Shown here piece by piece: positions 1-64,000 of a stretch of DNA of 64,000 nucleotides. The notes below the pieces were generated by a model, which had not been told where the DNA came from, did no database searches, and was given only the letters and a program-made list of their open reading frames with translations. Numbering within the stretch: the first letter of the stretch is position 1; the number at the start of each line of letters is the position of its first letter. This DNA comes from Flavobacterium sp. N1994 (GTDB taxonomy: Bacteria; Bacteroidota; Bacteroidia; Flavobacteriales; Flavobacteriaceae), in the NCBI RefSeq assembly GCF_025947145.1, contig NZ_CP109999.1, positions 992,001 through 1,056,000 of the forward strand. Reading direction: 5' to 3'. The position numbers and the translations under genes are program-made.

Positions 1-2
1 TA

Positions 3-782
3 AAAAAACTGTTTTTCTTATTTGTCTTTTTGTTTTATATCAACTATGCTGTTTTTGGATTCGTGATACTCTATAAACATGTATGGCGGCGTAAAACCTA
101 TATCAAGGCTATCCAAAAACAAAACGAATTGATAAAAAAATGGAGTTTATTTCTGTATTTTTCTTTTGTTTTTATTTTTTTAATACGGATATCAATAAGT
201 ATTATCAGCTATAGAAATGGTACGTCTAGGGACCACTACCTTTGGATAACAGGACTAATTTGGATGGGTATATTTATAAAAATAATTCTTACCCCCGAAA
301 TCCTTTACGGATATAACTTATTAAACAAAACCATTGATACCGCTAAAGAAAGATTAGTACTAAGCACTGTATGGAATTTAGAAGGAACGGTATTTCCTAT
401 TGCAAGTGAGAAGGATAAAAAACTAGAGAAAAAGATGAAACCAGTGCTTCTGGAATATGTTCATAAACTGGAAGAGTATTCTTTTCATACGCATGCATTT
501 CGAAGTCCCAATTTGACTTTGGAGGATATTGCTATTGCGATAAAAATTCCTGTTAGCAATATCCATTTTATTTTTAAATTTCATTGCAACGAGAGTTTCA
601 CCGATTATAAAAAGATTGTACGCATTCACGATGCCACAAAATTGCTAGAAGAGGGTTACCTCAATGACCATAAAGTAGAAACGCTTTCTACCACAGTAGG
701 GTTTTCATCATACAATACCTTCAGTATTGCTTTTAAAAATATTACGGGAGTAACGACGCAGGAGTATGTAAAGCGGTTATAA
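3..782 (+). CDS. AraC-type regulator, 5' end outside the window
   Basis: The frame is open from the window edge, so the start lies upstream; a TTG at 30 is only an internal candidate. The visible N-terminal half is hydrophobic, with two or three likely membrane helices (about residues 1-20, 50-70, 85-105), followed by a cytoplasmic linker. The last 90 residues form the double helix-turn-helix of the AraC/XylS family: first helix pair around LTLEDIAIAIKIPVSNIHFI, second around VETLSTTVGFSSYNTFSIAF, with the usual G-[FY]-x(2)-x-[ST]-x-F pattern. A membrane domain fused to AraC-type HTH is common in flavobacteria. The signal it senses cannot be told from sequence. The fold call is firm; the role as a membrane-tethered transcription regulator is inferred. 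Confidence 0.8.
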   Translation, partial: KKLFFLFVFLFYINYAVFGFVILYKHVWRRKTYIKAIQKQNELIKKWSLFLYFSFVFIFLIRISISIISYRNGTSRDHYLWITGLIWMGIFIKIILTPEILYGYNLLNKTIDTAKERLVLSTVWNLEGTVFPIASEKDKKLEKKMKPVLLEYVHKLEEYSFHTHAFRSPNLTLEDIAIAIKIPVSNIHFIFKFHCNESFTDYKKIVRIHDATKLLEEGYLNDHKVETLSTTVGFSSYNTFSIAFKNITGVTTQEYVKRL

Positions 783-853
783 TTTGTAGCTAACTTCTTC
801 CGTCTTATAGTAAACTAGGTCTATTCGAATTTCCATCCTACAACTTTTTTTAA

Positions 854-988
854 CTTCAATTCGATAATTGGAGAGTCGGCGTAAAAGAATTATTAGAAAC
901 TAAGGTGCCTTATTTGAAAGTAAAGCATTGTGCATTGGAGGATAAATTTATGGACTTATTTATTTTGAGAGTATTATCGGATTTATAG
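854..988 (+). pseudogene. Possible 44-codon gene remnant
   Basis: An open stretch of 44 codons without a start, ending in TAG. Its translation (LLETKVPYLKVKHCALEDKF within it) loosely resembles the C-terminal end of ABC transporter ATP-binding subunits, where a L-E-D-x-F motif is usual. The rest of 783-1118 holds no gene that I can support. This could equally be chance. Confidence 0.2.
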
Positions 989-1118
989 TCAACTTCTCTC
1001 GGGACAAGATCCTGACAACTTTTGAAAATGCAGTTGACAAATTTTAAATAGCGACTTGATTTTTTCACCACGCAGCCTAAACATTTTCTTGACGTGGCTT
1101 GGACATTTTGTCCACCGT

Positions 1119-1157
1119 ATTAAAAATAAAAAGACCCTCGATTGCTCGAAGGTCTTT
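1119..1157 (-). terminator. Terminator of the giant secreted-protein gene
   Basis: Stem AAAGACC (1130-1136) with GGTCTTT (1151-1157) and an inner TCGA/TCGA pairing. Read on the minus strand, it is followed by a U-rich run. It lies 23 bases beyond the stop of the minus-strand gene. Confidence 0.8.
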
Positions 1158-1179
1158 CTTATTTATACTAGAGAGTTAT

Positions 1180-4100
1180 TTATCTCTTAATCACTCTAAC
1201 GGTTTCAATACTGTCCTCTTGCGATACAACTACGTTGTAAATACCCGATGGATAACTGTCTCCAATAGTAGTGTTTTCAATATCAGATGTATTTACCTGA
1301 CGTTGCTCTATCAATCTTCCAACCATATCATACACTTTTACGCCTACAACTGATTTACTTGAAGTAGTAACAGCTAACATAAAGTTATTGGCAAATGGGT
1401 TTGGATAGGCCGAAGCTTTAAATGGTAATTTAACTGTTCTTGTTGGAGCAGCTGTGAACAAATCACATGCGGTTGAATAATCTCCAAACACACCATTTAA
1501 TTTAATAGCTACCGATACATTATAGTTCTTACCTAACTGTGCAATTGAGAATTGATTTAATCTAAAGTTAGAATAAGTAATCACGATTTCTTGTGAATTG
1601 GTAATAGACTCTCCACTAATTTCATCTAACTTAACTTTATAGTTAGGGAAACCTGGGTAAGGTGTAATATTCAACTGTTGTGTTAACGAAGTCGCAGTTG
1701 ACAATCCACATTGTGATGGTACTAACGAAGTCACTGGGAAGAATGGTGTTTTAACAATACATTCTGAACCAAAACCTGACCATTGCGTTACACTGTTACT
1801 CAAGATACTATACTCAACCGCAATAGAATATTGGGTGTTGTAAGCAAACGTAACCCCTTGGAATGCTACTAATGATGAGAATCTACTAGCATTTGGCAAT
1901 GTATAGTAATACGTTGGCGTTGGGCCATTGTCACTTGTCAATCGAATACGGAAACGGTATCCTGTAGCATAAGCTGCTGGACTAGCTGTGATACCCGCAT
2001 TCATTGTAGCTACTTGTGAACCACAAGTTGGTGCTGCTAAACCAATCAATGGAATCGATGGCGTTGAAACAGAACACTCTGCTCCGTAAGCTGATTCTAC
2101 TGGTAAACTAGTCAGAGGATCTATATAACTGTATTTTACTGCTACTTGGTAGCTTGTATTATACTGCAATGGGAAACCTGCGAATGAGTTAGCACCCACA
2201 AAACGAGTAGCTGATGAAGAGAAACCATACGTTGGTGTTGGTCCATTATCCGTTGTTAATCGAATACGGAAAGTATACCCTGTAGCATTCAATCCTCCAT
2301 TAGCCGAAATCGTAGAAGCTAAAGTAGCTAAAGTAGCACCACAACTAGCAGAACTCAAAGTAATCAATTGAACGGTTGGTCCAGTTACTGTTATAGTATT
2401 ACCAGCAAAAGGAACAACTTCATCATTAATCACTGCTGATACTTTGATAGTATAAGTAGCACCATATAAATGAAGTGCGGCTGGAATAGTTACATAGCGT
2501 GATCCTTGAATAACATCAGGAGCCGTAACACCTGTCGTTTCATTTTTAACAGAAAAACGATATTTAATATTCGAAGTGCCTGGGTAAGAATACCCTACCG
2601 CTGGAATAGCTGTAGCTAATGATACTAAAGTACTATTATTATAAGAGGATGTCATATTGACAACAACTGGTGCGCAACCTTCTGACAAAGTACCATTACA
2701 ATTGTCATCAATGTTGTTATAACAAACCTCAGCTGCACCTGGATTAATGGCTGCAACGCTATCGTTACAATCACCACCACCAAATAAGCTAGCTGTAGTA
2801 TATCCTGTTCCTGGTGAAGTACAAGAGGCCACTGCTGTTCCTGTATAGTAACCATCATTATCAGCATCTAAATACCATGAAGGTTGTGCTGTAATAGTAA
2901 CTGTTGCAGAAGCACTCGTAGCCGAACATCCACTGGCATTGGTATAAGAGTAAGTATAAGTAGTACTTGGTCCTGTGTATGGATTAGCAATACTAAACGT
3001 TCCTCCTGCTGGTAAACCAACTAAAGTAATAGCTGATCCTGCACAACCACTCACATTTCCAGCAGTTACTGTTGGTAACGGATTTACAGTATTGGTAATA
3101 CCTGTACTAGAAGCTGTATCACTAGTTCTACAAGTACCCCCTGTAATATCAATATCTACTGTTACTATTTGACCAGTAGTCAAGGTAGTAGTAGTATAGG
3201 TATTATCAATACTAGATTGAACGGAAGAACCATTTACTTTGAATGTATAAGTTACTACAGCATCTCCAGTTGTAGCTGGACCACTAACATTAGAAGCCGT
3301 TGCAGTGAAGGTAACACTAGTTCCTGTACAGAATGAGTTATCAGCATCACTACTATCCAATTGAACTGATGGTGTCAATGGTGCATGGATAGCTGGATCA
3401 TTGTCATCACAATCTACTCCGAGTGAAGTAGCACTGTATAATGGTGATAAAGAAGCTCCATAACATAAATTTACTAATGGAATATCTAAGTTATAACCAT
3501 CTCCATCAACATCAATGTAGAAATCTCCACTTCTCCATACATCTGGGTCTGAATCATTACAATCAGTACTGTTGCTTACATATCCACTAGGAGCGGTAGT
3601 AGCTGAAACAGTTGAAGCTAAATCTCCAAATCCGTCACCATCGGTGTCAGCATAGAAAGTATAATAATCATTGCTGAAATATACATTGTCTAGATAAATC
3701 TGACGAGCTGCTCCAACGTTTTGCTCAAATTTCAAACCATAAATAGTTCCTAAAGGTGATCCAGGATATGCAGTTGCTAAATTAATATTCAAAGAATTCC
3801 ACCCTGCTACAAGAGCTCCGGTGTTGTATAATTTATCAGCAGCTGTTGATACAAGAACAACAAACATATTTGAAATAGGTGAATTTAAATACACATCTAC
3901 ATGCAAGTTAGTCATTCCTACTGCACTGAAAGTGCCTGAACTAGCTACTAAACCTAAAAACCCAAGATTATCTAATTGTAAACAAGTATTAGTTCCATTT
4001 GGAATCGTGGTCATAGTAGTTGCACCTGTCCAGCTAGAACGAACTGCTGTAATAGCATTGGCATATACTGAAGGTGTACCAGTAAACATAGATACTACTC

Positions 4101-7100
4101 TAGCCGTATCTCTAACTGGTGGCACTGGAGAAGCTCCAGGAGCAGGATAAGTTACTACTAAGCTAGCTGTTTTACTAGTTGGCCCATAAGTTCCATCTGC
4201 AACTTGTGAGGCTGTAATGGTAGCCGTTCCACCACCTACTACTGTAAGGGTACTTCCACTAATAGTAGCTATATTAGTATCACTACTACTATAAGTAAAC
4301 GGACTAGTATTATTAGAAGTTGGAGGAGTTAAGGTAAATGGCGCATCGCCCAATACTTTAGCAGGAACTGTAAAAGTACCTACTGTCGCTGGAGGAAGCG
4401 TTGCAGCTCTATAGAAATAGATGTTATCTAAATAAGATGAGTTTGGATTAGCTCCATTAGGATTGAAAAAATCAAAATAAGAAACGGTTGCCAAATTTAA
4501 CCCAGACGGAATATAATCTGACAAAAGAATGTCAACACTTGTCCATCCATTCACAGGAGTACCTACTGTAACTGCTTTGTCATTCAATCTAAACTGCCAT
4601 GAACTTTGATTTAGAGCATAAACATCTATATGTAAATAAGTCATCGCTGAAACATCAGTAGACGTAAAAGCAAGTCGATATGTTGGTGAACCGGTAAGGA
4701 ATCTACCATTGTTACCTGATAGCGTAACACCAGTACCAAATCCTGCCAAGTTTGGCGAAGAAGAAGTGGTATAAGCGTCACTATATAGAGATACTACATC
4801 CCAGGTATTTCTGGTAATTGGAGTGGGTGCTGCAGGAGGGGTTACTGTTAACGTAGCCGTCGTACTTCCTGCACCATAAGTGCCATCACTAATTTGACTT
4901 GCTGTAATAACAGCAGTTCCAGGTCCTACAATATGAACTAAAGTACCAGTAACCGTGGCTACTGCTGTATTACCACTAGAGTAAGTAATAGGATTAGTAT
5001 TATTAGATGTTGGAGGCGTTAAATTAAAATCAGCATCTCCAACAACTTTTGACGGAATAGTGAAGGCTCCATAAGTTGGAGGTTGCGTTGTAGCTGGTCT
5101 GTAGAAATACATGTTATCAAAATACACTGTTTTTCCACCTGAACCTACAACTTTAAATTGGAATAAAGCGTTAACTGCAAAACCAGATTGGCTTGTCCAA
5201 GCTGTGATTGGAATGTCATAGCTATTCCACTGCCCTTGAACTAATGGAGTAAGGGTATAAGATCTTTCTCCACCACCATTGTTGATTTGGAAAAACTGTA
5301 AAGAAGTCTCATCAAAAGTCCAAACATCTACGTGGAACGTAGTCATGGCTGAAACATTTACGTTAGCGCCAAAATCTAATCCTTGATAGTTAAGGTTAGT
5401 AGCACGCCAAGCATTGTCACCTGCTAATGAAACCACACTAGCAGAACCAGCTTGTCCCCAACTAGGATTGTATCCTCTAGTTCCTGGAGCCGCAGTATAA
5501 GCAGCATCACTAAAGACTGAAATCACATCCCAAGAATTTCTTGCTGGAGGTGCTGTAGGACCTGCCAATGGCGTTGTAGAACCCGTAACCGTTAAGGTAG
5601 CTGTTGCAGAACCTGCTGCATACGACCCAGTAGCTACTTGCGAAGCAGTAAGTGTAGAAGTTCCCACACCTACTACTGTAACAGTAGAACCACTTACTGT
5701 AGCTACAGCTGTATTACTACTAGTATACGTAATAGCTGCTGGACTAGTAGAAGTAGCCGCCAAAGTGAATGGTGCTGCTCCCATAACTTTCGCTACGGAT
5801 GAGAAGTTAGAAAACGTTGGTGCAGTCAAGGCAAAATAGAAATAGATATTATCTACATACATATTTCTCAAAGTACCTGCTCCAAGTGGATTCTCAATCT
5901 TAACAATATTAACGGCTGTTAAGTTAACTCCAATAGCAGAATATTGTGACAAAGGAATATCAATACTCGTCCAAGTATTTGGAGTTACAGCGATATCTTT
6001 TCTATTAGTTCCTACCCATAACCATAAAAGCGATGAGTCTAAAGAATACACATCAACGTGGATAGTACTCATAGCAGAAACATCTTTATTAGCGAAGGCT
6101 ATTTGTCCAAATGTAAAATTACTCACAAACCTTGCATTATTACCTCCTAAAGATACATCAGCATTAGTACTGCTACTTGACCAAGTTGGAGTAGCTGCAA
6201 GCGTGTAAGCATCACTATAATAAGAAATAACATTGGTTGCCACTCTAACTGGCGGTGTTGGCGCTGCTGGAGGCAATACAGATAGTTGAGCCGTTACAGT
6301 ACCTACCCCATAAGTGCCATCTGAAGCTTGAGTAGCAGTAATAGTAGTAACACCACCTGCTAGTACAGTTACCGTGTTACCTGAAATGGTAGCTACTGAA
6401 GTGTTACTACTAGTGTAAGTCCATGCACCCGAACTATTAGAAGTTGGGTTCGTTAAAGTAAACGGAGCATCCCCTACCACTTTTGAAGGAACCGTTAAGC
6501 TTCCTAACGTTGGTGGTTGTAAAGTAGCTGCTCTGTAAAAATAGATATTATCTACATAAACATTTCTTAAAGGAGTTGCTGCCCCTGTTGGACTTTCTAT
6601 CTTAATAATATTAATAGCTGTTTTATCGGCTACCACAAAAGTTGATAATGGAATATCTAAGGAAGTCCATACACCAGTGGTAACTGGGGTAATAATATAT
6701 TTTTCATTATTTAACCATAACCATGTAGTGGTTTGGTCTACAGAATATAAGTCTAGGTGTATTGTTGACATGGAAGTAACATTCTTATTGGCAAAAGCAA
6801 TTTGACCAAAAAGATAGCTACCTAAAAACTTAGTAGCATTACCCGATATAGGGGTATCGGCTGTTTGTCCACCCCAAGTTGGCGCAGAGGCAACGGCGTA
6901 GACCGAACCTACATTAGTATCACTATAGTAAGAGATGACATCCCAAGCATTTCTTGCTGGAGGATTCGGAGCCGGAGTAGCCGGAAGTGGGACCGTTACT
7001 ACTAAAGAAGCAGTTGTTGAACCTGGACCATAAGTACCATCAGCTACCTGACTAGCTGTAATAGTAGAAGTACCGGCTCCAACAATAGTTACTGTACTAC

Positions 7101-7779
7101 CACTAACAGTAGCTACAGCTGTATTACTACTAACATAAGTAAATGGGCTAGTATTATTTGAAGTTGGAGGTGTTAAAGTAAAAGGTGCACTAGTAGTTAA
7201 TTTAGCTGGAACTGTAAAGGCACCATATGTTGGAGGCTGAGCAGTAGCTGCTCTGTAGAAATACATGTTATCAAAATAAACTGTTTTTCCACCTGAACCT
7301 ACTACTTTAAATTGGAATAAAGCATTTACGGCAAAACCAGATTGACTTGTCCAAGCCGTTAATGGAATATCATAACTATTCCATGAGTTCTGAACTAAGG
7401 GTGTAAGGGTGTAAGAACGCTCACCACCTCCGTTGTTGATTTGATAAAATTGTAAAGAAGTTTCATTGGCAGTCCAAACATCTACGTGGAACGTAGTCAT
7501 GGCTGTAGCATTGATGTTACCTCCAAAATCTAAACCTTGGTAATTAAGATTTGTGGCACTCCAAACATTGTTACCACCTATGGAAACAACACTTGCAGAC
7601 CCAGCTTGTCCCCAACCTGGATTATAAGTCCTAGTTCCAGGTTGTGGAGTATAGGAATCGCTAAAGACGGAAAGCACATCCCAGCTATTTCTTGCAGGAG
7701 GAGCTGACGCCCCTGCTCCGGGTTGTGAATATCCTAATGAAAAAGTCATCAGGAAGAAGAGTAATAATAGTTTTTTCAT
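1180..7779 (-). CDS. Giant repeat-built secreted protein, type IX (type A) cargo
   Basis: 2199 residues. I chose the ATG at 7779 because it gives a clean signal peptide (MKKLLLLFFLMTFSLGYSQ); the frame extends upstream to 7863 without signal-like sequence. Order of parts: six carbohydrate-binding-module-like beta-sandwich repeats of about 150 residues, each starting near a R-[ND]-x-W-D-V motif and ending YFDNMYFYRA or similar. The first five are followed by a Big-like domain of about 85 residues (SSNTAVATVSG). Then come DxDGDGxxD calcium-binding and MopE-like DCND motifs around 1370-1460 and 1630-1705, an Ig-like domain between them, four FN3-like repeats at about 1705-2110, and a type A sorting domain over the last 80 residues (AYPNPFANNF ... 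GIYNVVV). It is likely exported by the type IX system and displayed on or released from the surface. The binding target is unknown, and no catalytic domain is visible. Confidence 0.85.
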   Translation of the reverse strand: MKKLLLLFFLMTFSLGYSQPGAGASAPPARNSWDVLSVFSDSYTPQPGTRTYNPGWGQAGSASVVSIGGNNVWSATNLNYQGLDFGGNINATAMTTFHVDVWTANETSLQFYQINNGGGERSYTLTPLVQNSWNSYDIPLTAWTSQSGFAVNALFQFKVVGSGGKTVYFDNMYFYRAATAQPPTYGAFTVPAKLTTSAPFTLTPPTSNNTSPFTYVSSNTAVATVSGSTVTIVGAGTSTITASQVADGTYGPGSTTASLVVTVPLPATPAPNPPARNAWDVISYYSDTNVGSVYAVASAPTWGGQTADTPISGNATKFLGSYLFGQIAFANKNVTSMSTIHLDLYSVDQTTTWLWLNNEKYIITPVTTGVWTSLDIPLSTFVVADKTAINIIKIESPTGAATPLRNVYVDNIYFYRAATLQPPTLGSLTVPSKVVGDAPFTLTNPTSNSSGAWTYTSSNTSVATISGNTVTVLAGGVTTITATQASDGTYGVGTVTAQLSVLPPAAPTPPVRVATNVISYYSDAYTLAATPTWSSSSTNADVSLGGNNARFVSNFTFGQIAFANKDVSAMSTIHVDVYSLDSSLLWLWVGTNRKDIAVTPNTWTSIDIPLSQYSAIGVNLTAVNIVKIENPLGAGTLRNMYVDNIYFYFALTAPTFSNFSSVAKVMGAAPFTLAATSTSPAAITYTSSNTAVATVSGSTVTVVGVGTSTLTASQVATGSYAAGSATATLTVTGSTTPLAGPTAPPARNSWDVISVFSDAAYTAAPGTRGYNPSWGQAGSASVVSLAGDNAWRATNLNYQGLDFGANVNVSAMTTFHVDVWTFDETSLQFFQINNGGGERSYTLTPLVQGQWNSYDIPITAWTSQSGFAVNALFQFKVVGSGGKTVYFDNMYFYRPATTQPPTYGAFTIPSKVVGDADFNLTPPTSNNTNPITYSSGNTAVATVTGTLVHIVGPGTAVITASQISDGTYGAGSTTATLTVTPPAAPTPITRNTWDVVSLYSDAYTTSSSPNLAGFGTGVTLSGNNGRFLTGSPTYRLAFTSTDVSAMTYLHIDVYALNQSSWQFRLNDKAVTVGTPVNGWTSVDILLSDYIPSGLNLATVSYFDFFNPNGANPNSSYLDNIYFYRAATLPPATVGTFTVPAKVLGDAPFTLTPPTSNNTSPFTYSSSDTNIATISGSTLTVVGGGTATITASQVADGTYGPTSKTASLVVTYPAPGASPVPPVRDTARVVSMFTGTPSVYANAITAVRSSWTGATTMTTIPNGTNTCLQLDNLGFLGLVASSGTFSAVGMTNLHVDVYLNSPISNMFVVLVSTAADKLYNTGALVAGWNSLNINLATAYPGSPLGTIYGLKFEQNVGAARQIYLDNVYFSNDYYTFYADTDGDGFGDLASTVSATTAPSGYVSNSTDCNDSDPDVWRSGDFYIDVDGDGYNLDIPLVNLCYGASLSPLYSATSLGVDCDDNDPAIHAPLTPSVQLDSSDADNSFCTGTSVTFTATASNVSGPATTGDAVVTYTFKVNGSSVQSSIDNTYTTTTLTTGQIVTVDIDITGGTCRTSDTASSTGITNTVNPLPTVTAGNVSGCAGSAITLVGLPAGGTFSIANPYTGPSTTYTYSYTNASGCSATSASATVTITAQPSWYLDADNDGYYTGTAVASCTSPGTGYTTASLFGGGDCNDSVAAINPGAAEVCYNNIDDNCNGTLSEGCAPVVVNMTSSYNNSTLVSLATAIPAVGYSYPGTSNIKYRFSVKNETTGVTAPDVIQGSRYVTIPAALHLYGATYTIKVSAVINDEVVPFAGNTITVTGPTVQLITLSSASCGATLATLASTISANGGLNATGYTFRIRLTTDNGPTPTYGFSSSATRFVGANSFAGFPLQYNTSYQVAVKYSYIDPLTSLPVESAYGAECSVSTPSIPLIGLAAPTCGSQVATMNAGITASPAAYATGYRFRIRLTSDNGPTPTYYYTLPNASRFSSLVAFQGVTFAYNTQYSIAVEYSILSNSVTQWSGFGSECIVKTPFFPVTSLVPSQCGLSTATSLTQQLNITPYPGFPNYKVKLDEISGESITNSQEIVITYSNFRLNQFSIAQLGKNYNVSVAIKLNGVFGDYSTACDLFTAAPTRTVKLPFKASAYPNPFANNFMLAVTTSSKSVVGVKVYDMVGRLIEQRQVNTSDIENTTIGDSYPSGIYNVVVSQEDSIETVRVIKR
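5095..5560 (-). repeat. Internal repeat nearly identical to 7230-7700
   Basis: The fourth carbohydrate-binding-like repeat of the giant gene matches the first (7230-7700) almost base for base over long stretches, while repeats 2, 3, 5 and 6 are clearly diverged. This points to recent duplication or gene conversion across about 2.1 kb. Confidence 0.75.
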
Positions 7780-8263
7780 GTTCATAAATTTATAGTTCTG
7801 TATTATTTTAAAATGTAGGTGCTTTTTTTGGTTGAGGTTTGCTGCTAACTTGAATAAAATCAAGTGACTGTGTCCAAAGTATTTTGTTTCATAAAATCTA
7901 ATTTTTTTTAGTGGTTGGTAAATTTATATTTATTTGCATTCTGTAACTACAACGTTTGAGTATACAAAAACCATACAAGTTGGTGGTATTAAAAATTCTA
8001 GCCTTATATAGCCTACACGCAATCGATGTAGCTTTTATTGTTAAAAAAAAATACCTAACTGTGTTTCTGTATATTCGCACTTTTTATTTATAATGTTGTA
8101 TTAATGTTGTATTGAAACAACGCTTTACCATTAATAGAACTCCTATCCATTTGTATTAATCTGTTATTTTTTTATCAATAAAAAAACGGATACTTTAAAA
8201 AAACCATCTTTTTTTTATGTTTTTTACAAACTCATTTCGAATTAGATAAAAAAATAGAATACC
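7780..8263. other. Intergenic region, no gene seen
   Basis: It must hold the promoter of the giant minus-strand gene, but no clean TAnnTTTG element is visible. An 11-bp tandem direct repeat (AATGTTGTATT, 8092-8113) is present. The longest minus-strand reading frame here (7898-8080) has no coding character. Confidence 0.4.
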
Positions 8264-9625
8264 TTATTTTTTGTTTTCTAAAGCTTCTAGTCTTTTCATA
8301 ATAACTTCATTCATTTTCATCAGTTCAGCATTGGCTTTTCTCAGCGCTTCAATTTCTTCTTGTTGTTCTTGGATTCCCTTAACAATAACTGGAAGCAAAT
8401 TTCCATACCGAGCTTCTAATCTTTCAGGATTATTATAAGTTACTAAATCTAAATTCTCTCCTATGGCAGATTTTTGTTGTAAATCCAATAAATCTTGAGC
8501 TATAAAACCTGCTGCCTTAGCTCCAACTTTTGACTTATCTCTAGTATTCCAAGTGAATGTTACGGGTTTTAATTTCTTTATAAATTCAATTCCCTCTGCT
8601 AATGTCACGATATCTGCTTTATCTCTTCGGTCAGATAATGCTGTAATCGTAGTAGCTTGACATCTTAAAGTTGTAATGGAACCATTTCCTAAGGTAATCG
8701 TATTATCAGCATTAGCACTAGCACCTGCCCCAACTACGATTTGATTCCTAGCTGTGGCACCAGAACCTTGAGCACTCCAACCTATAATTACATTATCAAT
8801 ACTTGTTGAAATAGCATTTCCTGCATTATAACCAATAGCCGTACTCCTTGTTGATCCGGTGCCGCTACCAGATAAAGCATTAGATCCTATAGCTACAGAC
8901 TGATCGATAGTGCCACCTCCTGGCAACGCATTATGACCAACCGCAACATTATCCAAAGAAGCATTGCCATTTACACCTGATAAAGCAAGCGCACCCACTG
9001 CGGTGTTACGAGCTCCTCCATTAAGCGCAGCTAATGATGAACTTCCAACAGCAGTATTTTTATTTCCTGCACCCGAATTTAGTGTGTTTGCTGCCAAGGC
9101 ATTATAACCAATGGCGGTATTATCACCAGGCGAATTGTTAGCTGCTAAAGCATTGGTACCAAATGCGGTATTGTTTGTTCCTGAATTAGCCGCTAAAGAA
9201 CTAACACCAAAAGCAGTGTTGGTAGCTCCAATAAAACCAGCTGCTGTATTGCTTCTTTTAAATGCAACGTCAAAATTGTCTAGCGTTCCTATAAAAGAAG
9301 TTGCTGCTCCAACAGTATTTCCTGCAGTTAGCCAACCCGTTGTAACTCCAGTAGCAAATCTTACCCAGCTAGACCCATTCCAATAATAAAAGCCAGGTGT
9401 AGCACCACCAACCGTAGCAGTATTGTATATAATTTCGGAAGTGATAGGTGCCGTAAGTGGTAACGCATTAGCTGTCCCCACTGTTAATGGCACCCTTGGA
9501 ATTAAAAAACCATCAGTTGTAGAAGTAACATCTAAAGCTCCTTGTGGGTTTGTGGTTCCAATACCCACTTGTGGAAATACAAAGCTTGAAAAAAGCAGCA
9601 TGGCTGAAAATAAAAATAATTTCAT
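8264..9625 (-). CDS. Surface protein with YadA-like repeats and S74 chaperone tail
   Basis: 453 residues with a signal peptide (MKLFLFSAMLLFSSFVFPQ). An N-terminal segment GIGTTNPQGALDV is typical of flavobacterial secreted fibre proteins. Residues about 115-310 carry repeats of the kind NTAFGTNALAAN / NTAIGYNALAAN, a left-handed beta-helix resembling trimeric adhesin heads. Residues about 335-420 form a Peptidase_S74 intramolecular chaperone domain (SDRRDKADI, AAGFIAQDL), followed by a C-terminal coiled coil of about 30 residues. In known S74 proteins this tail assists trimer folding and then cleaves itself off. It is likely a trimeric surface fibre. S74 domains also occur in phage tail spikes, but nothing phage-like surrounds this gene. 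Confidence 0.8.
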   Translation of the reverse strand: MKLFLFSAMLLFSSFVFPQVGIGTTNPQGALDVTSTTDGFLIPRVPLTVGTANALPLTAPITSEIIYNTATVGGATPGFYYWNGSSWVRFATGVTTGWLTAGNTVGAATSFIGTLDNFDVAFKRSNTAAGFIGATNTAFGVSSLAANSGTNNTAFGTNALAANNSPGDNTAIGYNALAANTLNSGAGNKNTAVGSSSLAALNGGARNTAVGALALSGVNGNASLDNVAVGHNALPGGGTIDQSVAIGSNALSGSGTGSTRSTAIGYNAGNAISTSIDNVIIGWSAQGSGATARNQIVVGAGASANADNTITLGNGSITTLRCQATTITALSDRRDKADIVTLAEGIEFIKKLKPVTFTWNTRDKSKVGAKAAGFIAQDLLDLQQKSAIGENLDLVTYNNPERLEARYGNLLPVIVKGIQEQQEEIEALRKANAELMKMNEVIMKRLEALENKK

Positions 9626-9637
9626 GTTTAACTTTAT

Positions 9638-9655
9638 TTAAGTTTTAAAACTTAA
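9638..9655. promoter_or_regulatory. 18-bp perfect palindrome upstream of the S74 gene
   Basis: TTAAGTTTTAAAACTTAA is perfectly self-complementary and ends 13 bases before the start codon of the minus-strand S74 gene. It could be an operator or a leader hairpin, but AT-rich palindromes also arise by chance. Confidence 0.4.
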
Positions 9656-10275
9656 GGTTGATTCGAGATGCTGTAGGTGAACGAGAAAGTGTTTTCTAGT
9701 TCTGAAGATTTTGGAATTTAAACTTAATGAAGTTATAGTTACAATCGTTTTTACTATAGTATATAAGAACTATACAATACCATTTTATACATCAATCGCT
9801 TAAATGGCTAGCTATAGCTGGATTTTAGAAATATTGTTTTTTTAAAACCTTCCTATCAAATGAAGCTAAATACTGTCAAAACCTATATTTTGTATTGTTG
9901 TTGTATAGGTTTTTTGACTATTTAATCCCTAAATAACCGTACTATTTTAAAATATTTAGTAGAATTTATGGGTAAAAAACAATAATTTTATTTAAAATAC
10001 AATAAAATGATAATTATACTATTCGAATTATATAGGATATTTATTAAATAAAATGGAATTAATAGATGCCTTCTTTGTGAATATATAAGATTTCGAAGAA
10101 TAGAAAAACCTACAAGAAGCTACTTTATCTTGTAAAAAGACCTTCAAAAACGGGATACAATCCCAAAACCTTATAATTATATAAAACTTACTTTTTATTG
10201 TAAAACAATCCAAAAGAAGATTACTATGAACTTTGTCCTGTTGTGAAACCTAATTCACAACATAATATTTAAACT
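9656..10275. other. Long intergenic region with one inverted repeat
   Basis: No gene with coding character is seen; the minus-strand frame at 10028-10213 looks spurious. It holds an imperfect inverted repeat at 9875-9918. It should also contain the promoters of the two divergent genes, but no good consensus is visible. Confidence 0.4.
9875..9918. repeat. Inverted repeat with 13-bp arms
   Basis: GTCAAAACCTATA (9875-9887) and TATAGGTTTTTTGAC (9904-9918) pair over 13 bases, with two extra T in the right arm. On the plus strand the second arm is T-rich like a terminator, yet no plus-strand gene lies upstream. Confidence 0.5.
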
Positions 10276-11040
10276 ATGAAAAAAGTAATTTTAATGGCGT
10301 CATTTATGGTATTGGGAATTTCATTTAATTCTTGTACTAGCGACTCTAATTCAACGGGGAAATATGCGTACAAAGTGCGTATGACGGATGCTCCTGGTCC
10401 TTATGACCAAGTAAACATCGATCTACAAGCGGTAGAAGTAATTGGCAGTGATGGACAAACAGTTACTTTAAACACTACAGCTGGTATCTACAATTTGTTG
10501 ACCCTTTCTAATGGGGTGAATGCCATCATTGCTACTAGTGGCTTAAGCGATGTAAATGCTACACAAATTAGATTATTATTGGGTACTAATAATTCGGTAG
10601 TAGTGAATGGGGTTTCATATCCTTTGGATACGCCAAGTGCTGACCAAACGGGGTTGAAAATAAATCTAAATCAAACCCTAGTGCAAAACGTAGAAAATGA
10701 AATCTTAATCGATTTTGATGCAAATACCTCTATTGTGCAAACAGGAGCTGGTACTTACAAATTAAAACCGGTATTGCGAAATGTAGTGGTAACGGCATCA
10801 GGAAGTATCAAAGGATCGATTACTCCTATTGGAACGCTTGCCACAGTAACAGCAACTTCTGCTACCAACGTAGTGTATTCTAGTAATGTAAATGCTTTGG
10901 GTCAGTTTCAAGTTTTAGGACTTCCTGCTGGCGTGTATTCGTTTACTATAACTCCTGTTTTACCTTTACTTCCAGTAACGCAAGTCAATGTATCCGTAAC
11001 AGCAGGTGTAGCTACCAATCTTGGTACAATAGCCTTGTAA
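10276..11040 (+). CDS. DUF4382-domain lipoprotein
   Basis: 254 residues. The N-terminus (MASFMVLGISFNSCTSD) is a lipoprotein signal with a lipobox Cys near residue 20, so the protein should be anchored in the outer or inner membrane. Residues about 28-170 match the DUF4382 pattern: KVRMTDAPGPYDQVNIDLQA near the front, then RLLLGTNN, and a hydrophobic strand ending KPVLRNVVV. The last 80 residues form a small beta-sandwich like carboxypeptidase regulatory domains. Function is unknown. It stands alone, with its own terminator downstream. Confidence 0.75.
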   Translation: MKKVILMASFMVLGISFNSCTSDSNSTGKYAYKVRMTDAPGPYDQVNIDLQAVEVIGSDGQTVTLNTTAGIYNLLTLSNGVNAIIATSGLSDVNATQIRLLLGTNNSVVVNGVSYPLDTPSADQTGLKINLNQTLVQNVENEILIDFDANTSIVQTGAGTYKLKPVLRNVVVTASGSIKGSITPIGTLATVTATSATNVVYSSNVNALGQFQVLGLPAGVYSFTITPVLPLLPVTQVNVSVTAGVATNLGTIAL

Positions 11041-11073
11041 CAAACCACCACCCCTTGCGGGTAAAACAAAATC

Positions 11074-11109
11074 AAAATCGCCTGTAAAATACTTTATAGG
11101 CGATTTTTT
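11074..11109 (+). terminator. Terminator after the DUF4382 gene
   Basis: AAATCGCCT and AGGCGATTT form a 9-bp stem, followed by a T run (11104-11109), 34 bases after the stop codon. Confidence 0.85.
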
Positions 11110-11132
11110 CATTCCCTCCTTTTAGCAAAAAG

Positions 11133-11160
11133 TTCTTACCTCTTGCCTCTTTCTTCTTGC
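11133..11160. repeat. Single arm of the GAAGCAAGA repeat family
   Basis: A pyrimidine-rich stretch (CCTCTTGCCTCTTTCTTC core) resembling the arms around the first S23 gene (23161-23575) and the empty repeat at 25979-26066. No opposing arm is seen here. Confidence 0.45.
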
Positions 11161-11168
11161 TTCTAACC

Positions 11169-11810
11169 TCAACTCACCGTCACCGCCCCCATATACACAC
11201 TAGTAGCATAGCTAGTATTATCCGCCGAAGCGAACGTAATCCAGCTTTGCACCTCAAGTCCTACGAAGTAGTTAGGCAAAGCCAAGATAACTGTAGTAGC
11301 ATCTCGGGTAGCAGCATTCAATAAATAGTAATACAAATTTTCCGCAGGAGCATACAGCACCACTATCAATTGGTCACTAGCTTTAGCCGAGCCTTGGTCG
11401 GCATTGTTATCCCAAGTGTAGCTAACCTTGTTACCACCTAAAGCTATTACAGCCGGATTTTGAATACCTTCTAAATCCCCTCTGCTGATTTGCACCTTAT
11501 TGTACAAAATGGTAAAATCGGGGGCTACATACTGCACCGCATTCCTCATGTGATAGGATGTGGCCTGATTGCGACGGCTTTGCTCTCCGCCTCGTCTTCC
11601 AAAATACAGCGATAGCACTGGGCTTATCGGGGTTAAGAACTCGGAAACGTTAGTAAACAACTGACGTTGCAACTTTTGTGTCTCACTTGGAGTTCGTTTG
11701 TTTTTTTTAGGTAACGAACGCATTACGTCTTTACCTCTCCAGTTGGCGCCTATCACAGTACCAACTTTTCCTGAAAATGGGCCTAATATGCCCTTGTTGT
11801 AAGTTCCCAT
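11169..11810 (-). CDS. DUF6266 family protein
   Basis: 213 residues starting MGTYNKGILGPFSGKVGTVI, the hallmark opening of the DUF6266 family found in Flavobacterium and Pedobacter relatives; WRGKDVMRSLPKK follows. There is no signal peptide or membrane segment. The C-terminal half is beta-rich (DQLIVVLYAPAENLYYYLL), suggesting one or two small beta-sandwich domains. The function of the family is unknown to me. The gene sits alone in a repeat-rich stretch and does not share an operon. The family call rests on remembered N-terminal sequence. Confidence 0.7.
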   Translation of the reverse strand: MGTYNKGILGPFSGKVGTVIGANWRGKDVMRSLPKKNKRTPSETQKLQRQLFTNVSEFLTPISPVLSLYFGRRGGEQSRRNQATSYHMRNAVQYVAPDFTILYNKVQISRGDLEGIQNPAVIALGGNKVSYTWDNNADQGSAKASDQLIVVLYAPAENLYYYLLNAATRDATTVILALPNYFVGLEVQSWITFASADNTSYATSVYMGAVTVS

Positions 11811-11905
11811 AACTAATAGATTTTAAGGGATTTATACTAAGAATCTCAGCCCTATTGGTCACTGAGTACAACAAAGCTATACCAACCCTTTTCCCTGCAC
11901 AATAG

Positions 11906-11985
11906 CGTGATTAGTAATGATTAGAGTTGACTAGTTTTGACTAGTATTGACTACTGTTGACTAGTATTGACTAGTGTTGACTAAT
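11906..11985. repeat. 10-bp tandem repeat, about eight units
   Basis: The unit is TTGACTAGTN. Six copies of TTGACTA begin exactly every 10 bases at 11927, 11937, 11947, 11957, 11967 and 11977; two degenerate TGATTAG units precede them. The period equals one helical turn, so all units face the same side of the DNA. Confidence 0.8.
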
Positions 11986-12044
11986 GAAAAACCCCTTCTT
12001 GAACCCCGTTCTTCGGATGTGGTTCGGGTCTTGGTCGGGTTTCG

Positions 12045-12070
12045 TTCGCAAAATGGGGGTATTTTGCGAA
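12045..12070. repeat. Perfect 10-bp hairpin
   Basis: TTCGCAAAAT (12045-12054) and ATTTTGCGAA (12061-12070) pair perfectly around a GGGGGT loop. No T run follows and no gene ends nearby on the plus strand, so it is not an obvious terminator. Confidence 0.6.
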
Positions 12071-12163
12071 GAAGTTGTGGAGGAAAGCAGAATGGAATAA
12101 GAAAGGAGAGCAGATTTTAACCCTAAAAAACTACTATAATCAAAGTAATACCTTACTTGAAAA

Positions 12164-12179
12164 TCACCATTAGTGGTGA
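12164..12179. repeat. Short perfect hairpin
   Basis: TCACCA-TTAG-TGGTGA. It lies in the 522-base gap between the DUF6266 gene and the transglutaminase-like gene, which otherwise holds only the tandem array and the hairpin at 12045. Confidence 0.4.
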
Positions 12180-12332
12180 GGTATGGGTGGGAAAAGTTTT
12201 GTAAGTTTGGTACTAATAACTAGAAGTCTTGTTTTATCTTTTTAAAAAGGGGTAAGAACTTTAGTAGATTTATTAGTTGGTAGACATACTATCTGACGAA
12301 AAAATACGTTATAAAGAAAATTAACTAAACAT

Positions 12333-13472
12333 ATGAAAATTAAAATCACTTTAATTACAGTTTTATCACTTTTTGTTCAATTTCTTTTTGCTCAAAAAAA
12401 CATTCCAATTATTAAAGCAACTTCTAAAAAAATAGACGTGCGAGATGGAAAAAATTTCAGAAAACAAAATTGGACAATTTCACCTGAAATAAATCCTGAT
12501 GTTTATGAAACAAGTTCTTTGGGACAAAAAGTTACTTTTATTACTGATAAAGATTCAATTACAATTAAAATTAAAAAAGACACGGAATTTAATTTTATCG
12601 TTTTATTAAATGACTCAATAAAAGCAAATACGCAAATAAAATATAAAATGCCGTATTTAGAAAAATTAAAGAAAGCAGAAAAATATAACTCATCCGACAA
12701 TCGATTTATTCCAAAATTTGAATATCAATCAATGGATAACCCTAATCTTGTAAAAATAAGAAAAGATTTAAAATTAGATTCAATTGCAGGTAACGGAAAT
12801 GAAGTTTCAAAAATTCTTAACTTATTACATTGGGTTCATAATATAATAAGACACGATGGTAGTAGTAATAATCCAACATTAAAAAATGCAATCGATTTAA
12901 TTAAAGTTTGTAAAACTGAAAAACGTGGAGTTAATTGTAGAATGATGGCAACTATTCTAAATGAATGTTACTTATCAATGGGAATAAAATCAAGATATAT
13001 AACTTGTATGCCTAAAGAAACAGAATTTGATGATTGTCACGTAATAAATATGGTTTACAGCAATGAATTAAAAAAATGGATTTGGATTGACCCAACATTT
13101 GATGCTTATGTAATGAATGAAAAAGGAGAATTACTTGGACTTGGTGAAGTCCGTGAAAGATTAATAAAAGGTAAAACATTAATATTAAATCCAGAAGCAA
13201 ATTGGAATAAAAAAAATTCACAAACAAAAGAATATTATTTAGAAACTTATATGGCTAAAAACCTATATAGATTAGAAACGCCATTGGTAAGTGAATATGA
13301 TTCTGAAACTTGGAAAAGCGGAAAAGAAATAACTTATGTTGAACTCTTACCATTAGACGGAATTGTACAAACTCCACAAAAAAAAGAGCAAACGAATACG
13401 AAAACAGGTGTGAAATTTATTCACTATAAAACTAATAATCCAAGTTTATTTTGGACAGAACCAAATAAATAA
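12333..13472 (+). CDS. Secreted transglutaminase-like protein
   Basis: 379 residues. The signal peptide (ITLITVLSLFVQFLFAQ) ends near residue 20. The middle (about 155-265) fits a transglutaminase-like papain fold: Cys in GVNCRMMATILNECY (about residue 200), His in DCHVINMVYS (about 233) and Asp in WIWIDPTFDAY (about 250) give a Cys-His-Asp triad in the right order and spacing. The N-terminal 130 residues are beta-rich. This family includes peptidases and cross-linking or amidase enzymes acting outside the cytoplasm; the substrate cannot be told. The gene is very A-rich compared with its neighbours and lies between two unusual repeat regions, which hints at acquisition. Confidence 0.75.
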   Translation: MKIKITLITVLSLFVQFLFAQKNIPIIKATSKKIDVRDGKNFRKQNWTISPEINPDVYETSSLGQKVTFITDKDSITIKIKKDTEFNFIVLLNDSIKANTQIKYKMPYLEKLKKAEKYNSSDNRFIPKFEYQSMDNPNLVKIRKDLKLDSIAGNGNEVSKILNLLHWVHNIIRHDGSSNNPTLKNAIDLIKVCKTEKRGVNCRMMATILNECYLSMGIKSRYITCMPKETEFDDCHVINMVYSNELKKWIWIDPTFDAYVMNEKGELLGLGEVRERLIKGKTLILNPEANWNKKNSQTKEYYLETYMAKNLYRLETPLVSEYDSETWKSGKEITYVELLPLDGIVQTPQKKEQTNTKTGVKFIHYKTNNPSLFWTEPNK

Positions 13473-13497
13473 TAAGTATGATCTGCCAATACAGGTT

Positions 13498-13979
13498 TTC
13501 CCCCGCTACCGCACGAATCCTTTCGTGTGGCAGTAATTGTCTCGTAACCCCACCGCTAACGCACGAATCCTTTCGTGTGATATTAGTATAGTCTTATAGC
13601 CTCAAACCACAAAAGCACAAGCGGTATACTCCTACCATCTGTAAGCTACAATCAAAAGAATGCATTGGGTTTAATCATCACCCCCCCCTGCTACCGCACG
13701 AATCCTTTCGTGTGGCAGTAATTGTCTCGTAACCACAAAAGCACAAGCGGTATACTCCTACCATCTGTAAGCTACAATCAAAAGAATGCATTGGGTTTAA
13801 TCATCAAACCGTTTAGACCGGTCTTCGTTTTTCCCCCGCTACCGCACGAATCCTTTCGTGTGGCAGTAATTGTCTCGTAACCACAAAAGCGCAAGCGGTA
13901 TACTCCTACCATCTGTAAGCTACAATCAAAAGAATGCATTGGGTTTAATCATCAAACCGTTTAGAGCGGTCTTCGTTTT
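13498..13979. repeat. Tandem repeat of about 148 bp with a hairpin in each unit
   Basis: Three units start near 13498, 13683 and 13831. The last two are 148 bases apart and nearly identical; the first carries an extra 37 bases with a second hairpin copy (about 13552). Each unit has a strong hairpin (CCGCACGAA, TCCT loop, TTCGTGTGG), a conserved stretch of about 75 bases, and in the last two the final codons of the HTH gene that ends at 13945. A piece of the unit (AGCGGTATAC) also matches the gene interior near 14030. It accounts for the whole gap between 13473 and the HTH stop. Confidence 0.85.
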
Positions 13980-14229
13980 TCGTAATGCTGTTTAGGAATT
14001 CCTGAGTAAGGAAGCTTTTTGGGTAGCGGTATACCCCTCCTACTTTGCAGCAAGGGATTATGCCTTTGTTCCGCCAGCGGTATAAGGTGGCTGGACTGCA
14101 TTTGAGCAAGCGCTCCATTTGGTCACTGTTTAAAAAAACTTCTTCTAGTAAGTTACTTTTGTTGTAGCCTGCCCTAGCTATCAGCTCTTGGAGTTGCTGC
14201 ATAATGGCGTTGATGTCATTGTTTTTCAT
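13945..14229 (-). CDS. Small helix-turn-helix DNA-binding protein
   Basis: 94 residues from the ATG at 14229; another ATG four codons earlier (14241) is possible. An N-terminal helix rich in Gln/Asn is followed by a winged-helix of the MerR/excisionase-like HTH_17 type: LLKCSPATLYRWRNKGIIPC, then KVGGVYRYPKSFL. Such proteins are frequent near mobile or integrated elements in Bacteroidota, where they act as excision factors or regulators. No integrase or transposase is nearby. Its last eleven codons are part of the 148-bp repeat unit, so the gene end has been copied downstream at least twice. Confidence 0.7.
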   Translation of the reverse strand: MKNNDINAIMQQLQELIARAGYNKSNLLEEVFLNSDQMERLLKCSPATLYRWRNKGIIPCCKVGGVYRYPKSFLTQEFLNSITKNEDRSKRFDD

Positions 14230-14554
14230 AAGGAATAGCATTAGTTATAAATAAAGTCGTCAGGGCTATACGACCTCTTACAAATTTCGTGCCTTTTTTT
14301 GATACTTTTACATCACTAATGAAATCTTAAGCAAATCTTAAGTTAATATCAATCAAACCAATAGACATAAGCCATCATGCACTATGGGTTTTTAGCCTTA
14401 TGTGCTAAAATACTATTCCTTCCTACTTTTTGTACTCTAAAAAAGAGTATATTTAGCGATAAATCAAAAAGAAAAAACACTATTTTCCCACTATCGAATT
14501 AAATTGAAGATTTGACAGCGCCATACTATACGTGGTGCCTATTAATTTTATACT
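14230..14554. other. Divergent intergenic region
   Basis: It separates the HTH gene from the M24 peptidase gene and should hold both promoters. I see no exact TAnnTTTG element and no other structure. Confidence 0.35.
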
Positions 14555-15829
14555 ATGAAAAGAAGAGAATTTATAAGTTTAAGCGGTATGGTAGCCGCTA
14601 GTGGTTTAGTTACAGGATTCACTCCTTACCCTACTGACCGTTCAAAAGAAACCCCCAAAGGAAACAGCACCTTACCCTCAATGACTGCTGATGTCGTTCC
14701 TATTTCAGTAGCAGAACGGGAAGCCAGAATTACCAAAGCCCAACGCTTACTTACTGAAAATAAAATAGACGCTTTAGTGGTGGAAGCTGGTACTAGTCTC
14801 TTTTACTTTACCGGTGTCAGTTGGTGGCCTAGTGAGCGAACTATGTTAGCAATTATTCCGGCTAAAGGAGCCGTGCGTTATGTAGGTCCCGCCTTTGAAG
14901 AAGCTAGACTTAGGGAACAGCTAACAATTGGCAATCAGGTTTATGTTTGGCAAGAAGACGAGAGTCCGTTCCAACTAACAGCCAAAGCACTCAAAGAAAT
15001 GGGGACTCCTTTTGGAACCATTGCCATAGAAGAAAGAACCCGATTCTTTATCAGCAACGGCATACAAAAAGAGGCACCCTATCTTTCTTACGTCAGTGGT
15101 GACCCCGTTACTATTCCTTGTCGTATTATTAAATCTGCTGCGGAGCTTCAACTCATGCAAAAGGCTAATGACATTACCCTTGCCGCTATAAAATACGGTG
15201 CTAGTCAACTAAAGGAAGGCATGTCGCAAGACGAACTCTCTGGAATCATCATGGAAGCCCAGACCCAATTAGGAGGAAACGCTGATTTTGCCTTATGCTT
15301 GTTTGGGAAGGCTTCTGCCTATCCGCATGGCACTAAAGTACCACAGAGTCTGAAAAAAGGAGATATTGTATTAATGGATTGTGGTTGCACGGTAGAAGGC
15401 TATAATTCAGACATTACCCGTACTATCGTTTTTGGAGCCCCACCTACTAAAAGGCAAATCGCTATATGGAATCTTGAAAAAGAAGCACAAGCGGCTGGTT
15501 TTGCTGCTGCTAGAATAGGAGCACCTTGTGAAGCCGTAGATGCGGCAGCACGTAAAGTAATCACGGATGCTGGTTTTGGTCCGGGATATCAATTACCGGG
15601 GCTACCTCATCGCACTGGACATGGCATTGGCATGGATGGACATGAATGGGGGAATATGGTAAAAGGCAATAAAGCCCTGCTACAAACCGGTATGTGCTTT
15701 AGTATAGAACCCAATATTTCTATCTTTGGAGAATTTGGCATTCGCTTAGAAGATTGTGTGTATATGACTGAAGAAGGCCCTAAATGGTTTTCTCCTCCTA
15801 GCCACTCTATTGATGAACCCTTTGCCTAA
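14555..15829 (+). CDS. Tat-exported M24 family Xaa-Pro peptidase
   Basis: 424 residues. The N-terminus MKRREFISLSGMVAASGLV is a twin-arginine signal, so the enzyme should fold in the cytoplasm and be exported. Residues about 55-190 form the creatinase-like N-terminal domain; about 200-415 is the pita-bread M24 domain. Its five metal ligands are visible: Asp in MDCGC (about 274), Asp in NSDITRT (about 285), His in TGHGIGMDGHE (about 356), Glu in SIEPN (about 385) and Glu in RLEDC (about 399). Family members remove N-terminal residues next to proline (PepP, PepQ types). The exact specificity is not decided by sequence. The gene is monocistronic. Confidence 0.85.
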   Translation: MKRREFISLSGMVAASGLVTGFTPYPTDRSKETPKGNSTLPSMTADVVPISVAEREARITKAQRLLTENKIDALVVEAGTSLFYFTGVSWWPSERTMLAIIPAKGAVRYVGPAFEEARLREQLTIGNQVYVWQEDESPFQLTAKALKEMGTPFGTIAIEERTRFFISNGIQKEAPYLSYVSGDPVTIPCRIIKSAAELQLMQKANDITLAAIKYGASQLKEGMSQDELSGIIMEAQTQLGGNADFALCLFGKASAYPHGTKVPQSLKKGDIVLMDCGCTVEGYNSDITRTIVFGAPPTKRQIAIWNLEKEAQAAGFAAARIGAPCEAVDAAARKVITDAGFGPGYQLPGLPHRTGHGIGMDGHEWGNMVKGNKALLQTGMCFSIEPNISIFGEFGIRLEDCVYMTEEGPKWFSPPSHSIDEPFA

Positions 15830-15833
15830 TATT

Positions 15834-15851
15834 TAAAGTTCTAAAACTTTA
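15834..15851 (+). terminator. Weak hairpin after the M24 gene
   Basis: TAAAGTT and AACTTTA pair around CTAA five bases after the stop codon. No T run follows, so termination here is uncertain. Confidence 0.3.
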
Positions 15852-15993
15852 TCAAAGCTAAAAAGATGTCTATATAATTCTAAATGAAATTATTGTTAAA
15901 ACAAAATGAATAAATAGATGCTAAAAATTCTTACTATTATAATATTTTTTGTTAACTATGCGTAAACAAAAAAACTAACTATTTCTCTAAAAT

Positions 15994-16623
15994 ATGAAAG
16001 CATTCCTATCTTCCTTTTTTATATTGTTCATTTCCCATTTTATTTTGGCACAAAATGACATGACCATTTCTTTTAACGAAAGCATTCATTTGAGTAATGT
16101 TAGTACTAAAACCCAATTTATCATTACGGGAGGAACAGAAAAAATCCAATTAAAAGGCAATGAAATTAATAGTTACAAATTTCAAAAGCCTGGAAAATAT
16201 ACCATTAAAATCATAGACAACTCCTCTAAGAAAAAAGATTGTGAAGAGGTTCACTTACCTAATGAAATTAAGCTCAATGTAAGTCGCATTAAAATGACTT
16301 TTGACACTAAACACATTTCGTTTTCTGAACCCATTCGGAAAAATAAAGATACGGCTAACACTACCGTAAGCATCCCAGTTACTATAACTACTTATGATCA
16401 ACAACCTGTAGTACTAAATAATAAAACAGTTACATCAGCGGGTATTGGCACTACCATAACGGCTCATTTAAAAAATAGTAATAGAGTGTATTATGATGGC
16501 ACCCATATCATTCAATATTCACTAACCGGACAGGTAACAGAAAACTCCTGGCTCATGTTCGATTTTATTGATGCCAATGATACCGTTCAATCTGTTTCTT
16601 TAGTAACACCTATACAAGATTAA
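15994..16623 (+). CDS. Secreted protein of unknown function, paired with a type B cargo
   Basis: 209 residues; the signal peptide ends FISHFILAQ near residue 20. I do not recognise the mature part. It looks like two small beta domains: about 22-95 (strand-rich, with FQKPGKYTIKIID near the end) and about 96-205 with N-rich strands and LTGQVTENSWLMFDF. No catalytic motif is evident and there is no sorting domain at the C-terminus, so it is probably periplasmic or simply exported. The stop is followed after two bases by the start of the type B cargo gene, so the two are almost certainly cotranscribed and may work together. Confidence 0.7.
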   Translation: MKAFLSSFFILFISHFILAQNDMTISFNESIHLSNVSTKTQFIITGGTEKIQLKGNEINSYKFQKPGKYTIKIIDNSSKKKDCEEVHLPNEIKLNVSRIKMTFDTKHISFSEPIRKNKDTANTTVSIPVTITTYDQQPVVLNNKTVTSAGIGTTITAHLKNSNRVYYDGTHIIQYSLTGQVTENSWLMFDFIDANDTVQSVSLVTPIQD

Positions 16624-16625
16624 TT

Positions 16626-19600
16626 ATGAAAAAAATAGTGATACTATTGTTCGCGACTTGTTTATTTGCCATAAATCCACTATTTGGGCAATGCGATTCT
16701 GAGGTGTGTAATGGAAATACCGGTCTTTACTCTAATGATGATGCCGCCAGTATTGCCTATGATAATATGGGCGCTGCTTATCATGCTAGTTATATCCGAG
16801 AGCCTAATGGGAGTTGGAGAGCTTGGGGGGCTTACATCAATAATACTGGGAATGGGCATTTTCTATCTCCAACTACGATTAATGCTACCACCTATCCCGC
16901 TTTAACAGGCACTATATTTAAAATAGGGATTGGGGATTTAACACAAATGGTAGTGTTAACTTCAACAGGACTATTTGTTGTGGGGTCTCCAAATTCTGTA
17001 ATAAGCAGTTCTGTCGTTACCTCTAGTTCTTTTAGAAAAATTACAGTAGCTGGAAAAGCAGATGGCCTACCCTTGAACATAACCCCTACCGATGTTAAAA
17101 TTCTTTTTATATCTTCAGGTACTGTAATGATAACAACTTGTACTGGAGAGGTATACGTATTATCTCGAAATTCACTGATGAGAGGAAATACAGGAACAGA
17201 AACAGGTTGGGTAAAGATAATGCAAGACCCAACCACCCCTTTGAGTAATGTAATTGTTAGTAGAGGCTCTGGTAATTTTGGATTTGCCTTAAAATCGGAT
17301 GGTACACTTTGGACATGGGGGGAATCTACCTATTTAGGAAATGCCACAGGGGCAACAGACAGATCTTTTGCCACACAAATGACATTACCAACAGGGATTC
17401 CGGGAATAAAGATGATTCAAGGAACCTTTGACAGTAGCTCTTCGGGGTCTCCCTCGTATTATGTTTTAGGTACCGATAAAAAAGTATACAGTTTGGGGGA
17501 GAATGGTAATGGTCAATTGGGTGATAATACTGCGACTGATAGAAATATATGGGTGAATTGTAAAAATCCAAATGGCTCAGTAATTACCGATGCTGCTTGG
17601 ATTTCGGCTAATGAACATGATAATTTATACCCTGGATTATCGGTCATAAAAGCTGGAGGGCTTCTATATACAGCGGGTGTTAATAGCTATTATATGGCAG
17701 GCCGAGCCGTTGAATCAGGAACTAATTATTTAAATATCCCTGCTGGTATTCAGAGCACCGATGTCATTACGCATTGTGAAACTGGTGGACATTCTACTGC
17801 TGTGATTAAATTAGGAAGCATTAGATATGGTTATGTAGGGCATCGTATTAATGGTTCTATGGGAGATGGTACTAACCAAGACATGAACCAAACGTCCTTC
17901 GATTTTATTACCCCCCCTATTGTTGCTGTTTGTGGTACGCTTTGTACTACTCCAGTGGTAACTACTAATTCTCCTATTTGCCCTGGTCAAGATGCCATTT
18001 TTACTATATCAGGTACTCCTGGGGACATTGTTAGTTATAAAATTAATAATGGTAGTACACTTAATGTTACTATAGGAACAGGTGGAACATCTGTTGTTAC
18101 TATACCTAATGCCGCTACCGATCAAACCATCAATTTGGTCTATATTTTAGGAGCTACTGGGACTTGTTCTAATAATTTATCTACGGTAGCAACTGTGAGT
18201 GTAGGGGGCAATGTGTCGCCTGTATTTACTCAAGTTCCGTCTATTTGTCAAGGGCAACCTTTAAACCCTTTGCCTACTACTTCGGATAATGGGATAACGG
18301 GAACTTGGGCACCAGCTTTAAATAACCAAACCACCACTACTTATACCTTTACACCATCAAGTTCAGGGAGCTGTCTCAACACAGCGGATATGACCATAGT
18401 GGTTTCTCCAACGGGGTCGGTGCCAACCTTTAGTATACCAACCACAATTTGTGAAGGAGATGTATTATTGCCATTACCAACCAGTTCTATCGAGCATATT
18501 ACAGGAAGTTGGTCACCAGCTCCCAATAATGTAACTACTACTGACTACACCTTTACCCCTAGTGCTGGGACTTGTATTAACAATGTTCAAATTACTATTA
18601 ATGTAAATCCACGAGTTACTCCATTATTTACGCAAGTGAATCCAATTTGTGTTGGAGATACCTTCACCTTACCAACTCAATCTAATAATAGCGTGACAGG
18701 AACATGGGCTCCTAGTATTGATAATAACAACACAACGACTTATACTTTCACTCCTTCGGCAACTAGTTTGTGTACCAATAGTGCCACCATGACCGTAGTT
18801 GTAAATCCGAAAGTAGATCCTACCTTTACTACTATAAACCCCATCTGTGAAGGAGATACGCTTTCGCCGCTGCCTTTGGTATCCAATAACAGTTTTAGTG
18901 GAACTTGGTCACCAAGTGTCAATAATTTAGCTACCACTACTTATACCTTTACGCCAAATGCTGGTGTTTGTTCTAATCCAAAACAAATAACGATTACAGT
19001 CAATCCAAAAGTCAATCCTACTTTTACTCCAGTAGCCACCGCCTGTTATGGAAGTAGCATTACTAATCTTCCAGTAACGTCTAACAATAGTATTCAAGGT
19101 ACTTGGTCTCCAGCTATCAATAATACCCAAACAACCACGTATACCTTTAGTCCTAATATTGGTGAATGTGCCAATACAACTACTTTGAAAATAGAGGTGT
19201 ATAATGATTTTGATTTTGAGTACAAAGGTTATTGTGACAATGGTGATTTCTATTTTCAGGTTACTCCATTAAATCAAAGTTTTGATGGCACTACAGCTTC
19301 TTATATTTGGCAGCTGAATAATCAAACCGTTAGTACTTCGGCGCTTTTTGATGTGACAGCCTATTTAAATGGAACACCAGCTATAGAAACGTTGCCTTTG
19401 AATTTCACTATAAAAGTGATTAATACTAATGGCTGTGCAGTGAGTAAAAACGTTCTTGTTGATCATGTTTTTTGTGGGGTTCAGAAAGGGATTTCAGTAA
19501 ATAATGATGACAAAAATGATTTTTTCGACTTGCAACTATTAAATGTAAAACACTTAAGTATTTTTAATAGATATGGCATGAAAGTCTATTCTAAAGATAA

Positions 19601-19736
19601 TTATTTAAAAGAATGGAAAGGTCAAAAAGATGATGGCACCATATTACCTGATGGTACTTATTTCTATGTAATTGATTTTAATGATAACCGACAAGAATCA
19701 AAAACAGGTTGGATTTATCTTTTAAGAGAAGACTAG
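16626..19736 (+). CDS. Type IX (type B) secreted protein with RCC1-like and Ig-like repeats
   Basis: 1036 residues, with a signal peptide ending FAINPLFGQ. Residues about 50-425 contain RCC1-type propeller repeats (LKSDGTLWTWG, KVYSLGENGNGQLGDNT). A linker domain follows (TNSPICPGQDAIFTISG), then five tandem repeats of about 65-70 residues (525-860), each with an IC[EQV]G-type start, a GTW[AS]P centre and TTYTFTP. The final 85 residues are the gliding-motility-associated type B sorting domain (FNRYGMKVYSKDNY, DGTILPDGTYFYVIDF). Type B cargoes are exported by the type IX system and often stay bound to the surface via PorP/SprF-like partners; no such partner lies here. It is likely an adhesin; the target is unknown. 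Confidence 0.85.
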   Translation: MKKIVILLFATCLFAINPLFGQCDSEVCNGNTGLYSNDDAASIAYDNMGAAYHASYIREPNGSWRAWGAYINNTGNGHFLSPTTINATTYPALTGTIFKIGIGDLTQMVVLTSTGLFVVGSPNSVISSSVVTSSSFRKITVAGKADGLPLNITPTDVKILFISSGTVMITTCTGEVYVLSRNSLMRGNTGTETGWVKIMQDPTTPLSNVIVSRGSGNFGFALKSDGTLWTWGESTYLGNATGATDRSFATQMTLPTGIPGIKMIQGTFDSSSSGSPSYYVLGTDKKVYSLGENGNGQLGDNTATDRNIWVNCKNPNGSVITDAAWISANEHDNLYPGLSVIKAGGLLYTAGVNSYYMAGRAVESGTNYLNIPAGIQSTDVITHCETGGHSTAVIKLGSIRYGYVGHRINGSMGDGTNQDMNQTSFDFITPPIVAVCGTLCTTPVVTTNSPICPGQDAIFTISGTPGDIVSYKINNGSTLNVTIGTGGTSVVTIPNAATDQTINLVYILGATGTCSNNLSTVATVSVGGNVSPVFTQVPSICQGQPLNPLPTTSDNGITGTWAPALNNQTTTTYTFTPSSSGSCLNTADMTIVVSPTGSVPTFSIPTTICEGDVLLPLPTSSIEHITGSWSPAPNNVTTTDYTFTPSAGTCINNVQITINVNPRVTPLFTQVNPICVGDTFTLPTQSNNSVTGTWAPSIDNNNTTTYTFTPSATSLCTNSATMTVVVNPKVDPTFTTINPICEGDTLSPLPLVSNNSFSGTWSPSVNNLATTTYTFTPNAGVCSNPKQITITVNPKVNPTFTPVATACYGSSITNLPVTSNNSIQGTWSPAINNTQTTTYTFSPNIGECANTTTLKIEVYNDFDFEYKGYCDNGDFYFQVTPLNQSFDGTTASYIWQLNNQTVSTSALFDVTAYLNGTPAIETLPLNFTIKVINTNGCAVSKNVLVDHVFCGVQKGISVNNDDKNDFFDLQLLNVKHLSIFNRYGMKVYSKDNYLKEWKGQKDDGTILPDGTYFYVIDFNDNRQESKTGWIYLLRED

Positions 19737-19787
19737 TCTTTATCATAGTTTGAAATTCCATTGATAGTATAGTAATGAATACCTTTC

Positions 19788-19898
19788 ATGAGAGAAGAAC
19801 TTAGAAAAAGAATGAGAATAGTGGCCTTACTTTTAGGCTCTATAACATTGGCAATACTTCTTTGGGCCATCTATAAGTTGTATATAGCTCATCAGTAA
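19788..19898 (+). CDS. Small single-pass membrane protein, 36 residues
   Basis: MREELRKRMRIVALLLGSIT then LAILLWAIYKLYIAHQ: a charged amphipathic start followed by one membrane helix of about 20 residues and a short tail. The positive N-terminus predicts it faces the cytoplasm. It is below the usual annotation size. It lies between the type B cargo gene and the PH/SHOCT gene and could be cotranscribed with the former. There is no known family; it is supported only by its coherent membrane-protein composition and exact start-stop frame. Confidence 0.5.
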   Translation: MREELRKRMRIVALLLGSITLAILLWAIYKLYIAHQ

Positions 19899-19937
19899 AA
19901 TAATGATGGTATCTATAATTAAAATCGAATTACTCTT

Positions 19938-19945
19938 TATCTTTG
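19938..19945 (+). promoter_or_regulatory. -7 element TATCTTTG
   Basis: It matches the Bacteroidetes consensus TAnnTTTG and lies 27 bases before the PH/SHOCT gene. No clear upstream TTG partner. Confidence 0.45.
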
Positions 19946-19972
19946 GCTACCAAAAACTAAAAATAATACGTT

Positions 19973-20416
19973 ATGAAATTTGTAGCTTCACGCCTATCCT
20001 CTGGCAATAAACTGTTTCCTGCTGAAATCTATTTAGAACCCTCAGGCATTACCATCAAAATACCTGGACTATTTAGCGGAGAAACCAAACATTTTGATTA
20101 CGATCATATAGCCTCTGTTGAGATAGATACGCCATTAATAGGTTTCTCTTCCATTACTATTTTTGCAGGGGGTACTATGATGGCAGCTAATGGTTTTACC
20201 AAAGCCGAAGTAAAACAAATCAAAGAAGGCATCGAAAAAGGAAAAATGGAAATAAAAAGTGCCATGCAAAATGAGCCTAATCATACCCATGCAAGCTCCA
20301 CCACAAGCAACATAAGCATAGCCGACGAACTAAAAAAGCTCAAAGACTTGGTAGATGACGGCGTAATCACTTCAGAAGAATTTGAACAACAAAAAAGAAA
20401 AATATTAGGGAATTAA
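19973..20416 (+). CDS. PH-like and SHOCT domain protein
   Basis: 147 residues, no signal peptide. Residues 1-90 form a PH-like beta barrel (FPAEIYLEPSGITIKIPGLF, ASVEIDTPLIGFSSITIF). A linker rich in Ser, Thr and His follows, and the last 30 residues are a SHOCT helix pair (ADELKKLKDLVDDGVITSEE, then a Q-K-R-K tail). SHOCT segments are thought to mediate oligomerisation and usually sit at protein ends, as here. The role is probably as a membrane-associated or scaffold protein, but this is not determined. It stands downstream of the small membrane protein and has its own candidate promoter. Confidence 0.7.
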   Translation: MKFVASRLSSGNKLFPAEIYLEPSGITIKIPGLFSGETKHFDYDHIASVEIDTPLIGFSSITIFAGGTMMAANGFTKAEVKQIKEGIEKGKMEIKSAMQNEPNHTHASSTTSNISIADELKKLKDLVDDGVITSEEFEQQKRKILGN

Positions 20417-20479
20417 ATACCGAGACACCTAAAATACATCACTATCCTAAACAATACAATTCTCAATTATAGTATCATC

Positions 20480-22540
20480 ATGATTCAAAAAACAAAATTG
20501 CCATACCTAACTTTTCTTATGTGTTCCTTAAATATAGTTATAGGCCATTCTCAATCAAAACAAGAGAATACAAACAATCCTTTTCTAGTAGGTTTGAATG
20601 AACCAGTAGCCTATGCAAAAGTGACTCCCAATGACGTAACCGATTATGCAAATTACATCATTAAAGAAGTAAGCAAAAAGATGGCTGCTATTAAGAAAGA
20701 GCCTACCACCACTTTTGCCAATGTATTTGAAGCTATGGATGAAGTTAGAAATAGGATTAGCACCACTAGCTATAATTGTTTTATGCTGAATTGGGTTTCT
20801 ACTGATTCGCTTATCCGTGCCAAAGGAATCGCTAGTTATCATGTTATAGACTCATTAACTACTGTTATCAATGCCGATAAAGATATTTATGCTAAAATGA
20901 TTGGTTTTAAATCATCGGCTGCCTATAAAGAGCTTAAAGGAATTAAAAAGATGTTGGTAGATGACATGATTCTTAAGTCAGAGAGTTCTGGAGTAAATTT
21001 GAGTGAGGCACAGCTTCAAAAATTCAAAAAACTGACCCAAGAAATCGGTGACCTTTCTACTGACTATTCTAACAATATGAATACGTCCAAAGATATCCTA
21101 GTAGTAGATGAAAAGGGAATGCAAGGACTGCCTGAAGAATTTAAAAACAACTATAAAGTAGGTGAAGGAAAATATGAAATCCCTATCATTAACGCTACTA
21201 ATGAAACGGTTATGAGCAATGCCGCATTAGAAGAAACCAGAAAGGCTTATTATATTAAATTCAATAATAGAGCAGCGGATAAAAACCTAAGCATCTTAGA
21301 TAGTATGGTCAAAAAACGCGATGAGTTAGCCAAAGTCATGGGGTATCCCACCTTTGCTGCTTATAGTTTGGTTCAGAAAATGGCAAAAGACTCAAAAACG
21401 GCTTGGGGATTTATCAATGATTTGATAAGTCGTGCCAAAGAAAAGGCAATAGCCGATGTTCAACTGTTAACCGATGAGAAAAAAGCGGCATTGAACACAA
21501 AAGATAAGGTGGAGTTAGCGCCTTGGGATATTAGTTTTTACAAAAATCAAATAGTAAAGAAAAAGCACCAGGTGAATAATGAAGAATTAAGAGCCTATTT
21601 CCCAATGGAACAATGTCTAAAAGGAATGTTTGACATTTATCAGAAACTATTAGGCTTTGAATTTAGAAAAGTGGAGCATCCTTCGGTATGGCAAGAAGAT
21701 GTTGAAATGTATGAAGTATATGAAGGCAATACTTTAAAAGGTCGGTTTTATATGGATCTTTTTCCGAGACCAAATAAAGAAACTTGGTTTTATGGAGTAA
21801 ACATAGCTTCTGGAAAAGGAAAGGAAATACCGGTTTCCATGCTATTAGGAAACTTTACAAAACCTAGCAAAACTTCTCCTTCACTATTGAGCCAAAAAGA
21901 GTTAAATACGTTATTTCATGAGTTTGGACATATTGTAAACATGATGTCTTTTCATGGAGACTATTCTTTTCAATCGGATTCAAAACCCGACTTTGTAGAG
22001 TCGATGTCACAGTTATTTGAAAACTGGATTAGTAATTATGACATTGTTAGTACGTTTGCCAAACATTACAAAACTGGTGAAACACTTCCAAAAGCTACCT
22101 TTGAGAATATCCAAAAAAGCAAAACAGTAGCTTCTGGTTTAAGTACCATACAACAACTTCAAAAATGTTTGTATGATATGAATTTGTATGACAAATACAA
22201 TTCGAAAGCACCAATTGCTACCGATCAAATATGGAAAAATATTGATAAGCAATTGGGCATAATGAATTTTTATGTAGATAATACCCATCCGCAAGCTAGC
22301 TGGATTCACATCAATACACACCCTGTATATTATTATGGTTATTTATGGTCCAGAGTTTATGCGCAAGATATGTTTACCCAATTTGAAAAGAATGGTTTGA
22401 CCGATACTAAAACAGGGTTGCGCTATCGTGAACTAATTTTAGCTAACGGAACCCAAAGAGATATCATAGAAGCCGTTGAAGAATTTTTAGGAAGGCCTTC
22501 TAATAATAAAGCCTACATTAAAAGCTTAGGACTTCACTAG
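20480..22540 (+). CDS. M3 family oligopeptidase, exported
   Basis: 686 residues. The N-terminus (LPYLTFLMCSLNIVIGHSQ) is a signal peptide, so the enzyme probably acts in the periplasm. The long helical body is typical of M3 metallopeptidases (thimet, Dcp, oligopeptidase A). The zinc site is visible: HEFGH at about 480-484 in LNTLFHEFGHIVNM and a third-ligand Glu in FVESMSQLFENW about 25 residues later. Substrate-clamping residues are likely in the HTHPVYYYGYLWSRVYAQDM segment. It should cut short peptides. A clean terminator follows, so it is the last gene of its transcript. Confidence 0.9.
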   Translation: MIQKTKLPYLTFLMCSLNIVIGHSQSKQENTNNPFLVGLNEPVAYAKVTPNDVTDYANYIIKEVSKKMAAIKKEPTTTFANVFEAMDEVRNRISTTSYNCFMLNWVSTDSLIRAKGIASYHVIDSLTTVINADKDIYAKMIGFKSSAAYKELKGIKKMLVDDMILKSESSGVNLSEAQLQKFKKLTQEIGDLSTDYSNNMNTSKDILVVDEKGMQGLPEEFKNNYKVGEGKYEIPIINATNETVMSNAALEETRKAYYIKFNNRAADKNLSILDSMVKKRDELAKVMGYPTFAAYSLVQKMAKDSKTAWGFINDLISRAKEKAIADVQLLTDEKKAALNTKDKVELAPWDISFYKNQIVKKKHQVNNEELRAYFPMEQCLKGMFDIYQKLLGFEFRKVEHPSVWQEDVEMYEVYEGNTLKGRFYMDLFPRPNKETWFYGVNIASGKGKEIPVSMLLGNFTKPSKTSPSLLSQKELNTLFHEFGHIVNMMSFHGDYSFQSDSKPDFVESMSQLFENWISNYDIVSTFAKHYKTGETLPKATFENIQKSKTVASGLSTIQQLQKCLYDMNLYDKYNSKAPIATDQIWKNIDKQLGIMNFYVDNTHPQASWIHINTHPVYYYGYLWSRVYAQDMFTQFEKNGLTDTKTGLRYRELILANGTQRDIIEAVEEFLGRPSNNKAYIKSLGLH

Positions 22541-22569
22541 GAGCAAAATATGAATCGAATGTTTACAGA

Positions 22570-22599
22570 AGCGAAAGAGTAATTTCTTTCGCTTTTTTT
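22570..22599 (+). terminator. Terminator after the M3 peptidase gene
   Basis: AGCGAAAGA and TCTTTCGCT form a perfect 9-bp stem, loop GTAATT, followed by seven T. Confidence 0.9.
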
Positions 22600-22632
22600 G
22601 TTCCCTAACTTTACTTTCAAAATAAAAAATAG

Positions 22633-22644
22633 TATGCATGCATA
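22633..22644. promoter_or_regulatory. Upstream MarR operator candidate
   Basis: TATGCATGCATA is a perfect 12-bp palindrome inside the longer repeated stretch TAGTATGCATGCATAA. It is repeated 29 bases further down with one change. Confidence 0.65.
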
Positions 22645-22661
22645 AAATTTAACACAAATAG

Positions 22662-22673
22662 TATGCGTGCATA
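22662..22673. promoter_or_regulatory. Downstream MarR operator candidate
   Basis: TATGCGTGCATA, one mismatch from palindromic, occupies the position where the -33 element of the promoter at 22686 would be. A bound MarR dimer would therefore block RNA polymerase, consistent with autorepression. Confidence 0.65.
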
Positions 22674-22685
22674 ATAAATTATTTA

Positions 22686-22693
22686 TATCTTTG
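22686..22693 (+). promoter_or_regulatory. -7 element TATCTTTG of the beta-oxidation operon
   Basis: It matches TAnnTTTG, 32 bases before the marR start codon; the second operator lies 12 bases upstream. Confidence 0.6.
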
Positions 22694-22725
22694 ACTTCGG
22701 AACTAAAACGTTATCGTAAACCAAG

Positions 22726-23157
22726 ATGAAAGACAAAACCATTGATTATATACTCCGCGCTACTTGGCAAGCCGTTGCCCGCATGTATAACGAAGAAGCA
22801 TCCAAATTTGAAGGTTCTATGGCAATTGGATTTGCCTTATTAAGTATTGATAAAGAAGACGGAACCCCATCTACTTATATCAGTAACCGAATGGGAATGG
22901 AACCTACAAGCTTAACACGGACCTTAAAAACCCTTGAAGAAAAAGGCTTAATCATCAGAAAGAAAAATCCAGATGACGGTCGTGGGGTATTGATATACCT
23001 AACCGATTTAGGAAAACAGATGCGAGAACAATCAAAAAGTACTGTTTTAAAATTCAACGAAATAGTAAAACAAAACATCTCTGAAGAAAAGTTACAACAC
23101 TTCATGGAGGTTGCTGAAGTGATTAATGATTTGATAACCGAGAAAAAGATATTTTAA
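22726..23157 (+). CDS. MarR family repressor of the beta-oxidation operon
   Basis: 143 residues. Winged helix-turn-helix with dimerising end helices: recognition region NRMGMEPTSLTRTLKTLEEK, then the wing with KKNPDDGRGVLIYLTD (the D-x-R-G wing signature). It is the first gene of an operon of fatty-acid degradation genes, so it most likely represses them and responds to an acyl-CoA or fatty acid. The ligand is inferred only from context. Two palindromes in front of it are its probable binding sites, which implies it also controls itself. Confidence 0.85.
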   Translation: MKDKTIDYILRATWQAVARMYNEEASKFEGSMAIGFALLSIDKEDGTPSTYISNRMGMEPTSLTRTLKTLEEKGLIIRKKNPDDGRGVLIYLTDLGKQMREQSKSTVLKFNEIVKQNISEEKLQHFMEVAEVINDLITEKKIF

Positions 23158-23160
23158 ATA

Positions 23161-23190
23161 GAAGAAAGAAGCAAGAGACAAGAAGCAAGA
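23161..23190 (+). repeat. Left arm of the inverted repeat around S23 gene 1
   Basis: A purine-rich stretch (GAAAGAAGCAAGA at 23164-23176, then a second AAGAAGCAAGA at 23180-23190). The first 13 bases pair perfectly with 23559-23571, and the rest pairs imperfectly with 23546-23562. It starts four bases after the marR stop and ends three bases before the S23 start. Confidence 0.75.
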
Positions 23191-23193
23191 CTT

Positions 23194-23544
23194 ATGAAAC
23201 ATAATTTTAAAAATCTTAAAATATGGATATTGTCAATGGATATTGCATCAGATATAAATAAAATGACACATGATTTTCCTAAATATGAGGTTTATGGTTT
23301 AACAAGTCAAATGAACAGAGCTGCGATTTCAATGCCATCAAATATAGCTGAAGGGTCTAACAGAAGTGACATTCATTTTAAACATTTTTTAAATATCAGC
23401 TTAGGTTCCTCTTTTGAATTACAAACACAAGTATTAATAGCATATCAAAATAATTATATAACCGAAGAAAGAACAAAAGAAGTAGAAAATAAGATAATTG
23501 AATTCCAAAAAATGATTACTGGTTTTATCAGTAAATTGGAATAA
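23194..23544 (+). CDS. S23/IVS-type four-helix-bundle protein, copy 1
   Basis: 116 residues. Matches the family named for open reading frames in 23S rRNA intervening sequences: an aromatic start (NFKNLKIWILSMDIASDI), then the signature YGLTSQMNRAAISMPSNIAE followed by G-S-N-R-S, and FLNISLGSSFELQTQVLIAY. It is all-helical and forms a pentameric bundle in solved relatives; the Avd protein of diversity-generating retroelements is related. The biological role of the family is unsettled. The gene lies between marR and the FadB-like gene, is not needed for beta-oxidation, and is enclosed by an inverted repeat. Confidence 0.85.
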   Translation: MKHNFKNLKIWILSMDIASDINKMTHDFPKYEVYGLTSQMNRAAISMPSNIAEGSNRSDIHFKHFLNISLGSSFELQTQVLIAYQNNYITEERTKEVENKIIEFQKMITGFISKLE

Positions 23545-23545
23545 T

Positions 23546-23575
23546 CTTTTCTCTTGCTTCTTGCTTCTTTCATCT
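23546..23575 (+). repeat. Right arm of the inverted repeat around S23 gene 1
   Basis: A pyrimidine-rich stretch starting right after the S23 stop codon; TCTTGCTTCTTTC at 23559-23571 is the exact complement of 23164-23176. It ends about 12 bases before the FadB start. Confidence 0.75.
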
Positions 23576-23587
23576 AATAAAAAATAA

Positions 23588-25978
23588 ATGAAACGAACAA
23601 TTAAAAAAGTGGCTGTAGTGGGTTCTGGAATCATGGGTTCTGGAATTGCTTGTCATTTTGCTAACATTGGATTAGAAGTTTTGTTATTGGATATTGTTCC
23701 AAATGCCCTTACTGAAATCGAAACTAAAAAAGGATTGACGTTAGAAAGTAAAGCGGTTCGCAATCGTATTGTGAATGATCATTTAGCGAATGCCTTGAAA
23801 TCGAATCCCTCTCCTATTTACAGTCAGAAGTTTGCTAGTAGAATTACTACTGGAAATACTACCGATGATATGGCGAAAATAGCTAACTACGATTGGGTTA
23901 TTGAAGTAGTAGTAGAGCGACTAGACATCAAGAAATTGGTATTTGAACAAATCGATAAATTCCGTAAGCCCGGAACTTTGGTCACTTCAAACACTTCTGG
24001 TATTCCTATCAAGTTTATGAGTGAAGGAAGAAGCGAAGATTTCCAAAAACATTTCTGCGGAACACATTTCTTTAATCCTGCTCGTTATTTAAAATTGTTC
24101 GAAATCATTCCGGGACCTCAAACGGCTCAAGAAGTATTAGATTTCTTATTTGATTATGGTTCTAGATATTTAGGGAAGACTTCGGTCGTAGCCAAAGATA
24201 CTCCTGCTTTCATTGGGAACCGAATTGGAATCTTCGGAATTCAAAGTTTGTTTCATTTGGTAAAAGAAATGGGCCTAACCATCGAAGAAGTGGATAAATT
24301 AACTGGACCCGTTATTGGTCGACCAAAATCGGCTACATTCAGAACTGTGGATGTGGTTGGTTTGGACACTTTAGTTCATGTAGCCAATGGTTTATATGAG
24401 GGTTGCCCAAATGACGAAGCACACGAGCTATTCAAACTCCCAGATTTCATCAACAAAATGATGGAAAACAAATGGTTGGGAAGTAAAACAGGACAAGGTT
24501 TTTACAAGAAAGTTGACAAAGATATTTTATCATTAGATTTAGATACGATGGAATATCGCCCAGCGAAAAAAGCTTCGTTTGCAACATTAGAATTGACCAA
24601 AACTATTGATAAACCTATTGATAGATTTAGAGTATTAGTAAAAGGAAAAGACAAAGCAGGTGATTTCTACAGAAAGAATTTTACTGCCATGTTTGCTTAT
24701 GTTTCCAACAGAGTTCCTGAAATAACTGACGACTTCTACAAAATTGACGATGCCATGAAAGCGGGATTTGGTTGGGAGAATGGTCCGTTTGAAATTTGGG
24801 ATGCTATCGGAGTTCAAAAAGGAATCGAATTAATGGAAGCCGAAGGTCTAAAACCTGCTGCCTGGGTTAATGACATGATAGCTTCTGGGAATACTAGTTT
24901 TTATACTATAAAAGAAGGGGCTACTTATTTCTATAACATCGGAACAAAATCACAAACTAAAGTTCCGGGACAAGATAGTTTTATCATACTAAATAACATC
25001 CGCGAAAGCAAAAAAGTTTGGAGCAATAGTGGTGCTGTTATTCACGATTTAGGCGATGGTATTTTGAATTTAGAATTCCAAAGCAAAATGAATACCATTG
25101 GTGGTGATGTTTTGGTTGGAATCAACAAAGCAATAGATCTTGCCGAGAAAGAATACAGTGGATTAGTGATTGGTAATCAGGGAGCTAATTTCTCTGTGGG
25201 AGCTAATATCGGAATGATATTTATGATGGCGGTAGAACAAGAATACGATGAACTAAATATGGCCATCAAAATGTTCCAAGACACCATGATGCGAGTGCGC
25301 TATTCTTCAATTCCTGTTATTGTTGCTCCTCATGGCATGACCTTAGGTGGGGGTTGCGAAATGACGTTACATGCTGATAAAGTGGTGGCTGCCGCTGAAA
25401 GTTATATTGGTTTGGTAGAGTTTGGAGTTGGAGTAATTCCAGGTGGCGGGGGTTCTAAAGAAATGGCATTGCGTGCTTCTGATTTATTCCGTAAAAACGA
25501 TGTGGAATTAAATGTACTTCAGGAATATTTCTTAGCTGTGGCGATGGCTAAAGTATCAACTTCAGCCTACGAAGCATTTGATACCGGAGTATTGCAAAAA
25601 GGCAAAGATATTGTCGTAGTCAATAAAGACCGTCAAATTGCTGAAGCTAAGAAACACGCGTTGCTAATGGCTGAAGCTGGTTATACACAACCTATCCGAA
25701 GAACCGATGTAAAGGTTTTAGGAAAGCAAGCTTTAGGGATGTTCTTAGTGGGAACCGACCAAATGGTAGCTGGAAAATACATATCGGAACACGATCAAAA
25801 GATTGCTAACAAACTAGCTTATGTTATGGCGGGTGGCGATTTATCAGAACCAACCTTAGTATCCGAACAATACCTATTGGATATCGAAAGAGAAGCCTTT
25901 TTATCGCTTTGTACCGAAAGAAAAACATTGGAACGTATCCAATTTATGTTAACCAAAGGAAAACCATTGAGAAATTAG
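23588..25978 (+). CDS. 3-hydroxyacyl-CoA dehydrogenase / enoyl-CoA hydratase fusion
   Basis: 796 residues. The N-terminal Rossmann domain carries the NAD site VVGSGIMGSGIACHFANIG (about residues 9-27), followed by the dehydrogenase catalytic region with HFFNPARYLKLFEIIPG (His about 160) and the C-terminal dehydrogenase lobes to about 440. The last third is a crotonase-fold hydratase (ANFSVGANIGM, GGGCEMTLHADKVVAA, FGVGVIPGGGGSKEM). The order dehydrogenase then hydratase is that of the Bacteroidota type, reversed relative to E. coli FadB. It performs the second and third steps of beta-oxidation, passing product to the thiolase encoded next. Reading frame intact. Confidence 0.9.
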   Translation: MKRTIKKVAVVGSGIMGSGIACHFANIGLEVLLLDIVPNALTEIETKKGLTLESKAVRNRIVNDHLANALKSNPSPIYSQKFASRITTGNTTDDMAKIANYDWVIEVVVERLDIKKLVFEQIDKFRKPGTLVTSNTSGIPIKFMSEGRSEDFQKHFCGTHFFNPARYLKLFEIIPGPQTAQEVLDFLFDYGSRYLGKTSVVAKDTPAFIGNRIGIFGIQSLFHLVKEMGLTIEEVDKLTGPVIGRPKSATFRTVDVVGLDTLVHVANGLYEGCPNDEAHELFKLPDFINKMMENKWLGSKTGQGFYKKVDKDILSLDLDTMEYRPAKKASFATLELTKTIDKPIDRFRVLVKGKDKAGDFYRKNFTAMFAYVSNRVPEITDDFYKIDDAMKAGFGWENGPFEIWDAIGVQKGIELMEAEGLKPAAWVNDMIASGNTSFYTIKEGATYFYNIGTKSQTKVPGQDSFIILNNIRESKKVWSNSGAVIHDLGDGILNLEFQSKMNTIGGDVLVGINKAIDLAEKEYSGLVIGNQGANFSVGANIGMIFMMAVEQEYDELNMAIKMFQDTMMRVRYSSIPVIVAPHGMTLGGGCEMTLHADKVVAAAESYIGLVEFGVGVIPGGGGSKEMALRASDLFRKNDVELNVLQEYFLAVAMAKVSTSAYEAFDTGVLQKGKDIVVVNKDRQIAEAKKHALLMAEAGYTQPIRRTDVKVLGKQALGMFLVGTDQMVAGKYISEHDQKIANKLAYVMAGGDLSEPTLVSEQYLLDIEREAFLSLCTERKTLERIQFMLTKGKPLRN

Positions 25979-26066
25979 AAGAAAGAAACAAGAAGAAAGA
26001 AGAAAGACAAAAAACAATCTTTCAGCAAAGCGGTCTTGCCTCTTGCCTCTTTCCTCTCAAAAAATA
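25979..26066. repeat. Empty inverted repeat of the GAAGCAAGA family
   Basis: A purine-rich arm (25979-26012) faces a pyrimidine-rich arm (26034-26058), with only about 20 bases between. Arms resemble those around S23 gene 1 but there is no gene inside. It fills the FadB-thiolase gap. Pairing is imperfect because many A face C. Confidence 0.55.
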
Positions 26067-26071
26067 AAAAT

Positions 26072-27252
26072 ATGAAAACAGCCTATATAGTAAAAGCATA
26101 CAGAACAGCCGTTGGGAAAGCGCCAAAAGGAGTTTTCCGATTCAAAAGACCCGATGAATTAGCTGCCGAAACCATTCAGTTTATGATGAATGAGTTGCCC
26201 GATTTTGATAAAACCCGTATCGATGATGTAATGGTAGGAAACGCCATGCCCGAAGCCGAACAAGGATTAAACGTAGCGCGTTTAATTTCGTTAATGGGAT
26301 TAAAAGTTACTGAAGTTCCGGTGTTACCGTAAATCGTTATTGCGCTTCAGGATTGGAAACCATCGCCATGGCAACTTCTAAAATTCAAAGTGGTATGGCA
26401 GATTGTATTATTGCAGGTGGTGCCGAAAGCATGAGTTTCATCCCAATGGGTGGTTACAAACCCACTCCAGATTATGCTGTGGCTAAAGAAGGTCACGAGG
26501 ATTACTACTGGGGAATGGGATTAACAGCAGAAGCAGTGGCCAAACAATTCAATGTATCTCGTGAAGACCAAGATGAATTTGCTTTTAATTCACACAGAAA
26601 GGCTTTGGAAGCTCAAGCAAATGGTAAGTTTGACAAACAAATCGTACCGATAACTATTGAGCAAACCTTCATCAATGAAAATGGTAAAAAAGAAACTAAA
26701 TCATACACAGTAACCAAAGACGAAGGACCAAGAGCTGGAACTTCTACAGCAGCTTTAGCCGGATTAAAACCTGTTTTTGCAGCTGGTGGTAGTGTAACGG
26801 CTGGTAATTCCTCTCAAATGAGTGATGGAGCCGCTTTTGTTTTAATCATGAGCGAGGATATGGTAAAAGAATTAAACCTCACTCCTATTGCCCGAATGGT
26901 AAGTTATGCAGCAGCAGGGGTTGAACCGCGAATCATGGGAATTGGTCCAGTAAAAGCAATTCCGAAAGCCTTGAAACAAGCAGGACTAACATTAAATGAT
27001 ATTAACTTAATTGAACTAAACGAAGCCTTTGCATCCCAAGCATTAGCCGTTACACGCGAATTAGGAATCAATCCAGAAATTGTAAATGTGAATGGTGGTG
27101 CCATTGCTTTAGGGCACCCGCTTGGCTGCACAGGAGCTAAATTATCGGTACAATTATTTGATGAAATGAAACGTCGTGGTGATAAATACGGAATCGTTTC
27201 TATGTGTGTAGGAACTGGGCAAGGTGCGGCTGGAGTCTATGAATTATTATAA
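26072..27252 (+). pseudogene. Acetyl-CoA acyltransferase (thiolase), frameshifted
   Basis: Read across one missing base it gives a thiolase of about 393 residues (MKTAYIVKAYRTAVGKAPKG start). The first frame stops at 26332; the second covers the rest and includes GGAESMSFIPMGG, NEAFASQA, GGAIALGHPLGCTGA (catalytic His) and MCVGTGQGAAGVYELL (second Cys). The break is at 26320-26321, where CCGGTGTT should read CCGGGTGTT, giving P-G-V-T-V-N-R-Y-C-A-S-G. The nucleophilic Cys lies just after the break, so neither piece alone can be active. Either a sequencing error or a real lesion. The enzyme would perform the last, chain-shortening step of beta-oxidation. Confidence 0.85.
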
Positions 27253-27275
27253 ATTTTAAATTCTAAATTTTAAAT
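27252..27275 (+). repeat. Left arm of the inverted repeat around S23 gene 2
   Basis: A 24-base AT-only-plus-one-C stretch that pairs with 27621-27644 at 22 of 24 positions. It begins at the last base of the thiolase stop codon and ends inside the S23 start codon. Confidence 0.75.
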
Positions 27276-27621
27276 GAAAGATAATTTGATAGCTAATAAA
27301 ACATTTGATTTTTCATTGATGATTATCAAATTATTTATTCAATTAAAAAAAGAAAACGAATTTATAGTTTCTAAGCAGTTATTAAGATGTGGAACTAGTA
27401 TTGGAGCAAATGTTGAAGAAGCGATTGCAGGTCAGTCAATGAAAGATTTTATCAATAAGCTTTCTATTGCTAACAAAGAAGCAAGAGAAACTAAGTATTG
27501 GTTAAGACTATTAGATAAATCAGAATTGACTAAAATAAATGTTGAAGAATACCTCATAGAAATAGAACACATAATCAACATAATAACTAAGATTATCAAA
27601 ACATCACAAGAGAAGAAATAA
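27274..27621 (+). CDS. S23/IVS-type four-helix-bundle protein, copy 2
   Basis: 115 residues of the same broad four-helix-bundle family as copy 1 but a different branch: FDFSLMIIKLFIQLKKENEF, then SKQLLRCGTSIGANVEEAIA (the R-x-x-x-S-I-x-A-N-x-x-E signature), and LSIANKEARETKYWLRLLDK. All helical, no signal peptide. Sequence similarity to copy 1 is low, so it is not a recent local duplicate. It sits in the thiolase-dehydrogenase gap and is bracketed exactly by an inverted repeat unrelated in sequence to that of copy 1. Role unknown. Confidence 0.85.
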   Translation: MKDNLIANKTFDFSLMIIKLFIQLKKENEFIVSKQLLRCGTSIGANVEEAIAGQSMKDFINKLSIANKEARETKYWLRLLDKSELTKINVEEYLIEIEHIINIITKIIKTSQEKK

Positions 27622-27644
27622 TTTAAAATTTATAATTCAAAATT
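27621..27644 (+). repeat. Right arm of the inverted repeat around S23 gene 2
   Basis: Complementary to 27252-27275 at 22 of 24 positions. It starts at the last base of the S23 stop codon and ends 15 bases before the dehydrogenase start. Confidence 0.75.
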
Positions 27645-27659
27645 TAAAATAATAAAGCC

Positions 27660-29449
27660 ATGAGCGATATAACAAGAGGAGGACAATTCCTCGTAAAAGA
27701 AACCAAATGTGAAGATATCTTCACTCCCGAAGATTTTTCGGAAGAACAAATTATGATGCGCGATTCGGTTAAAGAATTCGTGGACAAAGAGATATGGCCC
27801 AACAAAAACAGATTCGAGGCTAAAGATTATGCTTTTACCGAAGAAGTAATGAAGAAAGCTGGTGATATGGGTTTCCTGAGTGTTGCTGTTCCTGAAGCTT
27901 ATGGTGGAATGGGAATGGGATTCGTAGATACTTGCTTGGTATGTGACTATATTTCCGGAGCAACAGGTTCGTTTTCTACAGCCTTTGGGGCTCATACTGG
28001 AATTGGGACTATGCCCATTACGTTATACGGAACCGAAGAACAAAAACAAAAATACGTTCCTAAGTTAGCCTCAGGAGAATGGTTTGGTGCTTATTGCCTA
28101 ACAGAACCAGGGGCGGTAGTGATGCCAATTCAGGAAAGACTAAAGCAGTACTTTCTGCTGATGGAAAAACCTATAGCATTACTGGAGGAAAAATGTGGAT
28201 TTCAAATGCTGGTTTCTGCTCACTATTCATCGTGTTTGCCCGAATTGAAGACGATAAAAACATCACTGGTTTCATTGTAGAAAATGATCCAGCTAATGGA
28301 ATCACCATGAACGAAGAGGAACACAAATTAGGAATTCGTGCTTCTTCTACTCGTCAAGTATTTTTTAATGAAACTAAAGTTCCTGTCGAAAATATGTTAG
28401 CCGGTCGTGGTGAAGGGTTTAAAATTGCCATGAATGCTTTGAATGTAGGTCGAATCAAATTGGCTGCTGCTTGTTTGGATGCGCAACGTAGAGTTACTTC
28501 AAATGCAGTGAATTATGCTAACGAAAGAATTCAGTTTAATGTTCCTATTTCTAGTTTTGGTGCAATACGATATAAATTAGCCGAAATGGCAACCTCAGCT
28601 TATGCAGGAGAAAGTGCCACTTATCGTGCAGCAAAAGATATCGAAACCCGAATCAAATTACGTGAAGCAGAAGGTACTTCTCACCAAGAAGCCGAGTTAA
28701 AAGGGGTTGAAGAGTTCGCTATCGAATGTTCTATTCTTAAAGTCGCCGTTTCGGAAGATGTTCAAAACGCTGCGGATGAAGGGATTCAGATTTATGGTGG
28801 AATGGGATTCTCTGAAGATACTCCGATGGAAAGTGCTTGGCGTGATGCTCGTATTGCTCGTATTTACGAAGGCACCAACGAGATTAATCGTATGTTATCC
28901 GTAGGAATGTTGATTAAAAAAGCTATGAAAGGACATGTTGATTTACTTGGACCAGCTTCTAAAGTACAAGAGGAATTGATGGGTATTCCTTCATTTGATA
29001 CACCTGATTACTCTGAGTTGTTTTCAGAAGAAAAAGAACTTATCGGTAAACTGAAAAAAGCCTTCCTTATGGTAGCGGGTGGTGCCGTACAAAAATATGG
29101 ACCTGATTTAGATTCACACCAACAGTTATTAATGGCTGCTGCTGACATCTTGATTGAAATTTATATGGCCGAAAGTACTGTATTGCGTACAGAAAAGTTA
29201 GCCAAAAAAGAAGGAGAAGCCAATGTAAAAGAGCAAATTGCTATGGCTAAATTATACTTATACAAAGCAGTCGATGTAGTAACTCAGAAAGGAAAAGAAA
29301 GCATTATCTCCTTTGCCGAAGGCGATGAACAACGCATGATGCTAATGGGATTACGTCGTTTTACAAAATATACTAACATGCCCAATATAGTTGGTTTAAG
29401 AGAAACCATTACCACCAAGTTAGTGGCGGAGAATGGCTATTGTTTTTAG
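27660..29449 (+). pseudogene. Acyl-CoA dehydrogenase, frameshifted
   Basis: Joined over one missing base it encodes about 597 residues: N-terminal helical domain, FAD-binding middle (GEWFGAYCLTEPGA then GSDANSGKTK, KMWISNAGF), C-terminal helical domain with catalytic-loop RIYEGTNEINRM, and an extra 150-residue C-terminal helical extension typical of the long bacterial acyl-CoA dehydrogenases. The first frame runs wild and stops at 28280. The break is at 28115-28116: GCGGTAGT should read GCGGGTAGT (A-G-S-D). It would perform the first, FAD-dependent step of beta-oxidation. The lesion type is the same as in the thiolase gene: one G lost from a run of three. Confidence 0.85.
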
Positions 29450-29482
29450 TTAGAAGTTAAGTTAAATGTTTTGAAAAAGAAG

Positions 29483-29512
29483 AAGGTACTCAATAATGGG
29501 TGCCTTTTTTTT
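29483..29512 (+). terminator. Terminator of the beta-oxidation operon
   Basis: AAGGTACTC pairs with GGGTGCCTT (two G-U pairs), followed by eight T. Confidence 0.8.
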
Positions 29513-29544
29513 GTTCGGCCCAATGAATGTCTTTTATACTATTG

Positions 29545-30054
29545 CTAGTCAATAACAACATTACGTTTTCCCAATTCGATGATTTCTAAATTTTGAATTT
29601 TATCTCCATCAATCTCAAAACGTAACATGGTTCGAACTTGATGAAACCCATAAATTCCAGCCGCTCCCGGATTCATATGTAGCAAATTCAGTTTTTTGTC
29701 AAACTGCACTTTTAAGATGTGCGAATGTCCACAAATAAAAAGCTTTGGGGGATTAATTTGAATTTCATTCCTAATAGTTTGATTGTATTTCCCTGGATAT
29801 CCACCAATGTGAGTAATCCAAACATCAACATCCTCGCATTGAAATCTATTGTTCAAAGGAAAATCCATTCTGGCTTTATCATCATCAATGTTCCCATAAA
29901 CAGCTCGTAGTGGTTTAATTTTTTTTAAAGTATCTGTAACCTTCAAATCACCAATATCGCCAGCATGCCATACTTCATCCGCTTGACGAACATATTTTAA
30001 AATAGCATCATCTATGTGGCTGTGGGTGTCGGAAAGAAGTAGTATTTTTTTCAT
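29545..30054 (-). CDS. YfcE-type metallophosphoesterase
   Basis: 169 residues from the ATG at 30054 (MKKILLLSDTHSHIDD); the frame extends 14 codons upstream across the promoter and is not used. All family metal motifs are present: DTHSH (10-14), GDIGD, GNID, ITHIGG and GHSH near residue 112. YfcE/MJ0936 enzymes hydrolyse phosphodiesters in vitro and their natural substrate is unclear. It is transcribed divergently from truA. Confidence 0.85.
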   Translation of the reverse strand: MKKILLLSDTHSHIDDAILKYVRQADEVWHAGDIGDLKVTDTLKKIKPLRAVYGNIDDDKARMDFPLNNRFQCEDVDVWITHIGGYPGKYNQTIRNEIQINPPKLFICGHSHILKVQFDKKLNLLHMNPGAAGIYGFHQVRTMLRFEIDGDKIQNLEIIELGKRNVVID

Positions 30055-30069
30055 CGTTTGAATAGGGTA

Positions 30070-30103
30070 CAAATTTATACCAAAAACTTTAACCATTTGG
30101 CAA
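30070..30103 (-). promoter_or_regulatory. Promoter of the yfcE-type gene
   Basis: On the minus strand: TTG at 30103-30101, 23 bases, then TAAATTTG at 30077-30070. The start codon at 30054 is 15 bases downstream, so the leader is very short. Its TTG is one base from the -33 element of truA. Confidence 0.6.
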
Positions 30104-30124
30104 CATAAAAACTTTGTAACTTTG
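30096..30124 (+). promoter_or_regulatory. Promoter of truA and the ABC exporter gene
   Basis: TTTG (30096-30099), 17 bases, then TAACTTTG (30117-30124): a full match to the Bacteroidetes housekeeping promoter. The start codon is 27 bases downstream. Confidence 0.75.
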
Positions 30125-30151
30125 TAATGTCAAAACTTTGGAATTTCAACA

Positions 30152-30889
30152 TTGAGATATTTTATTGAATTAGCGTATAAAGGAACGAATTACCACGGTT
30201 GGCAATACCAACCCAATGCTAGTTCTGTACAAGAAACTCTGAATAAAGCCTTATCTTTATTACTAAAAAATGAAATCGACATTGTTGGTGCTGGTCGAAC
30301 TGATACGGGCGTTCATGCCAAGCAAATGTTTGCTCATTTTGATTATGATAGTGCCATTGAAGTGGAACCTTTAGTAAAAAAGCTCAACTCATTTTTACCG
30401 AAAGACATTGTGATTTTCAACATTATCAAAGTAGCTGATGAAGCACATGCTCGTTTTGATGCTACTAAAAGAACGTATGAATATCATATCCATACGGCTA
30501 AGGATGCTTTTGAAAGTGACGATAGTTGGTTTGTTACCGCTCCATTGGATTTAGACAAAATGAACGAGGCCTGTCAACTCCTTTTTAAGTACAATGATTT
30601 CGAATGTTTTTCTAAAACAAATACCGATGTTAGAACTTTTAATTGTGTTATTTTTGAAGCTCATTGGAAGCAATCGGGAAACACTATCGTTTTTACCATT
30701 GCGGCGGATAGGTTTTTACGGAATATGGTTCGAGCTATTGTAGGAACGATGATTAACATTGGCACTGGAAAAATAAATGTAACAGATTTTGAAAAAATAA
30801 TTGAAAGTAAAGATCGTAATGAAGCTGGATTTTCAGTACCAGCACATGGATTATATTTAACCCAAATTGAATACAAATACCTAAAATAA
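30152..30889 (+). CDS. truA: tRNA pseudouridine(38-40) synthase
   Basis: 245 residues with a TTG start codon (RYFIELAYKGTNYHGWQYQP follows at once; no in-frame ATG gives the conserved first strand). The catalytic Asp lies in GAGRTDTGVHAKQM (about residue 50), with FVTAPLDLDKMNEACQ, FECFSK and DRFLRNMVRAIVGTMI further on. TruA isomerises uridines 38-40 of the anticodon arm in many tRNAs. It is first in an operon with the ABC exporter three bases downstream. Confidence 0.95.
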   Translation: MRYFIELAYKGTNYHGWQYQPNASSVQETLNKALSLLLKNEIDIVGAGRTDTGVHAKQMFAHFDYDSAIEVEPLVKKLNSFLPKDIVIFNIIKVADEAHARFDATKRTYEYHIHTAKDAFESDDSWFVTAPLDLDKMNEACQLLFKYNDFECFSKTNTDVRTFNCVIFEAHWKQSGNTIVFTIAADRFLRNMVRAIVGTMINIGTGKINVTDFEKIIESKDRNEAGFSVPAHGLYLTQIEYKYLK

Positions 30890-30892
30890 TAA

Positions 30893-32650
30893 ATGCAAGC
30901 AAAAGCATTTGATACCCAATTATTCAAACGAATTTTAAAATACACCAAGCCTTATAAATTCAGGTACTATGGTGTGGTTTTATTTGCTATATCACTATCT
31001 GTATTTGCTGCGTTGCGTCCTTATTTATTAAAACAAACTGTTGATTCCTATATCAAACCCAAAGACGAACATGGCTTACTGTTTTATGTAGCTATGATGG
31101 GAATTGTGTTGCTTTTAGAGACCTTTTCGCAATTCTATTTTGTGTATTGGGCGAATTGGTTAGGACAAGATATTATCAAAGATATCCGAACTAAATTGTT
31201 CAAACATTTGCTAACGTTTAGAATGCGCTATTTTGATAACGCTCCCGTTGGACAATTAGTAACTCGCTCTGTCTCTGATATAGAACAAATCGCTCGAATC
31301 TTTAGCCAAGGTTTGTTCATGATTTTTAGTGACATGATGAAAATGGTGGTAGTGCTCTTTTTCATGCTCTATATGAACTGGCGATTAACCTGGATTGTTA
31401 TTATTGCCATGCCTCTTTTAGTTTATATTACAAGAATATTTCAGCGTAAAATGCAAGTGGCTTTTGAAGAAGTACGAACGCAAATAGCCAACATGAATAC
31501 GTTTGTTCAAGAACGCATTACTGGGATGAAGATTGTACAACTATTCAATCGAGAAGACATTGAATATGAAAAGTTTAAAGAAATCAATAGCAAACACAAT
31601 AATGCTTGGATAAAGACCATTTTTTATAACTCCATCTTCTTCCCTATTGCCGATATTATTTCTTCTTTAGTACTAGGTTCTGTAGTGCTTTACGGTGGTT
31701 TTCATATTTTAGATGGTGATAAATTTACCACCTTTGGGGATTTGTTTTCCTATACCATGTTCATTGGTTTATTATTTAATCCGTTGCGTCAAATTGCTGA
31801 TAAATTCAATGAAATGCAAATGGGAATGATTGCGGCCAACAGAGTATTTGACATACTAGATAGCGATGACGATATCCAAAGTAACGGAAAAAAAATAGCC
31901 AGTCATTTTAAAGGTAATATCCGTTTTGAGGAAGTTCGTTTCAGCTATATTGATAATGAAGAAGTGTTGAAAGGCATTAATTTAAAAGTAAACGCTGTCG
32001 AAACGATTGCTATCGTCGGTGCTACAGGAGCAGGAAAATCAACTATTATCAATCTTTTAAATCGTTTTTACGAAATAAGTTCGGGAGCCATTTACATTGA
32101 TGATGAAAACATTGATGATTTTCAGTTGGATAGTTTACGAGCTCAAATTGCCATTGTACTTCAAGATGTTTTTCTTTTTGCGGATACCATTCACAATAAT
32201 ATCACTTTAAATAATCCGGCCATAACTAGAGAAGATGTAATCGCTGCTGCTAAAAAAATTGGCATTCATAAATTCATAAAAAGTTTACCCAATGGCTATG
32301 ACTATGATGTAAAAGAACGTGGGGTAATGTTATCCTCTGGTCAACGACAACTGATTGCATTTCTTCGAGCTTATATGAGTAATCCGAGTATTTTGATTTT
32401 GGATGAAGCGACTTCCTCTATTGATACCTATAGTGAAGAATTAATTCAAAGAGCTACTGAAACTATTACCCAAAACAGAACCTCTATTGTAATTGCTCAT
32501 CGATTAGCAACCATCATCAATGCCGATAAAATTATTGTAATGGATAAAGGACAGATTGTAGAAGAAGGAAAACATCAAGAGTTAGTCAACAAAAAAGACG
32601 GGTATTATAAAAAATTGTATGATTCTCAGTTTGCTTCTGAAGTTGAATAA
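30893..32650 (+). CDS. ABC exporter, fused membrane and ATPase domains
   Basis: 585 residues. Six membrane helices in residues about 20-320, then the ATPase with Walker A (GATGAGKST, about 380), Q-loop (IVLQDVFLFADT), signature LSSGQRQ, Walker B (ILILDEATSSID) and H-loop (VIAHRLATI). The MsbA/multidrug half-transporter type, which works as a dimer. The signature has S-S-G-Q rather than the common LSGGQ, a tolerated variant. Substrate (lipid or drug) not determined. Cotranscribed with truA. Confidence 0.9.
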   Translation: MQAKAFDTQLFKRILKYTKPYKFRYYGVVLFAISLSVFAALRPYLLKQTVDSYIKPKDEHGLLFYVAMMGIVLLLETFSQFYFVYWANWLGQDIIKDIRTKLFKHLLTFRMRYFDNAPVGQLVTRSVSDIEQIARIFSQGLFMIFSDMMKMVVVLFFMLYMNWRLTWIVIIAMPLLVYITRIFQRKMQVAFEEVRTQIANMNTFVQERITGMKIVQLFNREDIEYEKFKEINSKHNNAWIKTIFYNSIFFPIADIISSLVLGSVVLYGGFHILDGDKFTTFGDLFSYTMFIGLLFNPLRQIADKFNEMQMGMIAANRVFDILDSDDDIQSNGKKIASHFKGNIRFEEVRFSYIDNEEVLKGINLKVNAVETIAIVGATGAGKSTIINLLNRFYEISSGAIYIDDENIDDFQLDSLRAQIAIVLQDVFLFADTIHNNITLNNPAITREDVIAAAKKIGIHKFIKSLPNGYDYDVKERGVMLSSGQRQLIAFLRAYMSNPSILILDEATSSIDTYSEELIQRATETITQNRTSIVIAHRLATIINADKIIVMDKGQIVEEGKHQELVNKKDGYYKKLYDSQFASEVE

Positions 32651-32707
32651 ATTTCAAAATAAATCCATAAATTCGCAGTCTCAATTAATTTAGAAAATCA
32701 TACAAAA

Positions 32708-32752
32708 ATGACACAAGCTTTTGCGACTGCATTTTTACCAATATTAAAATAA
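32708..32752 (+). other. Possible 14-codon leader frame before lpdA
   Basis: ATG to TAA reading MTQAFATAFLPILK, 10 bases before the lpdA start, in a 112-base gap that also has GCAGTC/GACTGC as a short inverted repeat. It may be a chance frame; no run of regulatory codons is seen. Confidence 0.2.
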
Positions 32753-32762
32753 ATTCGAAAAA

Positions 32763-34151
32763 ATGAAATACGATATTATTGTTTTAGGAAGTGGTCCTGG
32801 CGGTTATGTTACTGCTATTCGTGCCTCACAATTAGGCTTTAAAGTAGCCGTAATCGAGAAAGAAAACCTTGGCGGTATTTGTTTAAATTGGGGTTGTATC
32901 CCAACCAAAGCCTTACTAAAATCAGCTCAAGTTTTTGATTACCTAAAACATGCTTCTGATTATGGACTAACGATAAAAGAATTTGACAAAGATTTCTCAG
33001 CCGTTGTAAAACGTTCGAGAGATGTTGCTGATGGTATGAGTAAAGGGGTTCAATTCTTAATGAAGAAAAATAAAATAGACGTTATTGATGGTTTTGGTAA
33101 AATAAAACCAGGAAAAAAAGTTGATGTAACAGCTGCTGACGGAAAAGTAACCGAATATTCAGCTGATCATATCATCATCGCTACTGGTGCCCGTTCAAGA
33201 GAATTACCAAACTTACCACAAGATGGTGTAAAAGTAATTGGATACAGACAAGCCATGACCTTGCCAACGCAACCAAAGAAAATGATTGTTGTAGGTTCAG
33301 GAGCTATTGGAGTGGAGTTTGCGCATTTTTACAATGCGATGGGAACAGAAGTTACCATTGTGGAGTTTATGCCTAATGTTGTTCCAGTAGAAGACGAAGA
33401 CATCTCAAAACAATTTGAGCGTTCGTTGAAAAAAGCAGGTATCAATATTATGACCAATTCCTCTGTTGAAAAAATAGATACCTCTGGAAAAGGAGTAAAA
33501 GCTTTTGTAAAGACTGCTAAAGGAGAAGAAATTCTTGAAGCTGATATATTACTTTCGGCTGTTGGTATTAAAACTAATATTGAAAACATTGGTCTAGAAG
33601 AAGTGGGTATCAAAACCGATAAAGATAAAATCTTAGTAGACGCTTATTCTCAAACTAATGTTCCTGGTTATTATGCTATTGGTGATGTTACTCCAGGTCA
33701 AGCTCTAGCACACGTGGCTTCAGCGGAAGGAATCAATTGTGTAGAAAAAATAAAAGGATTACATGTTGAACCCATAGATTATGGAAACGTACCAGGTTGT
33801 ACTTATGCTACTCCTGAAATTGCTTCTGTTGGTTTAACCGAAAAACAAGCTAAAGAAAAAGGATACGAATTGAAAATTGGAAAATTCCCTTTCTCAGCCT
33901 CAGGTAAAGCTAAAGCTGCTGGAACTCCAGACGGATTTGTAAAAGTAATTTTTGATGCTAAATATGGTGAATGGTTAGGCTGTCACATGATAGGTGCCGG
34001 AGTTACGGATATGATAGCAGAAGCTGTCGTAGCACGTAAATTGGAAACTACAGGACACGAAATCCTGAAATCAATCCACCCACACCCAACCATGAGTGAA
34101 GCCGTTATGGAAGCTGTAGCTGATGCTTATGGAGAAGTGATACATTTATAA
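32763..34151 (+). CDS. lpdA: Dihydrolipoyl dehydrogenase
   Basis: 462 residues. FAD site GSGPGGYVTAIRA (8-20), redox-active disulfide in GGICLNWGCIPTK (about 38-50), NAD site VVGSGAIGVEFAHF, second FAD motif YYAIGDVT, and the dimer-interface catalytic HPHPTMSEAV near the C-terminus. E3 subunit of pyruvate, 2-oxoglutarate or branched-chain dehydrogenase complexes or the glycine cleavage system. Which complex is not shown, as no E1 or E2 gene lies alongside. Monocistronic, with a strong terminator. Confidence 0.95.
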   Translation: MKYDIIVLGSGPGGYVTAIRASQLGFKVAVIEKENLGGICLNWGCIPTKALLKSAQVFDYLKHASDYGLTIKEFDKDFSAVVKRSRDVADGMSKGVQFLMKKNKIDVIDGFGKIKPGKKVDVTAADGKVTEYSADHIIIATGARSRELPNLPQDGVKVIGYRQAMTLPTQPKKMIVVGSGAIGVEFAHFYNAMGTEVTIVEFMPNVVPVEDEDISKQFERSLKKAGINIMTNSSVEKIDTSGKGVKAFVKTAKGEEILEADILLSAVGIKTNIENIGLEEVGIKTDKDKILVDAYSQTNVPGYYAIGDVTPGQALAHVASAEGINCVEKIKGLHVEPIDYGNVPGCTYATPEIASVGLTEKQAKEKGYELKIGKFPFSASGKAKAAGTPDGFVKVIFDAKYGEWLGCHMIGAGVTDMIAEAVVARKLETTGHEILKSIHPHPTMSEAVMEAVADAYGEVIHL

Positions 34152-34175
34152 ATAACAAATAAGAATTTATAGAAA

Positions 34176-34201
34176 ATCCGTTTTGTTAAAGCAAGACGGA
34201 T
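34176..34201 (+). other. Hairpin after lpdA
   Basis: ATCCGTTTTG and CAAGACGGAT form a 10-bp stem with one G-U pair around TTAAAG, upstream of the main terminator at 34218. It may protect the 3' end. Confidence 0.5.
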
Positions 34202-34217
34202 ATTTTCGATTAACAAT

Positions 34218-34245
34218 AAAAGCCCAATCTTTCGATTGGGCTTTT
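34218..34245. terminator. Bidirectional terminator between lpdA and the isoaspartyl peptidase gene
   Basis: AAAAGCCCAATC, loop TTTC, GATTGGGCTTTT: a 12-bp perfect stem with T runs on both strands, placed between two convergent genes. Confidence 0.9.
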
Positions 34246-34265
34246 ATTTTATATTTTTATAAGTA

Positions 34266-35108
34266 CTAAGTAAAGACCTCCTCTTTTTCACCATCAAAAC
34301 TAGCAAAGACCATACTAGGATGAGAGTCTTGGTGAAAAATGGTTCCTCTACTGTCAATGGCAATGGCGCCAGCAAAACCATCGAAAGGTTTTAGTTCATT
34401 AAAGGTTTTCTCAAAAGCTTCCGCTAAAGTAAATCCGTCAGTAACTCGGGTGACAATTTTGGCTGCTACTGCACCACTCACTATATCTTCACCAACTCCT
34501 GTTAAACTTACGCCACAATATTCATTGGCATAATTTCCAGCTACTGTTGCCGAATCGGATATTCTTCCCGGAATTTCAAAACCTTTTCCTCCTGTAGAAG
34601 TAGCTACAGCAATTTTCTCATTAGCATCCAAGGCTACACAACCTACAGTTCCTATTCTTGTTGCTTCTAGTTTAGCTTCATATTCTGCTCTACGTTGCGG
34701 AATTTCGGTAGAGAATTTTTCAAAACCAAGTTCCCTTGCAAAATTTGTAGCTCCGCTGCCTCCCAAAACTTTGTCATCGTAATTCAGTAAAACTTTGGCA
34801 ACTTGCACCGGATTTTTTACTTCTTCAATATTTATGACTCCGCTCATTTTTAAAGTCGAGCCATCCATCAACGAAGCACTCATTCTGATTTTGCCATCGC
34901 TTTGAATTTGGGAACCAATACCAGCATTGAATAACTCATCGTCTTCCAATAATGATGTAGCGTACACAACCGTATCAAGTGCAGAATGTGTTTTTAAATA
35001 ATCATAGGAATCTTTGACAATATGAAGTAAGGCTTGCTGTTTGGCAACTTTGGTTTCATGATTGGTAGATGATTCAGAGAAAAAACCTCCGTGAATGATA
35101 ATTTTCAT
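34266..35108 (-). CDS. iaaA: Isoaspartyl peptidase / L-asparaginase
   Basis: 280 residues, on the short side for the family. An Ntn-hydrolase that self-cleaves before a Thr: the site is in ATRIGTVGCVALDANEK (about residue 160), with upstream GGFFSES and SGAT segments and the downstream GGKGFEIPGRISDSATVAGN loop that holds the substrate. It splits isoaspartyl dipeptides and asparagine. The cyanophycinase gene ends five bases upstream on the same strand, so beta-Asp-Arg released there is its likely substrate. Confidence 0.9.
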   Translation of the reverse strand: MKIIIHGGFFSESSTNHETKVAKQQALLHIVKDSYDYLKTHSALDTVVYATSLLEDDELFNAGIGSQIQSDGKIRMSASLMDGSTLKMSGVINIEEVKNPVQVAKVLLNYDDKVLGGSGATNFARELGFEKFSTEIPQRRAEYEAKLEATRIGTVGCVALDANEKIAVATSTGGKGFEIPGRISDSATVAGNYANEYCGVSLTGVGEDIVSGAVAAKIVTRVTDGFTLAEAFEKTFNELKPFDGFAGAIAIDSRGTIFHQDSHPSMVFASFDGEKEEVFT

Positions 35109-35113
35109 GGTGG

Positions 35114-35986
35114 TTAAACGTATTGTGAAGACTTAATAGTCATCTTAAAAGTAGTCAAATCAAACGTATCATTAATACTCATCACATGGGTAACCAAATG
35201 ATTGATGGATATAGGTTGTCCTAATTCTACTTGCGTCAAATTGGTATCTTTTATTTCTCTTCCATCCACTAGAATTACAAGCCCTGATCCAATGGCTTCC
35301 ATCATAGAATTATTGGTAATCAACAAACCAGTATCTTCTCCAAGTCCAATACCAAGCACTTTTGGATTACCCACTACAGCTTGAAAAAGCCTTCCTATTC
35401 TACCCCGTTGTACAAAATGAGTATCGATAATTACACCATCAATTAAACCTAAACCGCTCGTGATTTTTACTTCACCTTTCAGCAAAGCTTCACTACTACT
35501 TCCTTGATAAATCATATTATTAGAAGCCGCAGCAGCACCAGCAGAAGTTCCGGCATATACAAACTCTTCATTATGGTATTTGTCTAATAAAACATCATGG
35601 AATGGCGTTCCTCCAAGAATAGATGTCAATCGCAACTGATCTCCACCAGTAAACATTACCACATCCGCAGCTTTTAAACGATCTAATATTTCATTGTCCA
35701 TAGCTTGTTCCCGACGCTCAATGTTAAGTACATCAACGTTGTCAGCTCCAAGATAATGCAATGCTTTTACATATTCTGGTCCAATTTCTCTTGGAATTTT
35801 GGAAGCAGTTGTAATCACTTCAATGCGAGAATTGGCTTTATGCTTTGATTCGTCTATAATTCGTTTTAAGATTCCAGCCTCAAAAAAGTTTAAATTCTTT
35901 GCGGCATTTTTATCTAAATCGGTCTCAGTAAAACTGCCTTTGTCAACAGCTCCACCAATTATAATTAGTTTTCCACGTATATTCAT
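35114..35986 (-). CDS. cphB: Cyanophycinase (peptidase S51)
   Basis: 290 residues. The serine nucleophile lies in VYAGTSAGAAAASNNMI (about residue 150), with FTGGDQLRLTSIL, DTHFVQRGRIGRL and GIGLGEDTGLLI as the other conserved blocks of cyanophycinases. It hydrolyses the Asp-Arg polymer cyanophycin to beta-aspartyl-arginine. No signal peptide, so it would act on internal granules. No cyanophycin synthetase gene is in the window. It forms an operon with iaaA and faces rluF divergently. Confidence 0.9.
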   Translation of the reverse strand: MNIRGKLIIIGGAVDKGSFTETDLDKNAAKNLNFFEAGILKRIIDESKHKANSRIEVITTASKIPREIGPEYVKALHYLGADNVDVLNIERREQAMDNEILDRLKAADVVMFTGGDQLRLTSILGGTPFHDVLLDKYHNEEFVYAGTSAGAAAASNNMIYQGSSSEALLKGEVKITSGLGLIDGVIIDTHFVQRGRIGRLFQAVVGNPKVLGIGLGEDTGLLITNNSMMEAIGSGLVILVDGREIKDTNLTQVELGQPISINHLVTHVMSINDTFDLTTFKMTIKSSQYV

Positions 35987-36101
35987 GTGGGTAAAAATAG
36001 GAAAATCTTACTACTTACAAATCTTTTTTTTATTTTTTTGGAACCAGTTATTAACTTACTTATCAAGAAACAGAAATTAAAATCAACTTCTTAAATTATC
36101 C

Positions 36102-36109
36102 TATATTTG
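36102..36109 (+). promoter_or_regulatory. -7 element TATATTTG of rluF
   Basis: An exact TAnnTTTG only four bases before the start codon, so the transcript would begin at or next to the ATG. Confidence 0.55.
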
Positions 36110-36113
36110 CCAA

Positions 36114-36887
36114 ATGGAAATCAATCAGACACGCATTAATAAATTTCTTTCCGAATCGGGATTTTGTTCTCGTCGTGAAGCGGATAAATTATTGGAAGAA
36201 GGACGCATTACCATTAACGGAATTGTTCCAGAAATGGGAACCAAAGTTTCTTTAGATGACGAAGTGCGTGTGGATGGTAAATTGATTAGAGAAAAAAGAG
36301 AAAAACCAATCTATTTAGCCTTTAACAAACCCGTTGGAATTGAGTGTACTACCAACCAAAATGTCAGAGATAATATTGTTGATTACATCAATTACCCTAA
36401 ACGAATTTTTCCTATTGGAAGATTAGACAAAGCCAGTGAAGGTTTAATTTTCATGACCGATGATGGAGATATAGTAAACAAAATTCTCCGCGCCAGAAAC
36501 AATCACGAGAAAGAATATATCGTTACGGTAAACAAACCAATTACGGACCGATTCATCCAAAAAATGAGCAATGGAATTCCAATTTTGGATACCGTTACCC
36601 GAAAATGCAAAGTAGAACAAATCAGTAAATTTGTCTTCCGAATCATTTTAACCCAAGGGTTGAATCGTCAAATTCGAAGAATGTGTGAGTACTTGGATTA
36701 TGAAGTTACAGCACTAAAAAGAACAAGAATTATCAATATTTCACTTGATGTTCATGTGGGTCGTTATAGAGATTTAACGGAAGATGAAATCAAACAATTA
36801 AACAAATTAATTGAACCTTCTAGCAAAACAGAAGAGGCTAGTTTACCCAAGCAGAATCATAGAATTAATAGAAATCCAAATTCTTAA
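36114..36887 (+). CDS. rluF: 23S rRNA pseudouridine synthase, RluF type
   Basis: 257 residues. N-terminal S4 RNA-binding domain ([20 protein letters not shown]), then the RsuA/RluF catalytic domain: [17 protein letters not shown], catalytic Asp in [14 protein letters not shown] (about 103), and [18 protein letters not shown] near residue 190. That final block is typical of RluF, which modifies U2604 of 23S rRNA. The tail is basic and disordered. First in a run with crcB five bases on. Confidence 0.85.
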
Positions 36888-36892
36888 TAAAC

Positions 36893-37264
36893 ATGTTAAA
36901 AACCATTTTTTATATAGCTATTGGAGGTGCCTTAGGAAGCGTATTGCGCTTTTTGACTTCTGTTTTGGTTTCTAAATTCTGGTCAAATCAGTTTCCTTTA
37001 GCCACTTTTATTGCTAATTTGGTTGGTTGTTTTTTAATTGGATTATTTATTGGGATTTTAGAAAAAAATCAGTTGAGTGACAGTCAATTAAAGTGGTTTT
37101 TAATCACTGGTTTTTGTGGTGGATTTACGACTTTTTCTACCTTTGGAATGGAGAATTACAATTTGTTTCAGAACAATAATTCACTATTGGCTTTTGGATA
37201 TATTGCAATGAGCCTATTCCTTGGACTTTTTGCCATTTGGTTTGGTCTTTTGATGGCTAAATAA
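36893..37264 (+). CDS. crcB: Fluoride channel CrcB/FluC
   Basis: 123 residues, four membrane helices, the usual size of a Fluc subunit. Conserved blocks: GGALGSVLRFLTS (helix 1), ANLVGCFLIGLF with the pore Asn (helix 2), and GFCGGFTTFSTFGMEN with the phenylalanine box and the central Na+ site (helix 3 break). Works as an antiparallel dimer letting fluoride leave the cell. No fluoride riboswitch is seen, as the gene is translated from the rluF transcript. Confidence 0.95.
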   Translation: MLKTIFYIAIGGALGSVLRFLTSVLVSKFWSNQFPLATFIANLVGCFLIGLFIGILEKNQLSDSQLKWFLITGFCGGFTTFSTFGMENYNLFQNNNSLLAFGYIAMSLFLGLFAIWFGLLMAK

Positions 37265-37323
37265 AACTTAAAATCTCGTTAAGCTGTGCAATCTTGTTTC
37301 ATTTTTTAGTACTTTCGCCAACG

Positions 37324-38328
37324 ATGAAAAAAGAAGAAATTAGTGCCATTCAAAATTTATTGGCAACTCCCAAAAAGATTGCTATAATTCCACACAGAAG
37401 CCCTGATGGTGACGCTATTGGTTCCACCTTGGCATTATATCATTTTCTTTTAAAATTAAATCACCAACCTGTCGTCATTGCTCCAAATGATTTTCCTCAT
37501 TTTTTGGCTTGGATGCCAGGTTCGGAAACAGTTTTAGTGTATGAAAACAGTAGAGAAAATTGCACCAAAATAATAAATGACGCTGAACTAGTTTTCACTT
37601 TAGATTTTAATGCATTACACAGAACTGGTGAAATGGAGCAAGTGTTGAACAAACTTTCTGTTCCAATGATAATGATTGATCATCATCAGAAACCAGATAC
37701 TTATGCTACCTTTACTTATTCTGATACTTCTTTTGGTTCCACTTGTGAAATGATTTACAATTTCATCTCCTTTTTAGACAAAAAAGAATTGATAGATAAA
37801 ACCATTGCCACTTGCATTTATACTGGAATTTTAACCGACTCTGGTTCGTTCCGTTTCCCATCAACTACAAGTACAACGCACAGAGTTGTGGCTGATTTAA
37901 TTGACAAAGGGGTTCAAAACAGCGAGGTTTATAATTTACTTTTTGACAATAATTCATACAGTAGTTTGCAACTTCTAGGTAGGGCTTTGCAGAATATGAA
38001 ACTGTTTCCAGAATATAAGACCGCCTATATTACTTTATCACAAAAGGAATTAGATACATTTCATTACGAAAAAGGAGATACTGAAGGCATTGTGAATTAT
38101 GGGTTAACTATAAAAGGGATTCATTTTGCTGCCATTTTTATTGAGCATAAAGATGAAAATATTATCAAGATTTCGTTCCGCTCTCAAGGTAATTTTGATG
38201 TGAATCAATTTGCCAGAGAAAATTTCAACGGTGGTGGACACATTAATGCAGCCGGTGGAAAATCATATGAAAGTATGAAAGCTACAGTTGCTAAATTTGA
38301 AGCTTTAATTTCAAAAATAATCATTTAA
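37324..38328 (+). CDS. nrnA: DHH-DHHA1 phosphoesterase, oligoribonuclease/PAP phosphatase
   Basis: 334 residues from the ATG at 37324; the longer frame from 37294 starts in untranslated sequence. The DHH metal motifs are present: HRSPDGDAIGS (about 25-35), LDFNALHR, IDHHQKPDT and GILTDSGSFRF; C-terminal DHHA1 domain with FNGGGHINAAGGKS binding the substrate. NrnA degrades nano-RNAs and dephosphorylates pAp. The gldI start lies four bases after its stop, a neighbourhood common in flavobacteria. Confidence 0.9.
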   Translation: MKKEEISAIQNLLATPKKIAIIPHRSPDGDAIGSTLALYHFLLKLNHQPVVIAPNDFPHFLAWMPGSETVLVYENSRENCTKIINDAELVFTLDFNALHRTGEMEQVLNKLSVPMIMIDHHQKPDTYATFTYSDTSFGSTCEMIYNFISFLDKKELIDKTIATCIYTGILTDSGSFRFPSTTSTTHRVVADLIDKGVQNSEVYNLLFDNNSYSSLQLLGRALQNMKLFPEYKTAYITLSQKELDTFHYEKGDTEGIVNYGLTIKGIHFAAIFIEHKDENIIKISFRSQGNFDVNQFARENFNGGGHINAAGGKSYESMKATVAKFEALISKIII

Positions 38329-38332
38329 GAAC

Positions 38333-38899
38333 ATGAAAAATCTAGTTAAAATACTGATTCTCTTTCTAGCACTTACAGCGTTCACAAGTTGTAAACAACA
38401 ACAAGCCCGTATGCCAATTTCACGTTCTTCAGGAACCTTTATGAAAGAATCTGCTATTAGAAATAAGAAGCTTATTGCAGGTGAAGAAAGTAAAATAGAC
38501 TCCATCATAAAGAGTAATCCAAAAATACAATATATCGCATCTCAAAAAGGATATTGGTATCATTATGTAACCAAAAATGAGCGCGATACTCTTCGTCCAA
38601 AAAAAGGAGATATTGCTCAATTTGATTATGAAATCATGGACTTAAAAGGTAATGTTGTCTATTCAGAAGTAGAATTGCGACCTCAAACCTATCATGTTGA
38701 TAAACAAAATATATTGATGGGGTTACGTGACGGAATAAAATTAATGCATAAGAACGAAAAAGTAACGTTCCTTTTTCCATCTCATATGGCTTACGGATAT
38801 CATGGTGATAACAAGTTGATTAAATCGAATGAGCCCATTATTTGTACTGTCACCTTAAATGATTTTAAACCGCAAGAAAAAGTAAAACCAGAAAATTAA
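38333..38899 (+). CDS. gldI: Gliding-motility peptidyl-prolyl isomerase GldI
   Basis: 188 residues. Lipoprotein signal with Cys in ALTAFTSCKQQ (about residue 20). A linker (SRSSGTFMKESAIRNKKLIA) characteristic of GldI precedes an FKBP domain (about 80-180: GDIAQFDYEIMD, LMGLRDGIKLMHKNEKVTFL, PSHMAYGYHGD). In Flavobacterium johnsoniae GldI is required for gliding and is thought to fold Gld/type IX components in the periplasm. Two further isomerase lipoproteins follow in the same direction. Confidence 0.9.
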   Translation: MKNLVKILILFLALTAFTSCKQQQARMPISRSSGTFMKESAIRNKKLIAGEESKIDSIIKSNPKIQYIASQKGYWYHYVTKNERDTLRPKKGDIAQFDYEIMDLKGNVVYSEVELRPQTYHVDKQNILMGLRDGIKLMHKNEKVTFLFPSHMAYGYHGDNKLIKSNEPIICTVTLNDFKPQEKVKPEN

Positions 38900-38908
38900 T
38901 AGCACAAA

Positions 38909-40039
38909 ATGAACAAAAAGATTTTTCTTTTATTAGCCATTATTACAGCAAGTTTAACCTCTTGCAAAGATGAATATAAAGATTTGAAAGACGGATTATA
39001 TGCCGAGATGGAAACTTCAAAAGGCACCGTTTTACTAAAACTGGATTACGAAAAAGTCCCAGTTACTGTAGCCAATTTTGTTACGTTGGCTGAAGGTAAA
39101 AACCAATTTGTTACAGAAGAATTCAAAGGAAAACCTTTTTATGATGGATTAAAATTTCACAGAGTAATCTCAAAACTAAACGGTGATACTGAAGATTTTA
39201 TGGTACAAACTGGAGACCCTTTAGGAAATGGTTCAGGCGATGCTGGTTACAAATTCAGAGATGAATTTACCGATTTAAGACATGACAAACCAGGAGTTTT
39301 ATCTATGGCAAATTCTGGTCCCAATACTAATAGCAGTCAATTTTTTATCACTTTAGTAGAAACACAATGGTTAGATGGAAAGCACACTGTATTCGGTTCA
39401 GTGGTTGGAGATGGAATGACAGTAGTAAATTCGATTGTAAAAGAGGATGTTATCAAAACCATACGAATCATCCGTAAAGGAGAAGCCGTTAAAAAATTTG
39501 ATGCTGTAAAAGTCTTTGATGACTATTTCAAAAAAGAACTTGAAAATCAAAAAAAGCAAGCTTTAATTGATGCTGAGAACAAAAGAAAATATGACCAAAA
39601 ATACAAAGCGGTAAAAGACAAAAAAGTTTTGTATTTCAATGAATTAAAAAAATCAGCCACTAAAACTTCATCTGGGTTTAAATTCAAAATACTTCAAAAA
39701 TCAAAACAAGATATACCAAAAGATGGAGAAACTGTTTATATAGAATACTCAGGGTTTTTAGAAGACGGGACACTTTTTGATACTAGTGACTCGGCAGTTG
39801 CCAAAGAATTTGGTATGTTTGACGAACAAAGAGCTATACAAAATGGTTATTCTCCATTACCTTATGTAATGGGTTCTAATAGAATGATTCCTGGTTTTGT
39901 TGAAGGATTAAGCAAATTAAAACTGGGTGAAAAAGCTATTTTTTATATTCCATATAATTTAGGTTATGGAGAACAAGGAGCTGGAAATGTAATTCCTCCA
40001 AATGCTAATTTGATATTTGAAGTCGAACTAAAAAAGTAA
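38909..40039 (+). CDS. Dual-domain immunophilin, cyclophilin plus FKBP, lipoprotein
   Basis: 376 residues. Lipobox in ITASLTSCKDEY. Residues about 30-200 are a cyclophilin (FYDGLKFHRVI with the catalytic Arg, GNGSGDAGYKFRDEF, MANSGPNTNSSQFFITL), then a charged coiled segment (200-255), then an FKBP domain (about 265-376: VYIEYSGFLEDGTLFDTS, IPGFVEGLSKLKLGEKAIFY). Both halves keep their active residues. Bacterial fusions of the two isomerase families are known but uncommon outside this phylum. It probably folds exported proteins. Nine bases after gldI, same transcript. Confidence 0.9.
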   Translation: MNKKIFLLLAIITASLTSCKDEYKDLKDGLYAEMETSKGTVLLKLDYEKVPVTVANFVTLAEGKNQFVTEEFKGKPFYDGLKFHRVISKLNGDTEDFMVQTGDPLGNGSGDAGYKFRDEFTDLRHDKPGVLSMANSGPNTNSSQFFITLVETQWLDGKHTVFGSVVGDGMTVVNSIVKEDVIKTIRIIRKGEAVKKFDAVKVFDDYFKKELENQKKQALIDAENKRKYDQKYKAVKDKKVLYFNELKKSATKTSSGFKFKILQKSKQDIPKDGETVYIEYSGFLEDGTLFDTSDSAVAKEFGMFDEQRAIQNGYSPLPYVMGSNRMIPGFVEGLSKLKLGEKAIFYIPYNLGYGEQGAGNVIPPNANLIFEVELKK

Positions 40040-40080
40040 ATTATAAATAGTAATAAACCATAAGTATAAATTAATAAATC

Positions 40081-41340
40081 ATGAAAATTAAAATTAACAT
40101 TCTTCTTTTGATTTGTATTGGTATGATAAGTGCAACTGCACAAACTGCCAAAAAAACAGGACCAAAAGCAACAAAACCAACTACAACTAAAAAAGTAGGT
40201 TTAAAACCCGCAACAACCTCAATTGATGAGGGAATTTTTGCTGAAATGCAAACTACAAAAGGAACTATTACCATTCAATTAGAGTACAAAAAAACGCCTA
40301 TTACTGTGGCTAATTTTATATCGCTAGCTGAAGGAACAAATACTTTTGTAACCGATGAAAAACTTAAAGGAAAACCTTTTTATAATGGTTTAAAATTCCA
40401 TAGAGTAATTACTAAATACAATGGCGACCAACAAGATTTTATGATTCAAGGTGGAGACCCACAAGGAAATGGTTCTGGTGGTCCGGGTTATGCCTTTAAA
40501 GATGAATTTACAGATGCTGGATTTGACAAACCAGGAATTCTTGCGATGGCTAATTCGGGGCCAAAGACAAATGGTTCCCAATTTTTTATTACTGTAGCAC
40601 CAACAACATGGTTAAATGGTAAACATACTATTTTTGGTTATGTTGTAAAAGGAATGGATATAGTAAATACAACTAAACAAAATGATGTAATCAATAAAGT
40701 TACTATTATTAGAAAAGGCGCTGAAGCTAAAAAATTTGACGCTGCCAAAACTTTTTCTGATTATATGGCAAACAAAGCTGGAGATGATGCTAAAGAGGCT
40801 GCTATAGCGGCAGAGAATCAAAAAAAACAAGCTGAATTAGAAGCACAGAAAAAAGCTGAATACTTAAAAACATATGGACCTGTAATAGCAGCTAAAGCAA
40901 AATATTTGACAGAAACAAAAGCTACAGCCACAGAAACAGCTTCAGGTTTAAAATATAAAATGTTACAAACTGGTACGGGTAAAAAACCAGCTGATGGAGC
41001 AAACGTTTATATTAATTATGCAGGATATTTAGAAGATGGTTCTTTATTTGATAGTTGTATTGAAAGTATTAATAAAGAGTATGGAAAATTTGATGAAAAC
41101 AGAGCAAAACAAAATGGATACCAACCATTTCCTTTTCCTTATGGTAAAAAAGATGGTTTGATTCCTGGATTCATTGAAATGTTAAACCTAATGAATTTTG
41201 GAGATAAAGTTTTAGTATATATTCCTTCAAAACTTGCTTATGGAGAAAGAGGAGCAGGAAATGTTATTCCGCCAAATGCCAACATCATTTTTGAAGTTGA
41301 AATGTTGGAAAATGCTCCAATTCCAGCAGCTAAGCAATAA
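40081..41340 (+). CDS. Second dual-domain immunophilin, exported
   Basis: 419 residues, a tandem paralogue of the previous gene with the same cyclophilin-coil-FKBP layout (FYNGLKFHRVITK, MANSGPKTNGSQFFITV; VYINYAGYLEDGSLFDS, IPGFIEMLNLMNFGDKVLVY). It differs at the front: a cleavable-type signal (LICIGMISATAQ) with no lipobox Cys and a Lys/Thr/Pro-rich linker, so it should be soluble in the periplasm while its sister is anchored. Last gene of the run; a strong terminator follows. Confidence 0.9.
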   Translation: MKIKINILLLICIGMISATAQTAKKTGPKATKPTTTKKVGLKPATTSIDEGIFAEMQTTKGTITIQLEYKKTPITVANFISLAEGTNTFVTDEKLKGKPFYNGLKFHRVITKYNGDQQDFMIQGGDPQGNGSGGPGYAFKDEFTDAGFDKPGILAMANSGPKTNGSQFFITVAPTTWLNGKHTIFGYVVKGMDIVNTTKQNDVINKVTIIRKGAEAKKFDAAKTFSDYMANKAGDDAKEAAIAAENQKKQAELEAQKKAEYLKTYGPVIAAKAKYLTETKATATETASGLKYKMLQTGTGKKPADGANVYINYAGYLEDGSLFDSCIESINKEYGKFDENRAKQNGYQPFPFPYGKKDGLIPGFIEMLNLMNFGDKVLVYIPSKLAYGERGAGNVIPPNANIIFEVEMLENAPIPAAKQ

Positions 41341-41356
41341 TGTAATAAAGCAAAAT

Positions 41357-41397
41357 AAAAAAGTCCCGATTCTAAAAATAGTATCGGGACTTTTTTT
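41357..41397. terminator. Bidirectional terminator after the immunophilin run
   Basis: AAAAAGTCCCGAT pairs with ATCGGGACTTTTT, with T runs on both strands; serves the convergent permease gene as well. Confidence 0.9.
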
Positions 41398-41406
41398 ATT
41401 ATTCGA

Positions 41407-42855
41407 TTATTTTTTCTTCATAAAAAGATAATAAACAGGTATTCCAAGGGCTACAATCACTAAGCCCATACCAGTATTTCGGGTATCATAAATTAATAAA
41501 TCAACGCAAATTAAACTCGTGACTATTATATATAAAATCGGCACAAACGGATAACCAAATGCTTTATAGGGACGCTCAGCATTAGGCTCTTTTTTTCTAA
41601 GTATAAATAAACCTCCAATAGTTAGAATATAGAATAACAAAGAAGCAAAGGTGGCATAAGTCAATAAATCTCCATAACGTCCTGTTAGACATAAAAAGGA
41701 AGCCCAAATACATTGAAACCACAAGGCTTTTGCTGGAACATCATAATCATTTAATTCGGCAGCTTTTTGAAAAAACAGACCATCTTTAGCCATCGCATAA
41801 AACAATCTACCTCCCGATAAAATCAGTCCGATATTACACCCAAAGGTGGAAACCATAATTAATCCAGCCATAACTAAAACCCCTATGTTACCCATAATAG
41901 CACTAGCTGCGGCAGCTCCTACTCTATCTTGACTGGCAAACATAATTCCGTGTTGCGCTATAGTTCCATCATCACTAGGTGTTCCATAAAGTGGTAATAA
42001 GGCTAAATAAGCAATATTCGCTAGAATATAAATAATAGTAACAATCAAAGTTCCTAAGAACAAACTTCTCGGAATATTCTTTTTGGGGTCTTTAATTTCT
42101 CCAGCAATAAAAGTCACATTATTCCATGCATCACTCGAAAACAAAGAATTTATTATAGTAGCTCCCATAGCACCAACTAATACAACTCCGGATAATTTGG
42201 TTATGGTTAATGTTCCGTTTTCATTTAAAACTGTTTTTTTGGCTTCCCACATAGTGGCAAAATTCTCAGCAAAAGTGTTGCTATGAAAACCGATATAAAT
42301 TCCCAATGTTATTAGAGCAAACAAAGCAATGAGTTTAGCAGAAGTGAAAACAACTTGAATTATTTTACCACTTTTGATTCCTTTTGTATTAATGAAGGTT
42401 AAAAGCATGATAATAATTATCGCCAAAACCTGCTTGTTGGTAAATGAAAAACTAGTTCCTATCGTTAGAATTTTATTTTCCAGCATTGGAAAAAAAACAG
42501 CAGTATAATTAGAAAAAGCTACAGCTACTGCTGCAATAGTTCCTGTTTGAATTACGGTAAAAACGGTCCAGCCATATAAAAATGAAATTAATTTTCCATA
42601 AGCTCTTTGAATGTAAACATATTGTCCGCCAGCATTGGGCATCATTCCAGCTAATTCCCCATAACTTAAGGCAGCTGACATAGTTAATAAACCAGTAACT
42701 AACCAAATAACTAATATCCAAGCCGCCGACCCTACATCTCTTGCCATGGCAGCCGTAACAATAAAAATTCCGGAACCTATCATGGAACCGGCAACTAAAC
42801 TTGTGGCATCAATTAGGCCAAGGGAACGCTTTAATTCGTGTTTTTCTTCTGACAT
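41407..42855 (-). CDS. APC superfamily amino acid permease
   Basis: 482 residues, twelve predicted membrane helices. The first helix has the APC signature (SLVAGSMIGSGIFIVTAA, with the G-S-G-I-F break), followed by YGELAGMMPNAGGQYVYIQR on helix 2-3 and FIAGEIKDPKKNIPRSLF on the cytoplasmic loop after helix 6. Imports or exchanges amino acids across the inner membrane; the particular substrate is not shown. Similar in layout to LAT-type exchangers. Single gene with its own -7 element. Confidence 0.9.
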   Translation of the reverse strand: MSEEKHELKRSLGLIDATSLVAGSMIGSGIFIVTAAMARDVGSAAWILVIWLVTGLLTMSAALSYGELAGMMPNAGGQYVYIQRAYGKLISFLYGWTVFTVIQTGTIAAVAVAFSNYTAVFFPMLENKILTIGTSFSFTNKQVLAIIIIMLLTFINTKGIKSGKIIQVVFTSAKLIALFALITLGIYIGFHSNTFAENFATMWEAKKTVLNENGTLTITKLSGVVLVGAMGATIINSLFSSDAWNNVTFIAGEIKDPKKNIPRSLFLGTLIVTIIYILANIAYLALLPLYGTPSDDGTIAQHGIMFASQDRVGAAAASAIMGNIGVLVMAGLIMVSTFGCNIGLILSGGRLFYAMAKDGLFFQKAAELNDYDVPAKALWFQCIWASFLCLTGRYGDLLTYATFASLLFYILTIGGLFILRKKEPNAERPYKAFGYPFVPILYIIVTSLICVDLLIYDTRNTGMGLVIVALGIPVYYLFMKKK

Positions 42856-42874
42856 ATTTTTAATTCTATAATCT

Positions 42875-42882
42875 CAAATATA
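42875..42882 (-). promoter_or_regulatory. -7 element TATATTTG of the permease gene
   Basis: Exact TAnnTTTG on the minus strand, 19 bases before the start codon. Confidence 0.5.
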
Positions 42883-42980
42883 CATTTTTTTACTATAAAA
42901 TTTCATTGGTATGATATTTATCAGTTTTTAAATCTTTATGGTTTCTAATATTTGTAAATTAAATAAACTAGTACCTACTT

Positions 42981-44795
42981 ATGAATAATAATAAATCCGC
43001 TCATACTTTTCATATTCCAGTAATGGGATTGGCCTACACCATTGATAGTCCGATTAGAGTAGCACACTATGGAATTTCCTCCGTAATGTCAATAATAGAT
43101 GATGAGCTTATCGAAAAAATGCATCTCTTTTACAGCAAAAAATTTCAATTTAATTATGAAGGAATCTCTATTAAAATTCATGATTATCGTGCCGAAAGAA
43201 TCACGACCTATCTTAATATGGTAGACGATGTTGTAAAACAGAAGTTTGAAGCATTCAAACAAGAATTAGTCGAAAGTAAAGAAGCGTTAGAAAATTATAT
43301 AGCCTTACTTCCTAATAAATCAGAACTTAAAAAAGGGTTACAACATCTAATTAATGATGGAATTGCAGCCAAAGAAGTCATACAGAATTATCTTGAAAAA
43401 CATTTACATCCAGGAAGTATTGATGTCAATATTATGACTAAAGTGGATAAAGACAACTTCATTAAAAACGAACAATTACCAGTCACTTTTAACGATGCTC
43501 ATGCTTCATTACGCGGATTTGCTAATAGTAAATTAACCTCATCCGTTGTTCTTTCTGCCGGAATGAATCCAAGATTATACAGCTATTTTGAAAGTTTTAA
43601 AGATTTCTTTCCTGATTTCAATGGCAAATTAAAAAAGAAAATTATTCTAAAAGTAAGTGACTTCCGTTCGGCTATGATTCAAGGGAATTTTTTAGCTAAA
43701 AAAGGACTTTGGGTTTCGGAATACCGAATTGAATCGGGTTTGAATTGCGGAGGTCATGCCTTTGCAACCGACGGATTTTTACTAGGGCCTATCATGGAAG
43801 AATTCAAGCAAAAGAAAGAGCAATTAATTCAATCCGCACATGATTTAATGGTTAAAGCTTTGGCTCAAAAAGAAATGCCCGCTCCTGAAAAACCGTTAGA
43901 ATTAAAAATTACCGTTCAAGGTGGTGTGGGCACAGCGGAAGAACATGATTTTCTTCTAGATTATTATAATGTAGATTCTGTGGGTTGGGGCTCTCCTTTT
44001 TTATTGGTTCCCGAAGCCACTTCTGTTGATGATGAGACTAGAGCTTTATTGGCAAAATCAGAAGAAAAAGATTTTTATATCAGCCAAATATCTCCCTTAG
44101 GAGTTCCTTTTAATACCGTACGTGGTACAACAAATGAACTATTAAAAGTGGATCGTATCGCCGAAGATAAATCGGGAAGTTCCTGTCCGAAGAAATTATT
44201 GGCATTGAGTAAAGAATTTTCAGAACAAGGAACTTGTACCGCTTCAAGAAAATATCAGGATATTAAGCTCGAAGAATTGAATGCTTTAAAAGATATATTA
44301 TCCGATGTTGAATTTGAAAAGAGAAAAACAAAAATCACAGACAAATCTTGTCTTTGTGTAGGGTTAGTGAATGCGGCTTATTTGGAAAACGGAATTAAAA
44401 TAAAAGGCGAAGAACAAGGCGTTGTGATTTGTCCAGGACCAAATTTGGCCTATTTTGATAAAGTAGTTTCATTATCAGACATGGTACAACATATTTATGG
44501 AAACAAATCGGTATTAGGCAATATCAATCGCCCTAATCTGTTCCTCAATGAATTGAAAATGTATGTTGATTATTTGCAAAATGAAATTGGTGATATGGCA
44601 AATGAAATTACATCGGCACAAATCAAAAAACTACAATCATTTAAAAATAATTTACTAGAAGGCATTGAGTATTATGTTGCCTTATTTAAAGAAACTAAAT
44701 TCTTTAAAACAGATTTTGAGAAAATTCAAAACCAATTGTATGAGTATAAAAATGCTGTTTTAAGCATCGAAATACCACAATTAGAAATGGCATAA
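42981..44795 (+). CDS. Uncharacterised TIM-barrel-like protein with conserved cysteines
   Basis: 604 residues, no signal peptide. I know of no named family. Segments resemble FMN-dependent TIM-barrel enzymes of the nitronate monooxygenase type: an N-terminal strand IPVMGLAYTIDSPIRVAHYG, then ESGLNCGGHAFATDG (compare E-A-G-G-H with the catalytic His), then ITVQGGVGTAEEHDFL and VDSVGWGSPFLLVPEAT, matching the glycine-rich phosphate-binding strand pair. The second half adds cysteines (SGSSCPKKL, EQGTCTASRK, SCLCVGLVN, VICPGPN) that could bind a metal or Fe-S cluster, and ends in a helical region. A helical insert (about 75-140) interrupts the barrel start. Flavin or metal binding is inference. 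Monocistronic. Confidence 0.65.
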   Translation: MNNNKSAHTFHIPVMGLAYTIDSPIRVAHYGISSVMSIIDDELIEKMHLFYSKKFQFNYEGISIKIHDYRAERITTYLNMVDDVVKQKFEAFKQELVESKEALENYIALLPNKSELKKGLQHLINDGIAAKEVIQNYLEKHLHPGSIDVNIMTKVDKDNFIKNEQLPVTFNDAHASLRGFANSKLTSSVVLSAGMNPRLYSYFESFKDFFPDFNGKLKKKIILKVSDFRSAMIQGNFLAKKGLWVSEYRIESGLNCGGHAFATDGFLLGPIMEEFKQKKEQLIQSAHDLMVKALAQKEMPAPEKPLELKITVQGGVGTAEEHDFLLDYYNVDSVGWGSPFLLVPEATSVDDETRALLAKSEEKDFYISQISPLGVPFNTVRGTTNELLKVDRIAEDKSGSSCPKKLLALSKEFSEQGTCTASRKYQDIKLEELNALKDILSDVEFEKRKTKITDKSCLCVGLVNAAYLENGIKIKGEEQGVVICPGPNLAYFDKVVSLSDMVQHIYGNKSVLGNINRPNLFLNELKMYVDYLQNEIGDMANEITSAQIKKLQSFKNNLLEGIEYYVALFKETKFFKTDFEKIQNQLYEYKNAVLSIEIPQLEMA

Positions 44796-44798
44796 ATC

Positions 44799-44832
44799 AA
44801 AAGCGGCTTGAAATTTAACTCAAGTCGCTTTT
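44799..44832 (+). terminator. Terminator after the 604-residue gene
   Basis: AAGCGGCTTGA and TCAAGTCGCTT pair (one G-U), followed by TTTT. It abuts the stop codon of the convergent mazG gene. Confidence 0.75.
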
Positions 44833-45606
44833 TTAAAGTTTTTTAGCTTCGTTCCAGAACACATCCATCTCAGCTAAAGTCATATCCATTAAGGGTTTCC
44901 CGAGTTCTCCAGCTTTACTTTCTAGGTACATAAATCGCTTCATGAATTTTTTATTGGTACGTTCTAAAGCGTCTTCTGGATTGACTTTCAAAAATCGGGC
45001 ATAATTAATCATAGAGAATAATACATCACCAAACTCGGCTTCAATTTTGTCTTGATTACCCGCTTGAACTTCGTCTTGCAACTCTTGTAATTCCTCTTGC
45101 ACTTTATCCCAAACCTGATGGGGTTCTTCCCAATCGAAACCTACTCCTTTTACTTTGTCTTGAATTCTGCTAGCTTTCACTATGGCTGGTAAACTTTTAG
45201 GAACTCCTTCTAGCACCGATTTTTTGCCTTCTTTCAGTTTTAGTTTCTCCCAGTTTTGCTTTACTTCTTCTTCATCAGCCACTACAACATCTCCATAAAT
45301 ATGAGGATGACGATCGATTAATTTATCACAAATACTGTTAGCTACGTCTGCGATATCAAAGTCATTGGTTTCGCTACCAATTTTAGCATAAAACACTATG
45401 TGCAACAACAAATCGCCCAACTCCTTTTTGATTTCTTGTAAATCATTATCTAAAATAGCATCGCCCAATTCATAAGTTTCTTCGATAGTAAGATGACGTA
45501 AACTTTCTAGGGTTTGCTTTTTATCCCACGGACATTTTTCACGTAAATCGTCCATGATATCTAACAATCTGTTGAAAGCTTCTAGTTGTTGTTGACGGGT
45601 GTTCAT
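44833..45606 (-). CDS. mazG: Nucleoside triphosphate pyrophosphohydrolase
   Basis: 257 residues with two MazG units. First: CPWDKKQTLESLRHLTIEET with the acidic EExxE-D pattern and KKELGDLLLHIVFYAKIGSE; second: VQEELQELQDEVQA and EAEFGDVLFSMINYARFLKV. MazG removes pyrophosphate from (often abnormal) NTPs and lowers ppGpp effects. Last gene of the ruvX-mqo-def-DUF5606-mazG run on the minus strand. Confidence 0.9.
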   Translation of the reverse strand: MNTRQQQLEAFNRLLDIMDDLREKCPWDKKQTLESLRHLTIEETYELGDAILDNDLQEIKKELGDLLLHIVFYAKIGSETNDFDIADVANSICDKLIDRHPHIYGDVVVADEEEVKQNWEKLKLKEGKKSVLEGVPKSLPAIVKASRIQDKVKGVGFDWEEPHQVWDKVQEELQELQDEVQAGNQDKIEAEFGDVLFSMINYARFLKVNPEDALERTNKKFMKRFMYLESKAGELGKPLMDMTLAEMDVFWNEAKKL

Positions 45607-45687
45607 AAAATTTGGATTTATGTAAAAATAAAAAATCCCATCACTAGAAATTAGCCATGGGATGTATATTTATTAGAAAGTAATTAA

Positions 45688-46167
45688 CTATTTTTTGGTT
45701 TTGGGTTTAGCCTCTTTTTTAGCTTTCACCTCTTCTACCACTTGTTCTTTAACAGCTTCAGCGTTCTCAATTATTGGTTCTTCTTTTGAAACTAATCCTT
45801 TTGATTGCAAAATATTGTACCAATTCAACAATTTTTTTATATCCGAAGCATACACTCTATCTTCATCATAATCAGGAAGAATTTCTTTAAAATAAGCAAT
45901 TAGCTTAGCATTATCATCTTTATGAGAAACTGCAGTTGGTCCTTCATTTTCTTTAATAGCGATAGCGCGCATAATTTCAACCAATGGTTTTTCAGCGCTA
46001 TAAGTATACATGGAGATTTCAGAAAGCAAACTTACATTGCTTCTTAATCCAACAGTGATTTTCTTTCCGTCTAATAATGATTCTGCTAAAAAGCCAGAGC
46101 GGGTTTGTATTTTCAATTCGAATAAACCTGGTTTTCCAGCAATAGCTAATATTTTTTCTACGTTCAT
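45688..46167 (-). CDS. DUF5606 family protein
   Basis: 159 residues. Starts MNVEKILAIAGKPGLFELKI, with SGFLAESLLDGKKITVGLRS, the two conserved strands of the DUF5606 family, which is largely confined to Bacteroidota. A helical middle (DRVYASDIKKLLNWYNIL) follows, and the last 35 residues are an acidic then Lys-rich tail with no fold. Function unknown; it travels with def and mazG, so a housekeeping role is likely. A good TAnnTTTG element stands in front. Confidence 0.75.
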   Translation of the reverse strand: MNVEKILAIAGKPGLFELKIQTRSGFLAESLLDGKKITVGLRSNVSLLSEISMYTYSAEKPLVEIMRAIAIKENEGPTAVSHKDDNAKLIAYFKEILPDYDEDRVYASDIKKLLNWYNILQSKGLVSKEEPIIENAEAVKEQVVEEVKAKKEAKPKTKK

Positions 46168-46188
46168 TTTTTATTTTAGTTTATGGGG

Positions 46189-46221
46189 CAAATATAAATA
46201 ATAAAAATCCCAAAGTTCAAA
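46189..46221 (-). promoter_or_regulatory. Promoter of the DUF5606 gene
   Basis: Minus strand: TTTG at 46221-46218, 21 bases, TATATTTG at 46196-46189; the start codon is 21 bases on. Confidence 0.55.
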
Positions 46222-46278
46222 AAGCAAAATTCATTTTAAGGTAAAATTAATAATGTTCTTTTTTTGGGGATTGATAAA

Positions 46279-46866
46279 CTATCTTCCTTTTTTATTGGCA
46301 AATTTCATTCGGTAATCAGGGAATGCTTTACCATCCATGATGTTTTGTAATTTCTTTTTTATCAAAGTCTTCTTCAATATAGTAAGATGGTCAGTAAACA
46401 AAATCCCTTCGATATGATCATATTCGTGTTGAATTACTCTAGCAATCAAACCATCAAAGACTTCTGTTTTCTTATTGAAATTTTCATCGCAATATTCGAT
46501 GGTGATTCTTTCATTTCTATAAACGTCCTCCCGAACATCTGGAATACTTAAGCAACCTTCATTAAAACCCCATTCTTCTCCTTCTTCTTTCAACATTTTA
46601 GCGTTGATAAAGGTTTGTTTGAAGTTTTTTAATTGTGCTTGTTCTTCTTTTGACAAATCATCACTATCACTAAATGGTTCGGTATCTATTATAAATAAAC
46701 GAATGGCTAAACCCACTTGAGGTGCAGCTAATCCAACGCCATAGGCATTATACATTGTATCATACATGTTGGCAATAACTTCTTTTAGATTAGGATAATC
46801 AGGAGAAATCTCTGCTCCCACTTGTCTTAAAACCGGTTCGCCATATCCGAAAATAGGAATAATCAT
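46279..46866 (-). CDS. def: Peptide deformylase
   Basis: 195 residues. The three family motifs are intact: GVGLAAPQVGLAIR (about 43-56), EGCLSIPDVRE with the metal-ligand Cys, and VIQHEYDHIEGILF (HExxH). An insert of about 15 residues between motifs 1 and 2 (SDDLSKEEQAQLKNF) is usual in Bacteroidota. Removes the formyl group from new proteins and is essential in most bacteria. A TACTTTTG element (46927-46920) 53 bases before the start suggests it can be transcribed independently of mqo. Confidence 0.95.
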   Translation of the reverse strand: MIIPIFGYGEPVLRQVGAEISPDYPNLKEVIANMYDTMYNAYGVGLAAPQVGLAIRLFIIDTEPFSDSDDLSKEEQAQLKNFKQTFINAKMLKEEGEEWGFNEGCLSIPDVREDVYRNERITIEYCDENFNKKTEVFDGLIARVIQHEYDHIEGILFTDHLTILKKTLIKKKLQNIMDGKAFPDYRMKFANKKGR

Positions 46867-46941
46867 TTTTGTAGTATCAGATTAAGTATTCAATAGAATA
46901 CGTTACTTTTTATCGAATGCAAAAGTAATCAAAAAAATAAA

Positions 46942-48420
46942 TTAGTAATGTAATTTCAAGGTTTTGCTTGTCATTTCTTGAATTGAAGCCAACAATTCCG
47001 GATTATCATTTAGAGATTGTCCGTAAGAAGGAATTATCTGTTTCATTTTTTCTTGCCAAATAGAGCGCTGCATTTTACTACTAAAACATTTGTTCAAAAC
47101 ATCTATCATAATAGCTACAGCAGTTGATGCGCCGGGAGAAGCGCCGAGTAAACACGCTAAAGTACCATCAGAAGTTGAAATCACTTCTGTACCAAATTCT
47201 AAAATTCCACCTTCGTTTTCATCTTTTTTGATCACTTGAACCCGTTGACCAGCTTCGAGTAATTCCCAATCTTCTTTCTGGGCATTAGGAAAATATTCTT
47301 TTAGTGCTTCCATTCTTTCTTCATCAGATTGCATGACTTGCTCCACTAAATATTTGGTCAAAGGTAAATTATGCCAACCTGCAGAAAGCATGGGAATTAT
47401 ATTATCCGGTTCAATAGATTTTATTAAGTCAAGATAAGAGCCGTTCTTTAAAAATTTAGTTGAAAATCCAGCAAAGGGACCGAAAAGTAATTCTTTCTTT
47501 CCGTTGATGATTCGAGTGTCTAAATGCGGAACTGACATTGGCGGCGCACCAACTGTTGCCTTTCCATACACTTTTACTTGATGCTTTTGGATTATAGCTT
47601 CATTGTTGCATTTCAACCATTGTCCGGAAACTGGAAATCCACCAAAACCTTCTGCTTCTTTGATATCCGCTTTCTCAAGCAGTAATAAAGAACCTCCTCC
47701 CGCTCCGATAAATACAAATGCAGCTTTTGATTTTATAGTTTCAAGAGTAGTTGCATTCTTAATTTTTAAGCGCCAAGTTTTGTCTTCTTTTTGCTTTATT
47801 TTACGAACTTCATGATTGTAATAAATAGAAACGCCATCTTGTTTCGCTAAATAATCAATCATGCTTTGTGTTAATACTCCAAAATTCACATCAGTTCCCA
47901 AAGGCATATAGGTCGCTACAAATTTGTCTTGTCTCTTTCTTTCTTCCATAACCAAAGGCATCCAAGCTTTTAATTGATTGAAATCAGAACTGAATTGCAT
48001 CGCTGAAAAAAGAGGATTTTTTATAATTGTTTGATACCTGTTTTTAAGAAAATCAATATTTTTATCTCCCCAAACAAAACTCAAATGGGGCACCGAATGA
48101 ATAAAATTATCAGGATTTGTCAGCTTACCATTAGCAACTAAATAACTCCAAAACTGTCTTGACAATTGGAATTGCTCTGCCACTTTGATGGCTTTTTTAC
48201 AATCAATGGCTCCGTTTTCATTTTCTGGAGTGTAGTTCAATTCACAAAAAGCAGAATGTCCAGTACCTGCATTATTCCATGCCTCAGAGCTTTCTTGTGC
48301 TGGTTTGTCTAATCTTTCGTAAATGTGAATTTTAATGTCTGGCTGGAGTTCTTTAAGGAAAACACCTAGTGTTGCGCTCATTATTCCGGCACCAATTAGA
48401 ATTACATCAGGGTTTTCCAT
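46942..48420 (-). CDS. mqo: Malate:quinone oxidoreductase
   Basis: 492 residues. FAD-binding start VILIGAGIMSATLGVFLKEL, then the family block SSEAWNNAGTGHSAFCELNY, FVWGDKNIDFLKNRYQ, GAGGGSLLLLEKADI, FGGFPVSGQWLKC and a C-terminal GASPGASTAVAIMIDV that closes the FAD site. A peripheral membrane enzyme that oxidises malate and reduces quinone, replacing or adding to malate dehydrogenase in the TCA cycle. It sits six bases after ruvX and breaks the otherwise usual ruvX-def order. Confidence 0.95.
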   Translation of the reverse strand: MENPDVILIGAGIMSATLGVFLKELQPDIKIHIYERLDKPAQESSEAWNNAGTGHSAFCELNYTPENENGAIDCKKAIKVAEQFQLSRQFWSYLVANGKLTNPDNFIHSVPHLSFVWGDKNIDFLKNRYQTIIKNPLFSAMQFSSDFNQLKAWMPLVMEERKRQDKFVATYMPLGTDVNFGVLTQSMIDYLAKQDGVSIYYNHEVRKIKQKEDKTWRLKIKNATTLETIKSKAAFVFIGAGGGSLLLLEKADIKEAEGFGGFPVSGQWLKCNNEAIIQKHQVKVYGKATVGAPPMSVPHLDTRIINGKKELLFGPFAGFSTKFLKNGSYLDLIKSIEPDNIIPMLSAGWHNLPLTKYLVEQVMQSDEERMEALKEYFPNAQKEDWELLEAGQRVQVIKKDENEGGILEFGTEVISTSDGTLACLLGASPGASTAVAIMIDVLNKCFSSKMQRSIWQEKMKQIIPSYGQSLNDNPELLASIQEMTSKTLKLHY

Positions 48421-48426
48421 AAAATT

Positions 48427-48843
48427 TTATATCATTTTTCGGGTCAAATAATCTTGAAGTAGAATTGTAGCAGCAATTTCATCTACCAACCCTTTATTTT
48501 GTCTTTGTTTCTTTTTTAATCCGCTATCAATCATGGTTTGAAAAGCCATTTTGGAAGTAAAGCGTTCGTCAACTCGAACTACAGGTATTTCGGGAAAATT
48601 AGTAACAAACTCTTTCACGAATTTTTCAATGATAGGCGTACTTTCTGAAGCAGTACCATTCATTTGTTTGGGTTCACCGATAAGAACTTTAGCCACATTT
48701 TCCTTAGAAAAATAATCTTTTAAAAATGATATAGCCGTATCGGATGCCACTGTTGTTAGTCCCGATGCAATAATTTGCAATTCATCGGTAACAGCAATTC
48801 CTGTTCGTTTTATTCCATAATCTATAGCTAGAATTCTTGACAT
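48427..48843 (-). CDS. ruvX: RuvX/YqgF RNase H-fold nuclease
   Basis: 138 residues from the ATG at 48843 (MSRILAIDYGIKRTGIAVTD); the frame begins seven codons earlier without support. Motifs IDYGxKRTG, VLIGEPKQMNG, VVRVDERFTSK and VDEIAATILLQDYL carry the acidic residues of the RNase H fold. YqgF proteins act in 16S rRNA 5' end processing and have been proposed as Holliday junction resolvases. First gene of a five-gene minus-strand run. Confidence 0.9.
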   Translation of the reverse strand: MSRILAIDYGIKRTGIAVTDELQIIASGLTTVASDTAISFLKDYFSKENVAKVLIGEPKQMNGTASESTPIIEKFVKEFVTNFPEIPVVRVDERFTSKMAFQTMIDSGLKKKQRQNKGLVDEIAATILLQDYLTRKMI

Positions 48844-48861
48844 TCTTTTTGGGTTATTAAA

Positions 48862-48869
48862 CAAAGATA
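48862..48869 (-). promoter_or_regulatory. -7 element TATCTTTG of the ruvX run
   Basis: Exact TAnnTTTG on the minus strand, 18 bases before the ruvX start. Confidence 0.5.
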
Positions 48870-48892
48870 CTTAAGTGTATTAAGATTTGAAT

Positions 48893-48921
48893 AAAAAAAA
48901 TCCTCACCAAAGGCAAGGATT
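48893..48921 (-). terminator. Terminator of the META lipoprotein gene
   Basis: On the minus strand AATCCT and AGGATT (plus CC/GG inside) form the stem, followed by a long T run. Confidence 0.8.
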
Positions 48922-48941
48922 ATAAATTAAATAAATGTTAT

Positions 48942-49529
48942 CTATTTAATAGCTTTAAACTTAGCGATTGCTTTTTTTCCATTATGAAAATGCAGCATTG
49001 TTCCTTTTTCTTCAATCATGTAATTGTCTGTCATTTGAATGGTTTTAATAAAATCATTTTCAAAATCCATTGCATCACATGCTTTTTTAGTTCCAACAAT
49101 TTTAGAAAATCCTAGCTTATTAGCAGCTTTCATAAAAAAAGTTCCCTTAATTGTATTGCAACCAGCAAAAGCTTCAAATTTTCCGCTCTTAGAATCAAAA
49201 TTTATATAATACTCTTTTTTATTAGGGCTTTCTACTGCCTTTCCGTTTAATTCAACTAACTTCCATTTTGTTTCTGCTAAAGCAAATTTTCCTTTTGAAG
49301 GATCTGTGGTGTTTGTGGATGTTGATGTTGACATTTTATTAGGCAAATTAACATCCGACGAATCGCTTTCTGTTGAGGTAACATCAGAACTCGCAGTATC
49401 TTTGGCTTCTACTCTATTTTGCTCCACAGCGATAGAATCATTAGTATTTTCAACTTCAGTTGCTTCATTATTTTTACAACTAGTAAAACCCAAAAACAAA
49501 ATAGCAACCGTAAAATAAATATTTCTCAT
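48942..49529 (-). CDS. META-domain lipoprotein
   Basis: 195 residues from the ATG at 49529, which gives a proper lipoprotein signal (AILFLGFTSCKNN, Cys about residue 18); 12 extra codons upstream are not used. A low-complexity Ser/Thr/Asp linker (about 20-90) is followed by a META domain (about 93-195: AETKWKLVELNGKAV, FEAFAGCNTIKGTF, KACDAMDFENDFIK). META/HslJ-like domains occur in heat-inducible and secreted proteins of unclear function. Paralogue of the C-terminal half of the next gene. Confidence 0.8.
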   Translation of the reverse strand: MRNIYFTVAILFLGFTSCKNNEATEVENTNDSIAVEQNRVEAKDTASSDVTSTESDSSDVNLPNKMSTSTSTNTTDPSKGKFALAETKWKLVELNGKAVESPNKKEYYINFDSKSGKFEAFAGCNTIKGTFFMKAANKLGFSKIVGTKKACDAMDFENDFIKTIQMTDNYMIEEKGTMLHFHNGKKAIAKFKAIK

Positions 49530-49562
49530 AAATCTAGGTATAGTAATTTGTACTATATGATG

Positions 49563-49570
49563 CAAAATTA
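49563..49570 (-). promoter_or_regulatory. -7 element TAATTTTG of the META gene
   Basis: Exact TAnnTTTG on the minus strand, 33 bases before the start codon. Confidence 0.4.
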
Positions 49571-49631
49571 ACCTTATGAAATTTAAAAGAATTATACAAT
49601 TTTAGCTGTTTATTACACAATTCAATAGCTT

Positions 49632-50516
49632 TTATTTAATAGCTACAAATTTTGCAATGGTTTTTTTTCCTTGACCAAATAAAGTAAGAGTTTCGCCTTC
49701 TAATTTAAATTTAATTACTTGAACAAGCATCGCACCGAATTTATCTTCTAATGTCATATCAGGGCAAGCCATTCTTGTCATAATAACTTCTGAAAAATCT
49801 AATGTGTCTGATGAGGGCATAATATAATTTCCGGCGATAGAATTACAGCCTGCATAAGCGCTAAATCTGGCGTCTTTTGAATTTAATTTTAGGAAATAAA
49901 CTTTCTTTCCTTCTTGAGTAACTTTCGTTTTATTGAGCGAAATTAATTTCCATTTGGTCTCTGCTAAAGTATATTTCCCAACGGCTGGATTCACCTTTTG
50001 AATCACTGTTGTTGTGGCCATCCTACTATTTAAATCAACGGTCGCTTCATTATTTTCTTCAACAGTTTCTATAGAAGAAGTATCAGTAGGTTGTTTTGAT
50101 AAAATATACTCATCAGTTAAACTCCCTGAAATCTTTTGACCCGATAAATCTAGCTGGGTTAAAGTATTTTTTCCAACTAAGTATTGATTGGGTGCATTTT
50201 TTACATCGGTTAGGATGATTATTGTCTTTTTTTTATTCCAAGCAAAATTTCCTTTTTGAATGTAGACTTTAGCTCCTTTACCTAAATATTTTGTTGCTAC
50301 AGAATAAGTCGAATTTTCATTTATTGCAATTACTGTTTCCAGCCCATCACAATCAGCGCAAGGAAGAATTCCTTTATAAGTTCCAACATAGTTCAATGGA
50401 TATTTAGCATTTAGGGAAGATATACTCTTTGAATCTTTACCATTATTATTTGAATTGCTCTGTTTTTGGCAGCTTACTATAAAAACGAGTGCTACTAGTA
50501 GAATAGTTTTTTTCAT
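49632..50516 (-). CDS. NlpE-like plus META-domain lipoprotein
   Basis: 294 residues. Lipobox Cys in LVFIVSCQKQ (about 16). Residues about 40-140 form an NlpE N-terminal-type barrel with the CxxC motif in GILPCADCDGLETVI; residues about 185-294 are a META domain (AETKWKLISLNKTK, FSAYAGCNSIAGNY, RMACPDMTLEDKF). NlpE of E. coli signals envelope stress and surface contact; here the second domain is replaced by META. Metal or redox sensing through CxxC is possible but unproven. Confidence 0.8.
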   Translation of the reverse strand: MKKTILLVALVFIVSCQKQSNSNNNGKDSKSISSLNAKYPLNYVGTYKGILPCADCDGLETVIAINENSTYSVATKYLGKGAKVYIQKGNFAWNKKKTIIILTDVKNAPNQYLVGKNTLTQLDLSGQKISGSLTDEYILSKQPTDTSSIETVEENNEATVDLNSRMATTTVIQKVNPAVGKYTLAETKWKLISLNKTKVTQEGKKVYFLKLNSKDARFSAYAGCNSIAGNYIMPSSDTLDFSEVIMTRMACPDMTLEDKFGAMLVQVIKFKLEGETLTLFGQGKKTIAKFVAIK

Positions 50517-50535
50517 GGAAGTACTATAAGTTGCT

Positions 50536-50543
50536 CAAAATTA
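50536..50543 (-). promoter_or_regulatory. -7 element TAATTTTG of the NlpE-META gene
   Basis: Exact TAnnTTTG on the minus strand, 19 bases before the start codon. Confidence 0.45.
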
Positions 50544-50604
50544 TCAAATCATATCGTAAAATAAAGTTAAATAAAATGCATTTTTAACAATAGGCTAAAA
50601 AACT

Positions 50605-50612
50605 TATCTTTG
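50605..50612 (+). promoter_or_regulatory. -7 element TATCTTTG of dapD
   Basis: Exact TAnnTTTG, 47 bases before the start codon; the 5' leader hairpin begins five bases later. Confidence 0.5.
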
Positions 50613-50616
50613 AGCA

Positions 50617-50635
50617 CTCGATACCTTTTATCGAG
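50617..50635 (+). promoter_or_regulatory. Hairpin at the very 5' end of the dapD leader
   Basis: CTCGATA, loop CCTTT, TATCGAG: a perfect 7-bp stem at the expected transcription start. It could stabilise the mRNA or be an operator. Confidence 0.5.
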
Positions 50636-50659
50636 GATAGGCAAGAAAATTAAAAAAAC

Positions 50660-51475
50660 ATGAATCACTTACAATCCATAATAGAAAAAGCTTGGGAAAA
50701 CCGAGAATTATTGAAAGACGAAACTACTTTAAAAACCATCCGTGAAGTCATAGCATTGCTTGACGCAGGTACTTTACGTGTTGCAGAACCAACAGCCAAT
50801 AGTTGGCAAGTAAACGAATGGGTAAAAAAAGCGGTAGTAATGTATTTTCCCATTCAAAAAATGGAGACTTGGGAAGCAGGAATTTTTGAATACCACGATA
50901 AAATGTTACTAAAAACAGGGTATGCCGAAAAAGGAATTCGAGTTGTTCCGCCAGCCACTGCAAGATATGGAGCCTATATTGCTAAAGGTGTGATTTTGAT
51001 GCCAAGCTATGTTAATATTGGGGCTTATGTTGATGAAGGAACTATGGTTGACACTTGGGCTACTGTTGGAAGCTGTGCTCAAATTGGTAAAGATGTTCAT
51101 CTTTCTGGTGGAGTTGGTATCGGTGGTGTTTTAGAACCTTTACAAGCAGCTCCAGTAATTATAGAAGATGGGGCTTTTATAGGTTCCCGATGCATTGTGG
51201 TGGAAGGAGTTCGTGTTGAAAAAGAAGCGGTTCTTGGTGCCAATGTTTGTTTGACGGCCTCTACAAAAATTATTGATGTTACAGGAAGTGAACCAATTGA
51301 ATACAAAGGGTATGTTCCTGCACGTTCTGTTGTAATTCCTGGTAGCTATACTAAATCTTTTGCAGCGGGTGAATATCAAGTACCTTGCGCTTTAATTATT
51401 GGTACGCGAAAACCTTCAACCGATTTAAAAACATCCCTCAACAATGCTTTGAGAGAATATGATGTAGCAGTATAA
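50660..51475 (+). CDS. dapD: Tetrahydrodipicolinate N-succinyltransferase
   Basis: 271 residues. N-terminal helical domain (about 1-100), then a left-handed beta-helix of hexapeptide repeats (GAYIAKGVILMPSYVNIGAY, CAQIGKDVHLSGGVGIGGVL, GSRCIVVEGVRVEKEAVLGA) and a C-terminal segment (VIPGSYTKSFAAGEYQVPCA). Uses succinyl-CoA in the lysine/diaminopimelate pathway, in a trimer. The size and motifs match DapD closely. Single gene with its own promoter. Confidence 0.95.
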   Translation: MNHLQSIIEKAWENRELLKDETTLKTIREVIALLDAGTLRVAEPTANSWQVNEWVKKAVVMYFPIQKMETWEAGIFEYHDKMLLKTGYAEKGIRVVPPATARYGAYIAKGVILMPSYVNIGAYVDEGTMVDTWATVGSCAQIGKDVHLSGGVGIGGVLEPLQAAPVIIEDGAFIGSRCIVVEGVRVEKEAVLGANVCLTASTKIIDVTGSEPIEYKGYVPARSVVIPGSYTKSFAAGEYQVPCALIIGTRKPSTDLKTSLNNALREYDVAV

Positions 51476-51565
51476 AATAATATATAGTGACACTTAGCAG
51501 TGCTTACTTGAAATAAAATAAATTGATTAGCTTTACAACCATTTATAATTTTTAAAAAAATACTT

Positions 51566-52420
51566 ATGATAGACAATTATGTATTTAACCCCAAAAGCCC
51601 AAAGTATTATGTCAAAAAATATTTAGACCATCACATTGAACGGTTTAAAAATAAAATTGTCATTGATTTGCCAGCTGGAAATGGAGTAACTACAGAAATT
51701 TTATTGATGAATGGAGCAAAACCAATAGCGTTTGATTTATTTCCTGAATATTTTATGCTAGAAGGAGTTGAATGTAAAAGAGCTGATATTATTGATAAAA
51801 TCCCAGTTGAGGATAATTTTTCTGATTTCTTAATTTGTCAAGAAGGGATCGAACATTTTAGTGATCAGTTAAAAGTATTTAAAGAATTTAATAGAGTGAT
51901 TAAGAAAAATGGTGAATTAATAATTACCACTCCTTCGCAATCCAATTTGGCTTCAAAATTTAGTTATATGCTTTTTGAAAGTGAAACTACTAAGTTGATG
52001 CCTCCTAACGAAATTGATGATATTTGGATGTCAGATAAAGAAGCTACAACCGAAATTTATTATGGTCACATTTTTCTTGTTGGACTTCAAAAATTAAGAA
52101 TGCTCGGAAAATTATCTGGCTTTAAAGTTAAAGAAATACAATATTTAAGATTGAGCAAAGGTTCCCTAGTATTGTTTCCAATAGTTTATCCTTTTATTTT
52201 TATAAGCTCATACCTTAGATACTTCAAAAATTTAAAGAAAAAAAAGGAAGTCCCTACAGCTATCAAAAAGGAAGTATATCGTGAACAATTAAAAATAAAT
52301 TTGAGTGTTAAAAATCTTTTGACCAAGCACACTTTTATAGTTTTTGAAAAAGAAAAACAATTAAATGAAATAGATTTTAATTTTAAATCGACTATGAAAT
52401 CCTTTGATAAAATAATGTAA
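51566..52420 (+). CDS. Class I SAM-dependent methyltransferase
   Basis: 284 residues. SAM site VIDLPAGNGVTTEILL (motif I, with L-P-A-G-N-G in place of the commoner GxGxG) near residue 30, then ADIIDKIPVEDNFSDFLICQ (motif II/III) and FNRVIKKNGELIITTPSQSN. The C-terminal part is basic and hydrophobic (FPIVYPFIFISSYLRYFKNL), which may touch the membrane. The acceptor is unknown; as the first gene of a glycan cluster it may methylate a sugar or lipid intermediate. Followed 32 bases later by a GT4 gene. Confidence 0.75.
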   Translation: MIDNYVFNPKSPKYYVKKYLDHHIERFKNKIVIDLPAGNGVTTEILLMNGAKPIAFDLFPEYFMLEGVECKRADIIDKIPVEDNFSDFLICQEGIEHFSDQLKVFKEFNRVIKKNGELIITTPSQSNLASKFSYMLFESETTKLMPPNEIDDIWMSDKEATTEIYYGHIFLVGLQKLRMLGKLSGFKVKEIQYLRLSKGSLVLFPIVYPFIFISSYLRYFKNLKKKKEVPTAIKKEVYREQLKINLSVKNLLTKHTFIVFEKEKQLNEIDFNFKSTMKSFDKIM

Positions 52421-52452
52421 CTATTTAATAAATTCTTGATATTTCCATTTAA

Positions 52453-53565
52453 ATGAGAATCGGATTTGATGCCAAAAGATTTTTTCATAACAAAACTGGT
52501 TTAGGAAACTATAGCAGAAGTTTGGTTAAGCTATTATCTGATGCTTATTCTGAAAATGATTATTTGCTCTTTAATCCGAAACAATCAAGTAAGTTTTCTT
52601 TACAAAATTACTCTTCAAAAGTAATCGAAGTACTTCCTTCAAATATTTTATTCAGAAAACTGAGTTCGCTTTGGCGTTTGTATTTTATTTCAAATGACAT
52701 TAAAAATCATAGTATAGAAATTTATCATGGTTTGTCAGGAGAATTGCCGATTGGTTTAAATAATAAAACTAAAAAGATAGTTACAATACATGACTTGATT
52801 TTCATTCGTTATCCTAATCTATATGGTTTTTTTGATAGAAAAATATATTTTTGGAAATTCAGATACGCAGCAAAAAAAGCTGATTTAGTTATTGCCATAA
52901 GTGAACAAACTAAGAAAGACATTGTTGATTTTTTAAAAATTAATCCAGCGAAAATTAAAGTCATTTATCAAGGATGCCAAGATGTATTTAAAAAAGAATA
53001 CACTCTAGAGGAAAAAAAAGCAGTAGTTGAAAAACATAACTTACCAGAAAAGTTTATTCTAAATGTTGGTACAATTGAAGAACGAAAAAATTTGTTCACT
53101 ATTGCAAAGTCGATAAAAGATATTGATATTCCTCTTGTTATTATTGGTAAAAAAACGTCCTACTACAATGAGATTCATCAATATATTATTGACCATAAAA
53201 TGGAAAAAAGAGTTTACCATTTGAGTAAACTAGATAACAAAGAGCTTGCCATCATATATCAATTAGCCACTATTTTTGTTTACCCCTCTATTTTTGAGGG
53301 GTTTGGAATTCCAATTATTGAGGCTTTATATTCGAAAACTCCAGTTATAACAACCAAATCAGGCGTTTTCCCAGAAGCTGGTGGTCCTGATTCTATTTAC
53401 ATTAATCCAGACAATGCTGAAGAATTAAAAAAACAAATTATTTCGTTGTTAAGTAATGAAACATTGAGAAATGAAGTAGCTGAAAAAGGATATCAATTTG
53501 TGCAAAAATTTAATGATCCAATAATTGCTGAACAATTAATCAATTGTTACAAGGGTTTGTTATAA
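52453..53565 (+). CDS. Glycosyltransferase family 4
   Basis: 370 residues. N-terminal GT-B half starts MRIGFDAKRFFHNKTGLGNY with the glycine-rich acceptor loop; TIHDLIFIRYP and VIAISEQTKKDI follow. The C-terminal half carries the nucleotide-sugar site: NVGTIEERKN, then VYPSIFEGFGIPIIEALYSK with the catalytic E-x(7)-E motif. Retaining transferase of the mannosyltransferase-like kind; exact sugar unknown. Its last 19 bases overlap the 3' end of the convergent GT2 gene. Confidence 0.85.
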   Translation: MRIGFDAKRFFHNKTGLGNYSRSLVKLLSDAYSENDYLLFNPKQSSKFSLQNYSSKVIEVLPSNILFRKLSSLWRLYFISNDIKNHSIEIYHGLSGELPIGLNNKTKKIVTIHDLIFIRYPNLYGFFDRKIYFWKFRYAAKKADLVIAISEQTKKDIVDFLKINPAKIKVIYQGCQDVFKKEYTLEEKKAVVEKHNLPEKFILNVGTIEERKNLFTIAKSIKDIDIPLVIIGKKTSYYNEIHQYIIDHKMEKRVYHLSKLDNKELAIIYQLATIFVYPSIFEGFGIPIIEALYSKTPVITTKSGVFPEAGGPDSIYINPDNAEELKKQIISLLSNETLRNEVAEKGYQFVQKFNDPIIAEQLINCYKGLL

Positions 53566-54305
53566 TGTAAATCAAAAAGTTTGGCATATTTGATGAAACT
53601 GCTGTAAGAAGCCAACATGCTCCAAATAAAACCTTCATAACCATTCATAAAATTTCTTTGAAAAAAATACACTCGAATAAATTCAAAAGGAAATTTTACA
53701 GCTACTTTGAAAACAGAAACTTTTTTATTTTTCTCAAATAAAAACTCACCTCCTAAAAGAGAATATTTTGTTTGTTTTTGAACTGCATTACCAAAATCGA
53801 ATACAGTGTAATGAAGCATTTCGCTATTTAATTTACCTAATTTTCCTTCAACCACTATAGTTTCATGAACTTTATTCTCAATAAAAGAGCCTTTAGTTTT
53901 ATCAAAAAAACGAAGAATAGGTTTCTTGTTTTCAGACCCATAACGAAAAATTTTATTTAAAAAAACATGAGTTCTAGGAATTAAATATCCTGAAAAATTG
54001 TTTCCGTTTAAATCTAGTGATTGAATTTCATTACACAGTTCCTCCGATAGTATTTCATCAGCATCAAGAGATAAAACCCAATTATTAGTAGTTTTGTTTA
54101 AAGCAAACTGTTTTTGTATACCGTAATTTTCAAAATCTTTTAAATAAACCTTAGCGCCATATTTTTCACAAATGGCCACGGTTTTATCTGTGCTTTTTGA
54201 GTCAACAACAATGATTTCATCTGCCCAAAGCAATTTTTTTAGACATTGTTCAATGATCTTTTCCTCATTGTAAGTAATAATAAAAACCGAAATTTTATGA
54301 TTCAT
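53547..54305 (-). CDS. Glycosyltransferase family 2, LPS-core type
   Basis: 252 residues. GT-A fold: SVFIITYNEEKIIEQCLKKL, DEIIVVDSKSTDKTVAICEK and the D-x-D site LSLDADEILSEEL. The pattern is that of the WaaE/KdtX group, which adds glucose or heptose in the lipopolysaccharide inner core. A C-terminal helical region (VAVKFPFEFIRVYFFQRNFM) is typical of the group. Convergent overlap with the GT4 gene; likely cotranscribed with the LtaS-like gene upstream (45-base gap). Confidence 0.85.
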   Translation of the reverse strand: MNHKISVFIITYNEEKIIEQCLKKLLWADEIIVVDSKSTDKTVAICEKYGAKVYLKDFENYGIQKQFALNKTTNNWVLSLDADEILSEELCNEIQSLDLNGNNFSGYLIPRTHVFLNKIFRYGSENKKPILRFFDKTKGSFIENKVHETIVVEGKLGKLNSEMLHYTVFDFGNAVQKQTKYSLLGGEFLFEKNKKVSVFKVAVKFPFEFIRVYFFQRNFMNGYEGFIWSMLASYSSFIKYAKLFDLHYNKPL

Positions 54306-54350
54306 TATAGATTGTTTTATTAGATCTTGAACTTTATTTAAGGTAATCTA

Positions 54351-56306
54351 TTAGTTTAAATTACTTGCTTGAACATTATCCAAATGTCTATCAATTATTG
54401 AGTTGTAATAATTCTGAATAAATGATTTACAGAAGACTTCAATGTATTTGAATTCTTTTCTGTTTTCTTTGATTAAGTTTCTAGTGTAATTCGAATCTGT
54501 TTTGTAATAATACCCAGTTACTTTATCACCACTAAATGTACATATATAATCACCATACATAAATTGATATTGGTTATTTATATAATTAACCACGAAAGGT
54601 TTTACCTCATTTGTATTGAACAAACTTCTACCCCAACTTCTGAAAGGCTTGTCATAATCTAACAAATCCAATATAGTAGGATAAATATCTATTTGTTGAG
54701 CCCAATCTTTATTAATTCCATTAAATTCTGGGTTCCCAGGCATGTAAATAAGGATGGGAACAGCGGATTTATTTAACGTTTTAAAGTATTCATCGTAATA
54801 AATTTGATTGCAATGATCGGCGGTAATTACAAAGATGGTATTGGAAAACCATTTCTCTTTTGATGCTTTTTCAAAGAATTTTTTTAATGAATAATCGGTG
54901 TATCGAATACATTTATGAAGCGGAACATCACCTTCTTTAAATTGATTTTTAAATTCTTTAGGAACTTGAAATGGATCATGAGAAGAAACTGAAAAGACAG
55001 TAGCAAAAAATGGCTTGTTCTTTTTAGACAAAGTGGCATCCATGTATTGGAAAAATTTATGGTCCCAAATTCCCCATACCCCGTCAAAATCATCATTATT
55101 ATTGTATTCATTCAGACCATAATAGTGTTGAAAACCTAAAATACCACATAATCCTAGGAAACTCATAGAACCATTGGGTGCTCCATGAAAAAACGAAGTG
55201 TCGTATCCTTCTTTATTCAGAACGGAAACAACCGATTCAATTTTAGTATTTATATAAGGTGAAGTAGTAAAAGCCTCTTCAAAAGAGGGAATACCAGCTA
55301 AAACAGAAGGCATGGCATGTATTGACTTGACTCCATTAGAATAGGCATTAGTAAAAATATAACTTTTCGTTGCTAATGAATCTAAAAAAGGAGTGTAACT
55401 GACATAATTCTTTATGTGTTTGTCTTTGTTGAATGACCCTAAATATTCACGCCCAAAACTTTCCAAAATAAAAACAACTACATTCATTTTTTTGAATGGC
55501 TTTCCAACCTCGGCATAATTTTTTATGGGTTGGATAGTAGTCTCAATTGCATGTTGGGAAACATAATTTTTTTTATTAAAACTTTGATCATCAAGTGTTC
55601 TTATCACACAAAAACTAGTATTTAAGACAATGTCGGATTGTGCTCTATCGTTTACATAATTGTTTGCATCTATGATATTAATAGGTCGATTGGTAACATC
55701 TAAAGAGCCTCGAATACCAAAAAAGGCAACCAAGAAAATTGTCAAGGTAATAACTATAGAAAAGAAATAAAACTTTGCATTGGTAACATAGTGGTTTTTT
55801 TTAGGCTTTACTTTTTTAAACAAAAAAATCCAAAGGATAAGTAAGACAAAGAAATAAACATATACATACCAATAATTCACCAAAAAAGTGGATAGTAATT
55901 TTATTTTATTTGGTTCATTTTCAATGCTTTCAAAAATATGAGACGTACTTCTTGCCAGAGTAAATTTGTAGTAAACTATATCAACACAATTAAATATTAA
56001 TCCAATAGTGTTAGGAATAAAATAGAAATACGATAAAACTCTCTGGTATTTTTTATGGCTTAAGAACTTTAATGGAATTAAAGAAAATAAGATAAAAAGA
56101 ATATTCAAGTAGATGATCGAAACCGTATCAAACTTTAAACCATAAAAAAACAATAAAAATAAATCTTGAATTCCCGATTTATCAATATGCAAGGAGTTAG
56201 AGTTATGCAAAACAAATAAAATACGGGTAATGGTATTAAGCAAATACAATAAAAGTAACCTGTATGCTAAAACCTTGTATTCATTGATTCTAATATAATC
56301 TTTCAT
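54351..56306 (-). CDS. LtaS-like membrane sulfatase-fold transferase
   Basis: 651 residues. About five membrane helices in residues 15-215, then an extracytoplasmic alkaline-phosphatase-fold domain: metal-ligand Glu in VVFILESFGREYLG, presumed nucleophile Ser/Thr in NGVKSIHAMPSVLAG, FSVSSHDPFQ and VITADHCNQIY (metal Asp-His). The layout is that of lipoteichoic acid synthases and phosphoglycerol or phosphoethanolamine transferases. In a Gram-negative cell it likely decorates a periplasmic or LPS glycan with a phospholipid head group; which one is not shown. Confidence 0.85.
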   Translation of the reverse strand: MKDYIRINEYKVLAYRLLLLYLLNTITRILFVLHNSNSLHIDKSGIQDLFLLFFYGLKFDTVSIIYLNILFILFSLIPLKFLSHKKYQRVLSYFYFIPNTIGLIFNCVDIVYYKFTLARSTSHIFESIENEPNKIKLLSTFLVNYWYVYVYFFVLLILWIFLFKKVKPKKNHYVTNAKFYFFSIVITLTIFLVAFFGIRGSLDVTNRPINIIDANNYVNDRAQSDIVLNTSFCVIRTLDDQSFNKKNYVSQHAIETTIQPIKNYAEVGKPFKKMNVVVFILESFGREYLGSFNKDKHIKNYVSYTPFLDSLATKSYIFTNAYSNGVKSIHAMPSVLAGIPSFEEAFTTSPYINTKIESVVSVLNKEGYDTSFFHGAPNGSMSFLGLCGILGFQHYYGLNEYNNNDDFDGVWGIWDHKFFQYMDATLSKKNKPFFATVFSVSSHDPFQVPKEFKNQFKEGDVPLHKCIRYTDYSLKKFFEKASKEKWFSNTIFVITADHCNQIYYDEYFKTLNKSAVPILIYMPGNPEFNGINKDWAQQIDIYPTILDLLDYDKPFRSWGRSLFNTNEVKPFVVNYINNQYQFMYGDYICTFSGDKVTGYYYKTDSNYTRNLIKENRKEFKYIEVFCKSFIQNYYNSIIDRHLDNVQASNLN

Positions 56307-56350
56307 GTTTTATTATAACTTAATGGCGTTCGAATATAATGAACATTTTA

Positions 56351-57160
56351 TTAGTTCTTAATTCCGGTTTCAATTTTAGTTATTTTATTTTTTTTATTAA
56401 ACTTTCTGATGGCTAAATTTTGCTTTATCCCTTCGGGATCTACATAACTTCTTGAATGGTCTAAATGCAGACAAATGGCAATGTATCTAATTTGTTTTGA
56501 TAGTAATCCGTTATTAAATAATCGTTCTCCCATTTCTCTATCTTCTCCGCCATAATGTAATAATTCATTAAAACCATTTATAGCAAGAATATCTGATTTG
56601 AAACCCGATGAATTATGTCCATTCCAAGAACGTTTTGTAGGAGTGACCCAATTCATAAAAGCCGAAAAATAGCTGTTATGAGTGAGTTTTGTTAATTTAA
56701 AATTGATTTTTAATCCGTTCTTTTTCAACCATAAAATCTTAAAACAATCTTGGCTAATGATATCATTTTCAGAAATTAACTTTGAAATGGACATTGGTAA
56801 TTTAAAATAGCCTCCCGATAAAAAATAACCCTTTTCTTTATTTTTTAGATGATTTTGAACAAAATCTTTTCTCGGAATACAATCGCCATCAGTAAAAATA
56901 AGATATTCGGAAGTGCTTTTTAGTATGGCTTTATTTAAAATTTTAGTCTTTTGAAAACCATCATCTTCCTGCCAAACATGAATTATAGGATACTTAAATT
57001 TGGATGCAAAACTCTCAACAACCTTTTTAGTTTCGATAGTAGAACCATCATCAGCAACAATAACTTCAAAATCCATTTCTGTTTGAACACTAAATCCAGT
57101 CAAGACTTTTCTTAACCAATCTTCTGAATTGTATGTGGTCATTATTATGGAAGCTTTCAT
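56351..57160 (-). CDS. Glycosyltransferase family 2 with C-terminal galactosyltransferase-like domain
   Basis: 269 residues from the ATG at 57160 (MKASIIMTTYNSEDW); a TTG one codon earlier is less likely. GT-A core: EVIVADDGSTIETKKVVESF and the metal site YLIFTDGDCIPRKDF. The C-terminal part (WNGHNSSGFKSDILAINGFN, GGEDREMGERLFNNG) matches the GT27/GT7-like extension seen in many Bacteroidota LPS transferases, in which G-G-E-D-x-E positions the catalytic base. Donor and acceptor unknown. Confidence 0.85.
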   Translation of the reverse strand: MKASIIMTTYNSEDWLRKVLTGFSVQTEMDFEVIVADDGSTIETKKVVESFASKFKYPIIHVWQEDDGFQKTKILNKAILKSTSEYLIFTDGDCIPRKDFVQNHLKNKEKGYFLSGGYFKLPMSISKLISENDIISQDCFKILWLKKNGLKINFKLTKLTHNSYFSAFMNWVTPTKRSWNGHNSSGFKSDILAINGFNELLHYGGEDREMGERLFNNGLLSKQIRYIAICLHLDHSRSYVDPEGIKQNLAIRKFNKKNKITKIETGIKN

Positions 57161-57270
57161 CAAAATTATTGAAAAGTGAAAATACTATATTTTTTAATAC
57201 TACTTATAAAAAGCTTTTCTTTTTCTAAATTATTAAAGTAGTTCGTAAAGTATTTTCAAATTTAAGACTA

Positions 57271-58047
57271 CTATTTCATTTCAGAAATAAATTCTTTGAA
57301 GGTAACAAAAGAGTAATTTTCTTTTTTCAACCATTCAATGAATAAATCCATACGATGTATCATTGAAACACCAGAGTTTTTGGAGACATATCCGGGAAAA
57401 TTAAATCTCTCAGGCTGATTTAAGTTAGTGAATTCCCATGGATGAAAATATAAATTAAGGTAACCATCTTTTTTTAAAGTTTGCTTGCATAAAAATTCAT
57501 AAATAGAAAGAGGCAAGTTATGAAACGACAACCAAAACAAAGGAAATCTAATTATCGGGCTAACAGAGGCAGGTATTTGTAATACTCCTTTTTCCTTAAA
57601 AAAAGTTCTCGGCTTTTTAAAATTATTATACCTCCCGGGAATGTAGGTAGGATTTAATGATGAGTTGTATTGATAACCTGCATTAAAAATTTCTATTTCA
57701 TCAACAGGCTGCATTCTTGGCATTCTAAATCCATGAACTTCTTGACCTGTGAGTTCTTCCAATTTTTCTCTAGATAATTTTAAATGTTCTACCTTAAAAT
57801 CGCTATGATAATAATTATGAGAGGCTATTTCATGACCTTCATCAATAATTCTTTTGATAATTTCGGGAGCGTGTATAGCGAAGGTAGCTGTAGAAAAAAA
57901 AGTGGCTTTTACATGGTGCTTTTTCAAGATATTTAAAATAGCAGTAGTGCCCTCAACAGATATACTTATTTGGTCAATAAAATCTATTGATTTATTATAT
58001 TCTAATGGTAAGTCAAACTCTTCAATATCAAAACTTAGCAATACCAT
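57271..58047 (-). CDS. NodB-type polysaccharide deacetylase
   Basis: 258 residues, no signal peptide. NodB homology: LLSFDIEEFD (catalytic Asp and metal Asp), VKATFFSTATFAIHA, EGHEIASHNYYHSDF (the H-x(3)-H metal pair), GFRMPRMQPVDEIEIFNAGY and LYFHPWEFTN. The shape resembles the cytoplasmic deacetylases that act on lipid-linked sugars. Start overlaps the end of the upstream GT2 gene region by spacing of only three bases, so the two are translationally linked. Removes acetyl groups from an N-acetyl sugar of the cluster's glycan (inferred). Confidence 0.85.
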   Translation of the reverse strand: MVLLSFDIEEFDLPLEYNKSIDFIDQISISVEGTTAILNILKKHHVKATFFSTATFAIHAPEIIKRIIDEGHEIASHNYYHSDFKVEHLKLSREKLEELTGQEVHGFRMPRMQPVDEIEIFNAGYQYNSSLNPTYIPGRYNNFKKPRTFFKEKGVLQIPASVSPIIRFPLFWLSFHNLPLSIYEFLCKQTLKKDGYLNLYFHPWEFTNLNQPERFNFPGYVSKNSGVSMIHRMDLFIEWLKKENYSFVTFKEFISEMK

Positions 58048-58049
58048 TG

Positions 58050-58976
58050 TTAGAAATTTTTTGTGTCGATTATATAATTCGGTCTATCTTTTGCTTGCAT
58101 AAACATTTTTCCAATATAAATGCCAATAACTCCAAGCATGATTAATTGCAGCCCTCCAAAAAATACGATAGTCATAATTATGGAAGACCATCCTGGAACT
58201 TCAAGATGATGTATGATGGAATAAATAATGTAAGGAATATATAAAATGGACAATCCAGAAAAAATAAAACCGATATAAATTGCGCTATAGAGAGGCTTTG
58301 TACTAAAAGAAGTTATACTGTAGATGGCTAATTTTAAAAGTTGCGATTTTGAGTAATTAGTCTCTCCTTTCAATCTTTCGTTTGGAACATATTCAATTCC
58401 TATTTGATTGAATCCAACCCATTTCACCATTCCTCTGAAAAACAATTCACTTTCATTCATCGACTTTAAAACGCCAATCACTTTTTTATCTAATAATCTA
58501 AAATCTGAGATTCCATCTTCTAAATCTAATCCCGAAAGCATATTTAAAATTTTCCAAAATAATTTTGAAGATAATTTATTAAAAAAAGAAGCGTGTGGAT
58601 TATTCCCTTTTCTGTGCGCATAAACCACATTATAGCCTTCTTCATACTTTGAAATTAATTCTGGAATAAGCGAAGGTGGATGTTGTAAATCTGCATCCAT
58701 AGTGATAACAAGGTCCGATTTAACACTATCAATACCCGCTTTTAGAGCATTGTCTTTACCAAAGTTTCTCGAAAAGGAAATGTATTTCAAGTTAGCATAT
58801 TCCTTAGCACTTGACTCTAAAACTTCTAACGTTTTATCTGAACTTCCATCATTTACAAAGATTACCTCCCAATTATAAGAAGTAAAACTTAAAAGAGCTT
58901 TTTGTATTTCTTGATATACCGGAAGTATATTATCAGCTTCGTTGTAGGCTGGTATTATTATCGCTATTGTCTTCAT
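58050..58976 (-). CDS. Polyprenyl-phosphate glycosyltransferase (GT2, GtrB/ArnC type)
   Basis: 308 residues. GT-A domain: IAIIIPAYNEADNILPVYQE, EVIFVNDGSSDKTLEVLESS, LVITMDADLQHPPSLIPELI with the D-x-D, and LFFRGMVKWVGFNQIGIEYV near the membrane interface. Two C-terminal membrane helices (about 235-260 and 270-290). Such enzymes load a sugar onto undecaprenyl phosphate at the inner face. Its start overlaps the preceding GT87-like gene by 44 bases. Confidence 0.9.
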   Translation of the reverse strand: MKTIAIIIPAYNEADNILPVYQEIQKALLSFTSYNWEVIFVNDGSSDKTLEVLESSAKEYANLKYISFSRNFGKDNALKAGIDSVKSDLVITMDADLQHPPSLIPELISKYEEGYNVVYAHRKGNNPHASFFNKLSSKLFWKILNMLSGLDLEDGISDFRLLDKKVIGVLKSMNESELFFRGMVKWVGFNQIGIEYVPNERLKGETNYSKSQLLKLAIYSITSFSTKPLYSAIYIGFIFSGLSILYIPYIIYSIIHHLEVPGWSSIIMTIVFFGGLQLIMLGVIGIYIGKMFMQAKDRPNYIIDTKNF

Positions 58977-60147
58977 CTATTGTTGTTTCAAATTTTAAAG
59001 TCATCAATTGATATACTATTACTAACCAGATGACTATACAAGGTATTGCTTTTAAAGAATATTTTCTAACATAATTTTCTACTATAAAATTTGGAAATAA
59101 ATCCGTGTGGGATAAACTTGTTAAAATTATGGCAAATATAAGCAAACCATTTACCCAACCTCTTTTTGGTAGCGGTTGTTCTACATACCAAATAGCAACC
59201 CCAACAAAAGCGATGATGTAAGTTGGTGATTCTGAACCTGAACTAAAAATTACAGTAAAAATTAAAACAGAAGCTAAAGTTAAAAGTCGGAATTTAGAAT
59301 TAGCATAAGCTTTAAATCTCAAATAGGGTAACCCAAATAGTAATAATCCTCCTAACAGGAAAGGGTAATTAGGTATAGAATTATCATTTGTTACTCTTCG
59401 AACGACACCCATAACAGAAAAATCTTGATACGAACCTAAAACAGCATTAACATCATTTTTGATTACTAAGGCATTATACCATTCTACATATCTATCTAAA
59501 ATATATTGTGGTGAGGAAATTAGCATCGGAAGAACAAAACAAAGTAGGCTCCAAAAAACCAAAGACCAAATAAACTTTATTTTATTTTTTGAAAAGAAGA
59601 AAAAAGCAAGCCCTACTATACCATACAGCTTTATAAAAGTCCCAACAGCAATCAACATAGCTGCCCAAAAATCTTGTTTTTTTTCAATGAAAACATAAGT
59701 CATTATTATGATGTAAACCATGATTGGATTCACTTGAAAACTTTGTGCAGTAATCAAATATTCATTCAAACAAATCCAAAGTATAATAACAACATTGATT
59801 GACTTTATAGGTAACTTTTGAATGGCTGATAAAATTAAGATGGTTGTAAAAACACTCCACAAAAGCAATCCAAAAAAATTAGGCAGTAAGGCAAATGGCG
59901 CTATAATTAAACTAAAAACGGGACCATACAAGTTAATATCGAAATACAAATCAGGATAATGAGCGTATAAAGGCAATTGATCATACACATGCCAAAACAC
60001 ATTTTTATAAATCAAATAATTATTATACTTATCTCTGAAAAATTTGGGTAAAATTGCTATTATATTGACTACAAGCCATATAATAGAAATATTTCTTTTG
60101 CTTTTAAAAAAAGGTTTGTCAAAAAATAGTAGAATTTTATTAATCAT
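58933..60147 (-). CDS. GT87-like (DUF2029) membrane glycosyltransferase
   Basis: 404 residues with about ten membrane helices spread over the whole length. A first periplasmic loop contains YKNVFWHVYDQLPLYAHYPD and LYFDINLYGPVFSLIIAPFA, matching the Asp-containing loop of GT87 polyprenol-dependent mannosyltransferases (DUF2029). It would use a lipid-linked sugar donor, which the GtrB-type enzyme encoded next could supply. The 44-base overlap supports this pairing. Confidence 0.8.
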   Translation of the reverse strand: MINKILLFFDKPFFKSKRNISIIWLVVNIIAILPKFFRDKYNNYLIYKNVFWHVYDQLPLYAHYPDLYFDINLYGPVFSLIIAPFALLPNFFGLLLWSVFTTILILSAIQKLPIKSINVVIILWICLNEYLITAQSFQVNPIMVYIIIMTYVFIEKKQDFWAAMLIAVGTFIKLYGIVGLAFFFFSKNKIKFIWSLVFWSLLCFVLPMLISSPQYILDRYVEWYNALVIKNDVNAVLGSYQDFSVMGVVRRVTNDNSIPNYPFLLGGLLLFGLPYLRFKAYANSKFRLLTLASVLIFTVIFSSGSESPTYIIAFVGVAIWYVEQPLPKRGWVNGLLIFAIILTSLSHTDLFPNFIVENYVRKYSLKAIPCIVIWLVIVYQLMTLKFETTIDEDNSDNNTSLQRS

Positions 60148-60186
60148 AGTAATAATTTGAGGCAGATAAATTAAAAACCCATTTTA

Positions 60187-60194
60187 CAAATTTA
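60187..60194 (-). promoter_or_regulatory. -7 element TAAATTTG of the minus-strand glycan genes
   Basis: Exact TAnnTTTG, 39 bases before the GT87-like start; a plus-strand element lies five bases away. Confidence 0.5.
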
Positions 60195-60199
60195 TTAAT

Positions 60200-60207
60200 T
60201 AATTTTG
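60200..60207 (+). promoter_or_regulatory. -7 element TAATTTTG of the plus-strand GT2 gene
   Basis: Exact TAnnTTTG, 27 bases before the start codon at 60235. The two divergent -7 elements are only five bases apart. Confidence 0.5.
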
Positions 60208-60234
60208 TAAGTTATAGAGCCAAAAAATAAATGT

Positions 60235-61125
60235 ATGAATTATAATCATCCTATAAATTCTTTTAAAGGAAAATTAGACGAAAATGCTGTTTTTTCAATT
60301 TTAATACCCACTTGGAACAACTTAGATTTATTAAAAATTTGTGTCGAAAGCATTGAAAAAAATTCTCATTTCAAACATCAAATAATCATACACATTAATG
60401 AAGGCACTGATGGCTCTTTAGAATGGGTTAAAGCCAATAATTATAGTCATACTCATAGTGATCAAAATGTTGGGGTTTGTTATGCTCTTAATGCATTGGC
60501 TAAATTAGCAACTAGCAATTACATATTGTATATAAATGACGATATGTATACTTGTCCCGATTGGGATAAATACCTAATGGATGCCATCCAAGAACAAGGC
60601 GATGAATATTTCTATTTTTCTGGGACAATGATTGAACATACTGGAAAAAGCAATAAGTGTGTTTTATCACCCTATGATTTTGGGACTACTGCAGATAATT
60701 TCAAAGAGAAAGAGTTATTAGATTTTCTAAAAACTGCTAAAAAATCAGATTGGTTTGGTGCTTCATGGCCTCCTTCCATTGTACACAAAAAAATATGGGA
60801 TAAAGTTGGCGGATATGATATTGAGTATTCACCAGGATTTGGCTCTGATCCCGACTTTAGTATGAAACTTTGGGACGAAGGTGTTCGAAATTTTAAAGGG
60901 ATTGGTAAATCTTTCGTGTACCACTTTCAATCTAAGAGTACAGTTAAGGTTAAAAAAAATAATTACAGAAAAACATTTGCTTCAAAATGGGGAATAACTT
61001 CTAGTTATTTATATAAAACCGTTTTAAGACTTGGTGATAATTATGATGGAAAACAATTAGTTCTAAAGAAAAATTTTAACTACTTTATAAATAAACTGAA
61101 AGCCTTTTATTTAACAATAAAGTAG
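60235..61125 (+). CDS. Glycosyltransferase family 2
   Basis: 296 residues. GT-A fold: FSILIPTWNNLDLLKICVES, a short N-E-G-T-D-G loop, and the metal site ILYINDDMYTCPDWDKYLMD (D-D variant of D-x-D). Middle block WFGASWPPSIVHKKIWDKVG and GFGSDPDFSMKLWDEG are typical of the acceptor side. Basic C-terminal tail. Donor and acceptor unknown; it is the plus-strand end of the glycan cluster. Confidence 0.85.
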   Translation: MNYNHPINSFKGKLDENAVFSILIPTWNNLDLLKICVESIEKNSHFKHQIIIHINEGTDGSLEWVKANNYSHTHSDQNVGVCYALNALAKLATSNYILYINDDMYTCPDWDKYLMDAIQEQGDEYFYFSGTMIEHTGKSNKCVLSPYDFGTTADNFKEKELLDFLKTAKKSDWFGASWPPSIVHKKIWDKVGGYDIEYSPGFGSDPDFSMKLWDEGVRNFKGIGKSFVYHFQSKSTVKVKKNNYRKTFASKWGITSSYLYKTVLRLGDNYDGKQLVLKKNFNYFINKLKAFYLTIK

Positions 61126-61162
61126 AAACTATCTTTTAAAATTTAATAACAATTTACAAGCA

Positions 61163-61732
61163 ATGAGCGACATCAATACAGAAGTCCATAACGCATTCGA
61201 GATTATTCAAAGCGGCGGCATCATCCTCTATCCTACTGACACTGTTTGGGGAATAGGATGCGATGCTACCAATGCAGAAGCAGTAAAAAAGATTTATGCT
61301 TTAAAACAGCGGGAAGAAACTAAAAGCATGATTGTGTTGATGAATGGTGAAAAAATGATGTATAACGTGTTCAAAGATATTCCAGAAACAGCATGGCAAA
61401 TCCTAGATTTATCCGAAAAATCAACAACATTAATACTTGACAATCCAAGAAATGTAGCTCCAAATATCATTGCAGAAGACAAAACACTTGGGGTAAGAAT
61501 AGTGAAAGAACCCTTTTGTTTCAAACTGATGGAACGCATGAAAAAACCTTTGGTTTCTACCTCAGCAAATATTTCGGGGATGTTTACTCCAAAGTCTTTC
61601 AAAGAAATTGATTCCGAAATTATAAAAGGTGTAGACTATGTAGTAAATTTGCACCACGAAAAAATTTGCGATAAACCATCAACTATTATTAAACTCTCGT
61701 TAGATAATCAAGTGAAAATAATTCGCAAGTAA
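61163..61732 (+). CDS. tsaC: L-threonylcarbamoyladenylate synthase (Sua5/YrdC)
   Basis: 189 residues, the compact YrdC form. Key blocks: [57 protein letters not shown] and [18 protein letters not shown]. Makes the threonylcarbamoyl-AMP intermediate for t6A37 of tRNA. Shares a transcript direction with cca thirteen bases on, so two tRNA-maturation genes are linked. Confidence 0.9.
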
Positions 61733-61745
61733 CTTATTATACTTA

Positions 61746-63170
61746 GTGTCAAAAAACTACAAAATAGCATTAGACAATAAAATTTTTGAAATCGTTTCAA
61801 AAGCATCACAAGAACTTAACCTTGAAAGTTATGTCATTGGTGGCTTTGTTCGCGATTATTTGTTGCAACGCGATTTTAAAAAAGATATTGATATTGTTGC
61901 CATTGGCTCTGGTATTGATTTGGCTTTAAAAGTTGCTGAATTGTTACCAAATAAACCAAAAGTTCAAGTTTTCAAAAACTACGGAACAGCGATGTTGCGT
62001 TACAAAGAAATCGACATAGAATTTGTAGGTGCCCGAAAAGAAAGCTATTCTGAAGACAGCAGGAATCCAGTTGTTGAAAACGGAACGCTTGAAGACGACC
62101 AAAACCGTCGTGATTTTACCATTAATGCCTTAGCCTTTTCTTTAAATGAAAAGAATTTTGGAGATTTAGTGGACCCTTTTGATGGTTCAACCGATTTGGT
62201 AAACAAAATCATTAAAACACCTTTAAATCCTGATATTACTTATTCTGACGATCCTTTAAGAATGATGCGTGCGATTCGATTTGCAACACAGTTGAACTTT
62301 GTTATAGAAGCCGAATCTTTAAAAGCCATTGAAAGAAACAAAGACAGAATCAAGATTATTTCTGGTGAACGTATTGTAGATGAGTTAAACAAAATCTTAT
62401 CCACAGAAAAGCCTTCTATCGGATTTTTACATTTATACAAAACCGGACTTCTAGACATCATTCTGCCTGAATTGACAGCATTAAATAACGTTGAAGAAAT
62501 TGAAGGTCATACACATAAAAACAACTTTTATCATACCCTTGAAGTGGTTGATAATATTTGTCCGAATACCGATGATGTTTGGTTGCGATGGGCTGCTTTG
62601 TTGCATGATATTGGAAAAGCGCCAACTAAACGTTTCAACAAAAAACAAGGCTGGACGTTTCACGGACACGAATTTTTAGGTGGAAAAATGGTAAAGAAAA
62701 TCTTTGAAAGATTACACATGCCATTGAATCAAAAAATGAAATTTGTATCCAAAATGGTGATGCTAAGTTCAAGACCCATAGTACTTTCGGAAGATCTTGT
62801 TACCGATTCTGCAGTGCGCCGTTTGGTATTTGATGCTGGTGAAGATGTTGATAATTTAATGACCTTGTGCGAAGCTGATATCACAACCAAAAACCCAACC
62901 AAGTTTAAAAAATATCATAACAATTTTGATATCGTTCGTCGTAAAATCATCGAAGTGGAAGAGCGTGATCATGTCCGTAATTTTCAACCTCCAATTTCTG
63001 GGGAACAAATCATGGAACTATTCAATTTAAAACCATCTCGCGAAATTGGAATGCTAAAAGAAGCTGTGAAAGAAGCAATTCTTGAAGGTGAAATTCCAAA
63101 TGAGTATCAAGCGGCCTACGATTTTGTTTTGGCGAAAGCCGAAAAAATGGGATTAAAAAAAGTTGTATAA
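61746..63170 (+). CDS. cca: CCA tRNA nucleotidyltransferase with HD domain
   Basis: 474 residues with a GTG start ([20 protein letters not shown] follows). Nucleotidyltransferase head: [29 protein letters not shown] (metal Asp pair), [20 protein letters not shown] and [16 protein letters not shown]; then an HD domain with [16 protein letters not shown] and [17 protein letters not shown], typical of bifunctional enzymes with phosphohydrolase activity. Adds CCA to tRNA 3' ends. Class II; complete. Confidence 0.95.
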
Positions 63171-63220
63171 ATTGATAGTAGATTAACTATTGTTGAATGC
63201 AAAATTTGAGACTCAATAAC

Positions 63221-63228
63221 TAATTTTG
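63221..63228 (+). promoter_or_regulatory. -7 element TAATTTTG of ctaA
   Basis: Exact TAnnTTTG, 18 bases before the start codon. Confidence 0.5.
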
Positions 63229-63246
63229 CAAAACATTTTAATAGAA

Positions 63247-64000
63247 ATGAAAAAAGATAAATCGGTTATTTACTGGCTACTTTCAGGTTGTGTTTTAGTA
63301 TTTTTAATGGTAGTGGTTGGAGGTATTACACGTCTAACCAATTCGGGACTATCAATGACGGATTGGCATTTGGTTACCGATACTTTACCTCCTTTGACAG
63401 ATGCTAAATGGAATGCCGCTTTTGAAGAATACAAGAAGTTTCCTGAATATCAAAAAATAAACGTTCATAACGATTTTCAGCTCACAGATTATAAATTCAT
63501 ATATTTCTGGGAATGGTTTCACCGTTTTATAGGTCGTATCATCGGACTAGTATTTGTCATCCCGTTTGTCTATTTCCTAATTAAGAAACGTATTGACAAA
63601 GAAACATTAAAAAAATGCTACATCCTCCTCGGTATGGGAGCTTTACAAGGTTTCTTTGGTTGGTTTATGGTAAAAAGCGGTTTGGTGGATAATCCTGATG
63701 TGAGTCATTTTCGTTTAGCATTGCATCTAACGTTTGCTTTTATAACGTTTGCTTACACTCTTTGGGTATCGCTTGATTTGATTTATCCAGAAAAAAAAGA
63801 AGTCATTGTTCCGTTAAAAAAACTAGCTCGAATCACATTTGTTTTTCTTTTAATTCAAATCATTTATGGTGGATTTGTAGCCGGTTTAAACGCTGGATTG
63901 ATTCACAATCATTGGCCTTTAATGAGCGACGGACAGTTTTTTCACGACAGTATTACATTAGAAAAAGATTCGTGGATAGCCCGATTTACAGAAGGCAAAA
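63247..64000 (+). CDS. ctaA: Heme A synthase (COX15/CtaA), 3' end outside the window
   Basis: At least 251 residues; open at the window end. The start MKKDKSVIYWLLSGCVLVFL leads into helix 1, which ends VGGITRLTNSGLSMTDWHL, the hallmark of COX15-type enzymes. Heme-ligand His residues are visible in FIYFWEWFHRFIGRIIGLVF and in SHFRLALHLTFAF. Oxidises heme O to heme A for cytochrome oxidase. The size so far fits the first six of eight helices. Confidence 0.9.
   Translation, partial: MKKDKSVIYWLLSGCVLVFLMVVVGGITRLTNSGLSMTDWHLVTDTLPPLTDAKWNAAFEEYKKFPEYQKINVHNDFQLTDYKFIYFWEWFHRFIGRIIGLVFVIPFVYFLIKKRIDKETLKKCYILLGMGALQGFFGWFMVKSGLVDNPDVSHFRLALHLTFAFITFAYTLWVSLDLIYPEKKEVIVPLKKLARITFVFLLIQIIYGGFVAGLNAGLIHNHWPLMSDGQFFHDSITLEKDSWIARFTEGK

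Follow-up and report, generated by a model that had tools for sequence, protein, structure and literature searches.

In RAYT/REPIN systems, a gene for an HUH tyrosine transposase (RAYT) is accompanied by flanking inverted repeats, solo copies of which are dispersed and matched to the lineage of the gene. A second point of comparison is the intervening sequence (IVS) found in 23S rRNA. The Coxiella burnetii 23S rRNA IVS, as described in the accessible part of PMC4990558, is 428 nt long, contains one S23p open reading frame (ORF) and is located in helix 45; its inverted repeats form a 28-bp stem, tandem heptamers (GACAGAT) that vary in number between strains lie 5′ of the ORF, and RNase III cuts the IVS at the first repeat. 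The same text calls the function and origin of rRNA IVSs unclear, a mobile origin being one hypothesis. Dispersed, mostly intergenic heptamers are described in Xanthomonas (GGGAATC) and Nostoc (GGGGA(C/T)T), with 70 convergent inverted GGGAATC pairs in Xcc, and were studied as G-quadruplexes (PMC4692102, in the sections available), and TAACTGA direct repeats occur, patchily and between genes, in Beggiatoaceae, cyanobacteria and Bacteroidetes (PMC4679880, likewise in part). The term 'S23' is absent from the main text of both papers. In the Nostoc trnL intron, the P6b stem consists of 7-nt repeats, and the repeat class has been replaced in several lineages; that stem, however, lies inside a group I intron, and the available portion of the paper (PMC4476775) does not mention S23. 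Among the literature matches listed, chiefly outside subscription journals, none links S23 to dispersed heptamer arrays.

The window analysed here, a stretch of 64,000 nt from a 3.35-Mb genome with three S23 matches, contains two S23 elements, both on the forward strand, in a fatty-acid operon with the order MarR–[S23]–fadB–hairpin–fadA–[S23]–acyl-CoA dehydrogenase (fadB and fadA are named from our reading of their ORFs). Element 1 (23160–23575, 416 nt) and element 2 (27243–27653, 411 nt) each consist of an S23 ORF within terminal inverted repeats. In element 1, the S23 protein gene (23194–23544, 116 amino acids, referred to as type 1) stands between a left arm of AGAAGCA-type heptamers (23160–23190), which reads in sevens as AGAAGAA AGAAGCA AGAGACA AGAAGCA, and a right arm of the same type, inverted (23545–23575). 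In element 2, the S23 (23S rRNA-intervening-sequence protein) gene (27274–27621, 115 amino acids) is framed by a left arm of AAATTTT-type heptamers (27243–27275; AAATTTT AAATTCT AAATTTT) and a right arm of similar heptamers, inverted (27621–27653). A hairpin of AGAAGCA-type heptamers without S23 lies between fadB and fadA (25979–26056 on the forward strand, limits set by eye). The window elements share with the rRNA IVS an S23 ORF, inverted ends, heptamers before the ORF and a similar length. They differ in lying between protein genes of the fad operon, whereas the IVS lies in 23S rRNA, and the free-standing elements have many unit families and copies without S23. We class the elements as free-standing IVS-type units, with the anatomy of an IVS but not its rRNA location. 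Four 23S motifs, searched by exact match, are absent from the S23 loci searched, and the Coxiella unit GACAGAT occurs in 0 of 272 S23 elements. In the window, fadA is split into two frames (26036–26332 and 26353–27252), as is the acyl-CoA dehydrogenase gene (27660–28280 and 28079–29449); in the listed relatives, fadA is open over about 380–450 amino acids at most full-length matches. Errors in sequencing or frameshifts of recent date would explain the split frames.

In element 2, 27252–27275 is complementary to 27621–27644 at 22 of 24 positions, exactly as the original prediction stated, and the pairing extends to 30 of 33 positions between 27243–27275 and 27621–27653. Its arm score is 25; 1,000 dinucleotide shuffles peak at 16, so that none reaches 25, and none of 1,000 reaches the score of 23 obtained for element 1. 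Of 2,000 positions drawn at random from the window with matching geometry, 17 score 14 or more and none 16 or more. The pairing is thus beyond chance, as had been suspected. Chance pairing in AT-rich sequence is rejected by the shuffle controls at element 2, in the main set of loci and in a wide scan. The predicted placement on codon borders was also borne out: the left arm overlaps the thiolase stop codon (27250–27252) and reaches the S23 ATG (27274), and the right arm begins at the S23 stop codon (27619–27621), precisely on its last base. This exact fit is a single instance of a looser rule, in that over 97 S23 loci with arms the median distance is 7 nt between the stop codon's first base and the start of the right arm, and 33 nt between the end of the left arm and the start codon that follows it. 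The arms of the two elements are unrelated to each other, as claimed (cross scores of 10 and 11 versus 23 and 25 for their own pairing, with shuffle means of 9–10). The accompanying statement, that the common feature is the structure and not a repeat family, stands in its first half and fails in its second: in each element, the two arms consist of degenerate heptamers in tandem, oriented oppositely, which the first reading had overlooked; the element 1 unit is dispersed in the genome, and the unit is linked to the lineage of the S23 protein. The minimum-energy RNA folds of the two elements (z −2.3 and −2.2) have the paired arms as their terminal stem, and 2 of 100 shuffles fold equally well.

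Matches to S23 are present in 99 of 101 genomes of the same genus and in 157 of 198 sampled genomes of the window's phylum (Bacteroidota by inference). We compared the upstream flank with the reverse complement of the downstream flank, counting a score of at least 14 as arms, in a main set of 128 usable loci with 150-nt flanks (120 from whole genomes and 8 from plasmids, mainly of the window's phylum; one of 129 loci was left out because its flank is too short). Arms are present at 97 of the 128 S23 loci versus 2 of 128 after shuffling; the further controls gave 11/128 for swapped partners, 17/128 for direct orientation and 2/46 for neighbouring ORFs. A wide scan of public genomes from many phyla yielded at least 585 confirmed stretches, of which the best 80 were taken; L279 was dropped for a short flank, leaving 79 usable loci. 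Arms are found in 56 of these 79 (best 80 of at least 585), versus 0/79 after shuffling and 3/77 with swapped partners. The excess of complementarity around S23 genes implied by the original prediction is therefore present in both sets. By groups assigned from record titles, armed loci in the wide scan (best 80 of at least 585) number 22 of 29 in Bacteroidota, 8/14 in Proteobacteria, 5/6 in Planctomycetota, 5/5 in Firmicutes, 2/5 in Desulfobacterota, 1/3 in Nitrospirota, 3/3 in Patescibacteria, 2/2 in Acidobacteriota, 2/2 in Chloroflexota, 1/2 in Gemmatimonadota, 1/1 in Verrucomicrobia, 4/5 in three further groups, 0/1 for an archaeon and 0/1 for a cyanobacterium; the pattern in this best 80 of at least 585 includes G+C-rich sequence. 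The eight plasmid loci (six from cyanobacteria, one each from Treponema and Chlorohelix) carry heptamer-type arrays, as judged by eye. No arms at threshold were seen at 31 of the 128 main-set loci and 23 of the 79 wide-scan loci (best 80 of at least 585), and canonical S23 proteins are over-represented since the loci come mostly from the top of E-value lists. Plasmid records contain S23 matches in 25 and 21 cases, cyanobacterial for the most part, and a search of 50,697 phage records with the S23 of element 1 gave no match at E 1e-3.

The arms are arrays of short tandem units. An array score is reached by 129 of 193 elements, with a period of 7 in 95 and of 8 in 32, and where both arms could be scored (n = 54) the periods agree in 51, including 14 counted as 7 doubled. 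Array scores of 12 or more occur in 78 of 128 upstream flanks, compared with 3 after shuffling, 0 in gene bodies and 6 of 126 farther upstream. The arrays are also biased in strand: read in the sense of the gene, the left (5′) arm has more G than C in 111 of 129 arrays and more C than G in 14, and in the wide set (best 80 of at least 585) G exceeds C in 36 left arrays versus 1 and, taken as reverse complement, in 40 right arrays versus 2. The 102 distinct 7-mers yield a loose consensus, NAGTNRT, with an information of 2.08 (at most 1.77 in 20 column-permuted controls), and the 30 distinct 8-mers one of 3.53 (controls at most 2.65); the consensus search used 40 restarts for the real data and 15 for the controls. 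Between tandem genes, S23 is co-directional in 124 cases and opposite in 8, with neighbour direction taken from the longest open frame (132 of 186 decided in the main set, 7 too short). The wide set (best 80 of at least 585) gives 20 co-directional and 0 opposite, these being the 20 decided tandem contexts of 70 scored, with 10 more too short. Exceptions in orientation are the S23 genes between cas2 and cas1, which are antisense to both. Co-direction implies a connection between the element and transcription, established either as it inserts or by selection.

The unit of the arms follows the lineage of the S23 protein. This was assessed on 193 distinct elements, 131 of them with arms, using 110-nt flanks and pairs in which both members have arms (pairs below 35% identity were sampled 1 in 10). 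For elements at different sites, arms are shared in all nine pairs whose S23 proteins are 70–90% identical; six of these pairs involve element 1, and they therefore amount to about four independent cases. Sharing falls to 18/64 at 60–70% identity, 39/627 at 50–60% and 45/3,909 at 40–50%. By comparison, at the same site, S23 proteins 50–60% identical share arms in only 10 of 119 pairs. The heptamer unit therefore travels with the S23 lineage; arms as a property of the site are disfavoured. The idea of one unit per genome is rejected, as S23 loci of a single genome carry different units by eye. The third S23 of the window's genome (L002) has a left arm of AATTGTG type, whose pairing with element 2's right arm scores 20 (14 for the reverse pairing); since the arms cross-pair and the proteins are 50% identical, the two units may be related.

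The units are also dispersed away from S23 genes. In the window's genome, the element 1 pattern has 95 matches with at most three mismatches, versus 17 for a reversed control pattern; these fall into 38 clusters (within 450 bp), element 1 included, of which 8 are convergent pairs (one being element 1), 0 are divergent and 30 are one-sided at the threshold used. Across 101 genomes, AGAAGCA arrays number a median of 20 in the 19 genomes with type-1 S23 and 2 in the 82 without (p = 3e-7, kinship ignored), and AGAATAT arrays 24 in the 17 genomes with a second S23 type and 4 in the 84 without (p = 0.001, kinship ignored); the crossed pairings give p = 0.61 and 0.70. In the type-1 count, G006 and G043, which have stops in the match, were taken as 'with' and the more broken copy of G016 as 'without'. 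Exceptions exist on both sides, with four type-1 genomes having five or fewer AGAAGCA arrays and ten others 15 or more, and four second-type genomes having five or fewer AGAATAT arrays and eight without the type 25 or more. An unpaired AGAAGCA array in L163 (about 1877294–1877325) seems, by eye, to lie in frame inside an ORF reading ...LFRPPYGK, which we take to be polysaccharide-deacetylase-like. In 18 operons with both a fadA–acd S23 (acd, acyl-CoA dehydrogenase) and a fadB–fadA hairpin, hairpins score higher on average against S23 arms from their own genome (22.2 versus 16.4; 0/10,000 permutations); own-genome arms rank first in only 5 of the 18, and two, one of them the window, show a clear mismatch between hairpin and arms.

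Occupancy of the operon junctions was surveyed in 40 other genomes and the window with a loose hairpin classifier. The MarR–fadB junction (38 scored) has 2 S23, 3 hairpins and 23 short gaps; the fadB–fadA junction (41) has 6 S23, 27 hairpins and 5 short gaps, with two gaps (779 and 996 nt) that are not simple; and the fadA–acd junction (41) has 21 S23 and 4 short gaps, the remainder being chiefly other palindromes, as which at least six of the classifier's seven 'hairpins' there read. Elsewhere (for example, L209, L215, L218, L220, L237 and L241), the fadA–acd junction holds palindromes of GTCATTTCGACGAAGGAGAAATC and CCCCCTAACCCCC types, and it is a common hot spot for extragenic elements. Occupants of orthologous junctions belong to differing unit families. 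At the MarR–fadB junction, the window has an intact type-1 S23, G082 has about 115 nt deleted internally and G013 has arms and loop only, a series in which we see an element decaying into a hairpin. Each of the 18 other genomes that have type-1 S23 has its best match no more than about 500 nt from fadA, and the window's copy has therefore probably moved or been duplicated. Near-identical S23 copies within one genome were found neither in G097 (14 loci) nor in G044 (13 loci), where the sole 100% pair consists of overlapping stretches of one contig; the closest distinct copies are 77–78% identical, which suggests that movement is rare or old in these two genomes.

Empty sites, anticipated in the original prediction, do exist: orthologous junctions are empty or hold a hairpin or an S23 gene, and Nostoc plasmids offer alleles without S23 as well. 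In these plasmids, the element with its arms replaces 61 to 328 nt of the S23-free alleles. L035 carries an element of 422 nt, with AATTCGT arms, at the place occupied in L383, from the same strain, by 188 other nt, between flanks 90.5% identical over 739 nt on the left and 99.7% over 735 nt on the right; the element is likewise absent from L384, L385, L386 and L388. Given this unequal flank similarity, recombination could have made the L035 allele, and the element may lie at a border of such an exchange. In L037 and L391, a DNA cytosine methyltransferase gene is interrupted by an element of 466 nt, with 328 nt replaced; the gene is whole in L387 (252 amino acids), and its annotated length is similar in L390 and L392. 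On Nostoc and Anabaena plasmids, S23 lies between cas2 and cas1 (L034, 1189–1545; L036, 1189–1536); it is absent in L389, 61 nt being replaced for L034. The S23 alleles have lost an interval of the host, perhaps through the insertion mechanism or through later recombination. None of the nine S23-free Nostoc records compared has arms (inverted score 7–10, lag score at most 10), versus 29–35 for the five S23 elements. Border words shared in the five S23 records are 3, 3, 3, 4 and 6 nt long, the last in L034, and give no clear sign of a target duplication; a target unit already in place where the element inserted (CAATTCG) was seen at the left border of the L037/L391 event only. Past mobility of S23 elements, inferred from these alleles, is well supported; no transposition was observed. 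Two S23 regions on Calothrix plasmids have identical annotated neighbours and so look like a segmental duplication. A figure legend in the accessible part of PMC10910872 lists 23S rRNA IVP among its domains, and these could in part be insertions like the S23 elements between cas2 and cas1.

Both S23 proteins score well above the family cut-offs (PF05635, cut-off 33.8 bits: 80.8 for element 2 and 116.3 for element 1; TIGR02436, cut-off 24 bits: 98.1 and 110.8). The predicted structure of the element 2 protein is a confident four-helix bundle (pLDDT 93.9), with the best PDB match to 2RLD (TM 0.86–0.88) and a TM of 0.70–0.82 to 2GSC, an entry that the element 1 protein matches by sequence (E 8.8e-18). 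Since 2006–2007, the PDB has contained S23 structures as proteins of unknown function. We know of no catalytic domain in S23, and in Pfam the S23 ORFs match PF05635 only, apart from bAvd below its cut-off; a DDE, HUH or serine transposase domain is absent. S23 elements resemble RAYT/REPIN in combining a gene and inverted repeats with dispersed, lineage-matched copies, but S23 is a four-helix bundle without an HUH Pfam match, and the repeats are tandem 7/8-mers. The element 2 model also matches Avd (4DWL, TM 0.68–0.75; the 8UB7 RNP, 0.64–0.74; E 0.05 and worse). Unrelated bundles, pectin methylesterase inhibitors for example, appear at the same ranks, and since such bundles score alike and the E values are no better than 0.05, the likeness to Avd is suggestive only. 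Avd profiles score below cut-off for element 1 (PF22296, 22.3 bits against 40; NF033474, 22 against 80) and list no match for element 2. The available part of PMC10053308 notes the resemblance of PF05635 to Avd and suggests homology.

Most S23 genes tested are framed by inverted 7/8-mer arrays, a structure that is real, widespread and lineage-specific. We favour, with a probability of roughly 0.6, the reading that these are free-standing IVS-type mobile elements in which S23 acts with lineage-matched arms and the hairpins are non-autonomous relatives. The candidate unit, as in elements 1 and 2, would be about 410–420 nt long, with the S23 gene between inverted arrays of degenerate 7-mers, or of 8-mers in other lineages. 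By analogy with the rRNA IVS, the arms would pair in the transcript, enclosing S23 in a hairpin open to cleavage by RNase III, which would make insertion between the genes of an operon tolerable. S23, as an Avd-like bundle, may recognise its own unit in nucleic acid and help arm-bearing copies to spread or be renewed. Hairpins without S23 would then be non-autonomous or decayed copies served in trans, with catalysis presumably borrowed from the host. A bolder extension, which we consider less likely than not, makes S23 a trans-acting factor that creates, renews and spreads 7/8-mer arrays across bacteria, each lineage reading its own NAGTNRT-like unit; Xanthomonas GGGAATC, Nostoc GGGGATT and the cyanobacterial STRR would be footprints of one tiny IVS-type mobile element, which possibly works by way of RNA, assisting a reverse transcriptase much as Avd does. 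An exact GGGAATC dimer does occur in the S23 arms of Luteimonas L248 and an exact GGGGATT dimer in those of Planktothrix L041, each in 1 of 272 elements, and GGGGATT is present within one mismatch in 3/272 (shuffled heptamers, mean 2.1, maximum 7). For TAACTGA, an exact dimer is found in just 1/272 (L297) and near matches within one mismatch in 4 (shuffled mean 0.9, maximum 3), which makes its link with S23 weak. Together, these coincidences suggest a common source with S23 elements.

Other explanations account for parts of the evidence. S23 could be an immobile, regulatory RNA-binding protein, with heptamer hairpins as regulatory sites in mRNA and its own arms serving autoregulation. The match of unit to S23 lineage, the correlation of arrays elsewhere in the genome with S23 type, the co-direction of S23 with operons and its long persistence (18 of 18 other type-1 genomes have their best match no farther than about 500 nt from fadA) would all fit. 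We nevertheless consider this unlikely, because the junctions vary in presence and absence and hold different unit families, one element interrupts a methyltransferase gene, and differing S23 lineages occur with differing arms at one site. It is still less probable that the arms are a target, S23 genes having inserted into loops of pre-existing heptamer hairpins. Hairpins without S23 that have the matching unit exist, and the Coxiella IVS, in helix 45 (PMC4990558, in part), offers a precedent; against this, the arms track S23 lineage over different sites, and the nine S23-free Nostoc records are armless (7–10 versus 29–35 in the five with S23). Finally, the arms might simply arise where replication slips and quasi-palindromes are corrected at AT-rich borders of genes, with S23 incidental. 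Tandem units can expand in this way, and Coxiella strains differ in heptamer number (PMC4990558, as far as available), but we find this account hardly credible given that arms occur at just 2 of 46 neighbouring ORFs, that they are found in many phyla, G+C-rich sequence included (best 80 of at least 585), and that the unit is bound to the protein lineage.

The framed S23 genes suggest that a mobile element of very small size, related to the rRNA IVS, is widespread. To our knowledge, dispersed bacterial heptamer repeats have no known source, and S23 elements are a possible source of some of the unexplained repeats of bacteria. Where S23 genes have been described as 'associated' with CRISPR, defence or DGR loci, they may have inserted there. 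With the lineage-specific link between protein and repeat, both the function of the rRNA IVS and its S23 protein and the origin of heptamer repeats become testable.
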